Positions 1 to 64,000 of a DNA stretch of 64,000 nucleotides are shown here, in pieces. Both the position numbers and the translations under genes were made by a program. A model generated the notes under the pieces. The model saw only the letters and a program-made list of their open reading frames with translations, was not told the DNA's origin and searched no databases. The stretch is taken from the NCBI RefSeq assembly GCF_000020945.1, contig NC_011295.1, forward strand, positions 372,001 to 436,000. The letters run 5' to 3'. Origin of the DNA: Coprothermobacter proteolyticus DSM 5265 (GTDB taxonomy: Bacteria; Coprothermobacterota; Coprothermobacteria; Coprothermobacterales; Coprothermobacteraceae). Position 1 is the stretch's first letter, and each line of letters opens with the position of its first letter.

Positions 1-219
1 GATCAGGGAAACACAGTCATTGTTGTGGAGCACAACCTTGATGTGGTAGGAAACGCTGATTACATTGTGGACTTAGGGCCCGAAGGTGGCGACGAAGGTG
101 GTTACGTCATCTTTGCTGGCACCCCAGAAGAGCTGGTGAAGCAGGAGCATTCCTACACCGGTCAGTACTTGCGTCTGTACTGGGAACGCTTCAAACCACA
201 GCTTATTTTGTCGCATTAA
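1..219 (+). CDS. uvrA: UvrABC system protein A, C-terminal end (partial)
   Basis: The reading frame is open from the first base and ends at TAA 217-219, so only about the last 72 residues are here. They match the end of the second ABC ATPase domain of UvrA, the damage-recognition subunit of nucleotide excision repair: a strand followed by VVEHNLDV (the switch histidine region), then [17 protein letters not shown] and the GTPEEL segment typical of the UvrA C-terminus. The zinc fingers and Walker A motifs lie upstream of the window. The tail after GTPEELV is ordinary in length. fabG follows 7 bases later on the same strand, so the two may be cotranscribed, although no functional link is known. 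Confidence 0.93.
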
Positions 220-226
220 CAAAGTC

Positions 227-973
227 ATGAGGTATACAGGCAAAGCAGCATTAGTAACGGGTGGTTCTCGTGGCATTGGCGCTGCCGTGGTTAAGCGTTT
301 AGCGCAGGAAGGACTCAAGGTGGCTTTCTTTTACAGGCAGCGAATGGACAAAGTAGAAGAGCTGCTTGAGTGGGCACGAGATGCTCAGCTTACCGTGGTG
401 CCCATCAAGGTGGACATAACTGATCCTAGAAGTTTGCTTAGCGCTATTACCGATGCAAAAGCCAACGTAGGTCCCATCGATTACCTGGTGAATAATGCTG
501 GCGTGTCACATTACAAATTGCTTACTGAAGAAGAAGAACGAGAACTTGAGGAAGTCTTACGCACCAATTTAGAATCAGTCATATTGCTTACCAGAGAAAT
601 AGCAAAAGGCATGGTCATACGCAGTTTTGGTTCCATTGTGAACATTTCCTCTATTTGGGGCCTCTATGGAGGTTCATGTGAAGCAGTCTACGCTGCCACA
701 AAAGGCGGCATTATCAGCTTTACCAGATCACTTGCCAAAGAGCTGGGTCCCAGTAATGTACGTGTGAACTGTGTAGCTCCTGGTGTGGTGCGTACCGACA
801 TGATGCTAAACCACTTCACTGAAGAAGAAATCGCTCAGCTGTGCCAGCGAATTCCCTTAGGCAGGTTAGCTCATCCTGAAGAAGTTGCGTCTGCAGTGGC
901 CTTTTTGCTTTCCGATGAAGCTAGTTACATAAGCGGCAGTGTTTTGGAAGTCTCCGGCGGTTTTATTTCTTAG
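227..973 (+). CDS. fabG: Short-chain dehydrogenase/reductase, FabG-like 3-oxoacyl-ACP reductase
   Basis: A 248-residue classical SDR of normal FabG length. The N-terminal Rossmann motif reads TGGSRGIG (about residues 11-18), NNAG follows near residue 90, and the catalytic Ser and YAATK (Tyr-x-x-x-Lys) are in the middle. FabG reduces 3-oxoacyl-ACP with NADPH in fatty-acid elongation. Many SDRs of this shape act on other substrates, and no other fatty-acid synthesis gene is adjacent, so the exact substrate is inferred. The ATG at 227 is preceded by only a weak AAAG, suggesting translation coupled to uvrA. The stop codon overlaps the stop of the convergent gene at 970-1530 by three bases, leaving no room for a separate terminator. 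Confidence 0.85.
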   Translation: MRYTGKAALVTGGSRGIGAAVVKRLAQEGLKVAFFYRQRMDKVEELLEWARDAQLTVVPIKVDITDPRSLLSAITDAKANVGPIDYLVNNAGVSHYKLLTEEEERELEEVLRTNLESVILLTREIAKGMVIRSFGSIVNISSIWGLYGGSCEAVYAATKGGIISFTRSLAKELGPSNVRVNCVAPGVVRTDMMLNHFTEEEIAQLCQRIPLGRLAHPEEVASAVAFLLSDEASYISGSVLEVSGGFIS

Positions 974-1530
974 TAGGCTATTTCATCATCAAAATCAGGT
1001 GTTGGCTCTTTTTTTGTGCCAACTGCCACAGCTAAGGATTCTTCACCCACGCTTTTGAGGATCACATACGGGTTCACAAACCCCAGTTTAAGTAGGAGCG
1101 GTAAGCTATCACGAGAAGATTGCTCCATCAAGGTTTTTCTGTAGCGTTCCACAAGCTGCTGTTCAAAGGGCAGTAGGACCTCCACTCTGCCATTCTCTGG
1201 CAGAAGGTAGTATGCTTCTACCAAGTAACTTTCCAAATGCTTTGGCGTGGGTATAACAAACACTCTGTCCAGGGTAGTGCTTCTCACACTGCGCAGACGC
1301 GACATTCTTGTGATTATGGTTCTGTGCATGATGTCTTTGTCTTTAAGCTGTTCATGCCACAATTGTGGTTTACTGGTAACCAAAAGCAGCCAGCCATATG
1401 TTCCTACTTCATTCAGAAAACTAACCACCAGATTGTACGCATCGCGCTCCTCTAGTGCGTCCACAGATATTAAAGCAACGTTCTGGTTCGGTTTTAGATT
1501 TAGCGCTTTCGGGATTAGTCTGTATTCCAT
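970..1530 (-). CDS. Hypothetical protein, last gene of the histidine-kinase operon
   Basis: A 186-residue soluble protein that I do not recognise. No signal peptide or membrane segment is visible. The first 60 residues alternate hydrophobic strands and helices (NVALISVDALEERDAYNLV, then WLLLVTSKP), which could be a Rossmann or methyltransferase-like half-fold, but no nucleotide or SAM motif is intact. The C-terminus is acidic and ends DFDDEIAY. Its start overlaps the end of the DUF72 gene by 16 bases, so it is probably the fourth gene of the leftward operon beginning with the kinase at 5157. Function unknown. Confidence 0.7.
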   Translation of the reverse strand: MEYRLIPKALNLKPNQNVALISVDALEERDAYNLVVSFLNEVGTYGWLLLVTSKPQLWHEQLKDKDIMHRTIITRMSRLRSVRSTTLDRVFVIPTPKHLESYLVEAYYLLPENGRVEVLLPFEQQLVERYRKTLMEQSSRDSLPLLLKLGFVNPYVILKSVGEESLAVAVGTKKEPTPDFDDEIAY

Positions 1531-2258
1531 AGTTCAAGTAGCATTTGGGCGTTCTTAAATGCCTTTCCCTGATAATGGTTGTTGAAGTAAAGTAGGTACC
1601 TATCACTTCTAGTTTCTTTTATCTCTTTTACAAGCTCCGTCAGTTCTTGCTCACTGTAAAGGTAATCATATCGCTCATATGCTTCCTCATGCTGCCACCA
1701 TTTTTCAGTATTCCTACCGTGGAAACGCATGTACAGGGTCTGCGTAGGTATGATTTTCTTTAAGTAGGGCGAATCTAACGATACGGGGACAAAGCCGAAG
1801 TCTTGTGATATTCTAACTAAATCTTCATCAAACCAAGCTGGATGCCTCATCTCTACAGCTTTTTCAAAAGGTATGGCTTCCAACACTTTCTGCAAGTAGC
1901 TAATGTTTTCCGGTGTCTTGTGAAAAGAATAGGGAAACTGCAAGAGCAGTATAAGGCCGTGTCCATTTTCTGGTATGGTGCTCACAGCATCCAGCATCTG
2001 TGGAAGCGGCTCTGTATTCCCTTTGTGGGTAATCTCTTGGTACACCTTCATGGTAAAGAGGAAGCCTTTGGGCGCTCTTCTGCATAAACTGTCTATGGTT
2101 TTCTTGCTTGGAATGGCATAAAAACTGCTGTTTATTTCCACCGTATTGAAAACGGTAGCGTAATAGTCAAACCATCGTGTTTTTTTCAGCGTTTCAGGAT
2201 AAACGGCTCCCACCCAGTCTTGGTAAGAAAAGCCGCTTGTACCAACTCTCAGCTCCAT
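1515..2258 (-). CDS. DUF72 family protein (first of two in the window)
   Basis: About 247 residues of the DUF72 family (YecE-like, a TIM-barrel fold of unknown biochemical role). Diagnostic elements are the N-terminal MELRVGTSGFSYQDWVG, FNTVEINSSFYAIP, the barrel strand VEMRHPAWF, YMRFHGRN, and the C-terminal YFNNHYQGKAFKNA. The open frame extends upstream to 2645, but that extension is antisense-like and overlaps the preceding gene. The family normally begins at the MELRVGTSG position, so I start at ATG 2258. An ATG at 2270 is possible, but AAGGAG then touches the start codon. The gene overlaps both operon neighbours. A second member lies at 62815-63549. Confidence 0.88.
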   Translation of the reverse strand: MELRVGTSGFSYQDWVGAVYPETLKKTRWFDYYATVFNTVEINSSFYAIPSKKTIDSLCRRAPKGFLFTMKVYQEITHKGNTEPLPQMLDAVSTIPENGHGLILLLQFPYSFHKTPENISYLQKVLEAIPFEKAVEMRHPAWFDEDLVRISQDFGFVPVSLDSPYLKKIIPTQTLYMRFHGRNTEKWWQHEEAYERYDYLYSEQELTELVKEIKETRSDRYLLYFNNHYQGKAFKNAQMLLELWNTD

Positions 2259-3523
2259 ATGTCCTGCCATCTCCTTACCACAGTGAAAGCTCCGGCTATG
2301 AGCGCCACAGAAAAGGAAGACCACAGTATGTACATGCTCAGGGAGCTGGTCACAATTAAGGTTCTTCTCGCTCCAAACAGCCCCATCCATATGAGAACCA
2401 CTGCTGCTGACATGTAGAATATGGATTCCGTGTCCATATCTGGAAATAGAAGGGCTATAGGCACTGTAGCTAAGGCCGGACCTATCAAGAACAGTGGGGT
2501 GAACTTGAACAAGAATCCGCCAAGCAAAGCGGAAAGAAGCATGAGCCCAATACTCACAGGTATCATCCTTACATTGAATCGCCAGACTAAGAACAGTGCA
2601 CCCAGCACAAACCAGTACCACCGTTGAGACAAATCCAGAAGCCATTTCTTTCTTGCTGTGCTGTCAATTTGATTCATGGCTTGTGTGATCATTTCTTGCT
2701 CTTCCTTAAATGTTTTTTCGTATTCTCCTTGGTAGTAACTGATACCCGGTTTGTAACTATCTATGTCACTAAGGTTACTAGTGCCGAACAGGTAGGTGGA
2801 AAACCCATCAGCCAGCACCAGTTTTTGCCTCAGCAAAAAGAAGTTTCGATAAGCTTTTAGTTCCATATCAAAGGGGAATATTTCCCAAGGTACACTACCG
2901 ATGCACCCAGGCGGATAGGGTGTGCCAGCTAAGTTAGCAACCAGTGGCATCACATCATAAACCTGCATGCGCACGCTGGTTTTAGCAGGGAGTTTTTCTT
3001 TTACCAGTACCAGTCCGTACAGGTTGACTGCCCCGTGATTTATCTCCAGAGCTAAGTCTCCCGGCTTTAGCTCTGTTACTTCTTCTGCGAAGGTTATTTC
3101 CAGCTTTTCACCTTTTGCAAGGCGATTTAAGAAACCAAGGTTTTCAGGTACGTTGCTCAAGGTGGCGTATCCATCCAGATGACTAAGTGTGTACAGATAA
3201 GGCGCACTGTTATTACTTCTGAAGTTGTTAATGCCGGCATGAGCACCTGTGAGAATGTTCACCACGGTTTGCTCTTTTGTCCAGGTGATGGGCACCCTTA
3301 TGTGCGACTCTAAGTCACTTTCTTGTTTTGCTGTTTCTGCCACGCGGCTGGTAAATATTATTCTGGTCTTTTCCTGTGCTGGTGGCGGTGCAAATACTGG
3401 TACATCTGAAAGCTTCACTGCCCAGCTATTTCTGGGAATGTAGTCCATCAGCGGTAGCAGCATAACAAATATGCACACAGTGACAAACATTATCAGGTAC
3501 ATGAGCTTGTTCATCCCGGTCAT
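2249..3523 (-). CDS. Membrane protein with extracytoplasmic domain, unknown function
   Basis: A 424-residue protein with one N-terminal membrane segment (about residues 5-25), then roughly 270 polar residues predicted outside the membrane, then four or five C-terminal hydrophobic segments (from RWYWFVLGALFLVW to the end). The outer part contains THSHLDGYA-like and PYPPGCIGSVPWEIFPFD stretches that recall alkaline-phosphatase-superfamily or PglZ-like proteins, but I cannot assign a metal-binding set, so this is only a hint. It starts 26 bases after the kinase stop and overlaps the start of the DUF72 gene, so it is the second gene of a four-gene leftward operon. It might sense or modify something for the kinase, but that is inference. 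Confidence 0.7.
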   Translation of the reverse strand: MTGMNKLMYLIMFVTVCIFVMLLPLMDYIPRNSWAVKLSDVPVFAPPPAQEKTRIIFTSRVAETAKQESDLESHIRVPITWTKEQTVVNILTGAHAGINNFRSNNSAPYLYTLSHLDGYATLSNVPENLGFLNRLAKGEKLEITFAEEVTELKPGDLALEINHGAVNLYGLVLVKEKLPAKTSVRMQVYDVMPLVANLAGTPYPPGCIGSVPWEIFPFDMELKAYRNFFLLRQKLVLADGFSTYLFGTSNLSDIDSYKPGISYYQGEYEKTFKEEQEMITQAMNQIDSTARKKWLLDLSQRWYWFVLGALFLVWRFNVRMIPVSIGLMLLSALLGGFLFKFTPLFLIGPALATVPIALLFPDMDTESIFYMSAAVVLIWMGLFGARRTLIVTSSLSMYILWSSFSVALIAGAFTVVRRWQDIWS

Positions 3524-3549
3524 AGTCTGTATCCCGCCGTCACTGCCCC

Positions 3550-5157
3550 TTAATAGTTACCTGTGGTGCCAGAACCGTTTGGGAAGATGATTTCAAAAAC
3601 CGTTTTTCCACTCGATTGCTTCACTGAAATGCTACCACCTTGTATCTCTGCTGCGCTTCTCACAATAGCCAGTCCCAAACCTGTGCCTGTGCTCTTTGTG
3701 GTGTAGAAGGGTTCAAAAATCTTTCCCAAATCTTCTTGAGGTATGGGAGTGCCGTTATTGGCCACTCTCAAAACCAAGTTTTGTCCTTCTCTTCTTGCTT
3801 CCACCCACACCTGTGTGGCTCCAGCGTCAAATGCGTTGCCCACCAGATTGCTCACTATTTGCAGCAAGTACTCCTCATCCAAGTTCCATACAAGGTTTTT
3901 TGGTATGTCCAGCGTAATCTGTGGGTTCTCTCCGAAATGTTGTGTGGCGAACTCATAAAGGTTTATGGGTTTCTTCTCAGCTGTTCTGGGTCTAGCGTAA
4001 ACCAGCATGTCTCTTACAAGTTTTTCTACACGTTCTTGTTCTCTTAATATTTTTTCTGCATATGCTTTATCTTCTGGGCTACCCTGTTTTAGGATCATCT
4101 GCGAAAAGCCCCTAATGGCTGTTAACGGGTTTCTTATCTCATGAGCAATACCTGCTGAGAACCTACCCAAGGCAGCCAGGCGTTCTTGAAGAGCCATAGC
4201 TTCTCTCATGTTTATAATATCCGTCAAATCTTCAGCCACCACTATGAGCTCGTCCTCAGACACTCTAAGAAATGTAAGAGAAATGTTCTTGTCATTTGTT
4301 CTTATGTTCTCATGATAGTAATCTGGTGTGTCAGTGGAGATGCGATTTTCTAAGTCAGGCAGCAGTTTTTCCATAATGGGGTTTTTCAGTATGATCTCAT
4401 GATTCTTTACCAGTGCCAGTCCCACAGGACTGTTCTCCATAACTGCATTTAATGCCTGAGTTCGTTCCTTTAGCTCTGCAGCTAACTCGTTTGCAGTGCT
4501 TGCAATGAGCCCTATTTCCCCTCTGAAGGTGCCTACTGGGAGCTGACTTTCCTTCAAAGAGGGCAGCTGCTTCACCAAATTCACAATGTCCCTGTTCACA
4601 CTTTCAATGACAAGGAAAGCTAGTAGCACAGCCAGTAGAAGAATTCCTCCCACAGCACCCAGTATCGTGTTTCTCGTCTTTGTAAAGCTGGCTCTGAGGT
4701 CATCTGCAGTTTCCCAAATCCTGGCAGCACCAATTTGCTCACCAGCCCAGTAAATGGGGGCAGAAATCTCCACGCGGGTCTTTCCCTCTGCCTCTGGGTT
4801 TTTCACTTCAGCAATGGGTCCACCTAGCAAAGAAATTGAGTAAGAAAGCCCCAGTGTGGGCATTGCATTTTGCAGTGCCTGATTGTAAGGTAGCAGGGCA
4901 GCGGTAAGCCTAACTCGTGCTTCTTCCTGAAGTTGGACATCACCTCTTAAGGCATTAGTTATGAGTGAGTCTTTGTCCTGCTGGGGTGCAACGGCTTCGA
5001 AGTTCTTTACCATCAAGTTCAGCACGCCCTGTAGTTTGGTTTCTCTTTCCTGAAGGTAAATGTTCCACATGTTCGTAGAAAAGAGCCATGTTATAAGGAA
5101 CACTGCTAGCAGCAATGGGACAATGGCTACAATCCAAAAACGTACTCTAAGACTCAT
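3550..5157 (-). CDS. Membrane sensor histidine kinase, orphan
   Basis: A 535-residue sensor kinase. Membrane segments at about 8-28 and 164-185 bracket an extracytoplasmic sensor domain of about 135 residues. A PAS-like region lies at about 235-315. The HisKA helix carries the phospho-acceptor in FSAGIAHEIRNPLTAIRG (His near residue 339). The HATPase domain shows the N box NLVGNAFDAGA and G box TGTGLGLAIV. The domain order resembles NtrB/AtoS- or KinB-type kinases. No response regulator lies beside it; the downstream genes are a membrane protein, a DUF72 protein and an unknown protein. The start ATG follows AGGTAGGAACAC. The stimulus and partner are unknown. Confidence 0.92.
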   Translation of the reverse strand: MSLRVRFWIVAIVPLLLAVFLITWLFSTNMWNIYLQERETKLQGVLNLMVKNFEAVAPQQDKDSLITNALRGDVQLQEEARVRLTAALLPYNQALQNAMPTLGLSYSISLLGGPIAEVKNPEAEGKTRVEISAPIYWAGEQIGAARIWETADDLRASFTKTRNTILGAVGGILLLAVLLAFLVIESVNRDIVNLVKQLPSLKESQLPVGTFRGEIGLIASTANELAAELKERTQALNAVMENSPVGLALVKNHEIILKNPIMEKLLPDLENRISTDTPDYYHENIRTNDKNISLTFLRVSEDELIVVAEDLTDIINMREAMALQERLAALGRFSAGIAHEIRNPLTAIRGFSQMILKQGSPEDKAYAEKILREQERVEKLVRDMLVYARPRTAEKKPINLYEFATQHFGENPQITLDIPKNLVWNLDEEYLLQIVSNLVGNAFDAGATQVWVEARREGQNLVLRVANNGTPIPQEDLGKIFEPFYTTKSTGTGLGLAIVRSAAEIQGGSISVKQSSGKTVFEIIFPNGSGTTGNY

Positions 5158-5324
5158 GTGTTCCTACCTGCTTTACCCCAGTTTTTGTTTAGCTTCTTTT
5201 TATCATTCACAGTAGCGGTGTCGATGGGGTCAGTGTAGTAATGGCATTGTACTGAAAACCTCACTTGAATTAACGATGTTTTCTTCATGGTTTATGTTAT
5301 TATACGTCAAGGAGGTGATGCTCA

Positions 5325-5864
5325 ATGTGGATTGCAATTGTAGTTCTGGTCTTAGTACTCATCGTCATTTGGATTTATAACCGTTTGATCCAGCTGAAAA
5401 ACCGCGTACAGAATGCTTGGCATCAAATTGAGGTCCAACTTCAGAGAAGGCATGACTTAATACCTAACTTGGTAGAAACGGTAAAAGGTTACGCGTCACA
5501 CGAAAAGGAAACCTTCGAAAGGGTGGTCGCTGCCAGAAACAAGGCCATGTCAGCTAACACACCAGGGGAAATGGGCAGGGCTGAGGGCGAATTAACGCAA
5601 GCTTTGGGACGCCTTTTTGCTCTGGCAGAAAGTTACCCTGAACTAAAAGCCAACGAGAATTTTATACGACTTCAAGAAGAACTTACCAGCACTGAAAATA
5701 AGGTTGCCTATGCCAGGCAAGCTTATAACGATACCGTCATGATGTTTAACCAAACCATACAAATGTTCCCTTACAATTTGCTGGCAGGCCCAATGAATTT
5801 GAAGCCTGCTGAATACTTCGAAGCTGAAGAAGAAGCTCAAAATGTCCCCAAAGTGGAGTTTTAG
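5325..5864 (+). CDS. lemA: LemA family protein
   Basis: A 179-residue LemA protein, close to the usual length. A single N-terminal membrane anchor (about residues 2-19) is followed by the family hallmark RRHDLIPNLVETVKGYASHE and a long helical bundle containing ENKVAYARQAYNDTVMMFN. LemA proteins are membrane-anchored with a helical domain; their biochemical role is not settled, though many lie beside TPM or HtpX genes. No such partner is here: the gene is monocistronic, ending in a strong terminator at 5928. The Shine-Dalgarno sequence AAGGAGGTGAT starts at 5309, well spaced before ATG 5325. A TATTAT box at 5298 may be part of the promoter, but it lies too close to the SD to be certain. Confidence 0.93.
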   Translation: MWIAIVVLVLVLIVIWIYNRLIQLKNRVQNAWHQIEVQLQRRHDLIPNLVETVKGYASHEKETFERVVAARNKAMSANTPGEMGRAEGELTQALGRLFALAESYPELKANENFIRLQEELTSTENKVAYARQAYNDTVMMFNQTIQMFPYNLLAGPMNLKPAEYFEAEEEAQNVPKVEF

Positions 5865-5927
5865 CTCTTAACTGTTAACGAGCTGCCACTCTTCGTTCCC
5901 ATAGCATATTGCTTGTCATGTGCACAG

Positions 5928-5971
5928 GAAGAAGGGCACCTTCTCCTAAGGAAGGGGCCCTTCTTCTTTTT
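5928..5971 (+). terminator. Rho-independent terminator after lemA
   Basis: A perfect 10-bp stem, GAAGAAGGGC (5928-5937) with GCCCTTCTTC (5957-5966), has a 19-base loop and is followed directly by five T. It ends the lemA transcript and also separates it from the convergent glucosaminidase operon ending at 5984. Confidence 0.9.
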
Positions 5972-5983
5972 GCTGTTATTATG

Positions 5984-6433
5984 TTATTGAGCACGCCGCC
6001 TCAATGTGGCAGCCACGCTGCATACCTTTTGTGTCCATTGTGGATCACTTGCCCACAAGCTTCCCATGGCTTTAAGGGTGCCACCTTTGTAGTAAGCGCC
6101 TCCCGCTGTTGCGTACCTGGTTCTGATGTACTCTGCTACAAAGAAAATGCCTTCCTCATAGCTGATAAACACCTTCGCTCCTGATGGGTTTCTGTCATAT
6201 GCCTGAAAGCCGAACAAATTCTTTGTGCGTTTACTTAGTGCTGACTTGCCCCAACCACTTTCCAGCACTGCCACGCTGGTGAGTAGCAGCGCATTTACCT
6301 TGCTTAGTTTCTCAGCACAAACGAAGGTGGGAGCCAGTACTTCCATGGGTGTGCCTTTTAGCCCTTTTTGTAGTTCCAGCCAAGTAAGTTTGCTTTCGCT
6401 GAGAATCTTCGTATCAGGTGTCAATTCCCACAT
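5984..6433 (-). CDS. Glucosaminidase-domain cell-wall hydrolase (endolysin-like)
   Basis: A 149-residue protein made almost entirely of one glucosaminidase (LytD/FlgJ-C-like) domain. The catalytic region is visible as AVLESGWGKSALSKRTKNLFGF, with the glutamate of LESGWG as likely general acid, followed by FISYEEGIFFVAEYIRTR. Such enzymes cut the glycan strands of peptidoglycan. There is no signal peptide, no wall-binding repeat and no membrane segment, so release would need another protein, as with phage endolysins. The ATG at 6433 lies inside the end of the YvrJ gene (20-base overlap), with AAGGAGG about 11 bases upstream, so the two are translationally coupled. It is the last gene of the 7139-5984 operon. 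Confidence 0.87.
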   Translation of the reverse strand: MWELTPDTKILSESKLTWLELQKGLKGTPMEVLAPTFVCAEKLSKVNALLLTSVAVLESGWGKSALSKRTKNLFGFQAYDRNPSGAKVFISYEEGIFFVAEYIRTRYATAGGAYYKGGTLKAMGSLWASDPQWTQKVCSVAATLRRRAQ

Positions 6434-6587
6434 TGGTTCTCACCGCCTCCTTTAGTAGTGCAATTTCTTGTGAAAGATCTTTTATGGCAAGTAGCAGTTG
6501 CGCCAGTGTTTTGTTTATTTCCACGATAAAGTAGGCAGCCACTGCTATGGGGAAACCCAAGCTGCCAACTATTTGAATAATGTCCAT
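6414..6587 (-). CDS. yvrJ: YvrJ-family small membrane protein (holin-like topology)
   Basis: A 57-residue gene between DUF2922 and the hydrolase. It reads ATG at 6587 to TGA at 6414-6416, with AAGGAGGAAC as ribosome binding site. The protein has one membrane segment (GFPIAVAAYFIVEI, about residues 11-24) followed by an amphipathic charged helix (LLLAIKDLSQEIALLKEAV). This matches the YvrJ family, known from Bacillus and clostridia without a defined function. The same layout is seen in small bacteriocin-type holins (BhlA/UviB). Because the next, overlapping gene encodes a leaderless peptidoglycan hydrolase, a role in letting that enzyme out is an attractive inference, not shown. Confidence 0.8.
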   Translation of the reverse strand: MDIIQIVGSLGFPIAVAAYFIVEINKTLAQLLLAIKDLSQEIALLKEAVRTNVGIDT

Positions 6588-6693
6588 GTTGTATGTTGTT
6601 CCTCCTTTCTATCTTTGGTTGCGTTTCATCAGTAAAAGAAAAGAGCAGGAGGGAGCTAAAGCCCCCTCCTCCAAAAACGTTCTGAACCGCTCA

Positions 6694-6909
6694 TTAAGGC
6701 AGCATGTCCGTTGCGGTACGCTCCACGTAATTTGCATCAACAAGCTGAACGGGTTTTCCCAATTTTTCGCTCTTGATTACTCCTGTAACCACTATGGCGC
6801 TAGCAGCTTCTTGTATTTGCTGCGTTGTTAGATCCATTACTGGATCAGGGATTCTCAGAACCATGGTTTTGTCCATGTCTGTTTTAAAGCTCAGATTCAA
6901 TGTAACCAT
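6694..6909 (-). CDS. DUF2922 family small protein
   Basis: A protein of about 71 residues: TLNLSFKTDMDKTMVLRIPDP, then DLTTQQIQEAASAIVVTGVI, ending in a short strand ERTATDMLP. This is the layout of DUF2922: a beta-rich start resembling LxFKTxxGK, a helix VxxAMxxIIxxxVF and a final strand. The open frame allows ATGs at 6918, 6915 and 6909. AAGGAGGA is only one base before the first, and ten before 6909, which also gives the usual family N-terminus, so 6909 is chosen. Neighbours are DUF1659 upstream and YvrJ downstream, the usual companions of this family. Function unknown. Confidence 0.82.
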   Translation of the reverse strand: MVTLNLSFKTDMDKTMVLRIPDPVMDLTTQQIQEAASAIVVTGVIKSEKLGKPVQLVDANYVERTATDMLP

Positions 6910-6944
6910 GTGCATCATTCCTCCTTTCGTTTTTCATTGGTTAA

Positions 6945-7139
6945 TTAGGGTAGTAAGTTGTTTACTACCATGAGCTGCACACCAGTAGTTACTCTGGTGG
7001 TCAGTGTGCCCAGGGCATTGGTTAGCTCCATAATGCTGGTAGCCGTTGCCGTTGGGTCGATGTTGTTCAGTGACCAAAGGCGTTTCTTGCCTTCACTGTT
7101 CAACCACACAATCCTTACTGTTCTCTTCACTTCTTCCAT
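6945..7139 (-). CDS. DUF1659 family small protein
   Basis: A 64-residue protein: MEEVKRTVRIVWLNSEGKKR, then LWSLNNIDPTATATSIMELTNALGTL, then a terminal strand VQLMVVNNLLP. DUF1659 members have this shape: a strand pair with a 'G-x-x-x-R' turn, a 'NI-x-P-x-A' segment and a helix followed by a short strand. The start ATG 7139 is set by AGGAGGTGAGTTT 7-8 bases upstream; longer starts at 7187 are not supported by a ribosome site. It is first in the DUF1659-DUF2922-YvrJ-hydrolase operon. DUF1659 and DUF2922 have similar size and fold pattern and both end in LP, so they may be related and may co-assemble (inference). Confidence 0.8.
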   Translation of the reverse strand: MEEVKRTVRIVWLNSEGKKRLWSLNNIDPTATATSIMELTNALGTLTTRVTTGVQLMVVNNLLP

Positions 7140-7179
7140 TTCTAAACTCACCTCCTGTTCTTGTGAACATGGTAGTAGT

Positions 7180-7210
7180 ATAGGCATACATTTGTATGCT
7201 ATCCTATAGC
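7180..7210. promoter_or_regulatory. Operator-like overlapping dyads between the DUF1659 operon and the XRE gene
   Basis: GCATAC (7184-7189) and GTATGC (7194-7199) form a perfect dyad around ATTT, extended outward by ATA and TAT. It overlaps a second dyad, GCTAT (7198-7202) with ATAGC (7206-7210). Both lie between the start of the leftward operon (7139) and the rightward XRE gene (7275), where an XRE repressor would be expected to bind. On the minus strand, a TTGGTC followed 19 bases later by TACAAA may be the promoter being covered. Confidence 0.55.
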
Positions 7211-7274
7211 CTGTAGACCAAGTTTTGTTATGTTAGTTTTCTGCCAAAAAGGCGAAAGGAGTAAGGAAAGGGCT

Positions 7275-7502
7275 ATGAAGCTGAACAGAAAAAGGCTAAT
7301 TCAAATGTGTGTAGAACGGGGTTGGAGTTTGTACCGCTTGGCCATTGAAGCTGGGGTAGACCCCAGCCATCTGTACCGTATCCTGAGTGGGAAAAGGGGA
7401 GCGGGAGTGAATACCGTCTTTAAGATTGCTCAGACCTTGGGATGTTCACCTTTGGATCTCATATACAATGAAGAACCTGCCGACCCAGATAACCGCAAGT
7501 GA
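7275..7502 (+). CDS. XRE-family helix-turn-helix regulator
   Basis: A 75-residue protein that is essentially one Cro/C1-type HTH domain. The recognition region reads SLYRLAIEAGVDPSHLYRILSGKRGAGVNTVFKIAQTLGCSPLDLI, as in SinR-like or phage repressors, with a short acidic tail. ATG 7275 follows AAAGGAGTAAGGAAAGGGCT, supporting this start over the longer frame from 7230. It is transcribed away from the DUF1659-DUF2922-YvrJ-hydrolase operon, and dyads at 7180-7210 lie between them, so it likely controls that operon and itself. A 10-bp inverted repeat spans its stop codon. Confidence 0.88.
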   Translation: MKLNRKRLIQMCVERGWSLYRLAIEAGVDPSHLYRILSGKRGAGVNTVFKIAQTLGCSPLDLIYNEEPADPDNRK

Positions 7503-7518
7503 CAGCATGGTCGGCAGG
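7476..7518. repeat. Perfect 10-bp inverted repeat spanning the XRE stop codon
   Basis: CCTGCCGACC (7476-7485) pairs with GGTCGGCAGG (7509-7518) across a 23-base loop that contains the TGA at 7500-7502. No T-run follows on either strand, so it is not a classical terminator. It could shield the mRNA 3' end or bind a protein between the convergent XRE and carboxyltransferase genes. Confidence 0.55.
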
Positions 7519-7531
7519 CCCCGCTCTAAAG

Positions 7532-8968
7532 TTAGTTCAGTCTTACTTTGTATGTGGTGTCCCCTATGTCCACTTCAAAGACTTTTTTCTTGAGCGGCAA
7601 GTCTTTGGATGTGAATTCAGGTTGTATCTCGCCTCTGAAGAACCTCAATGCCACATCAGGGAATATGGTGTAGGTGAGCACATCTTCTTCCTTCTTGAGT
7701 AAACCCATCTTCTTGAGTTCTTCACGACGTCGTTCTAACTCAGGCTCCAACAGGTCTGCTGGCCTTACTGTTATGATTTGGTCTTTCCAGTTCGGTCCAA
7801 ACACCTTTTGTAGCACGTCTTCATCAATGGGGGCAGGCGGTCTTCCGTACATGCCCCTTAGATAATCTTTAGTTTCCTTGGGTACAATCTTGTAACGTTC
7901 TCCACCTATTATGTTTGCCACCGATTGACTGCCCACAATCTGGCTCATGGGTGTGACTAAGGGTGGGTAGCCAAATTCTCTCCAGACTACTGGCACTTCT
8001 TGCAGTATTTGAGGTAGTTTATCCAGGGCATTCATGTTCCTAAGCTGGGATATCATGTTGCTCATCATTCCGCCTGGTATTTTGTATTCCAAAACCCCTG
8101 GGTCAGGCCTAAGCAGCGTCTCTTCATGTAGGTGGCTGTATTTGTTCCACACCACCATGAGCTTTTCCCTTATACGCATAAGCAGTTTTAGGTCATATCC
8201 TGTGTCCCACTGTGTGCTTTGTAAAGCGGCAACAATGGATTCCGTGGGCGGCTGGGAAACACCGTTAGCAAAGGGTGACATGCAAGTATCTAAAATATCA
8301 ATGCCTGCATGAATCGCTTCCATGTAAGCCATCTCTGTCATACCACTGCTGCAGTGGGAGTGTAGCTCCAGTGGTAGATCAATGCCAGCTGCCTTAATGC
8401 CCTCAATGATCTCTTTTGCCCGCCTTGGCGAAATAATACCTGCCATATCCTTAATCACCAAAGAATCACAACCCATTTCCGCTAGCTTCTTAAAGTTTTC
8501 CACGTAGTACTCTACTGTGTGAACAGGACTTTCCGTGTATGACAGAGCACCCTGGGCATGTCCACCGTATTTTTTCACAGCTTTAATGGGTACTTCCAAG
8601 TTTCTCAGGTCATTAAGCGCGTCAAAAATGCGAAAATTGTCAATGCCGTTTTTACGTGACAGACGGATGAACTCCTCTACTACATCGTCAGGAAAGTTGC
8701 GGTAAGCAACCAAGTTCATGCCTCTTAGTAGCATTTGCAGGGGTGTCTTCTTAAACTTTTCTCGAAGAACCTGCAGTCTTTGCCAGGGGTCTTCATTGAG
8801 GTACCTCATAGCAGCGTCAAAGGTTGCTCCACCCCACACTTCCACAGAGAAGAATCCCACCTCATCCATGAGAGGAGCAACGTCCAGCATGTCTTCTGTG
8901 CGCAATCTAGTAGCGAGCAGAGACTGGTGGCCGTCTCTCAATGTTTGATCGTGCAGTTGTATTCCCAT
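7532..8968 (-). CDS. Carboxyltransferase subunit (oxaloacetate decarboxylase alpha / pyruvate carboxylase B / transcarboxylase 5S type)
   Basis: A 478-residue protein with an HMGL-like TIM barrel followed by the conserved PYC_OADA carboxyltransferase domain. Visible motifs are DQTLRDGHQSLLATR, VEVWGGATFDAAMRYL, VIKDMAGIISP (with the lysine carboxylated in the family), ELHSHCSSGMTEMAY (metal-binding HxH) and PGGMMSNMISQL. It ends without a C-terminal biotinyl domain (no MKM motif), so biotin must be on a separate protein, as in the 5S subunit of methylmalonyl-CoA carboxyltransferase or two-part pyruvate carboxylases. No biotin carrier or membrane beta subunit is in the window, so the substrate cannot be fixed. 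GGAGGT precedes ATG 8968. A promoter overlapping a dyad lies at 9004-9040. Confidence 0.9.
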   Translation of the reverse strand: MGIQLHDQTLRDGHQSLLATRLRTEDMLDVAPLMDEVGFFSVEVWGGATFDAAMRYLNEDPWQRLQVLREKFKKTPLQMLLRGMNLVAYRNFPDDVVEEFIRLSRKNGIDNFRIFDALNDLRNLEVPIKAVKKYGGHAQGALSYTESPVHTVEYYVENFKKLAEMGCDSLVIKDMAGIISPRRAKEIIEGIKAAGIDLPLELHSHCSSGMTEMAYMEAIHAGIDILDTCMSPFANGVSQPPTESIVAALQSTQWDTGYDLKLLMRIREKLMVVWNKYSHLHEETLLRPDPGVLEYKIPGGMMSNMISQLRNMNALDKLPQILQEVPVVWREFGYPPLVTPMSQIVGSQSVANIIGGERYKIVPKETKDYLRGMYGRPPAPIDEDVLQKVFGPNWKDQIITVRPADLLEPELERRREELKKMGLLKKEEDVLTYTIFPDVALRFFRGEIQPEFTSKDLPLKKKVFEVDIGDTTYKVRLN

Positions 8969-9003
8969 GTTTTATCGACCTCCATTTGGTGATGCTATAA
9001 ACC

Positions 9004-9040
9004 ATTAAAAGCTTGTTAAGCATGACAAGCCAACTTGTCA
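9004..9040 (-). promoter_or_regulatory. Promoter with operator-like dyad upstream of the carboxyltransferase gene
   Basis: On the minus strand TTGGCT (9033-9028) and TTTAAT (9009-9004) are separated by 18 bases, a plausible -35/-10 pair. The -35 box overlaps a perfect dyad, TGACAAG (9023-9029) and CTTGTCA (9034-9040), separated by CCAA. A repressor bound there would block the promoter; the factor is unknown. Confidence 0.5.
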
Positions 9041-9091
9041 CCATCGCTTACATTCTATAGCAACTGCATACGCGATTTGGTTAAGGTGGTA

Positions 9092-9097
9092 TAGAAT
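9092..9097 (+). promoter_or_regulatory. -10 box for a probable leaderless transcript
   Basis: TAGAAT (in TATAGAAT) ends nine bases before ATG 9107. A transcript starting at the usual distance would have almost no 5' leader. No Shine-Dalgarno sequence is present. Confidence 0.4.
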
Positions 9098-9106
9098 ACT
9101 AACGGT

Positions 9107-9661
9107 ATGAAAACTAAGAATATTGTTTTGCTTATCGTAGTATTTTTCATGGTATTAGGCGCTCCCTTTAGCTGGGCGGCTTCCAGCATTGATCGCCTGG
9201 CTTTGGAAAGTTATCCGTCTTTTAAGGCGGAGCGTGTTTACGGTGGGACCGTAGCAGAAGTAACAAGAGAGTATTCAACCTTGCTAAACAGCGTTCCTTA
9301 TCCGGGATTCGAAGCTCTAAACCTTCGCTATCTGTACATCACTGGCCAAAACGAACCAGTGTGGAAGGCTTGCCAAAATGGTGCAATGTCTTCCTTTTTT
9401 ACCAGTGTAAGGTTTTACTGTTATGATTTGGCTTGGGCACATGACCGTGAAACAGCCATACAAATGGGCTCGGCTGAACGTTTCTACTATTACGACTTGT
9501 TCGTTTACGAGCAAGATCCGCGGGAGCACCTTACGCGCGTCATGCTCACAGCTTGGCGTAACGGCCAAATAATGCGTGAAGCCGCCGCGTTGGCACGTAG
9601 CCTTAACTTGCAGGATGTGGCAAACCTTTACGACCACACTACGCAGAGCCCTGCCAACTAA
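9107..9661 (+). CDS. Secreted protein of unknown function
   Basis: A 184-residue protein with a clear signal peptide: KTK, a hydrophobic core of about 16 residues (NIVLLIVVFFMVLGAPF), and a likely cleavage after SWA-A near residue 25. The mature part is rich in tyrosine and phenylalanine (RFYCYDLAWA, RFYYYDLFVY) and helical near the C-terminus (AWRNGQIMREAAALARSLNLQDVANLY), and has two cysteines. I do not recognise a domain. The start has no ribosome site but a -10 box nine bases upstream. The next gene, an O-antigen-ligase-like protein, begins inside its 3' end, so the two are probably cotranscribed and may share a surface role. Confidence 0.72.
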   Translation: MKTKNIVLLIVVFFMVLGAPFSWAASSIDRLALESYPSFKAERVYGGTVAEVTREYSTLLNSVPYPGFEALNLRYLYITGQNEPVWKACQNGAMSSFFTSVRFYCYDLAWAHDRETAIQMGSAERFYYYDLFVYEQDPREHLTRVMLTAWRNGQIMREAAALARSLNLQDVANLYDHTTQSPAN

Positions 9662-10505
9662 GTGGGAACTGCTGTTCGTTCTCTTTGTAGCTTGTTACAA
9701 CACGGTGTTTTCTCTTGCGCCCTGGCGTACTCTACTGTTTTGGCTGCTGGTGCCTTTGGTTTACTGCTTTATAGTGTTTGTCATCGCAGTGTTACCAGAA
9801 CATGTTGACAGTAGAAAATTGGCTTTCATAACAGGCTTTTTTTTGGTGATCAGTTTTCTTTGGACTGTCTATAAAAACGGCGGTGTTGTTAATTTTAGCG
9901 GCTGGCGCACCTTTCGACTCACTTTACCCTTTTTTGTCAGCACTACAAGTGCCGCCTTTTTCACATACTTTTTCCTTTATGCCTACAACCAACATGTTTT
10001 CTGGGCCGAGCTGTTCAGTTTAGTTTCCTTGCTTCTTACCCAGTCGCGTGGCCCCATTCTTGGACTCGCCATGGCATTTTTGTACGGTGGGGTAAACTTG
10101 TATTGGTTCATTGCCCTAACGGCCTTTATTGTTTATGCAATTCCTTACACCCTCAGAGAGTTTGTAGGACCTTATGCTTTCTACACCCAGCGTTTTCATA
10201 TTTGGCGCGCAGCCTGGGACATGTTTGTCATGAGGCCTTTCAGTGGCGTAGGTTTTGCCACATTCCCTTTGGCTTTAAAGGTCTATTCACATCCTTTTCT
10301 GTTTCAGTTCTTTCCGTTCAACCATGCCCACAACATCCTACTTCAGCTTCTTGCAGAACTAGGCATAGCTGGACCAGTAGTTTTCATTATTCTCCTAAAA
10401 AACATCTACAGAACGTTCCCACCTGCTGACACAAAGAACGGTTTATTTCTTAGAATGGCACTGGTGTCCTACTTAGGTCGCAATATCTTTGATGTGACTC
10501 CGTAA
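9615..10505 (+). CDS. O-antigen ligase/polymerase-like (Wzy_C) membrane protein, short form
   Basis: A polytopic protein of about 296 residues with eight or so hydrophobic segments. The Wzy_C signature is present: LLTQSRGPILGLAMAF, then RFHIWRAAWDMF followed by PFSGVGFATFP, then FNHAHNILLQLLAELG. This family polymerises or ligates surface polysaccharides. It is shorter than most members (usually about 400 or more), lacking several N-terminal and possibly C-terminal segments, so it may be reduced. The start is uncertain: GTG 9576 is open but has no ribosome site; ATG 9615 overlaps the preceding gene by 47 bases after CAGG. The 3' end overlaps the convergent ribU gene by 33 bases. Confidence 0.75.
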   Translation: MWQTFTTTLRRALPTKWELLFVLFVACYNTVFSLAPWRTLLFWLLVPLVYCFIVFVIAVLPEHVDSRKLAFITGFFLVISFLWTVYKNGGVVNFSGWRTFRLTLPFFVSTTSAAFFTYFFLYAYNQHVFWAELFSLVSLLLTQSRGPILGLAMAFLYGGVNLYWFIALTAFIVYAIPYTLREFVGPYAFYTQRFHIWRAAWDMFVMRPFSGVGFATFPLALKVYSHPFLFQFFPFNHAHNILLQLLAELGIAGPVVFIILLKNIYRTFPPADTKNGLFLRMALVSYLGRNIFDVTP

Positions 10506-10976
10506 GTACTTTGCTGACATTTCTGCCACAGCCAAGTTTAGGTAAGCCTGTAACAAGTTCACTGGTATTACGCCAATGAGGATGTAAGCTGGAAGCATAT
10601 GCGTGGGGAGCCCCCACAGCATGGGTGTAAAAACCCAGTTAAAAAGAACCATGACGCCTGTTCTAATGGCTGGCACAAGTATCCACTTCGATTTTGAACC
10701 TTTCAGGTAATGGTATGGAATCAGCGTTGCTAAAATGCACACCACTTTGAAAAGCATACCAACAGGGTTTGAGCCTGTTAAGTAGCCCAGAAATGCCCAC
10801 ACGGTGAGTGCCATGAGCGAATCCTCTAAGGGGAATAGCCATGTGCCCAAAAGCAGGAAAGCTTCACCCAAATCCAGTTTTAGAAACTCGTAGTTTGGTA
10901 CGGGGTAGGGGATTTCCAACTTAAAAAACACGAAAGCCAACGCCACAAAAATGGCTAAGCGGGTTAAACGTTTCAT
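10473..10976 (-). CDS. ribU: RibU-like riboflavin ECF transporter substrate-binding subunit
   Basis: A 167-residue membrane protein with five or six hydrophobic segments, the size of an ECF S component. The segment EIPYPVPNYEFLKLDLGEAFLLLG resembles the RibU pattern (IPF...YDFSD). The function is strongly supported by the FMN riboswitch directly upstream (11010-11160), which in this position controls riboflavin uptake or synthesis genes. RibU binds riboflavin and works with the shared EcfT/EcfA module, not in this window. ATG 10976 is chosen because AAGGAGGG (10994-10987) lies 10 bases upstream; the longer frame to 11102 would run through the riboswitch. Confidence 0.87.
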   Translation of the reverse strand: MKRLTRLAIFVALAFVFFKLEIPYPVPNYEFLKLDLGEAFLLLGTWLFPLEDSLMALTVWAFLGYLTGSNPVGMLFKVVCILATLIPYHYLKGSKSKWILVPAIRTGVMVLFNWVFTPMLWGLPTHMLPAYILIGVIPVNLLQAYLNLAVAEMSAKYLRSHIKDIAT

Positions 10977-11009
10977 TTCTTCTAAACCCTCCTTAAATGT
11001 TTGTTTTTT

Positions 11010-11160
11010 GCGGTGGAGGGCCGCAATGCATGCCCAACTCCCGTCCGGACTATGAACCGTCGGTGCTGGAATTCCACCAGCTCCACCCTGGTTGCGGGCC
11101 AAGGGTTGCGGACTTTTACCGCCGGTACCGGAATTTCACCGGTCCTCGAAGGGCCACCGC
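11010..11160 (-). promoter_or_regulatory. FMN riboswitch (RFN element)
   Basis: Read on the minus strand, the region holds the conserved RFN pieces in order: TTCGAGG, GGTGAAATTCC, ACCGGCGGTAAAAGTCCGC, GGTGGAATTCCAGCACCGACGG and ATAGTCCGGACGGGAG. The closing P1 helix is GCGGTGG (11160-11154) with CCACCGC (11016-11010). CCCTCC next to the 3' P1 strand is complementary to the GGAGGG of the ribU ribosome site at 10992-10987, which suggests control of translation initiation. No terminator T-run lies between the aptamer and ribU. Confidence 0.92.
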
Positions 11161-11217
11161 CTTCTTTCTGGTGAACATTTTATCACAGTGAAATGTCTTT
11201 TTGCTTGTGTCCACACG

Positions 11218-11223
11218 TATAAT
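11218..11223 (+). promoter_or_regulatory. -10 box for a probable leaderless trmN6 transcript
   Basis: A perfect TATAAT ends eight bases before ATG 11232. There is no Shine-Dalgarno sequence in between and no room for a leader. Confidence 0.5.
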
Positions 11224-11231
11224 TACCTCAT

Positions 11232-11858
11232 ATGGATGCTTTCACAGTTGAACCCACCTTTCATAAGGGGCTTTTGGTGGCTCAACCTGTCAGGGGCTAC
11301 CGGTTTAGCATGGACTCAGTTTTGTTGCCTCACCTCATTGAGGGGCGTTTTGTTACTGCCGTGGAACTTGGTGCTGGCTGTGGCATCATGGCACTTCAAC
11401 TTTTTGCTCATGGTAAAACCACGCTACTGCATTTAGCGGAATCCAATCCACTGCTATTTGAGGCTTTAAGGCTGACCACAGCGATCAATGCACTGGATGG
11501 TTTTTTCATGTTGTATCAAACTGATGTGGAGAATTTGCGTGTAAGTGGCGATTTGGTTTATTTCAACCCGCCCTATGGCAGAGGTAAAGTGGGCAAAGGT
11601 GAGCGTTGGCAGCCATTTATGACATTTCTGGAAAAGAACCGCTACAAAGAGGTCGCTTACATTTGCCCTCCTCAACTGGATTCCATATTTTCTCAATTCT
11701 TGGGTTCCCGTATGAACCTCAGAAAAGAAGTGCAGATTTGGTACAAACACAGCATGCGCATAGTGAAACAGTGGACTTATGAAAAAGTGACGCCGCTAAG
11801 AAAAGCACTTGTAGTTCCCTCAGAAGAAACAGAGCAGATGTACTGGGATTGCCCCTGA
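11232..11858 (+). CDS. TrmN6-like tRNA (adenine-N6) methyltransferase
   Basis: A 208-residue class I methyltransferase. The start FRFSMDSVLLPHL-like region (GYRFSMDSVLLPHLIEG) is typical of the YfiC/TrmN6 group. The SAM-binding motif is AVELGAGCGIMAL, the acidic residue follows in HLAESNP, and the catalytic motif is NPPYGRGK, the NPPY signature of N6-adenine or N5-glutamine methyltransferases. TrmN6 of Escherichia coli modifies A37 of tRNA-Val. The protein is slightly shorter than average (about 240) and degenerate in the C-terminus. The ATG is only eight bases after a TATAAT box, with no ribosome site. Confidence 0.82.
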   Translation: MDAFTVEPTFHKGLLVAQPVRGYRFSMDSVLLPHLIEGRFVTAVELGAGCGIMALQLFAHGKTTLLHLAESNPLLFEALRLTTAINALDGFFMLYQTDVENLRVSGDLVYFNPPYGRGKVGKGERWQPFMTFLEKNRYKEVAYICPPQLDSIFSQFLGSRMNLRKEVQIWYKHSMRIVKQWTYEKVTPLRKALVVPSEETEQMYWDCP

Positions 11859-11874
11859 GACAATGGCTCTTTGG

Positions 11875-11880
11875 TAAAAT
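11875..11880 (+). promoter_or_regulatory. Extended -10 box for the plsY-like gene (leaderless type)
   Basis: TAAAAT preceded by TGG (TGn extension) ends six bases before ATG 11887, again with no ribosome binding site. It would also serve the downstream rsmI. Confidence 0.42.
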
Positions 11881-11886
11881 TTAGTC

Positions 11887-12234
11887 ATGCACATTGTCTT
11901 TGCATGCATTGTGGGGTTTCTTTCTGGTTCCATTCTTTGGTCTTATTTGCTTGGCCAACTTTTCTATGATGTGGACATACGCAACTACGGTTTAGATAGA
12001 AATCCTGGAGCCATGAATGCCTTCAGAGCCAAGGGATTTTGGCTTGGAGCTTCAGGTGGGCTGTTGGACGCGCTTAAGGGCTTTCTTCCTGCCAGTAAAC
12101 ACAAGCGAGCTAGCGCTGCTGTTGTCCTTGATGCACCATCTGTTGGAGCTCTTTACGGTTTCTGTATTGCTCACTGTGGCAACCTAAAATGGAAAGCAGG
12201 CAGCGCTTTAAGCTTACTGGAGCAGGACAAATGA
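11887..12234 (+). CDS. Truncated PlsY-like (glycerol-3-phosphate acyltransferase) protein
   Basis: A 115-residue protein aligned with the first part of PlsY, the membrane enzyme that acylates glycerol-3-phosphate from acyl-phosphate. The first membrane segment and IRNYGLDRNPGAMNAFRAKG correspond to motif 1 (usually GSGNIGATN), DALKGFLPA to motif 2, and AHCGNLKWKAGSALSL to motif 3 (usually GHxxPxFxxFKGGKGVAT). Motifs 1 and 3 have lost several conserved Gly, Ser and Pro, and the protein ends directly after motif 3, about 85 residues short. The stop overlaps the rsmI start (ATGA), which argues that the short form is really translated. It is probably catalytically inactive or altered. Confidence 0.68.
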   Translation: MHIVFACIVGFLSGSILWSYLLGQLFYDVDIRNYGLDRNPGAMNAFRAKGFWLGASGGLLDALKGFLPASKHKRASAAVVLDAPSVGALYGFCIAHCGNLKWKAGSALSLLEQDK

Positions 12235-12890
12235 TCTACTTGGTTGGTACCCCACTGGGGAATTTAGAGGACATAACCCTCAGAGCGATTCGGGTTTTAG
12301 GGGAAGCTGACGTGGTAGCGTGCGAGAGCAAAGAAAGAGCACTAAAACTACTATCGCATTTACAGATTAAGAAACCCCTAATTTACTTACGCGAAGCGTC
12401 ACGCGCGAGTGATGTTAAACGCATCATTGAGCTTCACAAGCAGGGCAAAACTGTTGCTGTAACCACCGACGCTGGTATGCCTGGCATTTCCGACCCTGGT
12501 GCCTATTTGGTAAGGGAGCTCAGCGCTCAGGGAATTCCGTTCACTGTGGTTCCAGGGCCCTCCGCTCTGTGCATGTCAATAACTGTTAGCGGACTAGAAG
12601 AGCCTTGGGCATTCTTGGGCTTTTTACCTCTTAAGGAAGGCAAACGCCGCAGAGAGCTGGAGAAGTTCTTGCCGTTGAACATTGGCCTTGTCATCTATGA
12701 AGGTCCACATCGCGTAGGCAAGCTGCTGTCCTTGCTAAATGAACTCTGCCCTCAGCGTAAGGTGGCTCTTCTTCGGGAACTAACCAAGCTGCACGAAGAA
12801 GTGCAGGTGGGCTACCCCCATGAGCTCATTAAAGATTCCTACAAAGGCGAATTTGTGGTGGTGGTCTACCCATCACAGGAAGGTACTTAA
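12231..12890 (+). CDS. rsmI: 16S rRNA (cytidine1402-2'-O)-methyltransferase RsmI
   Basis: A 219-residue tetrapyrrole-methylase-fold enzyme. The N-terminus MIYLVGTPLGNLEDITLRA is the RsmI signature, followed by VACESKERALKLL, TDAGMPGISDPGAYLV and VVPGPSALCMSITVSG. RsmI adds the 2'-O-methyl group to C1402 of 16S rRNA. The C-terminal extension found in some members (to about 280) is missing, a variation seen in other bacteria. The ATG at 12231 overlaps the stop of the plsY-like gene by four bases; an upstream in-frame ATG at 12189 would add a non-conserved tail. Confidence 0.93.
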   Translation: MIYLVGTPLGNLEDITLRAIRVLGEADVVACESKERALKLLSHLQIKKPLIYLREASRASDVKRIIELHKQGKTVAVTTDAGMPGISDPGAYLVRELSAQGIPFTVVPGPSALCMSITVSGLEEPWAFLGFLPLKEGKRRRELEKFLPLNIGLVIYEGPHRVGKLLSLLNELCPQRKVALLRELTKLHEEVQVGYPHELIKDSYKGEFVVVVYPSQEGT

Positions 12891-12891
12891 C

Positions 12892-13491
12892 ATGTCAAGT
12901 AGCACTGCTGTGGTCATACTTTGTGGTGGGGTTAGTAGGCGGCTGGGTGTTTCCAAAGCGCTAATGCAGGTTAATGGCAAGCCTTTGTTTAAGGTGGTTG
13001 AAGAAAACCTATCCCCTTTGGGCCTACCCGTGTATTTGGTTTCTAAGGTTCCCTTTGAGTCAGGGGGAGTTCCTTTGATTTTGGACATTTTTGAAGCCGA
13101 TACGCCTCTTGCAGGCGTGCTAACTGCTCTAACCACTTTGCAGTACCAAAACTACCTGTTTACAGCTGTGGACATGCCTATACTACGAAAAGAAGCATCG
13201 CTATCACTTTTGAAGCATGCCTATGAGCATGAAAGCTCCGTTTTTTACAGCATAAATGGCTTCTTGCAGCCGTTCCCTTCACTTGTACAAGGCAGCGTGG
13301 CCAAGCACATTTTGGCATGCTACCACCAGCACCTTTACAAGCTCACTGAAGTCTTCTCCTCTATTCCTCATGTACTTTTGCCATACACGGGTGATCTAAA
13401 TGTCTTTCTCAATGTCAACACGTGGAAAGACTGGGAAAGTTTTCAGGCCTCAGCTCCATACTACTTGCCCATGCATGATCACTTTGCATAA
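12892..13491 (+). CDS. mobA: MobA-like nucleotidyltransferase (molybdenum cofactor guanylyltransferase)
   Basis: A 199-residue protein with the NTP-transferase start VVILCGGVSRRLGVSKALMQVNGKPL (Gly-rich loop plus a lysine binding the nucleotide), then a short VDMP metal motif (FTAVDMPILRKE) and LNVNT near the end, all typical of MobA, which attaches GMP to molybdopterin. No other molybdenum-cofactor gene is in the window, so a related MobA-like role is possible. ATG 12892 lies two bases after the rsmI stop, with AGGAAGG upstream; the longer frame from 12820 is an overlap artefact. Confidence 0.82.
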   Translation: MSSSTAVVILCGGVSRRLGVSKALMQVNGKPLFKVVEENLSPLGLPVYLVSKVPFESGGVPLILDIFEADTPLAGVLTALTTLQYQNYLFTAVDMPILRKEASLSLLKHAYEHESSVFYSINGFLQPFPSLVQGSVAKHILACYHQHLYKLTEVFSSIPHVLLPYTGDLNVFLNVNTWKDWESFQASAPYYLPMHDHFA

Positions 13492-13493
13492 CC

Positions 13494-13518
13494 TATACCC
13501 CCATCGGGTATATATAAG
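13494..13518. promoter_or_regulatory. Inverted repeat overlapping the hsp20 promoter region
   Basis: TATACCC (13494-13500) and GGGTATA (13506-13512) form a perfect 7-bp dyad with a CCATC spacer. The right arm merges into TATATATAAG (13509-13518), the likely -10 region for hsp20, and TTGCAT lies at 13484-13489. This looks like an operator for a heat-shock repressor, but it matches neither the CIRCE nor the CtsR consensus that I know. Confidence 0.45.
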
Positions 13519-13566
13519 ACTGGAAACAGGAAACCATAAAAACAATGCTAAAGGAGGTGATGGGCC

Positions 13567-14025
13567 ATGCTGAGCAGAAGGTGGATTGATCCCTTCGAAG
13601 AAATGAGGTCCATCATTGATGAGATGGATAGAATGATGGAGGAATTCTGGAGCACAGGTATTGAACCTAGCAGGCCAGCACGCAGAGGCTTAGGCAGAAG
13701 ATTTGTACCACCAGTTGAAGTTACTGAAGATGAAAACAATGTTTACGTTCGTGCAGCAGTCCCAGGCGTACCCAAAGATAAGCTGGAAATAACTGTTGAA
13801 GAAGATAGAGTTTACCTCAAAGGAGAACTGCAGGAGCAAAAGAAGGAAGAAAAGGAAGGCGTGTTCTATAGCGAAATGCGGTATGGCACCTTTGAACGTG
13901 CCATTGCGCTTCCAACCACAGTAAAGGCCGAAGAAGCCAAAGCTGAGTACCGCGATGGCGTAGTTGAACTCACACTCCCCAAGAAAGCTCCCGAATCCAA
14001 GGGAGTAAAGATTAGGCTGGAGTAA
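13567..14025 (+). CDS. Small heat-shock protein, HSP20/alpha-crystallin family
   Basis: A 152-residue HSP20 chaperone of normal length. A short N-terminal arm (RRWIDPFEEMRSIIDEMDRMMEEF) precedes the alpha-crystallin domain (about residues 45-140), with VTEDENNVYVRAAVPGVPKDKLEITVEEDR, YGTFERAIALPTTV and AEYRDGVVELTLPKK. These ATP-independent chaperones hold unfolding proteins as large oligomers. The C-terminal IxI-like element (VKIRL) is present. AAGGAGGTGATGGGCC precedes ATG 13567. A dyad overlaps the promoter, and a bidirectional terminator follows. Confidence 0.95.
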   Translation: MLSRRWIDPFEEMRSIIDEMDRMMEEFWSTGIEPSRPARRGLGRRFVPPVEVTEDENNVYVRAAVPGVPKDKLEITVEEDRVYLKGELQEQKKEEKEGVFYSEMRYGTFERAIALPTTVKAEEAKAEYRDGVVELTLPKKAPESKGVKIRLE

Positions 14026-14049
14026 TCCAGGACACGCTCCTAAAGCAAA

Positions 14050-14087
14050 AGAGCCGACCCTCAGGATGTCCGGGTCGGCTCTTTTTT
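14050..14087. terminator. Bidirectional terminator between hsp20 and murJ
   Basis: AGAGCCGACCC (14050-14060) pairs with GGGTCGGCTCT (14072-14082), followed by a T-run on the plus strand. AAAA before the stem gives a T-run for the minus strand, so it can end both convergent transcripts. Confidence 0.9.
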
Positions 14088-14102
14088 ATTAGTTGCGACT
14101 TA

Positions 14103-15677
14103 CTACGTCTTCGTATACTTTTTAACTTTCTTTAAAGCCATACCTAAGAGGTCTTGCATGTTCTCATCTTTTAGCAGCAATAACCCAGCAAAATAAACCA
14201 GAGCTGCTACCACTATTAGCACAATAAGATTCAAGCCTTCATAGGGCAAATACAGCTTCCACACCAAAATGACTAGAAGCATTAGTACTGCTGCAGCTGT
14301 GCTCTTCCACAGAGCCTTTACTATCCTCAAAGTTTGTATTTGGTGCCTGCGTGCCCATGATATATATAGCCACAAGCAAAGAACAGTCCAAGAAATAGCA
14401 GTACCTATGGCAAACCCTGCTGCATTCATGTGCAGTCTTATCCCAAAAAAGTAGTTCAGAAAAGCGTTTAATACTATGCCGAAGATGTTCCTCTTAAGTG
14501 GAGTAATATTGTCTTTCTCTGACAGAAAGACAATGGCGAGAAGGTTTTGCAAGCCCAAGAACGGAACCCCTAAAGCGTAGAAAAGCAAAGCTCCGCTGGT
14601 CAGGGTAGCAGCTGCTATGTCGAATGCTCCACGCATGTAAACCAGTTTTACAATGGGTAAAGCAAGCGAGGCAAGGCCAACCGCCGACGGCAGCACAATG
14701 AGCCAGATTAGTTGTATGCCGCGGCTAACTGCGCTGGCTTGCTCTGGCCAGTCCATTTTTGCTGATGCGCTTGATATGGCTGGGTACAGCACGCTGGTAA
14801 TAGGCACGGCAAACAAAGTAATAGGCAAGTTGTAAAGAAGAGAAGCATAGTTTAGAGCTGAGATATTACCTACAGGCAGGAAAGAAGCCATGAGCTGGTC
14901 TACCAGAGTAAAGGAGATAATAACGACCTGCCCAGCTAAGATCGGTAGCAGAAACTTTAAGTAATCCGAGACGTATCTATTCCATAAGCCAGAAGGCTTA
15001 AGGTTGGCCCTATAGGGCAAGGACATGTAATAGGCAATTGCAAAAGTGGCAAAACCTGTTGTAAGAGCCGATAAAGCCAGAGCCGTTGGTGTGGCACCAT
15101 GCAGTGCACCCGCTAAAGCAAGTACCAGCACACCAGAGGCTGATGCAAATAAGTTGATACCAATTTGAGGAAGGAAGTTTTCAAATATTTGCAGTAACGT
15201 TATTTGCATGGAAGAAAGCACCTGAAACAAAAAGATAAGTGCAGTGAACCGAATAAAGAACACAGTTAGACTCAACCGCTGAGGGTCATTGTAAAACCCT
15301 GGTGCCAAGATGGCAATAAATGGCTGAGGCACTATCATCATCAATGCCGTAAAGAGTAAGAGCAGGGTTACAAGCCATCGGTAAATGCTGGAGTATGCCT
15401 TCCAGAAAGCTTCTTCACCCTCCTGGTTTCTAAGGTGAATAAGGTAAGGAAGCAGAGAGCTGTTTATGGCACCAAAAAAGGCTGAGCCGATTCTTGTGGG
15501 TATCGCTTGGCTCACATTGAAGGCATCTTTTACAACGCCTGCACCAAAGTAAAACGCCGTGAGCATCTCTCTGAAGAAGCCAAACACCTTCGACCACATA
15601 GTAGATACAGAGAGTGCCACGACCGATTGTTTTTTGCTCAGATTCAACTTAGAAGCCACGAATTCATTGTAACGCAT
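14103..15677 (-). CDS. murJ: MurJ/MviN-family lipid II flippase
   Basis: A 524-residue polytopic protein of MurJ/MviN length with about 14 hydrophobic segments. The N-terminus has SVSTMWSKVFGFFREMLTAFYFGAG, including the conserved arginine-glutamate pair, and the second half has VLYPAISS and the charged loops typical of the family. MurJ moves lipid II across the membrane for peptidoglycan synthesis; paralogues in this position may instead flip polysaccharide precursors. The gene sits at the downstream end of a leftward glycosyltransferase block, so it could serve either pathway. The start at 15677 has no strong ribosome site; another ATG is not nearby. The end is terminated at 14050-14087. 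Confidence 0.88.
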   Translation of the reverse strand: MRYNEFVASKLNLSKKQSVVALSVSTMWSKVFGFFREMLTAFYFGAGVVKDAFNVSQAIPTRIGSAFFGAINSSLLPYLIHLRNQEGEEAFWKAYSSIYRWLVTLLLLFTALMMIVPQPFIAILAPGFYNDPQRLSLTVFFIRFTALIFLFQVLSSMQITLLQIFENFLPQIGINLFASASGVLVLALAGALHGATPTALALSALTTGFATFAIAYYMSLPYRANLKPSGLWNRYVSDYLKFLLPILAGQVVIISFTLVDQLMASFLPVGNISALNYASLLYNLPITLFAVPITSVLYPAISSASAKMDWPEQASAVSRGIQLIWLIVLPSAVGLASLALPIVKLVYMRGAFDIAAATLTSGALLFYALGVPFLGLQNLLAIVFLSEKDNITPLKRNIFGIVLNAFLNYFFGIRLHMNAAGFAIGTAISWTVLCLWLYISWARRHQIQTLRIVKALWKSTAAAVLMLLVILVWKLYLPYEGLNLIVLIVVAALVYFAGLLLLKDENMQDLLGMALKKVKKYTKT

Positions 15678-15768
15678 AGCGTGGAATAGGAAGCTAGTGG
15701 CAGCATTCAGTGGAAATTGTCAGTGTGACAAAGACAGTTTGCCTTTACCGATGCAGACGTTAAACCTT

Positions 15769-16896
15769 TTACCGGCTAAGGAAGAGATCGTAAATCTCTT
15801 CCATCTGAGGTATTATGTTTTGCAAGTCGTACTGCTTGACCAATTCTTTGCTTTTTTCTCCCATTGAACGCCGTAAGTTCCCTGAGTTGATGAGACGTTC
15901 TATGGCTATGGCAGTTTGTTCTGCGTCATCTAGAGGTACTAGATAACCATTTTCGCCACTCTTCACCAAATCCCTGTTTCCTCTCACGTCTGTAGCTATT
16001 ATGGGTAAGCCTACCGCCATGGCTTCCATGAGCGCCCTTGTTAGGCCCTCGTGACGTGAAGTGAGTATGAATATATCTGAGGATGCCATAAGTTCGGCCA
16101 CATCTCTTCGAAAGCCTAAAAAGGACACTTTGTCTTGTAGCATTAGCTCGTTTACAGCCTTCTTTAGTTGCTGCTCACTTTCTCCATTTCCGACGACAAG
16201 GTAGTGGAAGTTTGTTTTGTTCAGTTTTGACAAGGCTTTTAGAACTTGAATGTGGTTCTTGCGTGGAATAAGCTCTGCTACAGTGATAAGAACGGTCGAC
16301 AGTTCAGAAATGCCTAACTCCTTCCTTTTTTCAGACCTGTCTATGCTCGCGCCTCTTTGTTCTAAGTTGGCTATATCTACTCCTACACCAGGTACAAAGA
16401 ACACTTTTCCGTTTCTCCGTAATTTGAACTTCTGGGCTGCTTTGTAGTCTTCTTCATTTATGGTTATCAGTCCATCAGTCCAGTGTGCAGCAAGCTTCTC
16501 CATGTTGTAATAAAGTAGCCAGTTCTTTAGTGGTGCGCCTTTATAGAAGTGGAATCCATGGGCTGTGTAAAGCACCGGATGCGTATTAGTTCGCTGACAG
16601 GCAAGACGGGTGATGAAAGCTGCAACAGGCGTATGCACATGAACAAGCGAAAAGCGTATCTCTTTGAGCAGTTTTTCCATTTGTTGTAGCGACTTAAAAA
16701 CCTTGGGAGAATAAGGGCTCCTACTGAAATCTACATTGTGTTTTATGACGCCAATGTCATCAAACTCTTGCTGCCTATTTCCAAGCTTTGTTGCCACGTG
16801 GACTTCATAGTCTTTTCCCTGTAAGAGTTTCATAAAGGGTATGTGAAAGTTTAAGAGGTGGCTTTCGACCGTAGCGACAAAGAGAACTCTCTTCAT
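15769..16896 (-). CDS. Glycosyltransferase family 4
   Basis: A 375-residue GT4 enzyme with two Rossmann halves. The N-terminus is KRVLFVATVESHLLNFHIPF, a short form seen in CapM/EpsD-like transferases, with VHVHTPVAAF and YTAHGFHFYKG in the acceptor domain. The donor half has AELIPRKNHIQVLKAL, then SRHEGLTRALMEAMAVGLPIIATDVRGNRDLV, containing the E-x7-E motif. It probably adds a sugar to a lipid-linked surface polysaccharide from the cytoplasmic side. It overlaps the next upstream gene (16893) by four bases, marking an operon with the GT2 gene. The exact sugars cannot be read from sequence. Confidence 0.9.
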   Translation of the reverse strand: MKRVLFVATVESHLLNFHIPFMKLLQGKDYEVHVATKLGNRQQEFDDIGVIKHNVDFSRSPYSPKVFKSLQQMEKLLKEIRFSLVHVHTPVAAFITRLACQRTNTHPVLYTAHGFHFYKGAPLKNWLLYYNMEKLAAHWTDGLITINEEDYKAAQKFKLRRNGKVFFVPGVGVDIANLEQRGASIDRSEKRKELGISELSTVLITVAELIPRKNHIQVLKALSKLNKTNFHYLVVGNGESEQQLKKAVNELMLQDKVSFLGFRRDVAELMASSDIFILTSRHEGLTRALMEAMAVGLPIIATDVRGNRDLVKSGENGYLVPLDDAEQTAIAIERLINSGNLRRSMGEKSKELVKQYDLQNIIPQMEEIYDLFLSR

Positions 16897-17837
16897 TTGA
16901 TCCTATTTCGTTGTTTTCGCTTCGCCCTCATCGCTCTTAGTCCTTTCCACATCTGGAGCAGAATAGCTTTTGGAACTGGTACCACAAAGTAAGGCAAGAT
17001 GAATGCAAAGTTCTTTGTTTTTTTAAGATACTTTATAGGATACTTTGTAACTTGTTTTATCTGGCCAGAAAGCTTCCCGTAAGAAAATAGCAATAAAGTG
17101 AAATATAAAAGTCTTCGAGGACAATAGGTAGCTAGATCGTCGCCAAATTTATCTAAAGTTCTTAAGTATATTGGGAACCAAAGATGAGATTTACTGAGAT
17201 AGTCACTGCTTACCCTTACTCCTTGGGTAGTGTACTTTCTAAGTGGTAGATGCAAATAAAATACTTTAGAACCTTTAATGGCCTCCCATATAGAGATAGC
17301 TTCTCCGCCATAAAGTGCGTCATCAAACTTTAATTTTGGAATCGCTTTTGAAGGATAGAGCCAGAGATATTCTCCTTCGAACTTGCCACATAGGAAATCT
17401 TCATAGTGTACCAGCTCACTTTTTCCGCAGTGCTTTCCTGTGTAGTTTCCGTTAGAATCTCTACAGTTGGCTAACACGAAATCAAAATTCCCCTGAGAAG
17501 CGATTGAGACAAGCCGCTCAACAGCATCCGGTACCAATGAGTCGTCGTCGTCTAGGATCAAAAAATAATCGCTCTTCACAAAGTCCATGCCATTGTCTTT
17601 ATTTCCAGCTGGACCGTGTTTGTATCTAGTATTGCATACGTAGCAGATTCTTGAGTCCTTGTTCATGTAACTTTCTACGATTTGTTTTGTCTCTATATCG
17701 CAAGCATCATCGGTAACAATAATTTGAAGAATATAAGGGTAAGTCTGTTCCACTGCACTTTCAATAGCTCTACATAGTAGTTTTGGTCTCTTGTATGTCG
17801 GTATTACTATGTCAACTGTGATAGGCTGTTTCTCCAT
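16893..17837 (-). CDS. Glycosyltransferase family 2
   Basis: A 314-residue GT-A type transferase. The N-terminus VDIVIPTYKRPKLLCRAIES and LQIIVTDDACD give the nucleotide-sugar site, and FLILDDDDSLVPDAV is the metal-binding DxD motif. The second half, including KSDYFLILD and a basic C-terminus (RAMRAKRKQRNRIK), suggests peripheral membrane contact. The DNA is visibly more AT-rich than the neighbours, especially at 16980-17330, which may mean transfer from another source. It shares a four-base overlap with the GT4 gene at 15769-16896. The role in surface polysaccharide assembly is inferred from context. Confidence 0.9.
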   Translation of the reverse strand: MEKQPITVDIVIPTYKRPKLLCRAIESAVEQTYPYILQIIVTDDACDIETKQIVESYMNKDSRICYVCNTRYKHGPAGNKDNGMDFVKSDYFLILDDDDSLVPDAVERLVSIASQGNFDFVLANCRDSNGNYTGKHCGKSELVHYEDFLCGKFEGEYLWLYPSKAIPKLKFDDALYGGEAISIWEAIKGSKVFYLHLPLRKYTTQGVRVSSDYLSKSHLWFPIYLRTLDKFGDDLATYCPRRLLYFTLLLFSYGKLSGQIKQVTKYPIKYLKKTKNFAFILPYFVVPVPKAILLQMWKGLRAMRAKRKQRNRIK

Positions 17838-17873
17838 ATTTCAATTATACAAGACGCTAAGTGTATTCCTTCA

Positions 17874-18992
17874 TTATGATGCTTGAAGAAAAGTTTGTAT
17901 CAGCTTGCAATACTGATCAACAATTTTGTCAAGTGAGAACTCTTTAGCTCTTTCCACACCTTTGCTTGTTTCGTCGCTCATCGCCGCCAATATGGCATCA
18001 GCTAATGCTTTTGGAGCGCCAACTGGCACAAGCCTGCCCCATTTCCCATTCTCAAGTATTTCTGCAGGTCCACTCGGGCAATCGGTAGAGACAACTGGCA
18101 AACCTAATGCAAGTGCTTCCGCTAACACGTTACCAAATCCTTCCCATCTTGATGAGAGTACGAAAACTGAACTGTGTTTCATGTATTTGTATGGGTTGTC
18201 TACAAATCCAGGCATACAAATGTCATTTTGTAAGCCAAGCTGCTTAACAAGTTGCTCAAGCTTAGCTCTCTCAGATCCTTCTCCTAAGATCATAAGTCTT
18301 GCCTCAGTTTTCTTCCTAACCAAAGCAAAAGCCTTGATCAGTGTTGGGAAATCTTTTTGTGGATGCAGCCTGCCAACTCCTAAAATGACTGGTGGTTGTC
18401 CTGGTTGGAACCAAGGATGGTTAACTGGCTCTTCAGCCTTCTTGAACATGTCTTCAGTGACTACAGGATTGTAAATAACCTGTACTTTGTTTTTTGGCAG
18501 ATGGTATTTGTTAATGAGCTCTTGAGCGACCCCGTTTGATACACAGATAATTTTGTCTGCCTTAGGATAGAAAGCCCTAACTAATAATGGGATGAACTTT
18601 CCCGCTAAACCGGGAGTGTGTATCATTTCTTCACTCATTTGGCTGTGGATGGTCACGACAAGTCTTACATTGGATGATGCTCTTTCTTTTGCCATTGCGG
18701 CGACAAGGTTCGCTTGGTGTAAAGCAGAAATCAAGACATGAGGCTCTCTTTGCCTTAGGTAGCTTGATAAAGCTGAAATCGCATAACGAGTTCTCTTACA
18801 TTGAAGATCGACCACATTAATAGAGGCTGGCAGCTCTCTCAAGTAAGGACCTTCAGCTTTTGCTAGTACAAAATCGACCTTTAATGCATGTTCACTTAGA
18901 CCTTTGGCGATGTTTACCATGACCCTTTCAGCACCACCGCCTTGCAGGTTTGGCATGAAAAATGTTACATCAGGTGTTCGATTCTTTTCCAT
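17874..18992 (-). CDS. Glycosyltransferase family 4, tandem copy A
   Basis: A 372-residue GT4 enzyme: FFMPNLQGGGAERVMVNIAKGL at the N-terminus, IVTIHSQMSEEM-like acceptor region, and the donor half ILGVGRLHPQKDFPTLIKAF, LSSRWEGFGNVLAEALALG and STDCPSGPAEIL (E-x7-E). It resembles WbnK/PglJ-type alpha-glycosyltransferases. About 540 bases in the middle to C-terminal half are almost identical to the next gene (19060-20193), while the N-terminal acceptor halves differ, so the two enzymes probably use the same donor sugar but different acceptors. It is 67 bases from copy B. AGGGGTGATGAAAGCTT precedes ATG 18992. Confidence 0.92.
   Translation of the reverse strand: MEKNRTPDVTFFMPNLQGGGAERVMVNIAKGLSEHALKVDFVLAKAEGPYLRELPASINVVDLQCKRTRYAISALSSYLRQREPHVLISALHQANLVAAMAKERASSNVRLVVTIHSQMSEEMIHTPGLAGKFIPLLVRAFYPKADKIICVSNGVAQELINKYHLPKNKVQVIYNPVVTEDMFKKAEEPVNHPWFQPGQPPVILGVGRLHPQKDFPTLIKAFALVRKKTEARLMILGEGSERAKLEQLVKQLGLQNDICMPGFVDNPYKYMKHSSVFVLSSRWEGFGNVLAEALALGLPVVSTDCPSGPAEILENGKWGRLVPVGAPKALADAILAAMSDETSKGVERAKEFSLDKIVDQYCKLIQTFLQAS
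18048..18585. repeat. Near-identical tract shared with 19228-19765 (copy A)
   Basis: At a constant offset of 1180 bases this tract matches 19228-19765 with only scattered differences. For example, 18481-18580 differs from 19661-19760 at just a few positions near its end. Two small islands break the match, near 18100-18125 and 18345-18375. Similarity drops sharply on both sides. Confidence 0.85.
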
Positions 18993-19059
18993 AAGCTTTC
19001 ATCACCCCTTGCTTACTGAACTTCATCGTGAAAAATCCGTTCACAGCTTTAGCATCTCT

Positions 19060-20193
19060 TCACTGCTCCAATTCTTTTATCAATGCCACATACTGATCAA
19101 CAATTCTATCTAGAGAAAACTCTTTTGCTCTTTCCGCACCTTTGCCTCTTTCATCATTTAGTGCCTCCAAGATAGCGTTGGCTAAAGCTTCAGGACTTCC
19201 TACTGGTACTAACTTTCCCCATTTGCCTCCTTCAAGTATTTCTGCAGGTCCGCTCGGGCAATCTGTAGAGACAACTGGCAAACCTAATGCAAGTGCTTCA
19301 ATGAGAACTGTTGGCAATCCTTCCCATCTTGATGAGAGTACGAAAACTGAACTATGTTTCATGTATTTGTATGGGTTGTCTACAAATCCAGGCATACAAA
19401 CGTCATTTTGTAAGCCGAGCTGCTTAACAAGTTGCTCAAGCTTGGCTCTCTCAGATCCTTCTCCTAAGATCATAAGTCTTGCCTCAGTTTTCTTCCTAAC
19501 CAAAGCAAAAGCCTTGATCAGTGTTTCAAAATCTTTTGCTGCTGTAAGTCTCCCAACTCCTAAAATGACTGGTGGTTGTCCTGGCTGGAACCAAGGATGG
19601 TCAAGTGGCTCTTCAGCCTTCTTGAACATGTCTTCAGTGACTACAGGATTGTAAATAACCTGTACTTTGTTTTTTGGCAGATGGTATTTGTTAATGAGCT
19701 CTTGAGCGACCCCGTTTGATACACAGATAATTTTGTCTGCCTTAGGATAGAAAGCCCTAACTAACAAGGGGATTGCTTTTGCAAGTTTCTTTTTAGACTT
19801 TCCGATGTCGTGACTCATTGTCCCATGTACGCTGACAATAATTCTTGTTTTTTTACCGCTTAACATATTGGCCCACAGTGCGGTTAGATTGGCATGATGC
19901 AACGCTGAAAGAACAAGTTCAGGGTGTCGTTCCTTTAGGTAGCTTTTCATTGGCCTTAGCCAGCCATAGACGGTATTTGTACCTAAATCCACCACGTTGA
20001 TCCTGCGGTCAATTTGTGATAGGTTCGGACCTTCAGCTTTTCCTAGAACAAAATCGACAACCATTCCTTTTTCAACAAATGCATTTCCCAGGTTAGCAAA
20101 GACTCTTTCTGCTCCGCCACCGCCAAGATTTGGCAGAAAAAGAGCGATGTGAAACTGCCTTAAGTTGAGCAACGGATCATGAATCGTTTTCAT
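19060..20193 (-). CDS. Glycosyltransferase family 4, tandem copy B
   Basis: A 377-residue paralogue of the preceding gene. N-terminus FHIALFLPNLGGGGAERVFANLG, donor-side motifs ILGVGRLTAAKDFETLIKAF, LSSRWEGLPTVLIEALALG and STDCPSGPAEILEGGKWGKL. Its middle and C-terminal halves are near-identical in DNA to copy A, but the N-terminal 130 residues are clearly diverged, giving a mosaic relation. It is first in the leftward glycosyltransferase series, about 200 bases from the divergent UDP-glucose dehydrogenase gene. It probably uses the same activated sugar as copy A; which one is unknown, though UDP-glucuronate and UDP-xylose are made next door. Confidence 0.92.
   Translation of the reverse strand: MKTIHDPLLNLRQFHIALFLPNLGGGGAERVFANLGNAFVEKGMVVDFVLGKAEGPNLSQIDRRINVVDLGTNTVYGWLRPMKSYLKERHPELVLSALHHANLTALWANMLSGKKTRIIVSVHGTMSHDIGKSKKKLAKAIPLLVRAFYPKADKIICVSNGVAQELINKYHLPKNKVQVIYNPVVTEDMFKKAEEPLDHPWFQPGQPPVILGVGRLTAAKDFETLIKAFALVRKKTEARLMILGEGSERAKLEQLVKQLGLQNDVCMPGFVDNPYKYMKHSSVFVLSSRWEGLPTVLIEALALGLPVVSTDCPSGPAEILEGGKWGKLVPVGSPEALANAILEALNDERGKGAERAKEFSLDRIVDQYVALIKELEQ
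19228..19765. repeat. Near-identical tract shared with 18048-18585 (copy B)
   Basis: Counterpart of the tract in copy A. The divergent islands are near 19280-19305 and 19525-19555, and they change the residues around the E-x7-E motif (FGNVLAE against LPTVLIE) and the donor loop (HPQKDFP against TAAKDFE). Confidence 0.85.
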
Positions 20194-20321
20194 ATGCCTA
20201 ATTTAATTCTACGTCAAATGAATTGAAGTTTGTCATGAACTTTTCTTTCCACACGCCAAACGAGAGTCGCTATTCAGTATAGGAAGCGGTAACATGGTTT
20301 TATCTGATTCATACAATGCAG

Positions 20322-20350
20322 TTGGCTTCTAAAGCTACATTGCGTATAAT
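20322..20350 (+). promoter_or_regulatory. Promoter of the UDP-glucose dehydrogenase operon
   Basis: TTGGCT (20322-20327) and a perfect TATAAT (20345-20350) are exactly 17 bases apart, the best sigma-70-type promoter in the window. The start codon follows at 20396. Confidence 0.7.
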
Positions 20351-20395
20351 AGAAAGCTGAGTCAGACTTATGAGTGGGAAGGGTGAAATGGTGCA

Positions 20396-21748
20396 ATGAA
20401 AATTACAGTGATTGGCGGGGGCTATGTAGGTTTAACTACTGGTATTTGTTTTTCATACGTTGGTCATGATGTGGACATTGTAGAGAAAGACCATGCAAGG
20501 TTCAGTGCACTTGAGCTGGGGAAATTGCCAATATATGAGCCAGGATTAGATGATCTTCTACAAAAATCGAGAAGTCGTATAACGTTTTCAAATAAGGTTA
20601 ATAGGGCTTTACTAAATGGCAGTGAGTTAATTGTTATTGCGGTTGGTACTCCTCCGAAAGATGACGGAGACGCTGACCTAACCTTCTTGCATGCTGCTGT
20701 TGAAGAGGTTATAAGTTACTTAGATAGGAGTGCTCAGGCAGTCGTGGCGATAAAATCGACTGTTCCCGTAGGAACTAATGACATGTTGGCGGAGAAGTTC
20801 GGATTAATTTTAGCCGGCCATAGAGTGCAATTTGTTTCCAATCCTGAGTTCTTGAGGGAAGGCCATGCCGTATATGACACGCTGTATCCAGACAGAATTG
20901 TGGTCGGCGCAAGAGATCGCGACGCTGTAGGTGTATTAAGAGAAGCATATGGTCCCATACTACAGCGCTCCTTTGTGAAACCGGATTTTATTACCGACGG
21001 CACTGAAAAGGATTTGCCATACTTTATCGTTACTACGCCTAAGAGTGCCGAACTGGTGAAGTACGCGTCTAATGCTTTTCTTGCTTTGAAGATTAGCTAC
21101 ATTAACGAAATCGCAATGTTGTGTGAGAAAGTAGGAGCAAACGTAAGAGATGTTGCTCTGGGTATGGGCACAGATTCACGGATTGGTCGCAGTTTCTTAA
21201 ACGCTGGAATAGGTTGGGGAGGAAGCTGTTTTCCAAAAGACACGTCAGCTCTAATAAGAACCAGTGAGAAGCATGGTTCCGAATTGTCCATTGTCAGGGC
21301 GGCTGTCAAAGTAAACGATAACATGAAAGATTATTTTGTTAAGAACGTTGAATCTACACTGGGCGACTTACAAGGAAAGACTGTGGCTGTACTGGGGCTT
21401 TCCTTTAAGCCTAATACTGATGACGTGCGGGACTCGCCTGCCATGGAGCTTGTCGACCGTTTAGTCAAGAAAGGTGCCGTTGTAAAGGCTACTGATCCAA
21501 TAGCCATTGAAAATGCAAGGAAGGTACTCCCTGAGTCTGACAAGGTGATTTACGAAGAAGACGTGTACAAAGCATTGGAAGATGTGGATTGTGTTCTCAT
21601 CACTACTGAATGGCCTCATTGGAGTAAGCTGAACTTTGAGCGCATGGCTAGAATTGTTCGCCAGAAGTTGATATTTGACGGGAGGAACTGTTTGGACAAA
21701 GAACTTCTTGAAGGGCTTGGTTTTTTTTATAAAGGAGTGGGAAGATGA
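20396..21748 (+). CDS. UDP-glucose 6-dehydrogenase
   Basis: A 450-residue enzyme of normal length that oxidises UDP-glucose to UDP-glucuronate with two NAD. The NAD site is [30 protein letters not shown] is the family signature in the first half; the catalytic cysteine is in [14 protein letters not shown]; and the C-terminal domain has [21 protein letters not shown]. It feeds the next gene, which decarboxylates UDP-glucuronate to UDP-xylose. The genes overlap by four bases (ATGA). A canonical promoter lies at 20322-20350. AGGGTG is upstream of ATG 20396. The encoded pathway supplies sugars for surface polysaccharide. Confidence 0.95.
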
Positions 21749-22683
21749 AAAGAGTATTGGTGACTGGTGGCGCAGGATTTATAGGTAGTCATCTATGTGA
21801 ACGTCTTCTAAATGAAGGTAATGAAGTTTTTTGCATGGATAACCTTGAGACTGGAAGTATACGTAACATTGAGACGTTCAAAGAAAATCCCTTGTTTCAC
21901 TTTATTCAACAGGATGTTATAGAGCCAATCGAGCTCCGGGTTGACGAAATCTTCAATTTTGCTTGTCCAGCTAGCCCACCACGTTACCAAAAAGATCCGG
22001 TCCATACTTTGAAGACGTCTGTGTTGGGAGCACTAAACCTTTTAGAATTGGCTACTAACACTGGAGCCAAGATAATGCAGGCATCAACCTCGGAAGTTTA
22101 TGGAGATCCCGCTATCTCGCCGCAGCCAGAAACTTACTGGGGTAATGTGAACCCGATTGGCCCTCGATCCTGTTACGACGAGGGGAAGCGATGTGCAGAG
22201 ACGTTATTCTTTGACTATGGCCGACAATTCGGGACAAAGATAAAGGTGATCAGGATTTTCAATACGTATGGACCACGGATGGATCCTGAGGATGGTAGGG
22301 TTGTATCAAACTTTATTGCGCAAGCTCTGAAAAATGAACCACTCACAGTATATGGTGATGGTAGTCAGACACGCAGTTTTTGCTATATTGACGATCTTAT
22401 TGAAGGTATAATGAGCATGATGCAGACTGATGAGTCGTTTTCAGGTCCTGTTAACTTGGGCAATCCTGAAGAAGTTACTGTCTTGGAGGTAGCGAAACTT
22501 GTGCTTGAGCTTACATGTAGCAAAAGCGAAATTGAGTTTAGGCCTCTTCCGCAAGATGATCCAAAACGAAGGAAGCCTGACATAACATTAGCAAGGCAAA
22601 CTCTTGGCTGGGAACCAACGGTAAAACTAAAAGAAGGGCTTATCACAACAATACAGTACTTTAGAGAATGTCTGCGTTTTTAG
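21745..22683 (+). CDS. UDP-glucuronate decarboxylase (UDP-xylose synthase)
   Basis: A 312-residue extended SDR. The NAD motif is [17 protein letters not shown]; the segment [21 protein letters not shown] is characteristic of UDP-xylose synthases; STSEVYGDP and [12 protein letters not shown] provide the catalytic Ser/Thr, Tyr and Lys; and [10 protein letters not shown] follows. The enzyme converts UDP-glucuronate to UDP-xylose. Its start overlaps the stop of the dehydrogenase, and the next gene starts at its end, so the three form one operon for making and using this sugar. All key residues are intact. Confidence 0.94.
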
Positions 22684-22694
22684 GGGTGAATCCT

Positions 22695-23711
22695 GTGGTC
22701 AATAATGAAAAGAATAGTTTACCTCTTGTAAGCATTATAATTGACAACTATAACTATGGAAGATTCATCCAGGATGCTATAGAAAGCGCTTTGAATCAGA
22801 CCTATCCTAACATTGAAGTCATAGTCGTTGATGACGGTTCTACTGACAATTCCAGGGAAATCATTAGTAGATATGCCTCTGCTGGGCTTGTAAAGGCAGT
22901 GCTAAAAGAGAATGGTGGGCAGGCGTCAGCCATGAATGCGGGGTTTGAAGTGTCAAGTGGTGACTTGGTAGTGTTTTTGGATTCTGACGATGTGCTTAAG
23001 CCCGAAGCTATCGAAGTAGCCGTTAAAACATGGCACCCTGGCGTTAGCAAAGTGCAGTGGCGTTTAGAGGCGATTGACGGGCAAGGCAGCTCTATAGAAC
23101 TGTTTTTTCCACCTCTGAATGCTCATCTGCTTAACGGGAACGTGCAACACATTGCGAAAAGGTGGTTTTACTTTGGTTTAAGCCCACAGAGTGGAAATTT
23201 GTACCCGCGTGATTTCTTGGAAATTGCAATGCCTTTGCCAGAAGAGGAATGGCGCATTTGCGCGGATTATCCATTAATTGCGGCAGCTGTTTTTTACGGG
23301 GAGATAATTTCTTTACCAGATGTTCTTGGTTTGTATCGCTTACATGGGGGAAATGCAGTTGGAAAGAAATCTGCAAAAATAAGTGTTGTTTTAGAACAAA
23401 ATGACAAAGTCCGTAGGTACCTTCATGAAAGGTTTTGCAGGTTTGCAAAAGGCATAGTTTCGAGCGGATTAGACGAAAAAAGGCTAAAGTTGGTCAATGC
23501 GATTCTTTCAAAGGAAAACGGAATACCATATGTCTCACGGGTTAGAACCGGCTTTTGTGGTGCTCTAGATTCTTTAGTGTATCCGTTTTTTACTAGTTTC
23601 TCAAAGAGAGTTCTGAGCTTTATTTGGTTTTTACTTGTCGGTGTTCTCCCCAGCTCATTAGCTAAATTTGTGGCTGTGCAAGGAATTCCGGACGGGAATA
23701 CTGTGGGTTAA
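22695..23711 (+). CDS. Glycosyltransferase family 2
   Basis: About 338 residues. The GT-A fold is clear: PLVSIIIDNYNYGRFIQDAIESALNQ, IEVIVVDDGSTDNS, then GGQASAMNAGFEVSSGDLVVFLDSDD (DxD metal site). The C-terminus has one or two hydrophobic segments (VLSFIWFLLVGVLPSSLAKFV) that could anchor it. AGGGGTGAATCCT precedes a GTG at 22695, which I prefer; an ATG at 22668 inside the preceding gene is also possible. It may transfer xylose or glucuronate made by the two preceding genes (inference). AT content rises from here into the broken mutase gene. Confidence 0.88.
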   Translation: MVNNEKNSLPLVSIIIDNYNYGRFIQDAIESALNQTYPNIEVIVVDDGSTDNSREIISRYASAGLVKAVLKENGGQASAMNAGFEVSSGDLVVFLDSDDVLKPEAIEVAVKTWHPGVSKVQWRLEAIDGQGSSIELFFPPLNAHLLNGNVQHIAKRWFYFGLSPQSGNLYPRDFLEIAMPLPEEEWRICADYPLIAAAVFYGEIISLPDVLGLYRLHGGNAVGKKSAKISVVLEQNDKVRRYLHERFCRFAKGIVSSGLDEKRLKLVNAILSKENGIPYVSRVRTGFCGALDSLVYPFFTSFSKRVLSFIWFLLVGVLPSSLAKFVAVQGIPDGNTVG

Positions 23712-23738
23712 CTTATAATACGTGAAAGCCTTGGTTGC

Positions 23739-23754
23739 CATTGTTTCGACAATG
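23739..23754 (+). terminator. Small hairpin after the GT2 gene, possible weak terminator
   Basis: CATTGT (23739-23744), TTCG loop, ACAATG (23749-23754), followed by TTATTG rather than a full T-run. The UUCG tetraloop makes the hairpin stable, but termination strength is doubtful. Confidence 0.3.
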
Positions 23755-23801
23755 TTATTGTGGGTTAATGTGACAATTTGGTGTAATGATGCCACAAGGA
23801 A

Positions 23802-24955
23802 GTGAGACATTTGATTAATTGTATAGTAGTAAGTGCAGGATTAGCTGGTGCGACTATAGCTGAACAACTTGCTAATAAATACTCCCAAAACGTGTTAGCA
23901 ATAGAGAGCAGATTTAACGTTGCTTGGCATTGCTACGATAAACTTGGCAAATCTGGGATACGCTTACACATGTACGGTCCTCACTTATTTCACACCGACA
24001 ATTCAAAAGTCTGGACCTATCTATCACATTTTACTGATTGGGACATGTACGAACATCGTGCACTTGTTGTCATTCACGGCGAAAAAGTTCCGGTACCATT
24101 CAACTTCGTTTCTCTTGAGGCTCTTTTCCCTCCAGCACTTGCTGAGCGCATAGAAAGTAAGTTATTAGACATATTTGGTTCTGATAGGAAGATCAACATT
24201 CTAGATTTGAGAAGCAAGCATGATGAAGATTTAGAACTATTGGCGAACTTTATTATAAAAATGTGTTTGAGCAGTACAGCTTGAAGCAGTGGGGTTTCAA
24301 ACCAGAACAAATGGATGCAGACGTGGTTGGGCGGATACCTGTTGTACTAAATTATGACTCAAGGTATTTTCAAGATCGGTACCAGGCTGTACCACGGGAG
24401 GGTTATACGCAGATGATTACGAACATGCTTTCCAACAAGAGAATAAAAGTTATGCTTGGCACTAATTTCATGGATATTGCTCACCTACAGGAAGGGAAAG
24501 TCTATATTATGGGGCAAGAGTTTAGGGGCAGCGTTTACTATACAGGTAAGGTGGATGAATTGGCCGGTTTCGTTTTTGGGCTTCTACCTTACAGAAGCTT
24601 TAAGTTGCAATTTGAGAGAATAAACGTTGAATATTTCCAGGATGTGGCTCAAGTAAATTATCCGAATCAGTACGACTTCACTAGGATTACTGAGTTCAAG
24701 CACATTCAACCAAGTGAAAGCAAGGATACTGTCATCCTTAAGGAGTATCCATTGGAACATGTGCACGGAGAGAACGATCCATTTTACCCAGTGTTTAACA
24801 AGGAAAGTCGCGGAAGATACGAAAAGTATGCCGAGTTTTTACAGCAATATAAACAAATAATACTGGTTGGTAGGCTAGCAGAGTACAAATATTATGATAT
24901 GGACGATGTTGTGGCACGCGCTCTCGATGTTGTGGAACAGGCAATGCAAGGGTAG
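23802..24955 (+). pseudogene. Frameshifted UDP-galactopyranose mutase
   Basis: Two overlapping frames (23802-24284 and 24263-24955) together make one UDP-galactopyranose mutase of normal length. The first carries the FAD-binding N-terminus, the second continues from FEQYSLKQWGFKPEQM to the end. The break lies near 24250-24265 at TTTATTATAAAAATG, where one base gained or lost shifts the frame. The N-terminus is also decayed: the FAD loop reads VVSAGLAGAT instead of the VVGAGLSGAV of the intact copy, and the GG/GT-CFD motif became AWHCYD. An intact homologue follows 200 bases later. A sequencing error could explain the frameshift but not the damaged FAD loop. Confidence 0.85.
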
Positions 24956-25155
24956 AGAAGGTAAGCCTGGTGAAATTTCCGAGAGAACTAGATACTAATC
25001 GGTTCCCGAAATGATAGACCAACTGCAAAAAGCCTTACTCGAACCTGCAGCAGACTCTTTTGGGTTACAATGGATTTAATAGGCTTGTAATTCCCATTTC
25101 GGGGACTGTTTTAATAATGGAGTATTTTTTAGGTTTTTTGGAGGTGAAGCTGTAG

Positions 25156-26295
25156 ATGTTCAAATACATTGTGGTGGGTGCAGGGTTGTCGGGGGCGGTG
25201 GTTGCTGAGCGCATTGCTTCACAGCTCAATGAGAAGGTTTTGGTGTTGGACCGCAAGCCACACATAGCTGGAACATGCTTTGATAGCAAAGATGAGAACG
25301 GCATATTGGTGCACAGGTATGGGGGCCATTTGTTCCGCACAGAAAACGAAGTGGTTTGGTCGTACCTTTCTCAGTTCACTGATTGGCACTACTACCAGCA
25401 CAGGGTTTTAGCTTGGGTAGACGGTAAAATGGTACCGCTGCCCTTTAACTTCAACTCCATGGACATGGTGTTTTCGGCTGAACTTGCCTCCAAATTAAAA
25501 GAAAAGTTGCTAAACGCTTACGGTTTAAATACAAAGGTGCATGTGACAAAGCTTATCCAGAGCGATGACGAGGATTTACGGTTTTTAGGTGAGTACGTTT
25601 ACGAAAAGGTGTTTATTCACTACACGCTGAAACAGTGGGGCAGAAGGCCTGAGGAAATGGAACCTGAAGCAACCATTAATGTGCCGGTGCTGGTAGGGAA
25701 GGATGACCGCTACTACACAGCGCGGTTTCAAGGAGTGCCAAGGCAGGGCTATACTCAGATGGTTCAGCAGATGCTGTCCCACAAGAATATAAAGCTTATG
25801 CTGAATACGGACTTTTTGGAACTTGCAGAGGTCAAGGCAGACGGTATTTACATAATGGGAAAGAAATACGACGGCACCATAATTTACACAGGCTCTCTTG
25901 ATGAGCTATTTGGCTACAGGTTTGGACGGCTTCCTTTTAGAAGCTTGGACTTTTGCTTTGAAACCCATGATGTGGAGTACTACCAAGGAGCTGCCACGGT
26001 GCACTACCCCAACAACTACGATTTCACACGCATCATTGAATTCAAGCACATTCACCCTGTGGATGTAAAACGCACTACCATTTGTTTTGAGTACCCCAAG
26101 GAATACACAACCGAGAATGACGAACGCTACTACCCAGTGCTAACAAAAGAAAGCAAAGCGACTTGGCTTAAGTATGCTGATTTAGCCAGAGAATACCATG
26201 TGATTCCCTTAGGCAGAGTAGGGGAATTCAAGTACTACAACATGAGCGAAGCGGTTGAGAGTGCGCTCCGAGCGTTCAATGACATAGCAAAGTAA
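25156..26295 (+). CDS. glf: UDP-galactopyranose mutase
   Basis: A 379-residue flavoenzyme of normal length that interconverts UDP-galactopyranose and UDP-galactofuranose. FAD loop FKYIVVGAGLSGAVVAER; HIAGTCFD and YGGHLFRTENEVVW near the substrate site; YTLKQWGRRPEEM; RYYTARFQGVPRQGYTQM; and C-terminal RVGEFKYYNMSEAVESAL. Galactofuranose would be used in the surface glycan made by this region. GGAGGTGAAGCTGTAG precedes ATG 25156. The 3' end overlaps the convergent ndk by 20 bases. A broken homologue lies just upstream; the two differ enough that they are not a fresh duplication. Confidence 0.95.
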   Translation: MFKYIVVGAGLSGAVVAERIASQLNEKVLVLDRKPHIAGTCFDSKDENGILVHRYGGHLFRTENEVVWSYLSQFTDWHYYQHRVLAWVDGKMVPLPFNFNSMDMVFSAELASKLKEKLLNAYGLNTKVHVTKLIQSDDEDLRFLGEYVYEKVFIHYTLKQWGRRPEEMEPEATINVPVLVGKDDRYYTARFQGVPRQGYTQMVQQMLSHKNIKLMLNTDFLELAEVKADGIYIMGKKYDGTIIYTGSLDELFGYRFGRLPFRSLDFCFETHDVEYYQGAATVHYPNNYDFTRIIEFKHIHPVDVKRTTICFEYPKEYTTENDERYYPVLTKESKATWLKYADLAREYHVIPLGRVGEFKYYNMSEAVESALRAFNDIAK

Positions 26296-26728
26296 AAGAC
26301 GTTTTATTACCATTCAAAAATTTCGTCGTCTTGAAGAACAGGCTTATTTCACGCTCGGCAGATTCTAAAGAATCTGAGCAGTGCACTGTGTTCATGGGCA
26401 TGGGAAGACCGTAGCGTCCACGGATGCTCCCTGGGTCTGCCTGTAGTGGGTCTGTTGCACCAGCCAGCTGCCTACCCACTCTGACAGCGTCATCTCCTGA
26501 CCAAACAGTTATGAAAATGGGGCCGCTGGACATGTAGTTAACCAAACGCTCGAAGAAATCCTTACCTTTGTGCTCAGCGTAAAACTCTTCCCAGAATTCT
26601 CTTGAGTACCAGCCCAGCTTTGCACCAACCATTTTAAGTCCGCGGTCTTGGAAAAGGGTGGTTATCTCGCCGATTATGTTTCTACGCACCGCATCAGGTT
26701 TGTAAATAACTAATGTTTTTTCCGCCAT
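26276..26728 (-). CDS. ndk: Nucleoside diphosphate kinase
   Basis: A 150-residue NDP kinase, which balances nucleoside triphosphates by transferring the gamma-phosphate through a histidine. N-terminus EKTLVIYKPDAVRRNIIGEI, the SGPIFITVWSGDDAV segment, DPGSIRGRYG and the active-site NTVHCSDSLESAEREI are all present. The C-terminus (FLNGNKTSFTLLCH) differs from the usual end and comes from reading into the glf 3' end on the other strand. ATG 26728 starts the conserved protein; the longer frame from 26773 adds unrelated residues. TATAAT lies six bases upstream with no ribosome site, so the mRNA may be leaderless. Confidence 0.95.
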   Translation of the reverse strand: MAEKTLVIYKPDAVRRNIIGEITTLFQDRGLKMVGAKLGWYSREFWEEFYAEHKGKDFFERLVNYMSSGPIFITVWSGDDAVRVGRQLAGATDPLQADPGSIRGRYGLPMPMNTVHCSDSLESAEREISLFFKTTKFLNGNKTSFTLLCH

Positions 26729-26734
26729 GAAAAT

Positions 26735-26740
26735 ATTATA
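26735..26740 (-). promoter_or_regulatory. Extended -10 box of ndk (leaderless type)
   Basis: On the minus strand TATAAT preceded by TGC (extended -10) ends six bases before ATG 26728. No -35 match or Shine-Dalgarno sequence is seen. Confidence 0.55.
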
Positions 26741-26871
26741 GCATCGACCTGCGTTCCGTTCTGCTATGAGCAATGATGAGTGTTAACATTAACTTGTAAG
26801 CATGGAAATGCACACTTTTTTGATGAAGCTGCGGCTAAAAAGCGCAGGAACAATAGGAGGTCATCAGGGGC

Positions 26872-28587
26872 ATGACTAACCAAGAAGTGGCTAATCTGCT
26901 TAGGCAGATTGCCAAGATACTGGAAATAAAGGGGGACAGCACCTTTAGGATAAGGGCTTATGAGGAAGCGGCTACAAGAGTGGAAAACCTTGCTGAGCCC
27001 ATTGAGGATATTTGGAAGCGTGGTGAGCTTACCAATGTTCCAGGTATTGGAGAAAGCATAGCTGCGAAAATTGAAGAATACCTAAAGACGGGGAAAAGTT
27101 CTTACTTGGAGGAAATATCCAAAGATATCCCTAAGGGGCTTTTCGAGATGATGGAAGTGCCAGGCATTGGGCCGCGTTTGGCTTGGCGCCTTTACACGGA
27201 GGCTGGTATTCAAAGCATTGAGGAGTTGGAAAGGGCTTTGGTGGAGCATAAACTTCAAGGGCTGCGTGGCTTTGGCGCAAAAATGGAAAAGAAGCTCTTA
27301 GATGGGATACAGATGTACAGGCAGCTGAGCGGTAGAATACCGCTGTACTTGGCTCTGCCCATTGTTCATAACGTGATTACATATCTCAAAGGTCATGCTA
27401 AGTTCGTGGACATCGCACCAGCAGGCAGTTTAAGAAGGGGCAGAGCGGATATTGGGGATTGTGACGTGCTAGTGGCAACTGATGACCCCATTCCTGTGAT
27501 GGAGGCTTTTGTGAAGATGCCCGGTGTTGCTCAGGTGCTCGCCAAAGGTGATACCAAGGCTTCTGTTTTTACTGGTGGTTTGCAGGTGGATTTAAGAGCA
27601 GTGCCAGTGGAGTCGTGGGGCGCAGCTTTGCAGTACTTCACGGGTTCTAAGGCGCACAACATAAAACTGCGAGAGCTTGCCATAAAGAAAGGTTACAAGC
27701 TCAACGAATACGGGCTCTTTAAGATGGACACCGATGAAAAGGTAGCAGGGCGCACTGAGGAAGAAATTTACAATGCCTTAGGCTTGCCTTGGATTCCGCC
27801 TACTATGAGGGAAGATAGAGGGGAAATTGAACTTGCCATGACAGGCAAACTGCCGCGTTTAGTGGAGATGAAGGATATAAAAGGTGATTTACACGTGCAC
27901 AGTACTTTTTCCGATGGTACCGACACGGTGGAAACCATGGCAAGGAAGGCAAAGGAAATGGGATATGAATGGCTGGTTATTAGCGACCACGCCACTGGCT
28001 TAGGGGTTGTTGGCGGCTTAAAACCCGAAGACCTACCCGATTACATAGCAGCCATTAAAGAGGCAGAAAAAAAGGTGGGCATAAGAATCTTTGTGGGCTT
28101 GGAAGGGAACATAAAGGCAGATGGTACTTTCCTCTTCACGGATGACAGGGTGGAGGTGCTCATTGCCGCTATACACACGGCTCTAAATCAAGAGAAAGAA
28201 AAAATACTGGATCGCTACGAGAAGACCTTTAAGGAAGCTAAACCGCACATTGTGGCGCATCCCACAGGCAGAATACTTGGCAGACGTGGTGGTTTAAATG
28301 TAACTTCCTCTGAGGTGCTGCAGCTCTGCAATAAATATGACGTGGTACCTGAACTCAACTGCACGCCCATGCGCTTGGACATCGATGATGTGGGTGTGCT
28401 CACTGCGGTAACCCAGTACCACATGCCTGTTGCCTTGGGCACTGACTCTCACGATGCAGAGGAACTAGTCAACATGGAACTTGGAGTGATTCAAGCTCAG
28501 CGCGGCTGGGCAGATCCTGATCATGTGATAAACACATGGAGTGCTGAAAAGGTGGAGGAGTGGCTGCGTAGTGGACATAAGCAATGA
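26872..28587 (+). CDS. polX: Family X DNA polymerase with PHP domain (PolX)
   Basis: A 571-residue repair polymerase with three parts. Helix-hairpin-helix region (about 1-150): NVPGIGESIAAKIEEYL and VPGIGPRLAWRL. Pol X palm (about 150-315): GSLRRGRADIGDCDVLV with the paired aspartates and QVDLRAVP for the third. PHP domain (about 335-571): DLHVHSTFSDGTD, ISDHATG, FVGLEGNI, AHPTGRILG and ALGTDSHD, giving an apparently complete metal site, so 3'-5' exonuclease or phosphoesterase activity is likely. In Bacillus PolX acts in base-excision gap filling. AATAGGAGGTCATC precedes ATG 26872. Confidence 0.96.
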   Translation: MTNQEVANLLRQIAKILEIKGDSTFRIRAYEEAATRVENLAEPIEDIWKRGELTNVPGIGESIAAKIEEYLKTGKSSYLEEISKDIPKGLFEMMEVPGIGPRLAWRLYTEAGIQSIEELERALVEHKLQGLRGFGAKMEKKLLDGIQMYRQLSGRIPLYLALPIVHNVITYLKGHAKFVDIAPAGSLRRGRADIGDCDVLVATDDPIPVMEAFVKMPGVAQVLAKGDTKASVFTGGLQVDLRAVPVESWGAALQYFTGSKAHNIKLRELAIKKGYKLNEYGLFKMDTDEKVAGRTEEEIYNALGLPWIPPTMREDRGEIELAMTGKLPRLVEMKDIKGDLHVHSTFSDGTDTVETMARKAKEMGYEWLVISDHATGLGVVGGLKPEDLPDYIAAIKEAEKKVGIRIFVGLEGNIKADGTFLFTDDRVEVLIAAIHTALNQEKEKILDRYEKTFKEAKPHIVAHPTGRILGRRGGLNVTSSEVLQLCNKYDVVPELNCTPMRLDIDDVGVLTAVTQYHMPVALGTDSHDAEELVNMELGVIQAQRGWADPDHVINTWSAEKVEEWLRSGHKQ

Positions 28588-28659
28588 ACTGTTTCACAAT
28601 TATTTAAATAGCATTAACTTTTTGGGGTGCTATAAATAAGTTTAGAGGTGAGATTTGGC

Positions 28660-29406
28660 ATGTATAAAGTTGTCATGATAAGGCACGGGGAAAGCGAATG
28701 GAATAAGCTGAATTTGTTCACTGGTTGGACTGATGTGGACCTTTCTGATAGAGGTGTAGAAGAAGCCATTTGGGCTGGTAAGAAACTAAAAGAAGAAGGT
28801 TACACCTTTGATGTTGCATTTACTTCCGTACTGAAACGTGCCATTAAAACGTTGAATTTGGTGCTTGAACAGATGAATCTGGATTGGATCCCTGTGTACA
28901 AGCATTGGAGACTGAATGAGCGCCATTATGGTGCTCTGCAGGGCTTGAATAAAGCAGAAATGACCGAAAGATATGGTGAGCAGCAGGTACTCCTGTGGAG
29001 GCGTTCTTATGATGTACCACCGCCACCACTGGAAAAGACAGACCCAAGGTGGCCTGGCAATGATCCACGTTATGCGCTTGTTCCTGAAGACGAACTACCA
29101 CTTTGCGAGTCTTTGAAGGATACCGAAGCGCGTGTGGTCCCTTATTGGGCTGACATGATCGTACCTGCCATAAAAGAGGGCAAAAAGGTACTCATTTCCG
29201 CTCACGGTAACAGTATGCGTGCCATTGTGAAGTATTTGGATAAGATGAGCGGTGAAGAAATTGCGAAGACGAATATTCCCACGGGTATTCCGCTGGTTTA
29301 CGAGCTTGATGAGTCTATGAGGCCCATCAGGCACTACTACTTGGCTGATGAGGACTTCTTAAAAGCCAAGGAGCAAGAAGTAGCTAACCAGATTTACAAG
29401 AAATAG
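28660..29406 (+). CDS. gpmA: 2,3-bisphosphoglycerate-dependent phosphoglycerate mutase
   Basis: A 248-residue dPGM of normal length, converting 3-phosphoglycerate and 2-phosphoglycerate in glycolysis. Active site [22 protein letters not shown] (phospho-histidine), then [27 protein letters not shown] and [15 protein letters not shown] (second histidine). ATG 28660 follows AGAGGTGAGATTTGGC; a GTG at 28648 in the same frame is less likely. An extended -10 (TGC-TATAAA, 28631-28636) lies upstream. It appears monocistronic, ended by the hairpin at 29445-29490. Confidence 0.96.
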
Positions 29407-29444
29407 CAAATTAACCAACTCCTCCTCCCATAAATGTGAAAAGT

Positions 29445-29490
29445 ATGGGCTTCCCAAGAAAACAGTTCCTGCGAAGCCCATTTGTGTTGT
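29445..29490 (+). terminator. Terminator between gpmA and the C39 peptidase gene
   Basis: ATGGGCTTC (29445-29453) pairs with GAAGCCCAT (29473-29481), followed by TTGTGTTGT. The stem is perfect over nine bases; the T-rich tail is interrupted, so strength is moderate. Confidence 0.6.
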
Positions 29491-29503
29491 GCGTGTGAGC
29501 GCT

Positions 29504-31006
29504 TTATTGTTTTTGATATGTGATGGTAATTACTTTTGCCGAGTCATTCCACGTTACGGCAGCACCCAAGGTTTCTACTACAAAGCGCAAAGGAACCATG
29601 GTGCGGCTGTTTACGATGATGGGCACCACGTTAGTGCTGCCAAGGTCAATGGGTTTTTTAACACCATTCACCATGGCGTAGTTTTTACCAATCCAAAGCT
29701 CCACAGTGGTAGCACTTTTAGTTCCTTCCATGGTTATGGTAACTTTTTGTTTTTCTTTGTCCCAAACAGTGCTTCCTCCGAGCGCTTTAACCACATGACT
29801 TATGGGCAAAAGCGTTCTACCACTTTTTATGATGGGCGGCATGTCCATGAAACTCGGCACACCGTTGATTAGGTACTTATCATTCATAATTTGAAGCTCT
29901 AAGGTAGTAGCTGTAGTTTGTTTTGCACCCTCTATGAAAGGTCCGTTGAACTGCAAGAGCGCTTGGCTTTGTCCCCAAACACCTGAATCGGGCGGAAACC
30001 AAACTGTGTAGCGGGGCGTAGTAACAACGAAGTAGTAGTTATGGTTCCCTGCTTCTAAGGTAGTTTTGTACTGGTATGTGCCAGTGTAAGTAGTACCTTC
30101 CACAGGCTGCATTTTATGTGGTTTGCCATCGATATAAACCATGACTGTGGGTGTGACCTTTTCTGGCACCACCAGAGGCAGCTGATATGTGTACAAGGTG
30201 GAAGGTGCAGCAGCGCTGCTCCTTAAGGGCTTTACGTAGCTCTTAGCTGCGCCCATTCCTGGCGAGTAGGGCACTCTTGCTGTAAAACCGTTAGCTGGCG
30301 CTGTAAGAATAAGCCCGCGGTACATTTGGGAAACCATGAGCTCCTCGTAGGTGTAGGTTTTACGGCCATTCCATGGGTCATTTACCAAATACTTGAACTG
30401 CTCGCCAGTATTATCGTAGCCATAGATGACTACGTAGTGTCCCCCTATGATTTCAGTGTTTGCCATGAGGGGCCTACCAGCGGCTATCTCCTGCATTACA
30501 AGTTTTTTGGCATAGCTTTCTGAAGGCTGCCTTATAAACTGCGCGGAAATGTCATGAGCATTCAAGAACGGTATGACATCAGCTATGGTTTTGTCGGTGC
30601 CGTTACGCCAAATGAAGCCCCAAGCTCCCCAGCCTTGCAGCCCTGGCCGGTGCTCTTGATTAGCAAAGTACTTCCACATTACATCATGGTAGGGTGATTT
30701 GTAGCGGTATGCTCGCGTCATGTACCAACCGTAGTCTGTGGGATTCCCGTCTGCGCCAGTTATAGTAAAAGGTGCAATTCTTCCATAATAGGCAAATAGC
30801 ATGGCAGCAGAAGTTATGCCGCATGCTCGAGAAGGGCTAAACCCAATGGGTATGTTGTAGTGCTGGCTCATGTAAGGAACATTTAGCTGCGCTTTAGCTG
30901 GCAAGGTAGCTGCAGCTACTAAGGGAGGGGGCGTCAAAAGGACCAAGCACATTAGAAGTGCAAGAGTACACGCAGACGCGGTTAGCCTGACAATGCGTTT
31001 TGTCAT
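29504..31006 (-). CDS. Secreted C39-like cysteine peptidase with copper-amine-oxidase-N type C-terminal domain
   Basis: A 500-residue exported protein. The signal peptide spans about residues 1-33 (KRIVRLTASACTLALLMCLVLL, then VAAA). A C39_2-type papain-like domain (about 40-245) has QxxCG-like RACGITSAAMLFAYYG (catalytic cysteine), GGHYVVIYGYD (histidine) and VNDPWNG (Asp/Asn). A beta-rich middle (about 285-345) resembles an Ig or sugar-binding fold. The C-terminus (about 375-500) is a Cu_amine_oxidN1-type module with PPIIKSGRTLLPISHVVKALGG and SRTMVPLRFVVETLGA, also found in the upstream gene. The two genes are 24 bases apart, an operon for extracellular proteins. The substrate is unknown. 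Confidence 0.87.
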   Translation of the reverse strand: MTKRIVRLTASACTLALLMCLVLLTPPPLVAAATLPAKAQLNVPYMSQHYNIPIGFSPSRACGITSAAMLFAYYGRIAPFTITGADGNPTDYGWYMTRAYRYKSPYHDVMWKYFANQEHRPGLQGWGAWGFIWRNGTDKTIADVIPFLNAHDISAQFIRQPSESYAKKLVMQEIAAGRPLMANTEIIGGHYVVIYGYDNTGEQFKYLVNDPWNGRKTYTYEELMVSQMYRGLILTAPANGFTARVPYSPGMGAAKSYVKPLRSSAAAPSTLYTYQLPLVVPEKVTPTVMVYIDGKPHKMQPVEGTTYTGTYQYKTTLEAGNHNYYFVVTTPRYTVWFPPDSGVWGQSQALLQFNGPFIEGAKQTTATTLELQIMNDKYLINGVPSFMDMPPIIKSGRTLLPISHVVKALGGSTVWDKEKQKVTITMEGTKSATTVELWIGKNYAMVNGVKKPIDLGSTNVVPIIVNSRTMVPLRFVVETLGAAVTWNDSAKVITITYQKQ

Positions 31007-31030
31007 CTTTGCAAATGCACCTTTCTCTAT

Positions 31031-34000
31031 TTACTTCTTGTAAAACATGAACAGTGTTTGCGTCATGGAGTCCCAGACGAAACCAATATTCATGGATCTT
31101 GCAACAAAATCTGCAGGTAGAAGCGGTCGCTGGTTAACTACCATGGATGCTACTTGGGAGTTCGAGGAATCTAAAGAGGTTCTTGCTCCATTAACGACGG
31201 CGTAATTAGTACCAACAGTGTGAGTTAGTGACCTAGATCCTAATCTTATCGTGAGTGTTCTGCTTGCAGAGTTCCACGTAAAGCTACCTCCAAAATGTTC
31301 AATAACGGGCTGAGGATCAAAGAAAACTTTATTGTTTTTCATCATGGGCGGTATTCTGCTGTTCAACATGTTTGAATTTGCCAAGTATTCTGAGTTGCCC
31401 AATCGAAACAAAGCTGTTTTGTATGGCCCGTAAATAACGACGATATGTTTAGTTTTGTCGAACCAACCCACTTCAGCTCCGAGTTTCTCTGCAACAAACC
31501 TTAACGGAACCATGGTTCGTGAATTTACAATTTCTGGGACGACTTGTGGATTGTTGGGGTCAATGGCTTGTTCTTTTCCATTAACTCGAGCTTTGTTCTT
31601 GCCTATCCAGAGTTCGATCATGTCTGAACCCAGTTGAACGACGACTCGACGATCCTGCGGATACCAGGCTACTGAACCTCCCATGGCTTCTACAATGAAA
31701 CGTATGGGGAGCAAAGTACGTCCACCTTTGATTATGGGTTGAGAGTCAAGGTACTTAGGTTGCTCACCCACGTAATATTTTGTGGTTCCTACTCTTAATG
31801 TTATTACCACGTTTTTCTTTGATGTGGTAGGGTTTGTAACGGTTATTGTTACAACAGCTGTGGCTTTTCCTCCTTTACCATCTTGTACTGTGTACGTAAA
31901 GCTGTCTGTTCCATAGAATCCTTTGTTTGGGGTGTAGGTAACCGAGTTGTCCGTATTGACGCGGGCTGAACCGTTCTTCGGTTTCAAAGTTATTTCTACT
32001 GTCAAAGCGTCACCGTCAGGGTCCTTATCGTTGGCTAAAACGTTTATTTTTACAGCTGTATTGATTCTTGTGTATGCCGTATCGTTGTTGGCTGTGGGTG
32101 CAGAGTTTGGTGCAATTACTTGAACTGTCACTGTACCAACGGATTTTCCTCCCTTTCCATCAATGACAGTGTAAGTGAAAGTGTCAGTACCACTAAAGTC
32201 TTTGTTAGGAGTGTAGGTAACTGTCCTATCAGAATTGATCGTTACTTTTCCATTCTGAGGCTGTGTTACCGAACCAATGTTTAGACGGTCCCCATCAGTG
32301 TCATAGTCGTTTGCCAAGACATAAATCTTGATGGCGTTGTTCTTACCAGTGGTTGCCGTGTCGTTCTTGGCAACGGGATTGCGGTTTACCTCTTGTTGCA
32401 CTCCTCTAACGGTAACCGTGACCCGGGCTTGGCTTGTTAGGCCCTCTGCGTTTACCACCGTATAGGTGAAAGTATCTGTTCCAAACCAGTTGTTCTCCGG
32501 ACTATAACGTATGATACCTTCTTCAGCTAATATGACAATGGTTCCATGGGATGGTTTACTTGCACCATAAATGGTCAGATGTAATCCATTAGGATCTGTG
32601 TCATTTGCTAAAACTCTGATATCCACGGGAATGTTTTGATCAGTTGCTGCAGAATCATCTGAGGCGACAGGAGGAAGTACCTTTGTTTCTTCTATAACAG
32701 TAATAGTTACTACGCCAACACTTTTACCCCCTTGACCATCGCTTATGGTATAAAGGAAGCTATCCTCTCCTGCCCAGTCCAGCGGCGGTACGTACTCAAT
32801 ATTATTGTCAGCATCGATGATGGCAGATCCGTAACGCGGCGAACCTACTTCTTCTACCACTAGTTGATCGCCGTCTGGATCGTAATCATTGTCCAAGACT
32901 GGTACCGTAATTGGAGTGTTTTTCGGTGTGCTAACCCGATCATTCACTGCCACAGGAGAATGATTTTGCTCTGTTACTTCTATGTAAACGGTGCCAATAG
33001 CAGTATGACCGTTACCATCTGAGATGATGTAGATGAAGGAGTCAAAACCAATCCAGTCGCTTTTAGGAGTATAGAGAACACGGCCGTCTCCTAGATCTTG
33101 TGCAGTTCCGTTAGCGGGTTGGAAAAACCCATTAAGTAAGATGTGGTCTCCATCTGGATCGTAGTCGTTAGAAAGCGGACTGATTACGACCTCTGTGTTT
33201 CTTGTTGTAACAACTTGATCTTTAATTGCTACTGGTGGGTCCTGCACCGGCAAGACCTGGACTAGAACTGTGGCAGTTTCGTGGCGGCCCATGCTATCGA
33301 TTAATCTGTAAGAGAACTCGTCTATGCCATACCAATTTGTGGTGGGCGTGTAGGAAATGCGCTGATCTTCTAGAAAACTGATGATGCCATGTTGCGGTGG
33401 TTCAACAACGCTAATGCTTATTTGTTGACCTTCAGCCAAAATGTCATTTTGAAGCGGGTTCACCACAGTGGTGGTTTCTTCCATGGTTTTGAAAGCATCT
33501 GCAACAGCTGCGAACATGTTTCCTTCGCTACTGACGTAAATGGTCACTGTGGACATGCTGGTGGCACCCATTGTGTCCCGTACGGTATATGTGAATGAGT
33601 CAGTGCCCTTATACCAGGGGTAGGGTGTATATGACACTGTTGTGGGTGTCAAAAGTTGGACATAGCCGTTATTGGGTTGACTGATTTCTATTATGTAGAA
33701 ATCGTCATTTTCAGGATCTAGGTCATTCGCTGTGGGGCTAAAAACTACTTCCTGACCGATACGAGTCAGTATTTTGTCTTCCATGGCTACTGGAGGATTG
33801 TTCTCAATCACCACCACAGTAACTTCGCCATAACCTGCCTCTCCAGTGGATTTAACCACTGTGTAGGTAAACTTGTCAGTACCTATCCAATCTTGTTCGG
33901 GGGTATAGGTAATACTAAAATCGCTGTTAATGGCGACAGTTCCATGGGACGGTGTGGAAACGCTGGCCAACCACAGCATACCGCCTTCCAAGTCACTATC

Positions 34001-34240
34001 ATTCGCTAAAACATCAATCGTTACAGGTGTGTTCTTTGCCGTGGTTGCAGTATCATTGTTCACAATCATACTTTCACTTGACAGCGCTGCCACTGACATT
34101 TGCGGACGTGTTGAGGTGTTTGATTCTATCCCGAACGTACCTACTGGCAAGCAGAGCGCTACTAGAAGCAGAAGAGTCAGTATGCTCTTGATTACTCTAA
34201 AGCTCTTGTTTTGCTTATCTTGCGTGGCACTTTTTATCAT
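31031..34240 (-). CDS. Large secreted protein: eight Ig-like repeats plus two copper-amine-oxidase-N type modules
   Basis: A 1069-residue exported protein. A signal peptide occupies about residues 1-37 (basic start, then ILTLLLLVALCLPVGTFG). Eight repeats of about 90 residues follow (about 61-800), each with N-x-x-P-V-A-x-x-D at the start, NDxDPDGD or similar acidic turn, YTP, GTDxFTYTVxDGxGG and a VTVxV end. This is the Big_9/cadherin-like type and probably binds calcium. Two Cu_amine_oxidN1 modules end the protein (about 810-1069): GRTLLPIRFIVEAMGG and SRTMVPLRFVAEKLGA, then a degenerate pair. The start ATG 34240 is set by GGGAGGTGGTGGCGCCA. It likely acts as a long surface stalk or adhesin. 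Confidence 0.85.
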   Translation of the reverse strand: MIKSATQDKQNKSFRVIKSILTLLLLVALCLPVGTFGIESNTSTRPQMSVAALSSESMIVNNDTATTAKNTPVTIDVLANDSDLEGGMLWLASVSTPSHGTVAINSDFSITYTPEQDWIGTDKFTYTVVKSTGEAGYGEVTVVVIENNPPVAMEDKILTRIGQEVVFSPTANDLDPENDDFYIIEISQPNNGYVQLLTPTTVSYTPYPWYKGTDSFTYTVRDTMGATSMSTVTIYVSSEGNMFAAVADAFKTMEETTTVVNPLQNDILAEGQQISISVVEPPQHGIISFLEDQRISYTPTTNWYGIDEFSYRLIDSMGRHETATVLVQVLPVQDPPVAIKDQVVTTRNTEVVISPLSNDYDPDGDHILLNGFFQPANGTAQDLGDGRVLYTPKSDWIGFDSFIYIISDGNGHTAIGTVYIEVTEQNHSPVAVNDRVSTPKNTPITVPVLDNDYDPDGDQLVVEEVGSPRYGSAIIDADNNIEYVPPLDWAGEDSFLYTISDGQGGKSVGVVTITVIEETKVLPPVASDDSAATDQNIPVDIRVLANDTDPNGLHLTIYGASKPSHGTIVILAEEGIIRYSPENNWFGTDTFTYTVVNAEGLTSQARVTVTVRGVQQEVNRNPVAKNDTATTGKNNAIKIYVLANDYDTDGDRLNIGSVTQPQNGKVTINSDRTVTYTPNKDFSGTDTFTYTVIDGKGGKSVGTVTVQVIAPNSAPTANNDTAYTRINTAVKINVLANDKDPDGDALTVEITLKPKNGSARVNTDNSVTYTPNKGFYGTDSFTYTVQDGKGGKATAVVTITVTNPTTSKKNVVITLRVGTTKYYVGEQPKYLDSQPIIKGGRTLLPIRFIVEAMGGSVAWYPQDRRVVVQLGSDMIELWIGKNKARVNGKEQAIDPNNPQVVPEIVNSRTMVPLRFVAEKLGAEVGWFDKTKHIVVIYGPYKTALFRLGNSEYLANSNMLNSRIPPMMKNNKVFFDPQPVIEHFGGSFTWNSASRTLTIRLGSRSLTHTVGTNYAVVNGARTSLDSSNSQVASMVVNQRPLLPADFVARSMNIGFVWDSMTQTLFMFYKK
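31836..34060 (-). repeat. Eight tandem Ig-like coding repeats
   Basis: Eight units of roughly 275 bases code for the repeats of the large secreted protein. The last two (closest to the modules) keep the clearest consensus NDTAxT...VLANDxDxDGD...GKGGK; the second and third are the most diverged. Divergence between units at DNA level shows they are old. Confidence 0.8.
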
Positions 34241-34365
34241 TGGCGCCACCACCTCCCATTACATATAAATCCTTCTGCATCTTTCATTATGTACTAAAAA
34301 AGACCATTGGGGCCTATTTTATAAACTGTAAGGCTGGTGCTTCGCTTTGTAAATTGCTAAAAAAG

Positions 34366-35769
34366 TTAGCTCTTACGTAGCCTCCTTAGAACCATGTCTT
34401 TGGGCATGGCTTCCATGAGGTGGAATAGGGAAGGTCCCACGGATTTACCGCTGATTACTGCTCTGATAAATGGGAAGTAGTCGCGTGGTTTTATACCTTT
34501 GTCCTGAGCATACTGCCTCAGCACAGCTTCGATGTGATCTGCGTCCCACACCGTAGCGTCAAGCTGCTCAGCCAAACCTCCCAGTGGCAAATCCTTTGCC
34601 AAAAGCTCCTGTGCTTTTTCATCCACTGTGAAATCATCAGTGAAGATGTAGTCAGCCAGTTCAACAAAGTCTTTCAAGGTGCGCATACGCTCTACCAAGA
34701 GTGGAATTAGCCTCAGGTGGTAAGGTTCAATCTGGAATCCTTTCGCTTCCGCAAAGGGCCTTATGCGGTCCAGAAGTTCTTCTGGAGGAAGCATTTTCAT
34801 GTGTTCGCGGTTTATGTAGTAGAGCTTATCGGGGTCAAATACCGCTGGGTGCAAGCCAATCTTTTTTGGGTCGAAAAGATCAATGAGTTCTTGTTTAGTG
34901 TAGACTTCTCTGTCTGGGTCATAGGACGCACCCAGCAAGGCGAGGAAGTTAAACAGCGCTTCAGGTAGGAACCCTTCGTCGCGATATGCTTCCACGCCCA
35001 CGGCACCGTGCCTCTTGGAAAGTTTGGTTTTGTCCTTCCCCAAGATCATGGGGACATGTCCAAACTCGGGTGTTTCCCAGCCCAGTGCTTCATAAATAAG
35101 GATTTGCTTAGGGGTGTTGGGTATGTGATCTTCTCCTCTGAGCACGTGAGTAACACCCATTGTGTGGTCGTCTATGACCACGGCGAAGTTGTAAGTGGGT
35201 GTACCATCACTTCTCACCAAGATGAAATCGTCCAGTTCACTACTGTTAATCTCAATGTGGCCTTTGACCATGTCGTCCCATGCGATTATGCCTCTATCTT
35301 GCGGTACTTTCAGCCTAACAGCAAAGGGCATGCCTTTGTTGAGCCGCTCTTCAATCTCTTCTTGGGTAAGTCGTGAGCAGCGTCCATCGTAACGTGTTGG
35401 GAGTCCTTGCTGACGCTGCTGCTCTCGCATCTGCTCTAGCTCCTCGGTGGTACAAAAGCAGCGATAAGCTTTGCCTTCCTCCAGAAGTTTTTGGGTGTAC
35501 TGCTGGTAAATGTGCATGCGTTCAGATTGGTGGTAAGGTCCTTCGTCCCAATCCAAGCCCAGCCATTTCATGGAAATCAGTATTTGCTCAGAGTACTCGG
35601 GTTTACTGCGCTCAGGGTCAGTGTCCTCGATGCGCAGCAAGAACGTTCCTCCAAACTTTTTTGCAAAAAGGTAGTTAAAAAGAGCTGTTCTGGCTCCTCC
35701 CACGTGCAAATAACCAGTAGGTGAAGGAGCAAATCGAGTCTTTATGTGTGTGGAGTCGTTAACACTCAT
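34366..35769 (-). CDS. gltX: Glutamyl-tRNA synthetase
   Basis: A 467-residue class I synthetase that charges tRNA-Glu (and, in many bacteria, tRNA-Gln as a misacylated intermediate). The HIGH-type motif lies in RFAPSPTGYLHVGGARTAL; the KMSKS-type motif is KTKLSKRHGAV; CFC...RYDGRC form the zinc-binding insertion; the anticodon-binding helical domain is complete at the C-terminus. The start overlaps the alaS stop by four bases (ATGA), so alaS and gltX form a leftward operon. No T-box leader is seen upstream of alaS. Confidence 0.97.
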   Translation of the reverse strand: MSVNDSTHIKTRFAPSPTGYLHVGGARTALFNYLFAKKFGGTFLLRIEDTDPERSKPEYSEQILISMKWLGLDWDEGPYHQSERMHIYQQYTQKLLEEGKAYRCFCTTEELEQMREQQRQQGLPTRYDGRCSRLTQEEIEERLNKGMPFAVRLKVPQDRGIIAWDDMVKGHIEINSSELDDFILVRSDGTPTYNFAVVIDDHTMGVTHVLRGEDHIPNTPKQILIYEALGWETPEFGHVPMILGKDKTKLSKRHGAVGVEAYRDEGFLPEALFNFLALLGASYDPDREVYTKQELIDLFDPKKIGLHPAVFDPDKLYYINREHMKMLPPEELLDRIRPFAEAKGFQIEPYHLRLIPLLVERMRTLKDFVELADYIFTDDFTVDEKAQELLAKDLPLGGLAEQLDATVWDADHIEAVLRQYAQDKGIKPRDYFPFIRAVISGKSVGPSLFHLMEAMPKDMVLRRLRKS

Positions 35770-38396
35770 GCTAAACCAAGCCTCCTTTTACATTCGTAGA
35801 TGGCTTGCTGCACTGCCACGGACAAGCGAGATGCATCAGTGCCTCCCGCCTGTACCAGTGTGGGGCGTCCGCCACCTTTACCTCCTATGTAGGAAGCTGC
35901 CATGTTCACTACTTCACGGAGGTTTACCTTCTCGGCCACATCAGGTGACGCTGCCAAGACCAAGACGGGTTTTTCATTGTTCAAGGTTCCCAAAGCCGCC
36001 ACAAAAGGTTTGTTAAAACTTCTCATGGCATCAACAGCAATGATGAGCGCACTGGGGTCTCTGGGTGGGAACACTGCATTTATGAACTTAATGCCGTTTA
36101 TCTCCTCTGCTTTGGTAAAGAGTTCTTTTCCTTCAGCAGTGTGTACCCGTTCAATAAGGTGCTTGATTTCTTTGTCCTTTTCTTTTAAGTCCTGGTTCAG
36201 TTTTTGTAGTTTTTGCACGACCATGTCTTTGGACGTATCCAGCTCCTCTGCTACATCTTTAACCAACTTTTCTAAATTCCACAAATGCTCCAGAGCCTTT
36301 TTCCCTGTGATGGCTTCAATTCTTCTTATACCTTGACTGCTTGCTGATTCGCTTATGATATGGAACAAACCAATGTCGCCTGTTCGCTTTGCGTGAGTAC
36401 CACCGCAAAGCTCCATGGACCAGTCGGGCACTTCAACTACTCTGACGGTTTCACCATATTTTTCCCCAAAGAGCGCCATGGCACCCATCTTCTTCGCTTC
36501 ATCCAGACTGGTGAAGAATATGTTCACCTCTTTGTTTTCTAGTACTTGCTCGTTAACCAGACGCTCCACTTCTTGAATCTGGGCGGGGGACATGCTTTCA
36601 AAGTGACTAAAGTCAAAACGGAACCAATCTGGTCCAACTTTTGAACCACCCTGTCTGACGTGATCTCCAAGCACGCGCCTAAGAGCTGCATGCAAAAGGT
36701 GAGTGGCTGTGTGTGCCCTTTGCATGGCTTTACGCCTTTCTATGTCCACCTGCAAAAAGGCTTGCTGTCCTTCTTTAATTACACCTGAAGTTACCTGTCC
36801 GTAATGTACAATCACATTACCGCCTAAGACCTTCTGCACATCATCTACGCGGAACGTGCCTGTTTCAGTGGTGATAATGCCGTGGTCTGCTTCCTGTCCT
36901 CCACTTTCAGCGTAGAAGGGGGTGTGCTCCACTATGATGGCACCTTCATCGCCTTCGTGAAGCTCTGTTCGGCTATTGTCCTTTACCGTTGCAATGATGG
37001 TGGAGCTGTCTTCCAACTGGTCATACCCAGTGAACTCAGTCTTTATGTTCCCCACAAGACGAGTAAAAATGGTGTCGGTGAGAACTGCTTCTCCGCCTTT
37101 CCAAGAAGCTCTGGACTGCTCCTTGTACTGCTCGATAATCTGGTTTAGCTTCTCTTTATCCGTGCTAAGGTTATTTTCCTGCAGTACATCGTCGATGATG
37201 TCCAAAGGCAAACCGTAGGTATCGTAAAGTCTGAACACTTCTTCAGCAGGCACTTCTTTGATGCCCTGCTTTTTCATTTGCTGGACAAGTTCATCTAGGT
37301 AGCGCTGGCTACTGCTCAAGGTACGCAGGAACGCTTCTTCTTCCTGCTTGATGAGTTTCATGGAAAGGTCTTGGCCACCGATGAGCTCTGGATACCAGTT
37401 CTTATAATGTTCAACGACAACGGGCACGATGTTGTACAGGAACGGTTCTTCTTTACCAAGCTGTAATCCGTACCTGACTGAGCGGCGAGCAATGCGTCTT
37501 ATAACATAACCTCTGCCCTCATTGGAAGGAACAGCGCCGTCTGTTATGGCAAAGGTGAGTGCTCTTATGTGATCAGCAATAACACGAAAAGCGACTAAGT
37601 TTTCTTCGTATTTCTTGCCCGTTAGCTGCCCAATGGCTTCTATGATGGGCTGGAAAAGATCCGTTTCAAAGTTTGTGGGTTTTCCTTGCATGATGGCAGC
37701 CATGCGCTCAAGGCCCATCCCTGTATCGATGTTCTTTCTGGGTAAATCAGAAAGGTTGCCGTTTTCGTCTTGGTAGTACTGGGTAAAGACCAAATTCCAG
37801 AACTCGCGGAACCGTTCTCCCTCTGCTGCAGGTCCTTTTGAAGGGTCATCGCAAGGCCACTCTTCACCCATGTCGTAGTGAATCTCACTGCAAGGTCCAC
37901 ATGGACCTGTGGGTCCAGGAGGCCCCCAGAAGTTTTCTTCTTTTCCCATACGGACTATGCGGTTTTCTGGAAGTCCTACCAAGTTATGCCATATGTCAAA
38001 GGATTCATCGTCATCTTGGTAAATGGTTACCCAAAGGCGCTCTGGTGGAAGTTTGAAACGCTGAGTAACCAACTCCCATGCCCAAAGAATGGCTTCTTTC
38101 TTGAAGTAATCGCCAATGGAAAAGTTTCCCAGCATTTCAAAAAAGGTGTGGTGCCGTGAAGTGTGACCCACGTTTTCCAGATCACCCGTTCTGAGGCATT
38201 TTTGAACTGTGGTTATGCGCTTGGCAGGAGGCTGTGCCTGGCCTAAGAAATAAGGCTTAAACTGCACCATGCCAGCACTGGTGAACATGAGAGTGGGATC
38301 GTCAGGCAGCAAGGAAGACGAAGGCAAACGTAGATGACCTTTCTCTTCAAAGAAACTTAGGTAAACTGAGCGTATTTCATCTCCAGACATATACAT
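35766..38396 (-). CDS. alaS: Alanyl-tRNA synthetase
   Basis: An 876-residue class II synthetase of normal length. Aminoacylation domain at the N-terminus: GHLRLPSSSLLPDDPTLMFTSAGM, HHTFFEMLGNFSIGDYFK, then GMGLERMA. The editing domain has the zinc ligands HTATHLLH and CGGTHAKRTGDIGLF. The C-terminal oligomerisation/C-Ala domain ends with GGKGGGRPTLVQAGG. Two start codons are possible, 38396 and 38390; AAAGGATGGTGCAACAGCTCT favours the first weakly. gltX follows with a four-base overlap. Confidence 0.97.
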   Translation of the reverse strand: MYMSGDEIRSVYLSFFEEKGHLRLPSSSLLPDDPTLMFTSAGMVQFKPYFLGQAQPPAKRITTVQKCLRTGDLENVGHTSRHHTFFEMLGNFSIGDYFKKEAILWAWELVTQRFKLPPERLWVTIYQDDDESFDIWHNLVGLPENRIVRMGKEENFWGPPGPTGPCGPCSEIHYDMGEEWPCDDPSKGPAAEGERFREFWNLVFTQYYQDENGNLSDLPRKNIDTGMGLERMAAIMQGKPTNFETDLFQPIIEAIGQLTGKKYEENLVAFRVIADHIRALTFAITDGAVPSNEGRGYVIRRIARRSVRYGLQLGKEEPFLYNIVPVVVEHYKNWYPELIGGQDLSMKLIKQEEEAFLRTLSSSQRYLDELVQQMKKQGIKEVPAEEVFRLYDTYGLPLDIIDDVLQENNLSTDKEKLNQIIEQYKEQSRASWKGGEAVLTDTIFTRLVGNIKTEFTGYDQLEDSSTIIATVKDNSRTELHEGDEGAIIVEHTPFYAESGGQEADHGIITTETGTFRVDDVQKVLGGNVIVHYGQVTSGVIKEGQQAFLQVDIERRKAMQRAHTATHLLHAALRRVLGDHVRQGGSKVGPDWFRFDFSHFESMSPAQIQEVERLVNEQVLENKEVNIFFTSLDEAKKMGAMALFGEKYGETVRVVEVPDWSMELCGGTHAKRTGDIGLFHIISESASSQGIRRIEAITGKKALEHLWNLEKLVKDVAEELDTSKDMVVQKLQKLNQDLKEKDKEIKHLIERVHTAEGKELFTKAEEINGIKFINAVFPPRDPSALIIAVDAMRSFNKPFVAALGTLNNEKPVLVLAASPDVAEKVNLREVVNMAASYIGGKGGGRPTLVQAGGTDASRLSVAVQQAIYECKRRLGLA

Positions 38397-38496
38397 AGAG
38401 CTGTTGCACCATCCTTTCTATGGTTAGAAAAAACTTTGGACTCTTCAGTATGCTTACTTACTTAACGTATATTAAGTATTTTAAATCATGAAGCTT

Positions 38497-39351
38497 CTAA
38501 GCGTCACCAAGCTCCTGCTTTTCTCTTAAAAATGCTACGCATTGGTCGTAGTAATGCTTGTGGGGGTTCTCTGTAGTGGGTGTTTTAGGTGCTCTGTGAC
38601 GAAACAGTGCCCACGCCTTATAAAGCTGTATAACTTCAGGTTTGCTTTGAACCAAGGCACCCCAAACAGCTTTTTTACCGTGGGTGCATAGGCAGGCAGG
38701 TGGATCGGCAAGGTCCATGTGCTCCAAATCCCAGCACAGGTTTGTCAGTTTTGGAGGTAAACCAAACAGCTCTGGGTAGTGGTGTGCTTCGCATGCTGAG
38801 GTTCTAATGGGTGCTAGGGGCGGCAAATTGGTTGAAGGTACTTTTAATGGAAGCTGGAAAAAGTCTTTAAGAATCTCTATGGCTTTTAGCCATTCTGGAG
38901 ATAGTATCATTTTTAGATATTCCTGGTAAAGTCGGCCTTCGTTCACTTGCCTTAGCAGTAAAAGGCCGTCCACCTTGTCTCCCACAGGTGTTAGACCAAG
39001 TTCAGCGCACAGCTTGGCAGCTCTTAAAACCCTTATTGGGTCTTCTTCCAGCCTTTCTTTCTCCACGGACAGCTGTCTGTTAAAAAGGTCTTCTAACCCA
39101 CCTCGTGGGTCATAGTAGTTTCCTTGGAAATCCAGTGCCATGGCATTCATGGGAAAATCGCGTTTTTGCAGGTTAAGCTGTGAGCTTACATCGACAATTT
39201 TGCCGCCTATGATGTAGCGATAAGTTAGGACATCTTTTCCCAAAACAACCTTGGGTTCAAAGGGCACATGTGCGTCGCTTATGATATCATAATCTTTGGG
39301 CGGTTTGCCCAATATGATGTCTCGCAAACAGCCGCCAACTAAGAAATCCAT
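38497..39351 (-). CDS. CCA tRNA nucleotidyltransferase/poly(A) polymerase-like protein, short form
   Basis: A 284-residue member of the class II nucleotidyltransferase family that adds or repairs tRNA CCA ends. The head domain has DFLVGGCLRDIILGKPPKDYDIIS with the DxD metal site, IVDVS, KRDFPMNAMALD and the ribose-binding EEDPIRVLRAAKL. The later domains are shorter and weakly conserved than in the usual 400-residue enzymes, with no HD domain, so the exact specificity (full CCA, or A only) is uncertain. It is divergent from rplM. ATG 39351 is six bases after TACAAT without a ribosome site; the longer frame to 39471 has no conserved sequence. Confidence 0.82.
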   Translation of the reverse strand: MDFLVGGCLRDIILGKPPKDYDIISDAHVPFEPKVVLGKDVLTYRYIIGGKIVDVSSQLNLQKRDFPMNAMALDFQGNYYDPRGGLEDLFNRQLSVEKERLEEDPIRVLRAAKLCAELGLTPVGDKVDGLLLLRQVNEGRLYQEYLKMILSPEWLKAIEILKDFFQLPLKVPSTNLPPLAPIRTSACEAHHYPELFGLPPKLTNLCWDLEHMDLADPPACLCTHGKKAVWGALVQSKPEVIQLYKAWALFRHRAPKTPTTENPHKHYYDQCVAFLREKQELGDA

Positions 39352-39357
39352 GTTATT

Positions 39358-39363
39358 ATTGTA
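39358..39363 (-). promoter_or_regulatory. -10 box of the CCA-transferase-like gene (leaderless type)
   Basis: On the minus strand TACAAT ends six bases (AATAAC) before ATG 39351. No Shine-Dalgarno sequence is present. Confidence 0.5.
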
Positions 39364-39460
39364 TATTGTAAAATTGGTATGGTCTGGTAAAGAACGTACT
39401 ATTTGATATGCTGTTTCAGCAGTAAAAGTAACAAGATGGTTAATGGAAGGAGGAAACACC

Positions 39461-39892
39461 GTGAAAACCATAATGGCAAAACCAGGTCAGGTAGAAAGAA
39501 AGTGGTACGTGGTTGATGCTGCTGGTAAGCCGCTAGGAAGGCTGTCAGCTGGCATTGCACGTATCCTCATGGGCAAGCACAAACCCATCTGGACACCTGG
39601 CGTGGATTGTGGCGATTTCGTTATTGTGATCAATGCAGAGAAGGTAGCTTTGAGTGGCTCTAAAGAACTCAAGAAAGTGTATTATGACCACTCTGGTTAT
39701 CTGGGTGGCCAGCGAGTTACACCAGCCTGGCAGCTAAGGCAGAAAAAGCCAGAGCAGCTCATTTACAGATCAGTGAAGGGCATGCTGCCCAAGAATAGTT
39801 TGGGACGCAGGCAGATCACTCACTTGAAGGTTTATGCGGGACCGGAACATCCGCATCAGGCTCAGCAGCCTGAGAAGATTGAGCTGCCATAA
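39461..39892 (+). CDS. rplM: Ribosomal protein L13 (uL13)
   Basis: A 143-residue L13, the early-assembly protein of the large subunit. [48 protein letters not shown] and [26 protein letters not shown] are diagnostic. The start is GTG 39461: GGAGG sits seven bases upstream, while the ATG at 39473 is too far and a frame start at 39443 lies before the ribosome site. rpsI follows after 26 bases, the universal L13-S9 pair. Confidence 0.97.
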
Positions 39893-39918
39893 AAGGGCAA
39901 AGGAGATAGGAGGGAAAT

Positions 39919-40320
39919 ATGCAAGCACAAGCACCGGTAGTAGGTAGAAGAAAAAGGGCAGTTGCCAGAGTCAGATTGGTGCCTGGGACCGGTCGCATCC
40001 TTGTAAACGGGCATGATTACAAAGAGTACTTCCACCGAGTAACCTTGGAAAAGGTTGTTGAGAAGCCTTTTGAAGCCACTGGTACTCTGGGACAGTATGA
40101 TGTTTTCGCTCGCGTAGAAGGCGGCGGCAAGAGCGGTCAGGCAGATGCCATCAGACTGGGTATTGCCCGGGCACTGGTCAGATTGAATCCTGAGTGGCGT
40201 AAACCACTAAGGCAAACCAAGTTGGTTTACTCTCTGCTTACCAGAGATCCCAGGGAGAAAGAACGTAAGAAATACGGACTGCACGGAGCTCGTAGGGCTC
40301 GTCAGTACAGAAAACGTTAG
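39919..40320 (+). CDS. rpsI: Ribosomal protein S9 (uS9)
   Basis: A 133-residue S9 of the small subunit. GRRKRAVARVRLVPGTGRILVNG, GQYDVFARVEGGGKSGQADAIRLGIARALV and the C-terminal KKYGLHGARRARQYRKR, whose final basic tail reaches the P-site tRNA, are all present. AGATAGGAGGGAAAT precedes ATG 39919. A tRNA-Arg gene follows 33 bases after the stop. Confidence 0.97.
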   Translation: MQAQAPVVGRRKRAVARVRLVPGTGRILVNGHDYKEYFHRVTLEKVVEKPFEATGTLGQYDVFARVEGGGKSGQADAIRLGIARALVRLNPEWRKPLRQTKLVYSLLTRDPREKERKKYGLHGARRARQYRKR

Positions 40321-40353
40321 AAACGCGTTAAAATATTATTGTCACTGTTAGGT

Positions 40354-40430
40354 GCGCCTGTGGCTCAATTGGATAGAGCAGCGGACTACGGATCCGCAGG
40401 TTGGGGGTTCGAGTCCCTCCAGGCGCGCCA
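40354..40430 (+). tRNA. tRNA-Arg (anticodon ACG)
   Basis: 77 bases with encoded CCA. Acceptor GCGCCTG (40354-40360) pairs with CAGGCGC (40420-40426). The anticodon stem GCGGA/TCCGC holds the loop CTACGGA, anticodon ACG, which after A34 deamination by TadA (49069-49533) reads CGN arginine codons. The T loop is GGTTCGAGTCC. Confidence 0.96.
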
Positions 40431-40461
40431 TTTTTTATTGCAGAAGTTTCGGCGCAAATTA

Positions 40462-40493
40462 AAAGGGGCTCCTCTACTGGGAGCCCCTTTCTG
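40462..40493. terminator. Bidirectional terminator after tRNA-Arg and the SLH gene
   Basis: AAAGGGGCTCC (40462-40472) pairs with GGAGCCCCTTT (40480-40490) around TCTACTG. T at the end on the plus strand and the A-rich start (T on the minus strand) allow termination from both sides. Confidence 0.85.
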
Positions 40494-40517
40494 CAACTTA
40501 AATGTATAGTTTACACT

Positions 40518-43500
40518 TTACACGTTTGGTGGTATGACGCCAGCTGCTTGAAGCACACGTTTAAGCATGACCACTGCTTCTGCGCGTGTGGCGTTGGCTT
40601 GTGGATCGAAGGTGCCATCAGGTCTGCCTAGGACAATGCCTTTCTGCACTGCTGCCGCAACTTCCTTTTTGGCCCAGCTGCTTATCTTGGCCTGGTCAGT
40701 AAACCTTGACAGTAATGCATCTACTTCTTCCTCTTCAACAGTCCAGTTCATAGCTCTTACGATAAACGCTGCGATTTGTTCTCTGGTTACCTGAGCGTAT
40801 GGCCTGAATGTGCCATCTTCAAAGCCAATGGCAATGCCTACCTTGTGTGCAGCTTCTACTTCAGCAGCGAACCAAGCGTCAGGAGGTACGTCTTTGAAGG
40901 ACGTTTCGCTCACGGGTTCTACCGGTACATCAAGTGACCGTACCAGTAAAGCCACAAACTCCGCTCTGGTGACGCTACCATCAGGGTTGAACTTGTTGTC
41001 GCCAACACCTTTTGCAATGCCCAAGCCGGCCATGAGTTCTATATCATGCTGTGCCCAGTGTCCTTGAATGTCATCAAAAGTCTGTGTGGGGAGTCCAACG
41101 GTGGTGAAGCTGAACGTGTAAGCCTCCTTGAGTGGATTACCAGCTACATCTTTTACAGCCCCTGCTGGTATGGTAACTGTGTACTTGGTGGAGTACTCAA
41201 GACGGGCATTTGGTCTAATGGTTAGATCAGAACCACTGATTTCCACTTTTGTGCTTATCTCTTTTCCTTCTGCATTTTTAAGTACTATATCTGCGAATGC
41301 ATCTCCGGCTACTATGTCTTCATTGAAGGTAACCTTTATCACTTTGTCCAGAGCAACGTCAACTGCACCGTTTGCAGGGTCTGTGCTTTCCACCTCAGGC
41401 GCGGTCGTGTCAGGTTCAGCCATGGTGGTGAAGCTAAATGAAACGTCTTTAGGTAGTGGATTATCAGCTGTATCTTTGACTGCACCTGCCGGTATGGTAA
41501 CTGTGTACTCAGTGGAGTAAGCCAATGGATCGCTAGGTGTAATGGTGAGCACACTAGCAGTAAGTGTGGTAGTCACAGCAACAGTAGCGCCTTTTGCATC
41601 GGCTAAGGTGATCTTATCAAAGTTAGTAGCACTTACCACATCTTCATTGAAGGTAACCTTTATCACTTTGTCAATTGGTACATTTGTGGCATTGTTAACT
41701 GGATCAGTGTTAACCACAGTAGGAGCAGCAGTATCTAGCACTTTTTCTAATACAGCGTATTTACTGAAGTGCGTAGTTTCAAAGACCATACACTTGGTAT
41801 CCTGGTCGAAGCTGGAAGAGATTTCTTCCCATGCCTCTGTGTTCTCGTTGAACCTAGCAACTGTGAGCAAGCCAGCAGCAGCTAACTCTTGTTTATCGCT
41901 TGGAACGGGCACATACACTTTGACATTTCCGCCTAAATCAGTGATATCTTCGCGGCTTCCGTCAGACTTCACAAGTTCCATAGTGATTTCAAAAATCGCA
42001 CCCGCTAGTTTATACTGATCGGCGTTAGTAGCTTGTCCATGAAGTTCCTCTGCAGCAGTGCTGGATAATTCAGCAACCTTTATTTCTACCTGAGCACCTG
42101 TTAATTCGGCCAAATTAGACACAACTGCGGCAGGCAATTCCATTTGAACTTCTCCTATGTTAACAACCACTGGTTTCTCTGTTTCCCCTATGATAGCTAG
42201 TTGGTCTAACGTCAGAGCGAGTGTATCTTCTCCTTCTGGAGCACTTAGGACTACTTCGCCCGTTTCTTCGGCCTCACTTATAGCTTCCTCGATTGCGCTG
42301 TCGGGTAATGGTTCCTCAGCTCCGGGCGGTGTGGGTTCCTCTGGTGGTGGAGGTGGTGGCGGTAGAGGTCGCGCTGCTGTTGTAAAGCTCCAGCTGAACG
42401 CTCTGTTGAAAACCGTTGGACCGTCGATAGCCACAGCATTAAGCGCTGTTAATGGGACTGGTTCTTCCTTTTCGATCTTGGCATAGAATGTGCCTTCAGG
42501 TACGTTCACAGTGTATGAAGTTCCGTATGCAAACGGTGGATGAGTTATCACCACAGTCTTTTTATCATCCGCTAGACTTGCAGAAACGTTACTTAGTGAG
42601 CCGATGGTTATTGAAGGTTCTGACACCATTTCCACTGGGTAGTTGAAGACCAACTTTACTTCTGCATTAAGGGCAACGCCTGTGCTGCCGTGGGCTGGCA
42701 CCTTAGTAGCTACTGAGTCAAGGCTCACAAGGTCCGTCATTTGTTCATCAGCATACCAATCGTAAATGACAATTGGTCCAGCAAGTGTCGCACTGAATGG
42801 CCCTTCGTCTGTTCCCCAGTAGTTACCGGAAGCGTAGAGGGTTGAGGTGGAGCGATTGACGACTTCACCTTTGATGTTTGCGTTGGCCACTCTTAAGGTG
42901 CCTTCTGTATTCTGGCTTATAATTATTGCCGCGAAATCGGTTTGACTGTCTGGCGATAAGTTATTTTCGTTATTAACAATGAAACTACCGCCTTCAATAT
43001 CGAGCATGTCATTTCTTTGGTCCGTCCCAGCATTTACACCAAAACGGACTGCGTAGCTGTCGCCGTAGACGATTCTAGGAACAACTTCTATGTCGGTATC
43101 AATGATACTTAATTTCCCGCCATTTTCGAAGTTAATGCCACTCTTTACATCAGAAATTGATGAATTCCTAACAGTTAGTTCTTTTGCGTAGCCACCTATG
43201 GTGACGTAGTATCCATTAGTGAATGTGCAATTATCTATGGTAATAACCGCTTGAGGGTTGGTTACAGGAACATAAATTGCAAGTGCACCCCATTTGTATT
43301 TTTCATTGTTCTCGGTAGGTACAAGAAATCCATTTGCATCAAAGTCACAGTTCATTATTTGTATGTCGCTAACACCCTCGTTTATGTCAATGTTATGATA
43401 GTATTTTCCATTGGTTGGAGCAAGCCCTTCTGGGACTTTAAGTTTAAGGTTTTCGATTCTTGTTCCACTGGCACCGCTGTTCAGTTTTATGGTAGTCCAG

Positions 43501-43868
43501 TTCGTGGAATCAGTTGCGGTCGTTATTACTGGTTTTTCTCCATTCTCATCTGCAACGCCGATTAGGTTTATTGGTTTGCTGATGGTTAGGTTCTCGATAT
43601 AAGTACCAGTATTCACGTAAACAGTTCCCGTTGCAGCGACTAAGTTGATTGCATCCTGAATGGTAGCGGTAGCATTCTCGCCGATCGTTGCTGTGCCGCC
43701 AATGACCGGAACTGTGGAGCCTGTTCCAGCTTCTTTCCAGTCGTCGTCCACCCAAACGACGTCCGGTGGTTCTTCTTGTCCTCTTGCTACTGGTAAAGGC
43801 GCTATGAATGTGGCTACAAGGGATAGAGTAAGCACCAATACCAGTAGTTTCTTTGTTTTGCCTCTCAT
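40518..43868 (-). CDS. S-layer (SLH) surface protein with beta-helix and Ig-like domains
   Basis: A 1116-residue exported protein. Signal peptide about 1-30 (KKLLVLVLTLSLVATFIAPL). From about 60 to 390 there is a right-handed beta-helix-like region (ATIQDAINLVAATGTVYVN, then repeated turns). A Big_5/SbsA Ig-like domain follows, then a proline-rich linker (PPPPPPEEP), a domain ending ETTHFSKYAVLE, two more Big_5 domains beginning PTVVNTDP and PEVESTDP, and three SLH motifs (about 938-1116) such as DIQGHWAQ, DVPPDAWFAAEV and FTDQAKISSWAKKEV. SLH motifs bind pyruvylated wall polysaccharide. No CsaB gene is in the window. GGGGGGTGATTGTGAA precedes ATG 43868. Confidence 0.93.
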   Translation of the reverse strand: MRGKTKKLLVLVLTLSLVATFIAPLPVARGQEEPPDVVWVDDDWKEAGTGSTVPVIGGTATIGENATATIQDAINLVAATGTVYVNTGTYIENLTISKPINLIGVADENGEKPVITTATDSTNWTTIKLNSGASGTRIENLKLKVPEGLAPTNGKYYHNIDINEGVSDIQIMNCDFDANGFLVPTENNEKYKWGALAIYVPVTNPQAVITIDNCTFTNGYYVTIGGYAKELTVRNSSISDVKSGINFENGGKLSIIDTDIEVVPRIVYGDSYAVRFGVNAGTDQRNDMLDIEGGSFIVNNENNLSPDSQTDFAAIIISQNTEGTLRVANANIKGEVVNRSTSTLYASGNYWGTDEGPFSATLAGPIVIYDWYADEQMTDLVSLDSVATKVPAHGSTGVALNAEVKLVFNYPVEMVSEPSITIGSLSNVSASLADDKKTVVITHPPFAYGTSYTVNVPEGTFYAKIEKEEPVPLTALNAVAIDGPTVFNRAFSWSFTTAARPLPPPPPPPEEPTPPGAEEPLPDSAIEEAISEAEETGEVVLSAPEGEDTLALTLDQLAIIGETEKPVVVNIGEVQMELPAAVVSNLAELTGAQVEIKVAELSSTAAEELHGQATNADQYKLAGAIFEITMELVKSDGSREDITDLGGNVKVYVPVPSDKQELAAAGLLTVARFNENTEAWEEISSSFDQDTKCMVFETTHFSKYAVLEKVLDTAAPTVVNTDPVNNATNVPIDKVIKVTFNEDVVSATNFDKITLADAKGATVAVTTTLTASVLTITPSDPLAYSTEYTVTIPAGAVKDTADNPLPKDVSFSFTTMAEPDTTAPEVESTDPANGAVDVALDKVIKVTFNEDIVAGDAFADIVLKNAEGKEISTKVEISGSDLTIRPNARLEYSTKYTVTIPAGAVKDVAGNPLKEAYTFSFTTVGLPTQTFDDIQGHWAQHDIELMAGLGIAKGVGDNKFNPDGSVTRAEFVALLVRSLDVPVEPVSETSFKDVPPDAWFAAEVEAAHKVGIAIGFEDGTFRPYAQVTREQIAAFIVRAMNWTVEEEEVDALLSRFTDQAKISSWAKKEVAAAVQKGIVLGRPDGTFDPQANATRAEAVVMLKRVLQAAGVIPPNV

Positions 43869-44178
43869 TTCACAATCACCCCCCTTTATGGAGGATTATA
43901 GCACTATATAAGCTAATGAGATCACAAAATGCTCATCTTCTAAACATTCATGTATACGAATCGTTTTTTGTGTCAGCCATTCGTTGAAAGGAGCTAGGCG
44001 TGATCGCTTTAAGGTAGAGAAGTACTTTGTTTAGAAAGGGTATCTTGGTTGGTCTTATAATTTGTACTTTCTTTGGGTATCTTCTTTTACAGACTTACCA
44101 TGAACGGCAGATGTGAGCACTATGAAGCTGCCAAACACTGCTGTTGGCTCATGAGCAAGATGACTTTGTGGAGGTGAT
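43869..44178. other. 310-base intergenic region with divergent promoters
   Basis: No coding region is supported here. On the minus strand an extended -10, TGC-TATAAT (43900-43895), lies 27 bases before the SLH gene, which fits a normal leader with its ribosome site. On the plus strand a TATAAT at 44056-44061 may serve the permease gene at 44179. The rest shows no clear structure. Confidence 0.4.
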
Positions 44179-44970
44179 ATGGTGACGCAGCTTCTAATTG
44201 TTCTGGTTGGGTTGATAGCAGGCGTAGTCACTGGTCTTATTGGAGCCAGTGGGGTGATGGTTATTGTCCCGGGGCTAGTGATGCTGGGCTACGGCGCAGC
44301 CGACGCCATTGGGGCGAGTTTGTTTGCTGATACGGTAGCTTCTCTGGTAGTTAGTTGGACCTACTACCAAGCAGGCAATGTGAACTTACGGCAGGGCTGG
44401 TGGATTGCTGTGGGCTCCGTTTTGGGTGCGCAAGTCGGAAGTTACATTTCTCCACATATTGCTGAAAGCAGTTTAGGAGGCTCATTTGGAATTTTTCTCA
44501 TAATCACGGCTGTTATATTCGCTCTGCGCGGCATGGGTACAGTTATTGGTGTAAATGGACAGCAAGTGGAGGCAAAACGCGAGCCTAATAAACTTCTTAA
44601 AATTCTTAGGAAAAACGTGGTATTGTCCAGTCTCATACTGGGCTTCCTAGTAGGTATAATAAGCGGCTTACTTGGGGCTGGTGGCGGCGTTATGATACTG
44701 CTCATTTTGGTTTTCGTGCTGGAATACAGCATGCATGAAGGCGTCGGTACATCGACCTTTATCATGGCTTTTACTGCCGCTTCAGGTGCCATTGGGCATG
44801 CTTTTACGGGTAACCTTCCCCTGGAAGCAGCAGTGCTAAGTGGTTTAGGCACTGTCATAGGAGGCAGGTTTGCTGCACGGTTTGCCAACAGGGTAAATGA
44901 AAAGGTTTTGAGTTACATAGTGGGAGCCATTTTTGGTATTTTGGGTGTGGCCATGCTATTTGGTCTGTAA
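44179..44970 (+). CDS. TSUP (TauE/SafE) family membrane permease
   Basis: A 263-residue protein with about eight membrane segments and the family internal repeat: VGLIAGVVTGLIGASGVMVIVPGLV in the first half and GFLVGIISGLLGAGGGVMILLIL in the second. TSUP proteins export or import sulfite, sulfonates or related organic anions; the substrate is not predictable. The first repeat has ASG where many members have GGG. GTGGAGGTGAT precedes the ATG. It seems to stand alone between the SLH gene and an acetyltransferase. Confidence 0.9.
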   Translation: MVTQLLIVLVGLIAGVVTGLIGASGVMVIVPGLVMLGYGAADAIGASLFADTVASLVVSWTYYQAGNVNLRQGWWIAVGSVLGAQVGSYISPHIAESSLGGSFGIFLIITAVIFALRGMGTVIGVNGQQVEAKREPNKLLKILRKNVVLSSLILGFLVGIISGLLGAGGGVMILLILVFVLEYSMHEGVGTSTFIMAFTAASGAIGHAFTGNLPLEAAVLSGLGTVIGGRFAARFANRVNEKVLSYIVGAIFGILGVAMLFGL

Positions 44971-45154
44971 TCTTACTGCTCCGTAGTTTTTGTCAGCACT
45001 TTTTGTGTGGTGCAGGTTGAGGAAAGCGGGTTTATACTTATTTTGCAGTGTGTTGTTTCCCCAAATTTCCAGTTAGGGAGGCTTAATGTTGTATATGTTA
45101 CACGGAAGATTAGTAAAAAGCTGTCGGGTGCACTGACGGAGGGAGGCTTTATCT

Positions 45155-45724
45155 ATGTTAGAGGGTAACTTAGTGAGGTTGAGGGCATACGAACGTGACG
45201 ATTTAGAAAAAGCAAGGATGATATACAACGATCCTGATGTTAATAAGTTCCTTAGACTTGACGTACCTTATCCGCTGAAGGTTGAAGACGAGGTCAAATG
45301 GTACGAGGGTTTGAACCCCTTTGGGAATGGTGCTTATACTTTTGCTATTGAAACAATTGCTGATGGAGAATTCATCGGTTCATGTGGCATCGAGGCCGTG
45401 GACTGGAAAAATTCCCACGCATCACTGGGCATATTTTTAGGTAAAAAGTACTGGAACAAAGGCTATGGCAGTGACGCTTTGTCAACTTTGCTCGATTTTT
45501 GCTTTAGTGAAATGAACCTGCATAGGACTTACATTTACGTGTTCAAGTTCAACGAGCGAGCAATCCACACTTATGAGAAAATTGGCTTCAAAGTAGACGC
45601 TACGTTGCGTGACAATGTTTTCAAAGACGGAAAGTATCAAGACGAGCTTGTAATGTCCATTCTACGCAGTGAATGGGAAGAGAAGAAAAGAAAGCAAACT
45701 CAAGCACATGACAATGAAAGATGA
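45155..45724 (+). CDS. GNAT acetyltransferase (RimJ/RimL-like)
   Basis: A 189-residue GNAT of the RimJ/RimL/SpeG-like group: NLVRLRAYERDDLEKARMIYNDPDV at the start, IGSCGIEAVDWKNSHASLGIFLGKKYWNKGYGSDAL (acetyl-CoA pyrophosphate loop) and HRTYIYVFKFNERAIHTYEKIGF. It probably acetylates a small amine or a protein N-terminus; the substrate is unknown. GGAGGGAGGCTTTATCT precedes ATG 45155. The tail is basic (KKRKQTQAHDNER) and overlaps the start of the next gene by 17 bases, so the two are coupled. Confidence 0.9.
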   Translation: MLEGNLVRLRAYERDDLEKARMIYNDPDVNKFLRLDVPYPLKVEDEVKWYEGLNPFGNGAYTFAIETIADGEFIGSCGIEAVDWKNSHASLGIFLGKKYWNKGYGSDALSTLLDFCFSEMNLHRTYIYVFKFNERAIHTYEKIGFKVDATLRDNVFKDGKYQDELVMSILRSEWEEKKRKQTQAHDNER

Positions 45725-46943
45725 TCATCGCGAAACTCATTACAACGTTGAGCTTACTCTGGATCCTGACCAAGGGTTATTGCACGCAAATGTGGAACTA
45801 CTGTGTTCATCCATTGAACAACAATGCAGTAATCTTGAGTTCTATCTTCACAAGAGCATGGAGGTAAAGAGCATCACCGGCAGTGTTCCGATTACTTACC
45901 AGTTTGATGTGGAGCAGCCGTGCTCCTTTCCATTTACGCCAGATGCAGGTACTTTAAAAATAAAGCTTACTCAGCCAATGGAAGATGATAAATTGCTTCG
46001 AATTTGGTTTGAGTATGAAGGAAACATAGGGGTACCCCCATGGGAAGTAAATCGGATAACCCCAGGTTGGGTGGAACTCGGTTTCTATGCTACTTGGTTC
46101 CCGTATAATCCTGAGTTAAAGCAGTTTTGTTACGATGTGCAAGTGCAGATTGACCCCGGCTATGAGGTGATCGGTTTAGGTGAGGTGAAGCAACTTGGTG
46201 AAGGTTTATGGTATATTAGCCAGAAGCAGCCTTCTGCAGACATGGTTGTGATGGCATCAAATAGGTTTTGCAGGTTGAGAGATGCGGAAAGTGGCTTGGA
46301 AATGGAACTAGATTACGTGGACGTGGCAAAGTGGGTGATTGAAGATGTTTTTAAGAAAGGGCTGCAGGCCTTGAAGTGGTACAGTGAATGGTTTGGTGTC
46401 ACTTCAAGCGTTGATATGAGAATTGTCATTACGCCGCGCACCGAAGGTGGAGGTTATGCTAGAACGGGTTTTATTGTACTACCCCGCATTGGTACAGAAA
46501 GCTACAAAGAGCAGGAAGTAAGCTACTTTAGTAACTTAGCTCATGAGTGTGCGCACCTTTGGTGGGCAAATGCTCCAGTTAACTCGTGGGAAGATTGGCT
46601 AAATGAATCCTTTGCCGAGTACTCTGCTTTAATGGCAGTAAGGGAGCTGTTTGGAACGGTTCATTTTGAAAGCATCCTCGCTAAGAAACTCAAGCGCTCA
46701 GAAGGCATGCCTCCTATTAAGGGCATTAAAAGGAATGAAGAGAGAGCTTTCACCGTTTTATATGACAAGGGATGCTTAGTGCTTTACGAGCTTGAGCAAA
46801 TGGCTGGGCGAAAAAAGTTCATTGAAGTGCTTAGAAAAACCTTCCAGCAAAAGGTAAGCTCTACAGCAGAATTTGTTGAGCTTGTGGGTGCGGACGTAAG
46901 CAACGAAGCTAAGAAAAAGCTGAATCGACTGCTGAGTAGTTAA
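45708..46943 (+). CDS. M1-like (gluzincin) metallopeptidase
   Basis: A 411-residue predicted soluble zinc peptidase. The N-terminal half is a beta-sandwich as in M1 aminopeptidases (HYNVELTLDPDQGLLHANVEL). The catalytic half has EGGGYARTGFIVLP, replacing the usual GxMEN exopeptidase loop, then LAHECAHLWWANAP (HExxH) and LNESFAEYSALMAV (third ligand Glu). The C-terminal helical domain of true aminopeptidases (total about 850) is missing. It lacks a signal peptide and likely acts in the cytoplasm. The start is ATG 45708 or 45714 inside the acetyltransferase gene; the longer frame from 45669 is not supported. Confidence 0.85.
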   Translation: MTMKDDHRETHYNVELTLDPDQGLLHANVELLCSSIEQQCSNLEFYLHKSMEVKSITGSVPITYQFDVEQPCSFPFTPDAGTLKIKLTQPMEDDKLLRIWFEYEGNIGVPPWEVNRITPGWVELGFYATWFPYNPELKQFCYDVQVQIDPGYEVIGLGEVKQLGEGLWYISQKQPSADMVVMASNRFCRLRDAESGLEMELDYVDVAKWVIEDVFKKGLQALKWYSEWFGVTSSVDMRIVITPRTEGGGYARTGFIVLPRIGTESYKEQEVSYFSNLAHECAHLWWANAPVNSWEDWLNESFAEYSALMAVRELFGTVHFESILAKKLKRSEGMPPIKGIKRNEERAFTVLYDKGCLVLYELEQMAGRKKFIEVLRKTFQQKVSSTAEFVELVGADVSNEAKKKLNRLLSS

Positions 46944-47053
46944 AGGTAGGATGTCAACTGAGAATGGGGTAATAGAAGTTGTTTTAGGGCGCGTGAGCAG
47001 AATAGAGACGGTGTGTAACTGTTGGCTATTCTGCGGGCTGAGGGAGGAGAGTT

Positions 47054-47587
47054 GTGAAAAAACTATTAACGTTTTTAGTAGCATTTTTGATTGTTGTTTT
47101 GGTTCATGAGGGTGCACATGCTTTGGTTGCTGCTGCTTACGGAGAACTCGCTGCCTTCCAGGTGCATCCATATGGTTTTGAGGTTATCTTCAAAACACCA
47201 GTAGCTCAAAGGCAGGGCATTGAGTGGGGTCTTATTTCTGGAGTAAGCAATGTAATAACTGTGCTTTTGGGTTATTTACTGCTCTTTTTTGTTAAACCCA
47301 TAGCGAATATGAAAAACTCCTTCGTGAGTGCTGTTGGTTATTGGCTTATTGTGATGTTTCTACTGCTCGACCCTCTTAATCTGTCTGTAGGTCCTTTCCT
47401 GTACGGTGGAGACATAGGCGGTATTGTAGCTGGCTTTGGAGTAAATCAGTACCTTGTTCAAATTCTATCTTTTGCTATTTTTCTCATAAACCGTGAGCTT
47501 GTGGCTCAGGTTTTGCTGCCCGCCTATGGCATAAAGACTGACCATCCACTTTTCAAACCATGGATAAAACTTGGTAGTGTTAGTTAG
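47054..47587 (+). CDS. Putative membrane metallopeptidase, S2P/M50-like
   Basis: A 177-residue membrane protein with four or five hydrophobic segments. LIVVLVHEGAHALVAAAYG in the first segment carries HExxH in the membrane, and LLLDPLNLSVGPF further on may be the second metal site (a DP motif as in site-2 proteases). S2P-type proteases cut within membranes to activate signalling. No PDZ domain is present. The match is by motif only, so an inactive homologue is possible. GGGAGGAGAGTT precedes the GTG at 47054. It sits between an M1-like peptidase and a lipoprotein. Confidence 0.6.
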   Translation: MKKLLTFLVAFLIVVLVHEGAHALVAAAYGELAAFQVHPYGFEVIFKTPVAQRQGIEWGLISGVSNVITVLLGYLLLFFVKPIANMKNSFVSAVGYWLIVMFLLLDPLNLSVGPFLYGGDIGGIVAGFGVNQYLVQILSFAIFLINRELVAQVLLPAYGIKTDHPLFKPWIKLGSVS

Positions 47588-48035
47588 TAAGGAGGTGGCA
47601 GAAGTAAGAAAACAAAAGTTCAAAAGAGGCGTTTTTCCGCTTCTATTGCTGGGGATGATTCTCCTTTTTGTTTTTGGCTGCAAGGGAAGCGATAGCTCTT
47701 CGGTGCGGATAGGATTTGTCGGATCAAACTACAGCAACCACATGGACTATGAGTTTTCAACATTTACGGGCACTGAAAGTAACAAATTCAAAGCGCAGAA
47801 AGGTGACCTCATCAAGCCAACATATGACGTCACATTGACAAAGGGCAAAATTACTATTCAGCTCATTAGCCCGACAAAAGAGCTGGTGTGGAAGAAGGAC
47901 ATACAGCAAAACGAACAGGGCATGACCGAGCTTGTGTTAGAGGAAAGCGGTTGGTACACCTTTTTGGTAACAGGAAAAGCAGCAGGAGGATCGTTTTACC
48001 TTTCTTGGGACGTCATAAGTAAGGCAGAAAAATAA
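47571..48035 (+). CDS. Lipoprotein of unknown function
   Basis: About 145-154 residues with a basic start (RKQKFKRG), a hydrophobic core (VFPLLLLGMILLFVFG) and a lipobox FVFGC-K, so it is likely lipid-anchored outside the membrane. The mature part is beta-rich (VRIGFVGSN, YDVTLTKGKITIQLISPTKELVWKK, GWYTFLVTGKAAGGSFYLSW) and resembles the short YtkA- or PPC-like sandwich folds. The start is unclear: the frame opens at TTG 47571, and the AAGGAGG near 47589 is not well placed for any standard start. It overlaps the S2P-like gene, so the two may work together. Function unknown. Confidence 0.7.
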   Translation: MVVLVSKEVAEVRKQKFKRGVFPLLLLGMILLFVFGCKGSDSSSVRIGFVGSNYSNHMDYEFSTFTGTESNKFKAQKGDLIKPTYDVTLTKGKITIQLISPTKELVWKKDIQQNEQGMTELVLEESGWYTFLVTGKAAGGSFYLSWDVISKAEK

Positions 48036-48149
48036 ACAAGCTGAAGCTTCTTACGTCGGTCTGCGGGCAAACGATTAGGTTAGGGTCTGTTATCATTCTT
48101 AATAATGAGTTAACAGTATTGCTCTTTTTATGGTATTGGAGGTGCGGTT

Positions 48150-49022
48150 ATGAAAGGTATTGTTTTGGCTGCTGGCTTAAATACGCGTCTTTATCCAGTT
48201 ACAGTGGCTGTCAATAAGCAGCTTTTGCCTGTTTACGATAAACCCATGATTTACTACCCCTTGTCCATGCTCCTCATGGCCGGCATAAAGGATATTTTGG
48301 TCATTGCAGATCCTTACAATGTGAGTGCTTTCCAGCGTCTACTTGGCAGTGGCGAGCATTTAGGGGTGAAGTTCAGTTATGCTGTGCAGTGGATACCCAG
48401 AGGCATAGCTGACGCTTTTATTGTGGGTGAGTGGTTTGTAAATGGTAGTAAGTGTGCATTGGTTTTAGGCGACAACGTGTTTTTTGGCCCTTCACTCGAG
48501 AAGTCAGTGGCTGAAGCATCGCAGCTCAAGGAAGGTGCTGTGGTCTTTGGCTATCCGGTGGATGATCCGCGATCTTTCGGTGTGGTGGAATTCGATGAGC
48601 AGGGTAATGTAATTTCACTGGAGGAGAAACCACAGCAGCCAAAATCCAAATACGCAGTGCCTGGACTTTATTTCTATGACAACCACGTGGTAGAAATGGC
48701 AAAAGCACTTAAACCTTCGGCTCGAGGGGAGCTGGAGATAACCGATCTGAACAAAGCTTACCTGGAGCAAGGAAAACTCAGGGTAAAAGTGTTGTCTGAC
48801 GATCTACAGTGGTTTGATACGGGAACGCATGATAGTCTTTTGCATGCCAGCAATGAGGTGGCGCGATATCAAAAAGAGACTGGCCATTACGTAGGATGTC
48901 TGGAGGAAGTCGCTTACAGGCAGGGATTCATTGATAGAGACCAATTAAGAGCGCTGGGCATGAGGTACAAGAACACCGCCTACGGTAGATATTTGCAGGC
49001 AGTGGCTGACGGGTTAGTCTGA
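48150..49022 (+). CDS. rfbA: Glucose-1-phosphate thymidylyltransferase (RmlA/RfbA)
   Basis: A 290-residue nucleotidyltransferase of normal RmlA length that makes dTDP-glucose from dTTP and glucose-1-phosphate. KGIVLAAGLNTRLYPVTVAVNKQLLPVYDKPMIYYPLS contains the nucleotide loop and the catalytic lysine; LVLGDNVFFGP has the metal aspartate; VEFDEQGNVISLEEKP and PGLYFYDN form the sugar site; WFDTGTHDSLL follows. The loop reads GLNTRLYP where most have GSGTRLYP. No rmlB, C or D gene is in the window. GGAGGTGCGGTT precedes ATG 48150. Confidence 0.95.
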   Translation: MKGIVLAAGLNTRLYPVTVAVNKQLLPVYDKPMIYYPLSMLLMAGIKDILVIADPYNVSAFQRLLGSGEHLGVKFSYAVQWIPRGIADAFIVGEWFVNGSKCALVLGDNVFFGPSLEKSVAEASQLKEGAVVFGYPVDDPRSFGVVEFDEQGNVISLEEKPQQPKSKYAVPGLYFYDNHVVEMAKALKPSARGELEITDLNKAYLEQGKLRVKVLSDDLQWFDTGTHDSLLHASNEVARYQKETGHYVGCLEEVAYRQGFIDRDQLRALGMRYKNTAYGRYLQAVADGLV

Positions 49023-49068
49023 GAAAGTGTTAAAGGGTTAGCGCCGGGAAGGGCCTGCACACACGAAT

Positions 49069-49533
49069 ATGACAATACTTGGCGATGACGAAAAGTACAT
49101 GGTAGAAGCCTTAAAGGAAGCTGTAAAGGCATACAACGAGGGGGAAGTTCCCGTGGGGGTCGTGGTTGTGTTTAATGGTGTGGTGGTAGGCAGAGGGTAT
49201 AATCTTAGGGAACAGAGCCATGACCCCACTGCTCACGCAGAAGTGGTGGCTTTGCGTGATGCTGCTGCACACATGGGACGGTGGAACCTTAGCGGCGCTA
49301 CGGTGTACGTGACGTTGGAGCCCTGTTTGATGTGCTGCTATGCCTTGGTTCTTGCAAGAGTCGATCGAGTAGTGTTCGGCGCCACAGATCAGAAAGCCGG
49401 AGCACTAGTTACTCACATGGATTTCCTTTCTCTGCCTTTCTTAAACCACCGCTTTGAAGTCCGCGGTGGGGTTTTGGAAAAAAGCTGTTCAAAACTGCTT
49501 AGCTCCTTTTTTAGGAAGCTGCGTCAGGGTTAG
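49069..49533 (+). CDS. tadA: tRNA-specific adenosine deaminase TadA
   Basis: A 154-residue zinc deaminase that changes A34 to inosine in tRNA-Arg(ACG), which is encoded at 40354-40430. The zinc and catalytic motif is DPTAHAEVVALRDAA, then TLEPCLMCCYALVLARVDRVVFGATD. The position before tRNA-Ser, SRP RNA and dnaX matches the yaaJ-scr-dnaX order of Bacillus. The ATG at 49069 has no strong ribosome site (GGGAAGGGCC is further upstream). Confidence 0.94.
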   Translation: MTILGDDEKYMVEALKEAVKAYNEGEVPVGVVVVFNGVVVGRGYNLREQSHDPTAHAEVVALRDAAAHMGRWNLSGATVYVTLEPCLMCCYALVLARVDRVVFGATDQKAGALVTHMDFLSLPFLNHRFEVRGGVLEKSCSKLLSSFFRKLRQG

Positions 49534-49603
49534 AAAGGGTCAAGTAGAAGGGTTCTGGCGTGAAGAAGGCAGGTTGTCAAATACTGTATAATGAAAAATA
49601 GTC

Positions 49604-49696
<93 letters not shown>

Positions 49697-49697
49697 A

Positions 49698-49789
49698 CCC
49701 GGTACGTGGAGTGAGGTACGGCTGTGAACCCCGCCAGGCCCGAGAGGGAGCAACGGTAAGCAGTTTAGTGCCTGTGCTCCACACCGGGC
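49698..49789 (+). ncRNA. ffs: Signal recognition particle RNA (small bacterial type)
   Basis: About 92 bases. The apical part GTGAACCCCGCCAGGCCCGA, then GAGGGAGCAACGGTAAGC carries the conserved symmetric loop and the tetraloop region bound by Ffh. The outer helix CCCGGT...ACCGGG and GTGGA/TCCAC closes it. It starts just after tRNA-Ser, so the two are probably one transcript. It lacks the Alu domain present in Bacillus SRP RNA. CTTTT directly follows the closing helix, which may act as terminator. Confidence 0.93.
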
Positions 49790-49853
49790 TTTTATGCATC
49801 TGCGCAGGGGGTAGAGCAGTATGTACACACAGAACGAGGCTGCTTGTACTTGC

Positions 49854-49884
49854 TTGGCAGAAAAATGATGGAAAGATCTACAAT
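49854..49884 (+). promoter_or_regulatory. Probable promoter of dnaX (leaderless type)
   Basis: TTGGCA (49854-49859) and TACAAT (49879-49884) are 19 bases apart; the -10 box ends six bases before ATG 49891. No Shine-Dalgarno sequence is present. Confidence 0.5.
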
Positions 49885-49890
49885 AAAGAT

Positions 49891-51459
49891 ATGGCGCTTT
49901 ATAGAAAATACAGACCACAAACATTTGAAGAGGTTGTGGGGCAATCCCACGTAACAGAGATTTTGACCAAAGCCCTTGATAACCAAAAAATCTCGCATGC
50001 TTACTTGTTTGCGGGCCCCAAGGGCTCTGGCAAAACGTCTTGTGCACGGATTTTTGCCAAGGGATTGAACTGCGAAACGGGTATAACATCCAAGCCCTGT
50101 AATGAATGTGAATCCTGCAAGCTCATTAACGAAGGTCACAGCCTGGATGTTATTGAGATTGACGCAGCTTCAAACCGGGGTGTGGACGAAATAAGGGAAC
50201 TCAGAGAACGCGTGAAATACAGGCCTGCGCAAAGCAGGTATAAAGTTTATATCATTGACGAAGCACACATGCTCACCAGAGAAGCTTTCAATGCGCTGCT
50301 GAAGACATTGGAAGAGCCCCCTGAATACGTGGTGTTCATACTGGCAACTACTGATCCACAAAAAATACCACCCACAGTGCTGAGCCGTTGCCAGCGCTTC
50401 AGATTTAAGAAGCTTACAAGTGATGAGGTTTTTCAAATACTGGAAAATGTTTGTAAGAGTGAAGGTTTTTCTTACCAGCGAGAAGCACTGGAGCTCATCG
50501 CAGAAGTATCTGACGGTGCAGTACGCGATGCTCTAAACTTGCTCGAGCAGATCTCGGTAGTAGATGAGGGAAAGGTGTCGATAAAGACGGCACGCTTTCT
50601 ACTAAACGTGGTTGAAGATGAGGTCATTTTGGATCTGCTAAAAACAGCTTTTGCAGACATGGATGAGGCTGTAGAGCGTTTGGCAGAGCTAATGGAATCT
50701 GGCGTTGAACCGATGGAACTTTTCCGCACAATGAAATCTTTAGTACGCCGAAGTGTGTTTAGGAATAAACCTTGGCCACGTGATGTGGCACTTGAAATGT
50801 TTAGAGTGCTGGAATCCTATAACTTCATCATGGAACGAACAGAGTTTCCTGCTGTGGCCTTGGTAGCTTTGCTTAATGAGCTAAGGAGCAAGGCCAATTT
50901 GGGTACACCTAAGGGTGGCGAGAGCGCTCCTTTGTCTGAAAAGAATGCAGACAAGGAGAAAACTAGGGTAGCTGAAAAGCCTCAAGAACCAGCGGCTGAA
51001 ACGCAGAAGGAAAACAAACACAGTGAGAAGCGGGAAGAATTAGCTAATGATGTGGAAGCAGAAGCCGTGAAAGAGGCAACTGAAAGCGAATCTAAAAGAG
51101 AGGTTAGCGATGCCGCAGCTACCACTGTAACTGCGGTGGAAGAAAAGGAATCCTCACAGGATGCAACCGATTTGCAAAGCTGGATTGAGAATGTGCGCAG
51201 TGAATACTTCCCTTTGTATGTGGTGCTAAGGGAGGGGAAAGCCCGGATCGAGGGTGACAGGCTAATACTTTCGTTTCCAGGACTCCTGCACATGTACGGA
51301 AGGTTCATGGAATTGCCTCAGGTTCAAAAGGTGCTGCACAATTACGGGCATTTCAAAGTAGAGCTTCAGACCGAAGCGGAAGAGAAAGATGAAAGTGTTT
51401 TAGAGATTTTTAAGCAGGTATTTCCTGAGGCACAAATTGAGGAGGTCAAGAATAATTGA
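49891..51459 (+). CDS. dnaX: DNA polymerase III gamma/tau subunit
   Basis: A 522-residue clamp-loader ATPase. LYRKYRPQTFEEVVGQSHV is the standard start; AYLFAGPKGSGKTSCARIFAK is Walker A; four cysteines in LNCETG and CNECESC bind zinc; IIDEAHMLTREAFNALLKTLEEPP is Walker B and sensor; TTDPQKIPPTVLSRCQRF follows. After domain III a highly charged linker (about 365-460, rich in Glu, Lys, Ala) leads to a short tau-like end. Many longer in-frame starts overlap the SRP RNA; ATG 49891 gives the conserved N-terminus. No obvious slippery site for a short gamma form was seen. recR overlaps the stop. Confidence 0.96.
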   Translation: MALYRKYRPQTFEEVVGQSHVTEILTKALDNQKISHAYLFAGPKGSGKTSCARIFAKGLNCETGITSKPCNECESCKLINEGHSLDVIEIDAASNRGVDEIRELRERVKYRPAQSRYKVYIIDEAHMLTREAFNALLKTLEEPPEYVVFILATTDPQKIPPTVLSRCQRFRFKKLTSDEVFQILENVCKSEGFSYQREALELIAEVSDGAVRDALNLLEQISVVDEGKVSIKTARFLLNVVEDEVILDLLKTAFADMDEAVERLAELMESGVEPMELFRTMKSLVRRSVFRNKPWPRDVALEMFRVLESYNFIMERTEFPAVALVALLNELRSKANLGTPKGGESAPLSEKNADKEKTRVAEKPQEPAAETQKENKHSEKREELANDVEAEAVKEATESESKREVSDAAATTVTAVEEKESSQDATDLQSWIENVRSEYFPLYVVLREGKARIEGDRLILSFPGLLHMYGRFMELPQVQKVLHNYGHFKVELQTEAEEKDESVLEIFKQVFPEAQIEEVKNN

Positions 51460-52061
51460 ACTTAGAGGAATTGAGTAAGCAGTTTAGGCGCCTTCCTGGG
51501 GTCGGGCCTAGGACGGCTGAAAAGATGGCTTACTACTGGCTGACGCTGGAAGATGACGAGGCAGAGCGTTTTCTTCGTACATTGGAAAATTTCAGGCGCC
51601 AGATAACGTTGTGCAAGAGGTGTCATAACTTGGCTGTGGGAAGCGATCTTTGCAACATCTGTCAGGATAACAGAAGGGACAAAGCCATTGTAGTGGTGGA
51701 GACACCTCAGGATGTGGAAAACATTGAGCAAGCGGGCATTTATCATGGGTACTACCATGTACTCCATGGGCTAATCTCGCCACGGAAGGGCGTCACACCC
51801 GAGCAATTGTTTATATCGGATCTGTTTGATCGCATAGTGGATGAAGGCATAACTCAGGTAATCATTGCCACTTCTTTTACCATGGAGGGTGACATTACTG
51901 CTGATTATCTTGCAAAACAGCTAAAAACTTTGCAGCCAAACATACCCATTTACAGGTTAGGAACGGGTTTACCCGTGGGTGGCGAACTGAACTACGCAGA
52001 CAAAGCCACCCTAAGGGCGGCGTTTATAACCAAACAAAAAGTGGGGGAGGAAAATGACTAA
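51456..52061 (+). CDS. recR: Recombination protein RecR
   Basis: A 201-residue RecR, used in RecFOR-dependent repair. The N-terminal helix-hairpin-helix is LEELSKQFRRLPGVGPRTAEKMAYY; the zinc finger is LCKRCHNLAVGSDLCNICQD; the Toprim domain has IVVVETPQDVENIEQAG and GGELNYADKATL. The start is TTG at 51456, overlapping the dnaX stop (TTGA) with AGGAGG upstream. The ebfC (yaaK) gene that usually separates dnaX and recR in Bacillus is absent. Confidence 0.96.
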   Translation: MNLEELSKQFRRLPGVGPRTAEKMAYYWLTLEDDEAERFLRTLENFRRQITLCKRCHNLAVGSDLCNICQDNRRDKAIVVVETPQDVENIEQAGIYHGYYHVLHGLISPRKGVTPEQLFISDLFDRIVDEGITQVIIATSFTMEGDITADYLAKQLKTLQPNIPIYRLGTGLPVGGELNYADKATLRAAFITKQKVGEEND

Positions 52062-53601
52062 AAGAGTAATCACGGACAATTTGGATGAAGTACTGGGCAT
52101 ACTTCCTCCGTGGATAGCTGAAAAGCTTAGGATGAATCCCATGCTTAGTGATCTGGTGGACATAGTGCTAGACCTTAAACGACCAGTGGTTATCAGGTTT
52201 AGCAGTAGTCAAGAAGTGTGGGAATCGGATTTGGTTAGTGAGGACGACATCCAATACGTGGTGCAGCATATTGGTACCTTTGGCAAGGACAACAGAGCTG
52301 GTCTAGAGGGCACATTACATAGGATTTCTTGCATTAGAAACAGGCAGGGGCGGATTATTGGTTTGTCCATACGAATAGGCAGAGCCATTTATGGTGTGGT
52401 AGACCCCTTGACGCCTTACTTTACCCAGGAGAAGAGTGTTCTTCTGATGGGTAAACCCGGAGTAGGTAAAACAACACTGCTTAGAGAGGTTGCCAGACTT
52501 CTTTCTGTGGACTATCAAAAACGTGTTATTGTGGTGGACACATCGAATGAAATAGCAGGTGATGGTGATGTGCCACACCCGGCTATCGGGTTGGCTAGGC
52601 GCATGCAGGTACCAGTTCCTGAGCAGCAGCATGATGTGATGATAGAAGCTGTGGAAAACCACATGCCAGAAGTGATCATCGTTGACGAAATAGGGCGCAA
52701 AGAAGAAGTGGACGCTGCACGTACCATTGCTGAACGTGGTGTGCAGCTCATAGCCACAGCTCACGGTAACACGTTGGAAAACATATTAGTGAATCCCACG
52801 CTGTCCGACTTAGTTGGTGGAGTGCAGGTGGTAACACTGTCTGACGAAGAAGCTCATAGGCGTGGAACGCAAAAAACCATTTTGGAGAGAAAAACCAGTC
52901 CCACCTTTGACATTCTTATTGAAATACGAGCTCGCGGTGTGTACGCCATACATGAAGATGTTGAAAGAGCTGTTGACAGCTTGCTTAGAGGCATTCCACC
53001 TAACCCATTGGTGCTGCGGGTGAAAGATGATGGCACCGTGGAAAGCGGTTACGAACAAACATTGCCTCCTGCAGTAGAAGTGGCAAGTGAGGAAATTGGC
53101 GCAGGTAGGAAGCGTGGGAGACGTGGAGGCGAGATTCGCATTCTGCCGCTGGGGCTTTCCCGGAGCAAGTTGGAAAAAGCTATTGCGAACTTAGGAGTTC
53201 CAGCAGTCATAGTGGAAGAGGTGGATGACGCTGACATGGTGCTCACGCTCAGATCTCACATGAATAAGGGCTATCAACGTCTTAGGGAAGCGAAAGCGAA
53301 AAACGTTCCCATAAAAACCATAAAGAGCAACACGATGAGCCAAATGGAGGACTTTCTCACTACGCTGTTTTCACTAACGCCTGAGCAGATGGAAGCTGAG
53401 GTAGAAGAAGCGCTTCGTGAAGCTGAGGAAGCTGCCATGCACACCGTGGAAGATCAGAAAAGGCGAGAACTCAGGCCTGCTCCTCATCGTATTAGGCGTT
53501 TGCAGCACGAACTCATAGCAAAATACGGTTTGCTCAGTTTTAGCGTGGGTGAAGAACCTTATCGCCGAGTAGTGGTCATTTACCCGGGGGCGGAGGAGTA
53601 A
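52054..53601 (+). CDS. AAA ATPase with R3H domain (Ycf45/SpoIIIAA-like)
   Basis: A 515-residue ATPase like plastid Ycf45 and SpoIIIAA. The P-loop ATPase has VLLMGKPGVGKTTLLREVARL (Walker A), VIIVDEIGRKEEVDAARTIAERG (Walker B) and ATAHGNTLENIL. The C-terminal part contains a Rossmann-like region (about 350-430) and an R3H single-strand nucleic-acid-binding motif near the end (RRLQHELIAKYGLLSFSVGEE). The biochemical role is not established. It overlaps recR by eight bases and precedes tmk by two bases, so it is inside a replication-repair operon. Confidence 0.9.
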   Translation: MTKRVITDNLDEVLGILPPWIAEKLRMNPMLSDLVDIVLDLKRPVVIRFSSSQEVWESDLVSEDDIQYVVQHIGTFGKDNRAGLEGTLHRISCIRNRQGRIIGLSIRIGRAIYGVVDPLTPYFTQEKSVLLMGKPGVGKTTLLREVARLLSVDYQKRVIVVDTSNEIAGDGDVPHPAIGLARRMQVPVPEQQHDVMIEAVENHMPEVIIVDEIGRKEEVDAARTIAERGVQLIATAHGNTLENILVNPTLSDLVGGVQVVTLSDEEAHRRGTQKTILERKTSPTFDILIEIRARGVYAIHEDVERAVDSLLRGIPPNPLVLRVKDDGTVESGYEQTLPPAVEVASEEIGAGRKRGRRGGEIRILPLGLSRSKLEKAIANLGVPAVIVEEVDDADMVLTLRSHMNKGYQRLREAKAKNVPIKTIKSNTMSQMEDFLTTLFSLTPEQMEAEVEEALREAEEAAMHTVEDQKRRELRPAPHRIRRLQHELIAKYGLLSFSVGEEPYRRVVVIYPGAEE

Positions 53602-53602
53602 C

Positions 53603-54184
53603 ATGTTCATCGTTGTAGAAGGTATCGATGGATGTGGGAAAAGTACAGTAGCCAGCTTGCTTGCTGCCGAAATAGGGAAGAAACGGCCCGTATTTCACAC
53701 ATTTGAGCCGGGGCACGTCCGCGATGGTTTATACCGTGAGCTTATCATGGAGAATGTGGACAATCCTTTTGTGGTGGCAGCCTTGTTCACCATTGACAGG
53801 GCGGAGCACGTGAAAAAGATGATTAAACCCGCTTTGGCTAAGGGTGAGTGGGTGGTTTGCGAGCGCTATGCTGATTCCACTTTGGCTTACCAAGGCTACG
53901 GCATGGGACTAGATAAGGAGCTCATCAACCGGATGAATGAGGAAGCTATTGATGGTCTGTGGCCAGATAAAATCTTCTATTTGGACATTGAACCTCATTT
54001 AGCGTTGGCTCGCCTGCAAAACAAGGAAAAGGATGCTTTGGAAGGTCAGGGGTTAGAATTCTTACAAAGGGTGCGGGAGGGATACGAAGAAATCGCACGC
54101 ACAAGAGGATACATTTATATGGATGCAACCCTTCCCCCAGAGATTATTGTGAAACGCATTTTGGAGGAGGTGAAGCTGCAGTGA
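53603..54184 (+). CDS. tmk: Thymidylate kinase
   Basis: A 193-residue kinase making dTDP from dTMP. MFIVVEGIDGCGKSTVASLLA is the P-loop, FHTFEPGH replaces the usual T-x-EPG, and VVCERYADSTLAYQGYGMGL is the DRY-like motif, here CERY. The LID region lies around LARLQNKEKDALEGQGLEF. The C-terminus is complete. The gene is followed by darA with a four-base overlap, the same order as tmk-yaaQ in Bacillus. Confidence 0.95.
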   Translation: MFIVVEGIDGCGKSTVASLLAAEIGKKRPVFHTFEPGHVRDGLYRELIMENVDNPFVVAALFTIDRAEHVKKMIKPALAKGEWVVCERYADSTLAYQGYGMGLDKELINRMNEEAIDGLWPDKIFYLDIEPHLALARLQNKEKDALEGQGLEFLQRVREGYEEIARTRGYIYMDATLPPEIIVKRILEEVKLQ

Positions 54185-54507
54185 AACTGTTTATAACCAT
54201 ATTGCAGGAAGAAGATTACCGTGTGCTGGCTGAAAGATTAACCGAGAAAGGCATATACCATACACGTATAGCTGGTGAAGGTGGGTTCTTGGGTGGAAGA
54301 AAAGTTGTACTTCTGAGCGCCGTAGAAGACGATGCCGTGAATACGATGCTGGCCATAATAAAGGAATCCTGCAGTGAGAGGGAAGAGACCATTTTGGCAG
54401 AGGCGCCCTCAGGTTTCATTGGTATGAGCATACCCATTCCAATGAAGGTGCACACGGGCGGCGCCGTGGTCATGATTCTGCCTTTGGATCAAATAATTAA
54501 AGTATGA
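54181..54507 (+). CDS. darA: Cyclic di-AMP receptor, PII-like (DarA/PstA)
   Basis: A 108-residue PII-like protein of the PF06153 family (YaaQ). The N-terminus KLFITILQEEDYRVLAERL, then IYHTRIAGEGGFLGGRKVVLLSAVEDDAV, matches DarA, which binds cyclic di-AMP as a trimer. The start is GTG 54181, overlapping the tmk stop by four bases, with GGAGGTGAAGCT upstream. The output of the receptor is unknown, though in Bacillus it sits with tmk and holB as here. Confidence 0.92.
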   Translation: MKLFITILQEEDYRVLAERLTEKGIYHTRIAGEGGFLGGRKVVLLSAVEDDAVNTMLAIIKESCSEREETILAEAPSGFIGMSIPIPMKVHTGGAVVMILPLDQIIKV

Positions 54508-55202
54508 GTGATTTGCCTTCAGCTCTGGTGTATTCACTGGTCACCAGAATGTCTGCCCCAGTGGCTTTAGTAGGCCCTGATTGGCAGGAAGCCTACGAGG
54601 TCATTCGGGAGAAAATAGGGCGTGTTTCGCCGCAGGATTTGCTGGAAATACAGGGCGAAACGCTGGGCATTGATGCGGTAAGAACAATTGAGGAGTTCTT
54701 GGCGTTTGTTCCAGGATCAGGCGTCAAATACGTGTTGGTGCTAGGTGGTGACAACTTAACACCTGAGGCACAAAATGCCTTCTTGAAGACTTTAGAAGAA
54801 CCTCCTCGCTACGCTCGGGTTTTGTTGTTTTGCCAGAGATGGAGTAACCTTCTGCCCACGGTTAGATCACGTGTGGTGAATATTCCATTGCCAGCTAAAA
54901 CTAGAACGGAGTTGCGCACAAAAAGCGCATGGGAATACCTGATGAGCTCAGGAAGTAAGAATGCGCTCGAGCAGCTCAGGAACAACTATGACTGGGCATT
55001 AAAAGTTGCAGATAAAGAATTGCTTTTTTCAAAAGATATTGACAGCTACAAATTGGCTGCTTTTTACTTACTTCTCATGGAGCAGAAAGCTTCCGTGATG
55101 CTTCTGAAAGACATGTTGGAGCTGGAAGCTGCGCTGCACTACAACGTGAATACGGAGATGATTTTTGACAGGATGCTAATGACTGGAGTGAAGGTGAAAT
55201 GA
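54504..55202 (+). CDS. holB: DNA polymerase III delta' subunit-like clamp-loader protein
   Basis: A 232-residue protein, shorter than the typical 300 or more. GGDNLTPEAQNAFLKTLEEPPRYARVLLFCQRWSNLLPTVRSR is the conserved delta'/DnaX core. The N-terminus lacks a Walker A motif (LVGPDWQEAYEVI instead of GPxGxGK), as delta' normally does not hydrolyse ATP. The zinc cysteines are missing and the C-terminal collar is reduced. It lies between darA and ricT, the usual holB position, overlapping both by four bases. Confidence 0.88.
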   Translation: MSDLPSALVYSLVTRMSAPVALVGPDWQEAYEVIREKIGRVSPQDLLEIQGETLGIDAVRTIEEFLAFVPGSGVKYVLVLGGDNLTPEAQNAFLKTLEEPPRYARVLLFCQRWSNLLPTVRSRVVNIPLPAKTRTELRTKSAWEYLMSSGSKNALEQLRNNYDWALKVADKELLFSKDIDSYKLAAFYLLLMEQKASVMLLKDMLELEAALHYNVNTEMIFDRMLMTGVKVK

Positions 55203-55996
55203 AGTATTTGGTAAGAACCATGTTTAGTCAAAAACCAGGATTCATAGAAACGGATGTGCCCTTGGAGAAAGGGCTTCGCATAAAGGTAGTTAAGGAATAC
55301 GGAGAAGTACCAGCTGTGGTAGTCGGTGCCTGGCGCTACGAGTGTGATACGTTGTGGGGTTATGGTGGTTCTTTGGAAGGTGTCGACTTAGCCGCGCTGG
55401 AGTCTGACGTTAGAGAGAGTTTAGAATTCTTAAGGCATGAAGGGAAAAACAGTTTGAACATTGCCATTTTCGCTGCAGAAGAAACAGTTGATCGCCAAAC
55501 ATTGCAGGCATATTTTGTGGCTGAAGGTAGAGTGGACTTCAGAGACCTGGTAAGAAACTTCCAAAAACAATTTAACAAAAGGCTACGTTTGTGGCAAGTG
55601 GGAGTAAGAGACCGATCGCAAATGGTGGGTGGCATTGGTGTTTGTGGCCAGCTGCTCTGCTGCCATGCGTTCCTAAAGGATTTCGAATCCATAAGTGTGA
55701 ACATGGCAAAGGAACAAGGGCTTTTACTTAATCCTGATAAGATTACGGGCACTTGCGGTCGCCTACTGTGTTGTTTGCGCTATGAACACCACTGGTACTG
55801 CGAGGCGTTTGCCAACTTGCCAGAACAGGGTAGCCGCGTCAAAGTGAAGAAGGATGGACAGGTCAAAGAAGTAAGGATTGTTACAAGAAATGCTGTTTTG
55901 CGCACTGCCTATGTTTCTGACGACGAAGGCAACATGTTTTGGGTGGATTTTGAAGAAATTGACACTACTTGTGGCATGACCCAAAAAGGAGAATGA
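55199..55996 (+). CDS. ricT: PSP1/RicT family protein (YaaT)
   Basis: A 265-residue PSP1-domain protein. The core GGIGVCGQLLCCHAFLKDF, then TGTCGRLLCCLRYEH contains the cysteines that bind an iron-sulfur cluster in the Bacillus RicAFT complex, which helps RNase Y mature mRNA. RicA and RicF are not in the window. ATG 55199 overlaps the holB stop. It is the last gene of the 49891-55996 operon, with tRNA-Leu on the other strand downstream. Confidence 0.93.
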   Translation: MKYLVRTMFSQKPGFIETDVPLEKGLRIKVVKEYGEVPAVVVGAWRYECDTLWGYGGSLEGVDLAALESDVRESLEFLRHEGKNSLNIAIFAAEETVDRQTLQAYFVAEGRVDFRDLVRNFQKQFNKRLRLWQVGVRDRSQMVGGIGVCGQLLCCHAFLKDFESISVNMAKEQGLLLNPDKITGTCGRLLCCLRYEHHWYCEAFANLPEQGSRVKVKKDGQVKEVRIVTRNAVLRTAYVSDDEGNMFWVDFEEIDTTCGMTQKGE

Positions 55997-56005
55997 AATA
56001 GGTCT

Positions 56006-56093
56006 TGGTGCGGAAGGGGGGATTTGAACCCCCAAGGGCTATGAACCCACTGGATCCTGAGTCCAGCGCGTCTGCCAGTTCCGCCACTTCCGC
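56006..56093 (-). tRNA. tRNA-Leu (anticodon CAG)
   Basis: 88 bases on the minus strand with encoded CCA. Acceptor GCGGAAG pairs with CTTCCGC, discriminator A. The anticodon stem CTGGA/TCCAG holds CTCAGGA, anticodon CAG, and a long variable arm follows. TATAAT (minus strand, 56124-56119) lies upstream. It is convergent with ricT, only nine bases from its stop. Confidence 0.95.
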
Positions 56094-56236
56094 AATCCGG
56101 TACTGAGTACCATTAATTATTATATACTACCTGTGAAACGCATAGGACCGATGAAGAACAAGGCTTATGTTATAAAGTTGTATAATAATTTCAGGGCTTG
56201 TGGCTAAAAGATGCCTGGGAAGGGGCGTGAACTGAA

Positions 56237-56656
56237 GTGGCCGAGGGCGGTTTCTGGAAGAAGTTGACGAATTTTTTCACCGCATCAGAAGAAGATGAAG
56301 ACATAATAGAAGAGGACTACATGGATGAAGGATACGAAGCAGAAGAGGGTACTGGCTTTGTACCTGTGCAGACCCGAGCCGTGCCAGTGGGCTCGACCAT
56401 ATGGGTTTATCAACCAAGTTCTTTCTCCTTTGATGTGGATTCGAGCTTCATTGGGGCACGTATAAAGGATGGTTACATAATCATACTTAATTTGCAGGAT
56501 TTGGACGACCTATCTGCTCAGCGACTCATCGATTTTGTCAGCGGAGCTCTTTATTCGGTGGAAGGGAAACTAAAAGCCATATCCAGCAGTGTGTTCCTGT
56601 TGGTTCCGAAGAATGTGAGGGTGGAAAGCTTTAATGAAGGTTTTGGCACAGAATAG
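56237..56656 (+). CDS. sepF: SepF-like cell-division protein
   Basis: A 139-residue SepF. The N-terminal amphipathic membrane-targeting helix is GFWKKLTNFFTASE, followed by an acidic linker (EEDEDIIEEDYMDE) and the conserved C-terminal domain (about 50-139): GYIIILNLQDLDDLSAQRLIDFVSGALYSVEGKLKAISSSVFLLVPKNV. SepF bundles FtsZ and ties it to the membrane. The start is GTG 56237 without a strong ribosome site. The end overlaps the start of smpB by 23 bases. Confidence 0.93.
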   Translation: MAEGGFWKKLTNFFTASEEDEDIIEEDYMDEGYEAEEGTGFVPVQTRAVPVGSTIWVYQPSSFSFDVDSSFIGARIKDGYIIILNLQDLDDLSAQRLIDFVSGALYSVEGKLKAISSSVFLLVPKNVRVESFNEGFGTE

Positions 56657-57086
56657 AAGAGCACGGCATGATTATCAAATACTTGAAACCTACGAGGCTG
56701 GCATTGTACTCAGCGGAGATGAGGTAAAATCGGCGAAGGAAGGCAATGTACAGCTTCGAGACGCTTTTGTGCGTGTAGAAAATGGTGAAGCTTGGCTTTA
56801 CAACATGCACATAGCGCCCTATGAAAAAACTGGAGAACCTTTTCGTGGTGACTCCAAGAGAAAAAGAAAGTTGCTGCTTCACAAACGCGAAATAAACAAA
56901 ATACTTGGTTACTTAACTCAGAAAGGTCTAACAGCTATTCCTCTCTCCATGTATGTTAATGATCGGGGTTTTATTAAGGTGTCCATTGGTGTAGCTAAAG
57001 GCAAAAAAATGGTGGATAAGCGCCAAACCATAAAAGAGCGCGATATTGAACGCGAGCTTCGCCGCGAGGGCAAGATTAGGTACTAA
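56634..57086 (+). CDS. smpB: SsrA-binding protein SmpB
   Basis: A 150-residue SmpB, the partner of tmRNA in trans-translation. AQNRRARHDYQILETYEAGIVLSGDEVKS, then LYNMHIAPYE and KRKLLLHKREI, and the C-terminal basic tail GKKMVDKRQTIKERDIERELRRE are diagnostic. GTGGAAAGCTTTA precedes ATG 56634, weak but plausible. The tmRNA gene begins only 22 bases after the stop, a tight linkage of both parts of the rescue system. Confidence 0.96.
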   Translation: MKVLAQNRRARHDYQILETYEAGIVLSGDEVKSAKEGNVQLRDAFVRVENGEAWLYNMHIAPYEKTGEPFRGDSKRKRKLLLHKREINKILGYLTQKGLTAIPLSMYVNDRGFIKVSIGVAKGKKMVDKRQTIKERDIERELRREGKIRY

Positions 57087-57108
57087 GGTTTTCGGGTAAA
57101 ATATAAAT

Positions 57109-57461
57109 GGGGGCGAAAAGGTCTCGACGGCGAGTCGGAGCCTTGAGCTGCAGGCAGGGTTGGCTGCCACACCTTAAAAAGGGTAGCAAGGCAAAAATAA
57201 ATGCCGAACCAGAATTTGCACTAGCTGCTTAATGTAAGCAGCCGCTCTCCAAACTGAGGCTGCATAAGTTTGGAAGAGCGTCAACCCATGCAGCGGCTCT
57301 TAAGCAGTGGCACCAGCTGTTTAAGGGTGAAAAGAGTGGTGCTGGGCAGTGCGGTTGGGCTTCCTGGGCTGCACTGTCGAGACTTCACAGGAGGGCTAAG
57401 CCTGTAGACGCGAAAGGTGGCGGCTCGTCGGACGCGGGTTCGATTCCCGCCGCCTCCACCA
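57109..57461 (+). ncRNA. ssrA: Transfer-messenger RNA (tmRNA)
   Basis: A 353-base one-piece tmRNA. GGGGGCG (57109-57115) pairs with CGCCTCC (57451-57457), and CCA is encoded at 57459-57461. The T arm GGGTTCGATTCCCG is at the 3' end. The tag frame starts at GCA 57191 and ends TAA 57230-57232, reading AKINAEPEFALAA, with the usual ALAA end. A TAAAAT box ends six bases upstream of the 5' end. It works with SmpB from the preceding gene to release stalled ribosomes. Confidence 0.97.
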
Positions 57462-57715
57462 AAATACTCCTTCAAAGTAAACTGCGATTGTAAACCCCAT
57501 TGTTTTTTTGGTGACAAAGCAGTATGCGAGGGAGTTAGTCAGATTATCCAAGAATGAAGTAAGACCGCTTGGTTGTAGAAGCGTTCAATTCGGCATTATG
57601 TGGCGAGCTTTTGTCAACAGAATGGAAGCTTATGCATTGCGTTTGGTCGTTAGGTAGGAGTGTTTTGTGCTGTAGGAAGCAGGTACTGAGAAGAGATTAA
57701 TTGTGGAGGGATGTC

Positions 57716-58084
57716 ATGGCGCAATTTGACATAGTAGAGAAAAGTGGTGTGAAGATTGCTGTGGTGAAGGACAAGACAACGTTGATAACCGATGAGCAAT
57801 CAGCATTAGATTTCATGTCTGAAGTTTTGGAGAAGACAGGATGTGACCGTGTAATTGTTGATAAATGCATTGCTCCTGAAGAATTCTATGATCTAAGCAG
57901 CGGGCTGGCGGGTAGTATTTTGCAAAAATTCGTAAACTACCGAGTGAAAATTGCCTTTGTAGGAGATTTTTCTGTTTATGAAAGTAAGAGTCTAAGGGAC
58001 TTTATCTATGAAAGCAATAAAGGCAGTAACGTATTCTTTCTACCCACACAGCAAGAAGCTATAGACAAGCTTAGTTTGTTATAA
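57716..58084 (+). CDS. DUF4180 family protein
   Basis: A 122-residue soluble protein: FDIVEKSGVKIAVVKDKTTLITDEQSALDFMSEV, then VIVDKCIAPEEFYDLSSGLAGSILQKFVNYRVKIAFVGDFS, ending FLPTQQEAIDKL. This matches DUF4180, a small family found near antibiotic- or stress-related genes with unknown activity. The KCIAPEEFYDL and LAGSILQKF segments are the conserved ones. ATG 57716 follows GTGGAGGGATGTC. The previous 254 bases after tmRNA hold no gene I can support. Confidence 0.8.
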   Translation: MAQFDIVEKSGVKIAVVKDKTTLITDEQSALDFMSEVLEKTGCDRVIVDKCIAPEEFYDLSSGLAGSILQKFVNYRVKIAFVGDFSVYESKSLRDFIYESNKGSNVFFLPTQQEAIDKLSLL

Positions 58085-58168
58085 ACTTGCTAAAAGAAGA
58101 GCTGTGCATAAATTTAGTACTCTTTGTTCATAGATCCGAAAATTGATGTTCTTTTGTGGGGTGCTCAT

Positions 58169-58639
58169 ATGAGACGTAGTGACAGAGAAGTTAAAGATTC
58201 GGCAAGAATTGATGAAATAATCAGAATGTGTGATTGCTGCAGGCTGGGGTTAGTAGATGGGGATGGAGTTTACATTGTTCCTCTAAACTTTGGTTTCAAA
58301 AGCGAAAACGGAAGAAGGACTCTCTATTTCCACGGAGCAAAGGAAGGAAAGAAAATAGAAGTGATAAAGGCACATCCTTTTGTGGGCTTTGAACTTGATA
58401 CGAATCACGCCGTAACTGCTGGTGAAAAGGCTTGTGATTACTCATTCCTTTACAGCAGTGTGATCGGTAAAGGTGTTGGAGCAGTGGTGGAAGACATTGA
58501 GGAAAAGAGAGCTGCCTTGCAGCTTATCATGGAACACTACTCAGGTAAAGGCAATTGGTCGTTGCCTGATGAGGCAGTGGAAGGCGTTGCAGTCATAAGA
58601 CTGGAAGTCGTTGAGCTCTCTTGTAAAGAACATGCGTAG
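58169..58639 (+). CDS. Pyridoxamine 5'-phosphate oxidase-like (NimA-type) flavin-binding protein
   Basis: A 156-residue FMN-split-barrel protein. MRRSDREVKDSARIDEIIRMCDCCRLGLVDGDGVYIVPLNFGF is the typical NimA/PNPOx-like start, and LYFHGAKEGKKIEVIKAHPFVGFELD the flavin-binding segment, with YSSVIGKG later. Related proteins reduce nitroimidazoles or other compounds; function here is unknown. The start is ATG 58169; the longer frame from 58124 lacks conservation. It lies within a row of small genes without clear operon structure. Confidence 0.87.
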   Translation: MRRSDREVKDSARIDEIIRMCDCCRLGLVDGDGVYIVPLNFGFKSENGRRTLYFHGAKEGKKIEVIKAHPFVGFELDTNHAVTAGEKACDYSFLYSSVIGKGVGAVVEDIEEKRAALQLIMEHYSGKGNWSLPDEAVEGVAVIRLEVVELSCKEHA

Positions 58640-58670
58640 TCTAAGGCGCTGTAGTGGGTAATCATGATAA

Positions 58671-59138
58671 ATGATAATTGAGACCGAACGGCTCGTAGTT
58701 AGGAATATTAGTTTGGGTGACACTGCTTCACTGTCTAGTATTCTCTCTGACTCAGAGGTGATGAAACACATTGAACGGCCGTACACGTATGAGCAGGCAG
58801 AAGAAGTTGTGAAGGAAGCACGGTTATCTCCGCAGCCAGTTATATATGCTTTACAGATTGAAGACACGGGAGAGCTGATTGGACATGTTATTTACCATCC
58901 ATTTAGCGGTGAAGATTGCTACGAAATAGGTTGGGTCATAGCAAAAGAATGGTGGGGTAAAGGCTTTGCAGAAGAGATTACACGGGCACTCATTCATAAA
59001 GCCATGCGGGACGGATTAAAGTGCCTCGTAATCGAATGCGATCAAAACCAAGAAGCAAGCAAGAAAATAGCACTTAAAAGCGGCTTTAGTTACAGCGGAA
59101 GGCTTGACAATTTGGATGTTTATAGGCTAAAACTCTAA
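58671..59138 (+). CDS. GNAT acetyltransferase
   Basis: A 155-residue GNAT of the RimJ/RimL-like group: IIETERLVVRNISLGDTASLSSILSD at the start, EDTGELIGHVIYHPFSGEDCYEIGWVIAKEWWGKGFAEEIT (acetyl-CoA loop) and LVIECDQNQEASKKIALKSGF. It probably acetylates a small molecule; the substrate is unknown. It starts 31 bases after the preceding gene without a ribosome site (only a weak GGGTAATC). Confidence 0.88.
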   Translation: MIIETERLVVRNISLGDTASLSSILSDSEVMKHIERPYTYEQAEEVVKEARLSPQPVIYALQIEDTGELIGHVIYHPFSGEDCYEIGWVIAKEWWGKGFAEEITRALIHKAMRDGLKCLVIECDQNQEASKKIALKSGFSYSGRLDNLDVYRLKL

Positions 59139-59478
59139 CTCGCAGAGTGTGTCATGAGTCAAACCACTTTTTTAAAGAGGGCTGTTAATGTTAGCTATTT
59201 CTTGTGATCAAGATGAGCTGACAGTGGTTTGGGGTAGGCAGTATTTGGTTGGCACGGAGATGTATTGAGAAGATATACCGATGTCTGCTGCCAGTTTAGG
59301 CTTAAGTGCATACGGCAATGGTATTTAACCGTGGTTTGTGAAAAGCTTGAGATGACTTATCGGGACAGGGAACGAGAGAAGCCATTGTCATGGAGCTCTT
59401 CTAAGCTCTATTACTGCCAGGTAAAGATCATTTCCTTGCCTAGAACAGTAAGTTCCTTTTGTGGGGTATGCTTGGAAT
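59139..59478. other. 340-base region without a supported gene
   Basis: A 123-codon frame from 59265 runs into the phosphoesterase gene in another frame and has no recognisable domain. AAACCACT (near 59160) and AGTGGTTT (near 59223) form a distant 8-bp inverted repeat. A TATGCT six bases before ATG 59479 may be a -10 box of the leaderless type. Otherwise nothing is seen. Confidence 0.35.
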
Positions 59479-60333
59479 ATGGAGCCACAGAAAAAGAAAT
59501 TCATATCATACGTGGTGTTAATCGTTGCAATAGTAGCACTCTTAACAGTCGCTTTGTGGAACGGGTTAGTAGTAAAAAGCTATGTGCTAAGTTCAAAGAA
59601 GCTAACAGATCCGGTGAGATTATTAATTCTCAGTGACCTTCACAGCAGCATGAATGGTAAGAATCAATCATTGCTACTTGCAAAGATAAGAGAGCTGAAA
59701 CCAGATTTGGTTTTCCTAGTAGGCGACGTTGTGGACGATAAAAGGCCACAGGAAGGTGCGCTGCAGCTTTTAGAAGCAATAGCTCCTGAATATCCGTGCT
59801 TTTATGTAACGGGGAACCATGAATTTTGGTCAGGACGTGCAGATAATATAAAAAACACAATTCGCAGTTACGGCATTGAGGTTTTGGAGGGTAACTGTGA
59901 AACTGTTACAGTTGGGGGGCAAAGAATCCAAGTGTGTGGTGTAGATGACCCAGACGGTTTTGAGCAGGAAAACTTCTTTGGGCAAGAGATTTCCCCTGAA
60001 TGGGATGAACAGTTTGAGAGATGCAAGAAGCAGCTAAATACTGACACGTTTTCTATACTACTGTCACATCGCCCTGAGCGGGTCTCATATTATGACGGCA
60101 GCGGTTTCGACCTTGTGGTGTCGGGGCATGCTCATGGCGGGCAGATAAGAGTACCTTGGCTCTTGAACGGACTTTACGCGCCTAACCAAGGCTTTTTGCC
60201 CAAATATGCTGGAGGAGTTTACGACCTTGGAAGCTCCACGATGATCGTTAGCCGTGGGCTCGCAAAAAGCTTCATTCCAAGAATATTTAATCCACCTGAA
60301 ATCGTCTTAGTAAGCGTGGAACCGAGAGAATAA
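59479..60333 (+). CDS. Membrane-anchored calcineurin-like phosphoesterase (YaeI/YkuE type)
   Basis: About 284 residues with one N-terminal membrane anchor (KFISYVVLIVAIVALLTVALW). The metallophosphatase motifs are complete: LLILSDLHSS (DxH), FLVGDVVDD (GDxxD), YVTGNHEFWSG (GNHE), ILLSHRPE (H) and VVSGHAHGGQIRVP (GHxH). The family cleaves phosphodiesters, including lipid substrates in YaeI-like enzymes. The start at ATG 59479 is preferred over 59461; neither has a clear ribosome site. The next gene is convergent and ends 12 bases away. Confidence 0.92.
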   Translation: MEPQKKKFISYVVLIVAIVALLTVALWNGLVVKSYVLSSKKLTDPVRLLILSDLHSSMNGKNQSLLLAKIRELKPDLVFLVGDVVDDKRPQEGALQLLEAIAPEYPCFYVTGNHEFWSGRADNIKNTIRSYGIEVLEGNCETVTVGGQRIQVCGVDDPDGFEQENFFGQEISPEWDEQFERCKKQLNTDTFSILLSHRPERVSYYDGSGFDLVVSGHAHGGQIRVPWLLNGLYAPNQGFLPKYAGGVYDLGSSTMIVSRGLAKSFIPRIFNPPEIVLVSVEPRE

Positions 60334-60345
60334 TTCTGCTTTGTG

Positions 60346-61398
60346 TTAATTCAATTCATGGTGGTGCTCAAAGCTGCAATGTTCGTGTGAATGCCCAAGG
60401 GGTTCATGAGCGTGCATGTGCTTATGCCAACCGAGTACTGTTCCATTATGAATGTGGTTGTGGTGTCCATCGTTGTGCCGGTGCCAGTGATTGTGTGTTA
60501 CAGGTTCATGTGTGTGGGCATGCTCGTGCGGTTTTGTGGATGATAGGTAGGTTCCTACGATCATTAGTGGCAATGCTATGGGGAACAGTACGTTAGGTGG
60601 TGTTCCAAATAAAAAGAAAGAAAGCGCAACACCTATGAACGGCCCTACGGCATAGAAAGCGCTGGTACGTGCAGCGCCTAAATAACGCTGTGCAGAAACG
60701 TAAAAAAAGATGCTAAGCCCATAGGCAACGAAACCGAGAAGCAAAGCAACAGTAATATGTGAAAGGCTTGAGCTCATTTGCCCGAACAATGCGGCAATGC
60801 ACAGAGAACCTATGCCCGAGCAAAATCCTTTTATGACGACCACTTCCATTGGATCTCTCATAGAGAGCATCCTGGTGCAGTTGTTCTCTAAACCCCAGCA
60901 CATAGTGGCGCCTAGTGCAAGAAGCGAACCAAGGGATAATGTGTAGTTAGCGCCTAACTCCACAGACAAAAGGATGCATGAAATGGTAATGAAAAATATT
61001 GCGGCCCAAAGTCTTCTACTAATATGTTCGCTGAATAATATAAATGCGATGAAAGCTGTGGCAACGATTTCGAAGTTGCCCAAAAGCGAAACTGTGGCTG
61101 GATTGGAATTTTCAAGGCCATACATGAACAGTATTGGGGCAGCTATATCTAAAGCGACCATTCCCATTACGTATGGGAAATCGCTTTTTGCTATGTGGGT
61201 TTCAGTTTTTCCTCCACCTACAGCGCCTCGAATTATCATAAGAATGAGCACGCCCACACCTGCGCCAAGGTATAGCAGAGCTGCCATCAAAGTTGGGGGT
61301 ATGTCACTGAGAAGAATTTTAGAAAAAGGGGACGTTAAGCTGTAAAGTGCAGCAGCCAGAACTGCTAACAAAGATGCTCTTTTTTCTTTCGCATTCAT
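60346..61398 (-). CDS. EamA-family (DMT) transporter with histidine-rich C-terminal tail
   Basis: A 350-residue transporter with ten membrane segments in two EamA halves: ASLLAVLAAALYSLTSPFSKILL at the start, LLGNFEIVATAFIAFILFSEHIS ending the first half, and GAARTSAFYAVGPFIGVALSFFLFG in the second. After the last segment, about 60 residues carry more than 20 histidines (HEHAHTHEP, HWHRHNDGHHNH, HSHEHCSFEHHHE), which very likely bind zinc, nickel or cobalt. DMT members move drugs, amino acids or metabolites; the tail suggests a metal or metal-complex substrate, or metal-dependent control (inference). Confidence 0.9.
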   Translation of the reverse strand: MNAKEKRASLLAVLAAALYSLTSPFSKILLSDIPPTLMAALLYLGAGVGVLILMIIRGAVGGGKTETHIAKSDFPYVMGMVALDIAAPILFMYGLENSNPATVSLLGNFEIVATAFIAFILFSEHISRRLWAAIFFITISCILLSVELGANYTLSLGSLLALGATMCWGLENNCTRMLSMRDPMEVVVIKGFCSGIGSLCIAALFGQMSSSLSHITVALLLGFVAYGLSIFFYVSAQRYLGAARTSAFYAVGPFIGVALSFFLFGTPPNVLFPIALPLMIVGTYLSSTKPHEHAHTHEPVTHNHWHRHNDGHHNHIHNGTVLGWHKHMHAHEPLGHSHEHCSFEHHHELN

Positions 61399-61589
61399 GG
61401 AATATGGCCTTCTTTAAACCCTTTTCTATTCATAAGCAACATTATTATAGCTGTGACGGTGGTTTCATGCAAAGATGACTTATAATGAAAGTTAACATTC
61501 TCGTGGGGCGATTCAAGTATGATGACCCTTCGTTTTGAATCTAATGGCGTTGGGTATAAGTTATATAACTGAAACAAGGGGTGATGACT

Positions 61590-62264
61590 TTGGCAGAAAA
61601 AGACAAGTTGGACGAAGTTCTCGAATATTTCCACTTAAAATCATCTGAGCTTAAGATGACTGCATCGGAAACAGTGGAAGATGAAATAAAGGTTCTGCAA
61701 GATGTTATTAAGTTCGCTCAGCGAAAACTGGAAGAATCCACCGGTGAAGTGAAGGAGAAAATTCAGCAGGTAATTGACTTTTCAGAAGAGAAGATTGAGG
61801 AACTCCAGTTGAAGACGAGTTTAGGCAGCGATGAGGCAAAAGAAGTTGTTGCATCCATAGCTGACCAGATGGAAGAGCTCATAGATGAGCTGAGAAAATC
61901 AGATGTTATGAAAAGAGTAGGGGACGTGGCAAAGAGTGTGGGTGATTTGCTGGGCACTCTTGGCAAGAAGGTTGGAAAGAGCGCTTCTGAACTTTCGCGA
62001 GTTATTGCTTTGCGAACAGACTTAAGCAGGTTGAATTCCAAACGCCGAGAACTTGTAACTCAGATTGGCGAAATGGTCCATAAGAGGCTCAGCGAAACAG
62101 GTAGCTTAGTGCTTACGGAGGAACTCCTAAAGCTTTCTAAAGAAGTGGAAAAACTTGACATGGAAATTAAAGCAAAGAAAGAAGAACTTAAGCGTGTGGG
62201 GAAAGAAGAAGACCTTTCTGAAGAGCAGATAAACACTATAATAAAGGAAGCTGACCAAGGGTAA
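61590..62264 (+). CDS. Coiled-coil protein of unknown function
   Basis: About 224 residues, almost all charged helix: EVLEYFHLKSSELKM, then heptad-rich stretches (VLQDVIKFAQRKLEESTG, VEKLDMEIKAKKEELKRV) separated by a small amphipathic region with glycines (VGDLLGTLGKKVGKSASEL), which may touch membranes. No domain is recognised. AAGGGGTGATGAC directly precedes TTG 61590, the best spaced start; ATG 61584 and GTG 61581 are alternatives in the same frame. It lies 48 bases before rubrerythrin, which has its own likely -10 box (TATAAT 62281-62286). Confidence 0.7.
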   Translation: MAEKDKLDEVLEYFHLKSSELKMTASETVEDEIKVLQDVIKFAQRKLEESTGEVKEKIQQVIDFSEEKIEELQLKTSLGSDEAKEVVASIADQMEELIDELRKSDVMKRVGDVAKSVGDLLGTLGKKVGKSASELSRVIALRTDLSRLNSKRRELVTQIGEMVHKRLSETGSLVLTEELLKLSKEVEKLDMEIKAKKEELKRVGKEEDLSEEQINTIIKEADQG

Positions 62265-62312
62265 CATTATTTTGATGTATTATAATATGAGCAAAAAAGG
62301 AGGGGATGTTAA

Positions 62313-62822
62313 ATGCACGAAATGACAAAGAAGTTCTTGGAAGATGCATTTGCGGGTGAGTCCATGGCTCACATGAAGTACATGATTTTTGCCGAAGATG
62401 CAGAGCAAAAGGGGCTGACAAAGCTGGCGAATCTGTGGAAAGCTATCGCTTATGCAGAGTTTGTGCATGCGAAGAATCATTTTAAGGCATTAGGTAAGTT
62501 TGGTGAGGTGCCTGCCAACTTGCAGTCGTCCATTGATGGAGAAACCTTTGAAGTGAACGAGATGTATCCTGTGTACAACAACGCAGCGGAGTTTCAGGGT
62601 GAAAAAGAGGCTGTGCGGACTACGCACTACGCACTAGAAGCTGAGAAGATCCATGCAGGCATGTACACAAAGGCATTGGATTTGGCTAAACAAGGTAAGG
62701 ATTATGATGCCGACAAGATCCTCATTTGCCCCATTTGTGGCTATACCGTTGAAGGTGAAGCTCCAGACAGATGCCCGATTTGTGGCGCACCAAAGGAGAA
62801 ATTCGCAGAGTTCAGTGTGTAA
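62313..62822 (+). CDS. Rubrerythrin
   Basis: A 169-residue rubrerythrin, a non-haem di-iron peroxidase used by anaerobes against hydrogen peroxide. The four-helix ferritin-like domain contains the iron ligands in FAGESMAHMKY, EFVHAKNHFKAL, EKEAV and YALEAEKIHAGMY. The C-terminal rubredoxin-like domain has CPICGYTVEGEAPDRCPICG. AAAGGAGGGGATGTTAA precedes ATG 62313. The next gene (DUF72) begins within its last codons, an overlap of eight bases, so the two are cotranscribed. Confidence 0.97.
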   Translation: MHEMTKKFLEDAFAGESMAHMKYMIFAEDAEQKGLTKLANLWKAIAYAEFVHAKNHFKALGKFGEVPANLQSSIDGETFEVNEMYPVYNNAAEFQGEKEAVRTTHYALEAEKIHAGMYTKALDLAKQGKDYDADKILICPICGYTVEGEAPDRCPICGAPKEKFAEFSV

Positions 62823-63549
62823 GGGAAAACAACAGGTTTTCATTGGAACCAGTGGTTACAGCTATGGCCACTGGAAAGGAACGTTTTACCCAGACAATAT
62901 GAAAGGGGAGCAGATGCTCCCCTTTTATGCTTCAAAGTTCAACAGTGTGGAGATAAACAGCACTTTTTACCATATGCCGCGCTCTGCCACCGTGGAAAAA
63001 TGGCTTGATTGCTCACCGGACGACTTTGTTTTCTCCCTAAAGGCTCCTAAGACTATCACCCACATAAAGAGATTGTCCGATGTGGAGGAAGTGGTAAACA
63101 GGTTTTATGAAGCTGCCAGTGTTCTAGCCCATAAGTTGGGTGTTGTTCTGTATCAACTTCCGCCTTCTTTAAAGAAGGATTTGACTTTGCTTGAAGGCTT
63201 TCTAAAGCTACTTGATAGAAAACCTGGGAAGAAAGCAGTGGAACTGCGCCATGTCAGCTGGGTTGGTGATGATGTGTTTGAACTTCTCAAGCAACATAAT
63301 GTGGCTTTTGTCGTTAGCCACGGGGATAATTATCCTCTTGTAACTACTCCTACGGCAGATTTCATGTACGTGAGGTTGCACGGATATCCTGAACTTTACC
63401 GGTCGAGCTATTCTGTGGATGAGCTCCAAACTTGGGCAAACCTTATTCGAACGTGGCTTGAGCAGGACAAGATGGTGTACGTGTACTTTAACAACGATGC
63501 GGAAGGCCATGCTGTGAAGAACGCTTTGGCCTTAAAAAGCCTTATCTAA
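62815..63549 (+). CDS. DUF72 family protein (second copy)
   Basis: About 244 residues of the DUF72 family: QVFIGTSGYSYGHWKGTFYPD, FNSVEINSTFYHMPRSATVEKW, VLYQLPPSLKKDL, KAVELRHVSWV, YVRLHGYPELY and YVYFNNDAEGHAVKNAL. It is diverged from the copy at 1515-2258, roughly one third identical by eye. The long frame from 62653 reads through rubrerythrin in another phase; GTG 62815, overlapping the rubrerythrin stop, gives the conserved N-terminus. Pairing with a peroxide-detoxifying enzyme hints at a role in oxidative stress, as inference. Confidence 0.88.
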   Translation: MCKGKQQVFIGTSGYSYGHWKGTFYPDNMKGEQMLPFYASKFNSVEINSTFYHMPRSATVEKWLDCSPDDFVFSLKAPKTITHIKRLSDVEEVVNRFYEAASVLAHKLGVVLYQLPPSLKKDLTLLEGFLKLLDRKPGKKAVELRHVSWVGDDVFELLKQHNVAFVVSHGDNYPLVTTPTADFMYVRLHGYPELYRSSYSVDELQTWANLIRTWLEQDKMVYVYFNNDAEGHAVKNALALKSLI

Positions 63550-63590
63550 GCAATTCACCCATTGAGCGGTTTTCTAAAAACAGCTGCTGC

Positions 63591-63596
63591 TATAAT
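63591..63596 (+). promoter_or_regulatory. Extended -10 box of murI (leaderless type)
   Basis: TGC-TATAAT, an extended -10, ends seven bases before GTG 63604. There is no Shine-Dalgarno sequence. Confidence 0.55.
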
Positions 63597-63603
63597 CGTA
63601 AGA

Positions 63604-64000
63604 GTGAAATCCTATCTTGTATATGATTCTGGAATTGGCGGCGCTTGGTTTTCTCTGGAGTTACTGAGACGTAAAAAGGCGCATCGCGTTGTTTTTTACG
63701 CTGATACTTTGAATTTTCCCCTTGGGCTAAAATCGGAAACAGAGCTCTATAACATTCTTGACCAATTCTTTGGTTACGCCAGTGTCGCAGCTACTAAACC
63801 TGCTGAGGTGTTTGATGGGATATTCTTAGCTTGTAACACCATAAGCAGTGTGTATTTACGATATTGGCCAGTTTTCAAGAAGAAGGTTCCTTTTCCCATT
63901 GTTCACACATACGCATATCATAATGGCCTAATTGGTTTACCTAAACCACTCATACTGGCAACTGAGGCTACGGTACGGGCACGCATTTACACTTACTTCA
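63604..64000 (+). CDS. murI: Glutamate racemase, N-terminal part (partial)
   Basis: The frame from GTG 63604 is open to the window end (132 codons). It encodes the N-terminal half of glutamate racemase, which makes D-glutamate for peptidoglycan: LVYDSGIGGAWFSLELL (DSGxGG with the catalytic-site Asp and Ser), FYADTLNFPLGLKSETE (like YGDxxxxPYGxKS) and IFLACNTISSVYL (the first catalytic cysteine). The second cysteine lies beyond the window. The start has no ribosome site, but an extended -10 is seven bases upstream. Confidence 0.88.
   Translation, partial: MKSYLVYDSGIGGAWFSLELLRRKKAHRVVFYADTLNFPLGLKSETELYNILDQFFGYASVAATKPAEVFDGIFLACNTISSVYLRYWPVFKKKVPFPIVHTYAYHNGLIGLPKPLILATEATVRARIYTYF

Follow-up and report, generated by a model that had tools for sequence, protein, structure and literature searches.

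A five-gene cassette of Coprothermobacter proteolyticus DSM 5265, found in a 64,000-nucleotide stretch of its chromosome (the whole of which is hereafter called the window), probably encodes a non-phage release device in which a holin and an endolysin would let two small cytoplasmic proteins out of the cell. We put the odds on this reading, together with the full mechanism given in the Discussion, slightly above even (about 0.55). It builds on the order of the genes, a conserved operator-like site, an intrinsic terminator between the two small genes and those of the lysis type, homology of the small membrane protein to phage holins, the swapping of unrelated hydrolases beside that protein, and the absence of signal peptides.

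Results

Organization and conservation of the cassette

Four genes on the minus strand follow one another, from 5′ to 3′, in the order DUF1659, DUF2922, YvrJ and glucosaminidase, and an XRE-family gene diverges from them [Table 1]. All of the Pfam matches exceed their curated cut-offs, that of DUF1659 barely so, and genes, strands, order and interval are as a first-pass annotation made from the DNA alone had given them. Likely starts were chosen from conserved relatives and Shine-Dalgarno sites for DUF1659 (7139), DUF2922 (6909) and XRE (7275); the longest open reading frame begins at 6918 for DUF2922 and at 7230 for XRE, the ATG at 7275 of the latter being favored by relatives and kept in L004 and L005.

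Table 1 Features of the cassette (positions 5984-7502 of the window; four genes on the minus strand, XRE on the plus strand; all Pfam matches above curated cut-offs)
Feature	Position	Strand	Evidence
XRE-family (Cro/C1-type HTH) regulator	7275..7502	+	HTH_3 PF01381, 38.5 bits
Operator-like site	7179..7208	.	Inverted repeats and conservation; putative XRE binding
DUF1659 protein, 64 aa, candidate cargo	6945..7139	-	PF07872, 25.7 bits (cut-off 24.1); AF2 model
DUF2922 protein, 71 aa, candidate cargo	6694..6909	-	PF11148, 62.5 bits; AF2 model
Intrinsic terminator, DUF2922/YvrJ gap	6647..6670	-	10-pair stem, T-rich tail
YvrJ, 57 aa, candidate holin	6414..6587	-	PF12841, 52.7 bits; PHROG 4898
Glucosaminidase-type peptidoglycan hydrolase, 149 aa, candidate endolysin	5984..6433	-	PF01832, 56.9 bits (cut-off 30.2)

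Profile searches of the genome returned a single copy each of DUF1659, DUF2922 and YvrJ. The same five-gene order was found in four relatives (G001-G004), three of them congeners and one belonging to a sister genus, and the block is real and conserved in these five Coprothermobacter-type genomes. G005 represents another family within the order; in it YvrJ and the glucosaminidase adjoin and the DUF pair lies on a different contig. The immediate neighbors of the cassette, lemA and an oadA-like carboxylase gene, are both retained in relatives; the check for phage genes at this locus covered these immediate neighbors. DUF1659, DUF2922, YvrJ and the hydrolase are under purifying selection, with dN/dS values of 0.01-0.17 where dS was unsaturated and the ratio estimable; for XRE, dS was saturated.

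A conserved operator-like site beside the XRE gene

The spacer between DUF1659 and XRE contains a 30-bp near-palindrome, TATAGGCATACATTTGTATGCTATCCTATA, within which lies the dyad GCATACA-TT-TGTATGC (7184-7199). Dyads had been noticed here in the first-pass annotation, and they prove to be real: the motif is kept in all five genomes, representing two genera, while the spacer around it has diverged, above all in the sister genus. With up to three mismatches allowed, a scan of the C. proteolyticus genome found this one copy only. A site unique in the genome indicates a dedicated local regulator, and we infer that the motif is the binding site of XRE. A sigma-70 promoter scan of positions 5850-7600 gave no match. 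XRE as the general regulator of the cassette was rejected, the gene having been seen beside the cassette in the Coprothermobacter group only.

A terminator separates DUF2922 from YvrJ

The strong terminator that follows DUF2922 and precedes YvrJ, a feature absent from the first-pass annotation, has its counterpart in a hairpin at the same spot in all five Coprothermobacter-type genomes, in several of them with unrelated sequence. Over the wider set of loci, a terminator was present in the DUF2922-YvrJ gap of 55 out of 142 distinct ones, against 3.6 expected from dinucleotide shuffles, and the control gaps were near zero (3/201 for DUF1659-DUF2922 and 1/37 for YvrJ-hydrolase). In a slightly wider scan, the distance from terminator to YvrJ was 42 nt or less in 27 of 57 positive loci, counted to a YvrJ start placed by assumption 12 codons ahead of the conserved GFP motif; so short a distance leaves little space for a promoter ahead of YvrJ. 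The corresponding distance in the window is 59 nt. Judged by sequence and placement, the terminator is probably an attenuator; where the gap is long, such terminators may possibly do nothing but divide two units having promoters of their own.

YvrJ resembles phage holins

A single membrane helix is predicted in YvrJ, together with an amphipathic tail, in keeping with the holin-like layout first ascribed to it, and the protein matches the holin family PHROG 4898 (E 3.8e-7). In Eggerthella phage LE1-1 the lysozyme gene and a YvrJ-like gene overlap, and in Bacillus phage KonjoTrouble the YvrJ-like gp33, annotated as a holin and matching the YvrJ consensus at E 5e-8, is encoded immediately 5′ of the endolysin. 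By these matches, YvrJ is related in sequence to a phage holin family. With E values up to 1 admitted, a Pfam search of YvrJ returned nothing beyond its own family and a chance match to SlyX; BhlA, of the BhlA/UviB family, was not matched.

Locus L011 (G008; 60-1644), where a YvrJ-like gene comes after a protein-primed phage DNA polymerase-like gene, is probably a phage fragment. At a few loci (L078:4268-4675, L141 and L198; L023:1140-1427 and L025), unrelated membrane-protein-like genes replace or adjoin YvrJ; they matched no family and may be alternative holins. The assignment of the L078 stand-in to the LLH-type holins was dropped for want of a Pfam or NCBIfam match.

Unrelated hydrolases without signal peptides adjoin YvrJ

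The cassette hydrolase matches solved glucosaminidases (E 2e-16). Its gene shares 20 bp with that of YvrJ and its N-terminus is not hydrophobic, which agrees with the overlap and the missing signal peptide described at first. Across lineages, the hydrolases found beside YvrJ are unrelated to one another (glucosaminidase, GH108, Amidase_2, Amidase_3 and M15), and their genes often overlap YvrJ. None of 47 YvrJ-adjacent hydrolases, one of them a fragment, had a signal-peptide-like N-terminus in a hydropathy test, which is not a trained predictor, whereas several hydrolases of the same stretches that are not adjacent to YvrJ do have a hydrophobic N-terminus. Lacking a signal and adjoining the candidate holin gene, the cassette hydrolase fits the endolysin of a holin-lysin pair.

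The pairing of YvrJ with a hydrolase, noted in the first-pass annotation, holds throughout the Coprothermobacter group, in the phyla of G085 and G021 and on several plasmids. It does not hold as a rule in Bacillota, where 25 of 90 DUF2922 loci have a hydrolase on the same strand within 1.5 kb downstream, a proportion far above chance but still a minority.

The cassette might instead be an envelope-maintenance or stress unit that releases nothing, its hydrolase remodeling peptidoglycan, YvrJ acting as a small stress peptide of the membrane and the DUF pair serving as a cytoplasmic partner. We regard this as quite unlikely. It would suit a cassette that is chromosomal, widespread and mostly present in single copy, and it would also suit Bacillus subtilis, where a YvrJ family gene is under a special sigma factor, yvrJ belonging to the SigO-RsoA regulon with oxdC-yvrL (PMC8103513); the DUF1659 and DUF2922 models had no match in the B. 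subtilis control genome. A signal-less hydrolase must nevertheless have some exit, and hydrolases of differing bond specificity swapped beside YvrJ suit generic export better than specific remodeling.

DUF1659 and DUF2922 share a predicted fold

The similar shape seen earlier in the two small DUF proteins was recovered by profile comparison (P 8e-5, with an hhalign probability of only 61%) and by AF2, which predicted a beta-beta-alpha-beta fold for both (pLDDT 83 for DUF1659 and 89.5 for DUF2922). On profiles and models, they are distant paralogs with the same predicted fold. Foldseek against the PDB gave no fold match at E ≤ 0.001, comparison of their sequence profiles with solved structures gave nothing credible, and the pair has no recognizable toxin, enzyme or immunity partner. 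By inspection, neither protein has a signal peptide. The pair is retained where YvrJ or the hydrolase is missing and stands alone, without either, in many genomes; it is thus likely to be the core function, with holin and lysin as its exit route. A role as cargo would be consistent with the operon layout.

Distribution and neighbors in other genomes

An even sampling of the phylum of G059, which we take for Bacillota since G059 encodes Spo0A, gave 399 genomes, of which 205 carry DUF2922, mostly as a single copy; eight, seven and six copies occur in G322, G473 and G508, respectively. Of 54 genomes from the phylum of G021, 33 have the family, and plasmid copies were found in Paraclostridium, Parageobacillus, Peribacillus and Vagococcus. 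Searches of 50,697 phage records and two IMG/VR scans, made with short, selective patterns, yielded no DUF2922. These counts bear on a possible origin of the cassette as the remnant of a decaying prophage, which the YvrJ and lysin relatives of phages might suggest. That origin is highly improbable and was rejected on the grounds of purifying selection, the same genomic position in relatives, and the absence from the phage collections searched of a family carried by about every second sampled Bacillota genome.

DUF1659 lies directly upstream of DUF2922 in 75/80 named and 89/90 sampled loci, and YvrJ comes after DUF2922 in 60/80 named and 68/90 sampled Bacillota loci; since the 80 loci were fetched with one conserved peptide pattern and the 90 were picked by high DUF2922 score, these fractions are not random-sample values. 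With YvrJ in 68 of the 90 loci and a hydrolase in only 25, many loci have the device only in split, incomplete or unrecognized form.

Individual loci depart from this layout. On Vagococcus luciliae plasmid p11 (L056), three tandem small DUF1659/DUF2922-like proteins (1462-2525) precede DUF2922, and YvrJ, a tyrosine recombinase and an amidase come after it. L021 (oriented 986-1327) encodes a 113-residue protein without Pfam match between DUF1659 and DUF2922. On two plasmids and at one genomic locus (L054, L055 and L205), the next gene after the cassette encodes a Xer-type site-specific recombinase, and in some lineages a comF-family or recD2-type helicase gene comes directly after the DUF pair (L141:2340-3056, L178:3341-5560, L190, L191 and L195).

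Sigma-70-type proteins are encoded near 9 of the 90 Bacillota loci, and a second regulator-like family near 27. Aligned with ComK, this second family gave an hhalign probability of 96.9% over 149 columns; it had no direct Pfam or NCBIfam match and is thus a remote relative of ComK. It is homologous to ComK over the ComK domain and is a putative regulator. Genes of this ComK family occur in 52 of 72 genomes searched, usually as a single copy; a hand count from coordinates placed the gene no more than 4 kb from DUF2922 in 33 of these 52 sampled Bacillota genomes.

YvrJ and the hydrolase could also form a wall-opening or lysis module serving DNA release, sibling killing or the export of other folded proteins, the DUF pair then having a regulatory part in the cytoplasm, for instance as antiholins or assembly factors. 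We consider this unlikely. The ComK-family and sigma-type neighbors, and comF next door in some lineages, would fit a competence-like program, and no cargo-type domain is visible in either DUF protein. Against this stand the many genomes in which the pair occurs without YvrJ or hydrolase, and the position of the pair upstream of the terminator; from there it should be produced in larger amounts than the lysis genes, which would be unusual for a regulator of lysis.

Discussion

In the release mechanism that we propose, the DUF1659-DUF2922 transcript would be turned on by XRE in this cassette and, at many of the Bacillota copies, by an adjacent sigma-type or ComK-family protein, whereupon the two signal-less paralogous proteins would build up in the cytoplasm. 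The terminator 3′ of DUF2922 would let only part of the transcription continue into the YvrJ and hydrolase genes. YvrJ would enter the membrane and form a pore as a holin, by which the signal-less hydrolase would get to the wall, and the resulting wall opening, occurring in a subpopulation of cells or falling short of full lysis, would free the DUF pair.

The holin-lysin interpretation offered in the first-pass annotation is strengthened by the phage homologs, the swapping of hydrolases and the terminator. Its notion of controlled release accords with the conserved operator-like site and with the sigma-type and ComK-family neighbors elsewhere, XRE not being the usual regulator; the interpretation as a whole is supported in part. 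More tentatively, and with some doubt, the cassette might exemplify an undescribed, widespread non-phage release system, having a two-protein cargo of new small fold made in excess, a holin expressed via an attenuator, and a dedicated regulator, of the ComK family in many Bacillota.

DUF1659, DUF2922 and YvrJ hereby gain one testable hypothesis, and about half of the sampled Bacillota genomes carry DUF2922. If the hypothesis is true, holin-based release would be standard in many ordinary Gram-positive and thermophilic bacteria and not a rarity of toxins or prophages, and the ComK-family link would couple it to decision-making in cell subpopulations. We found no paper describing this system; in the portions of text available to us, papers naming DUF1659, DUF2922 or YvrJ concern other arrangements.

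Comparison with known systems

Phages LE1-1 and KonjoTrouble resemble the cassette in having a YvrJ homolog directly beside a lysin gene. Unlike the cassette, they are full virions with structural genes, and DUF1659 and DUF2922 were not found in them. Type 10 secretion and TcdE-type transport use a holin and a signal-less peptidoglycan hydrolase for non-phage protein release (PMC9527704), a combination that the cassette, judged by gene layout, would share; in contrast to those systems, it lacks a linked gene for a large toxin or chitinase.

By analogy, the cassette may work in the manner of the UviA/UviB/Bcn5 loci or of colicin release, no membership in either family being claimed. Among the systems compared, the Clostridium loci and type 10 secretion come nearest to it in logic. 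The UviA/UviB/Bcn5/endolysin bacteriocin loci of Clostridium comprise a regulator, a signal-less product, a small single-helix holin and an endolysin (PMC9527704), and the same kinds of gene, with a candidate holin and endolysin, are grouped here, likewise on Firmicutes chromosomes and plasmids; in the cassette, however, two small beta-alpha proteins take the place of Bcn5, the candidate holin is YvrJ and the regulator is XRE. In the colicin E2 operon, product genes are followed by a terminator to be overcome and by a lysis gene (PMC4353708). Unlike that operon, the cassette has no immunity gene or colicin domain, only five Pfam families having been found in it, and its release genes encode a holin-type protein and a hydrolase in place of the lysis lipoprotein. 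The order of product, terminator and lysis genes is the same in both, a likeness of layout only, and on this analogy the cassette probably releases the DUF pair.
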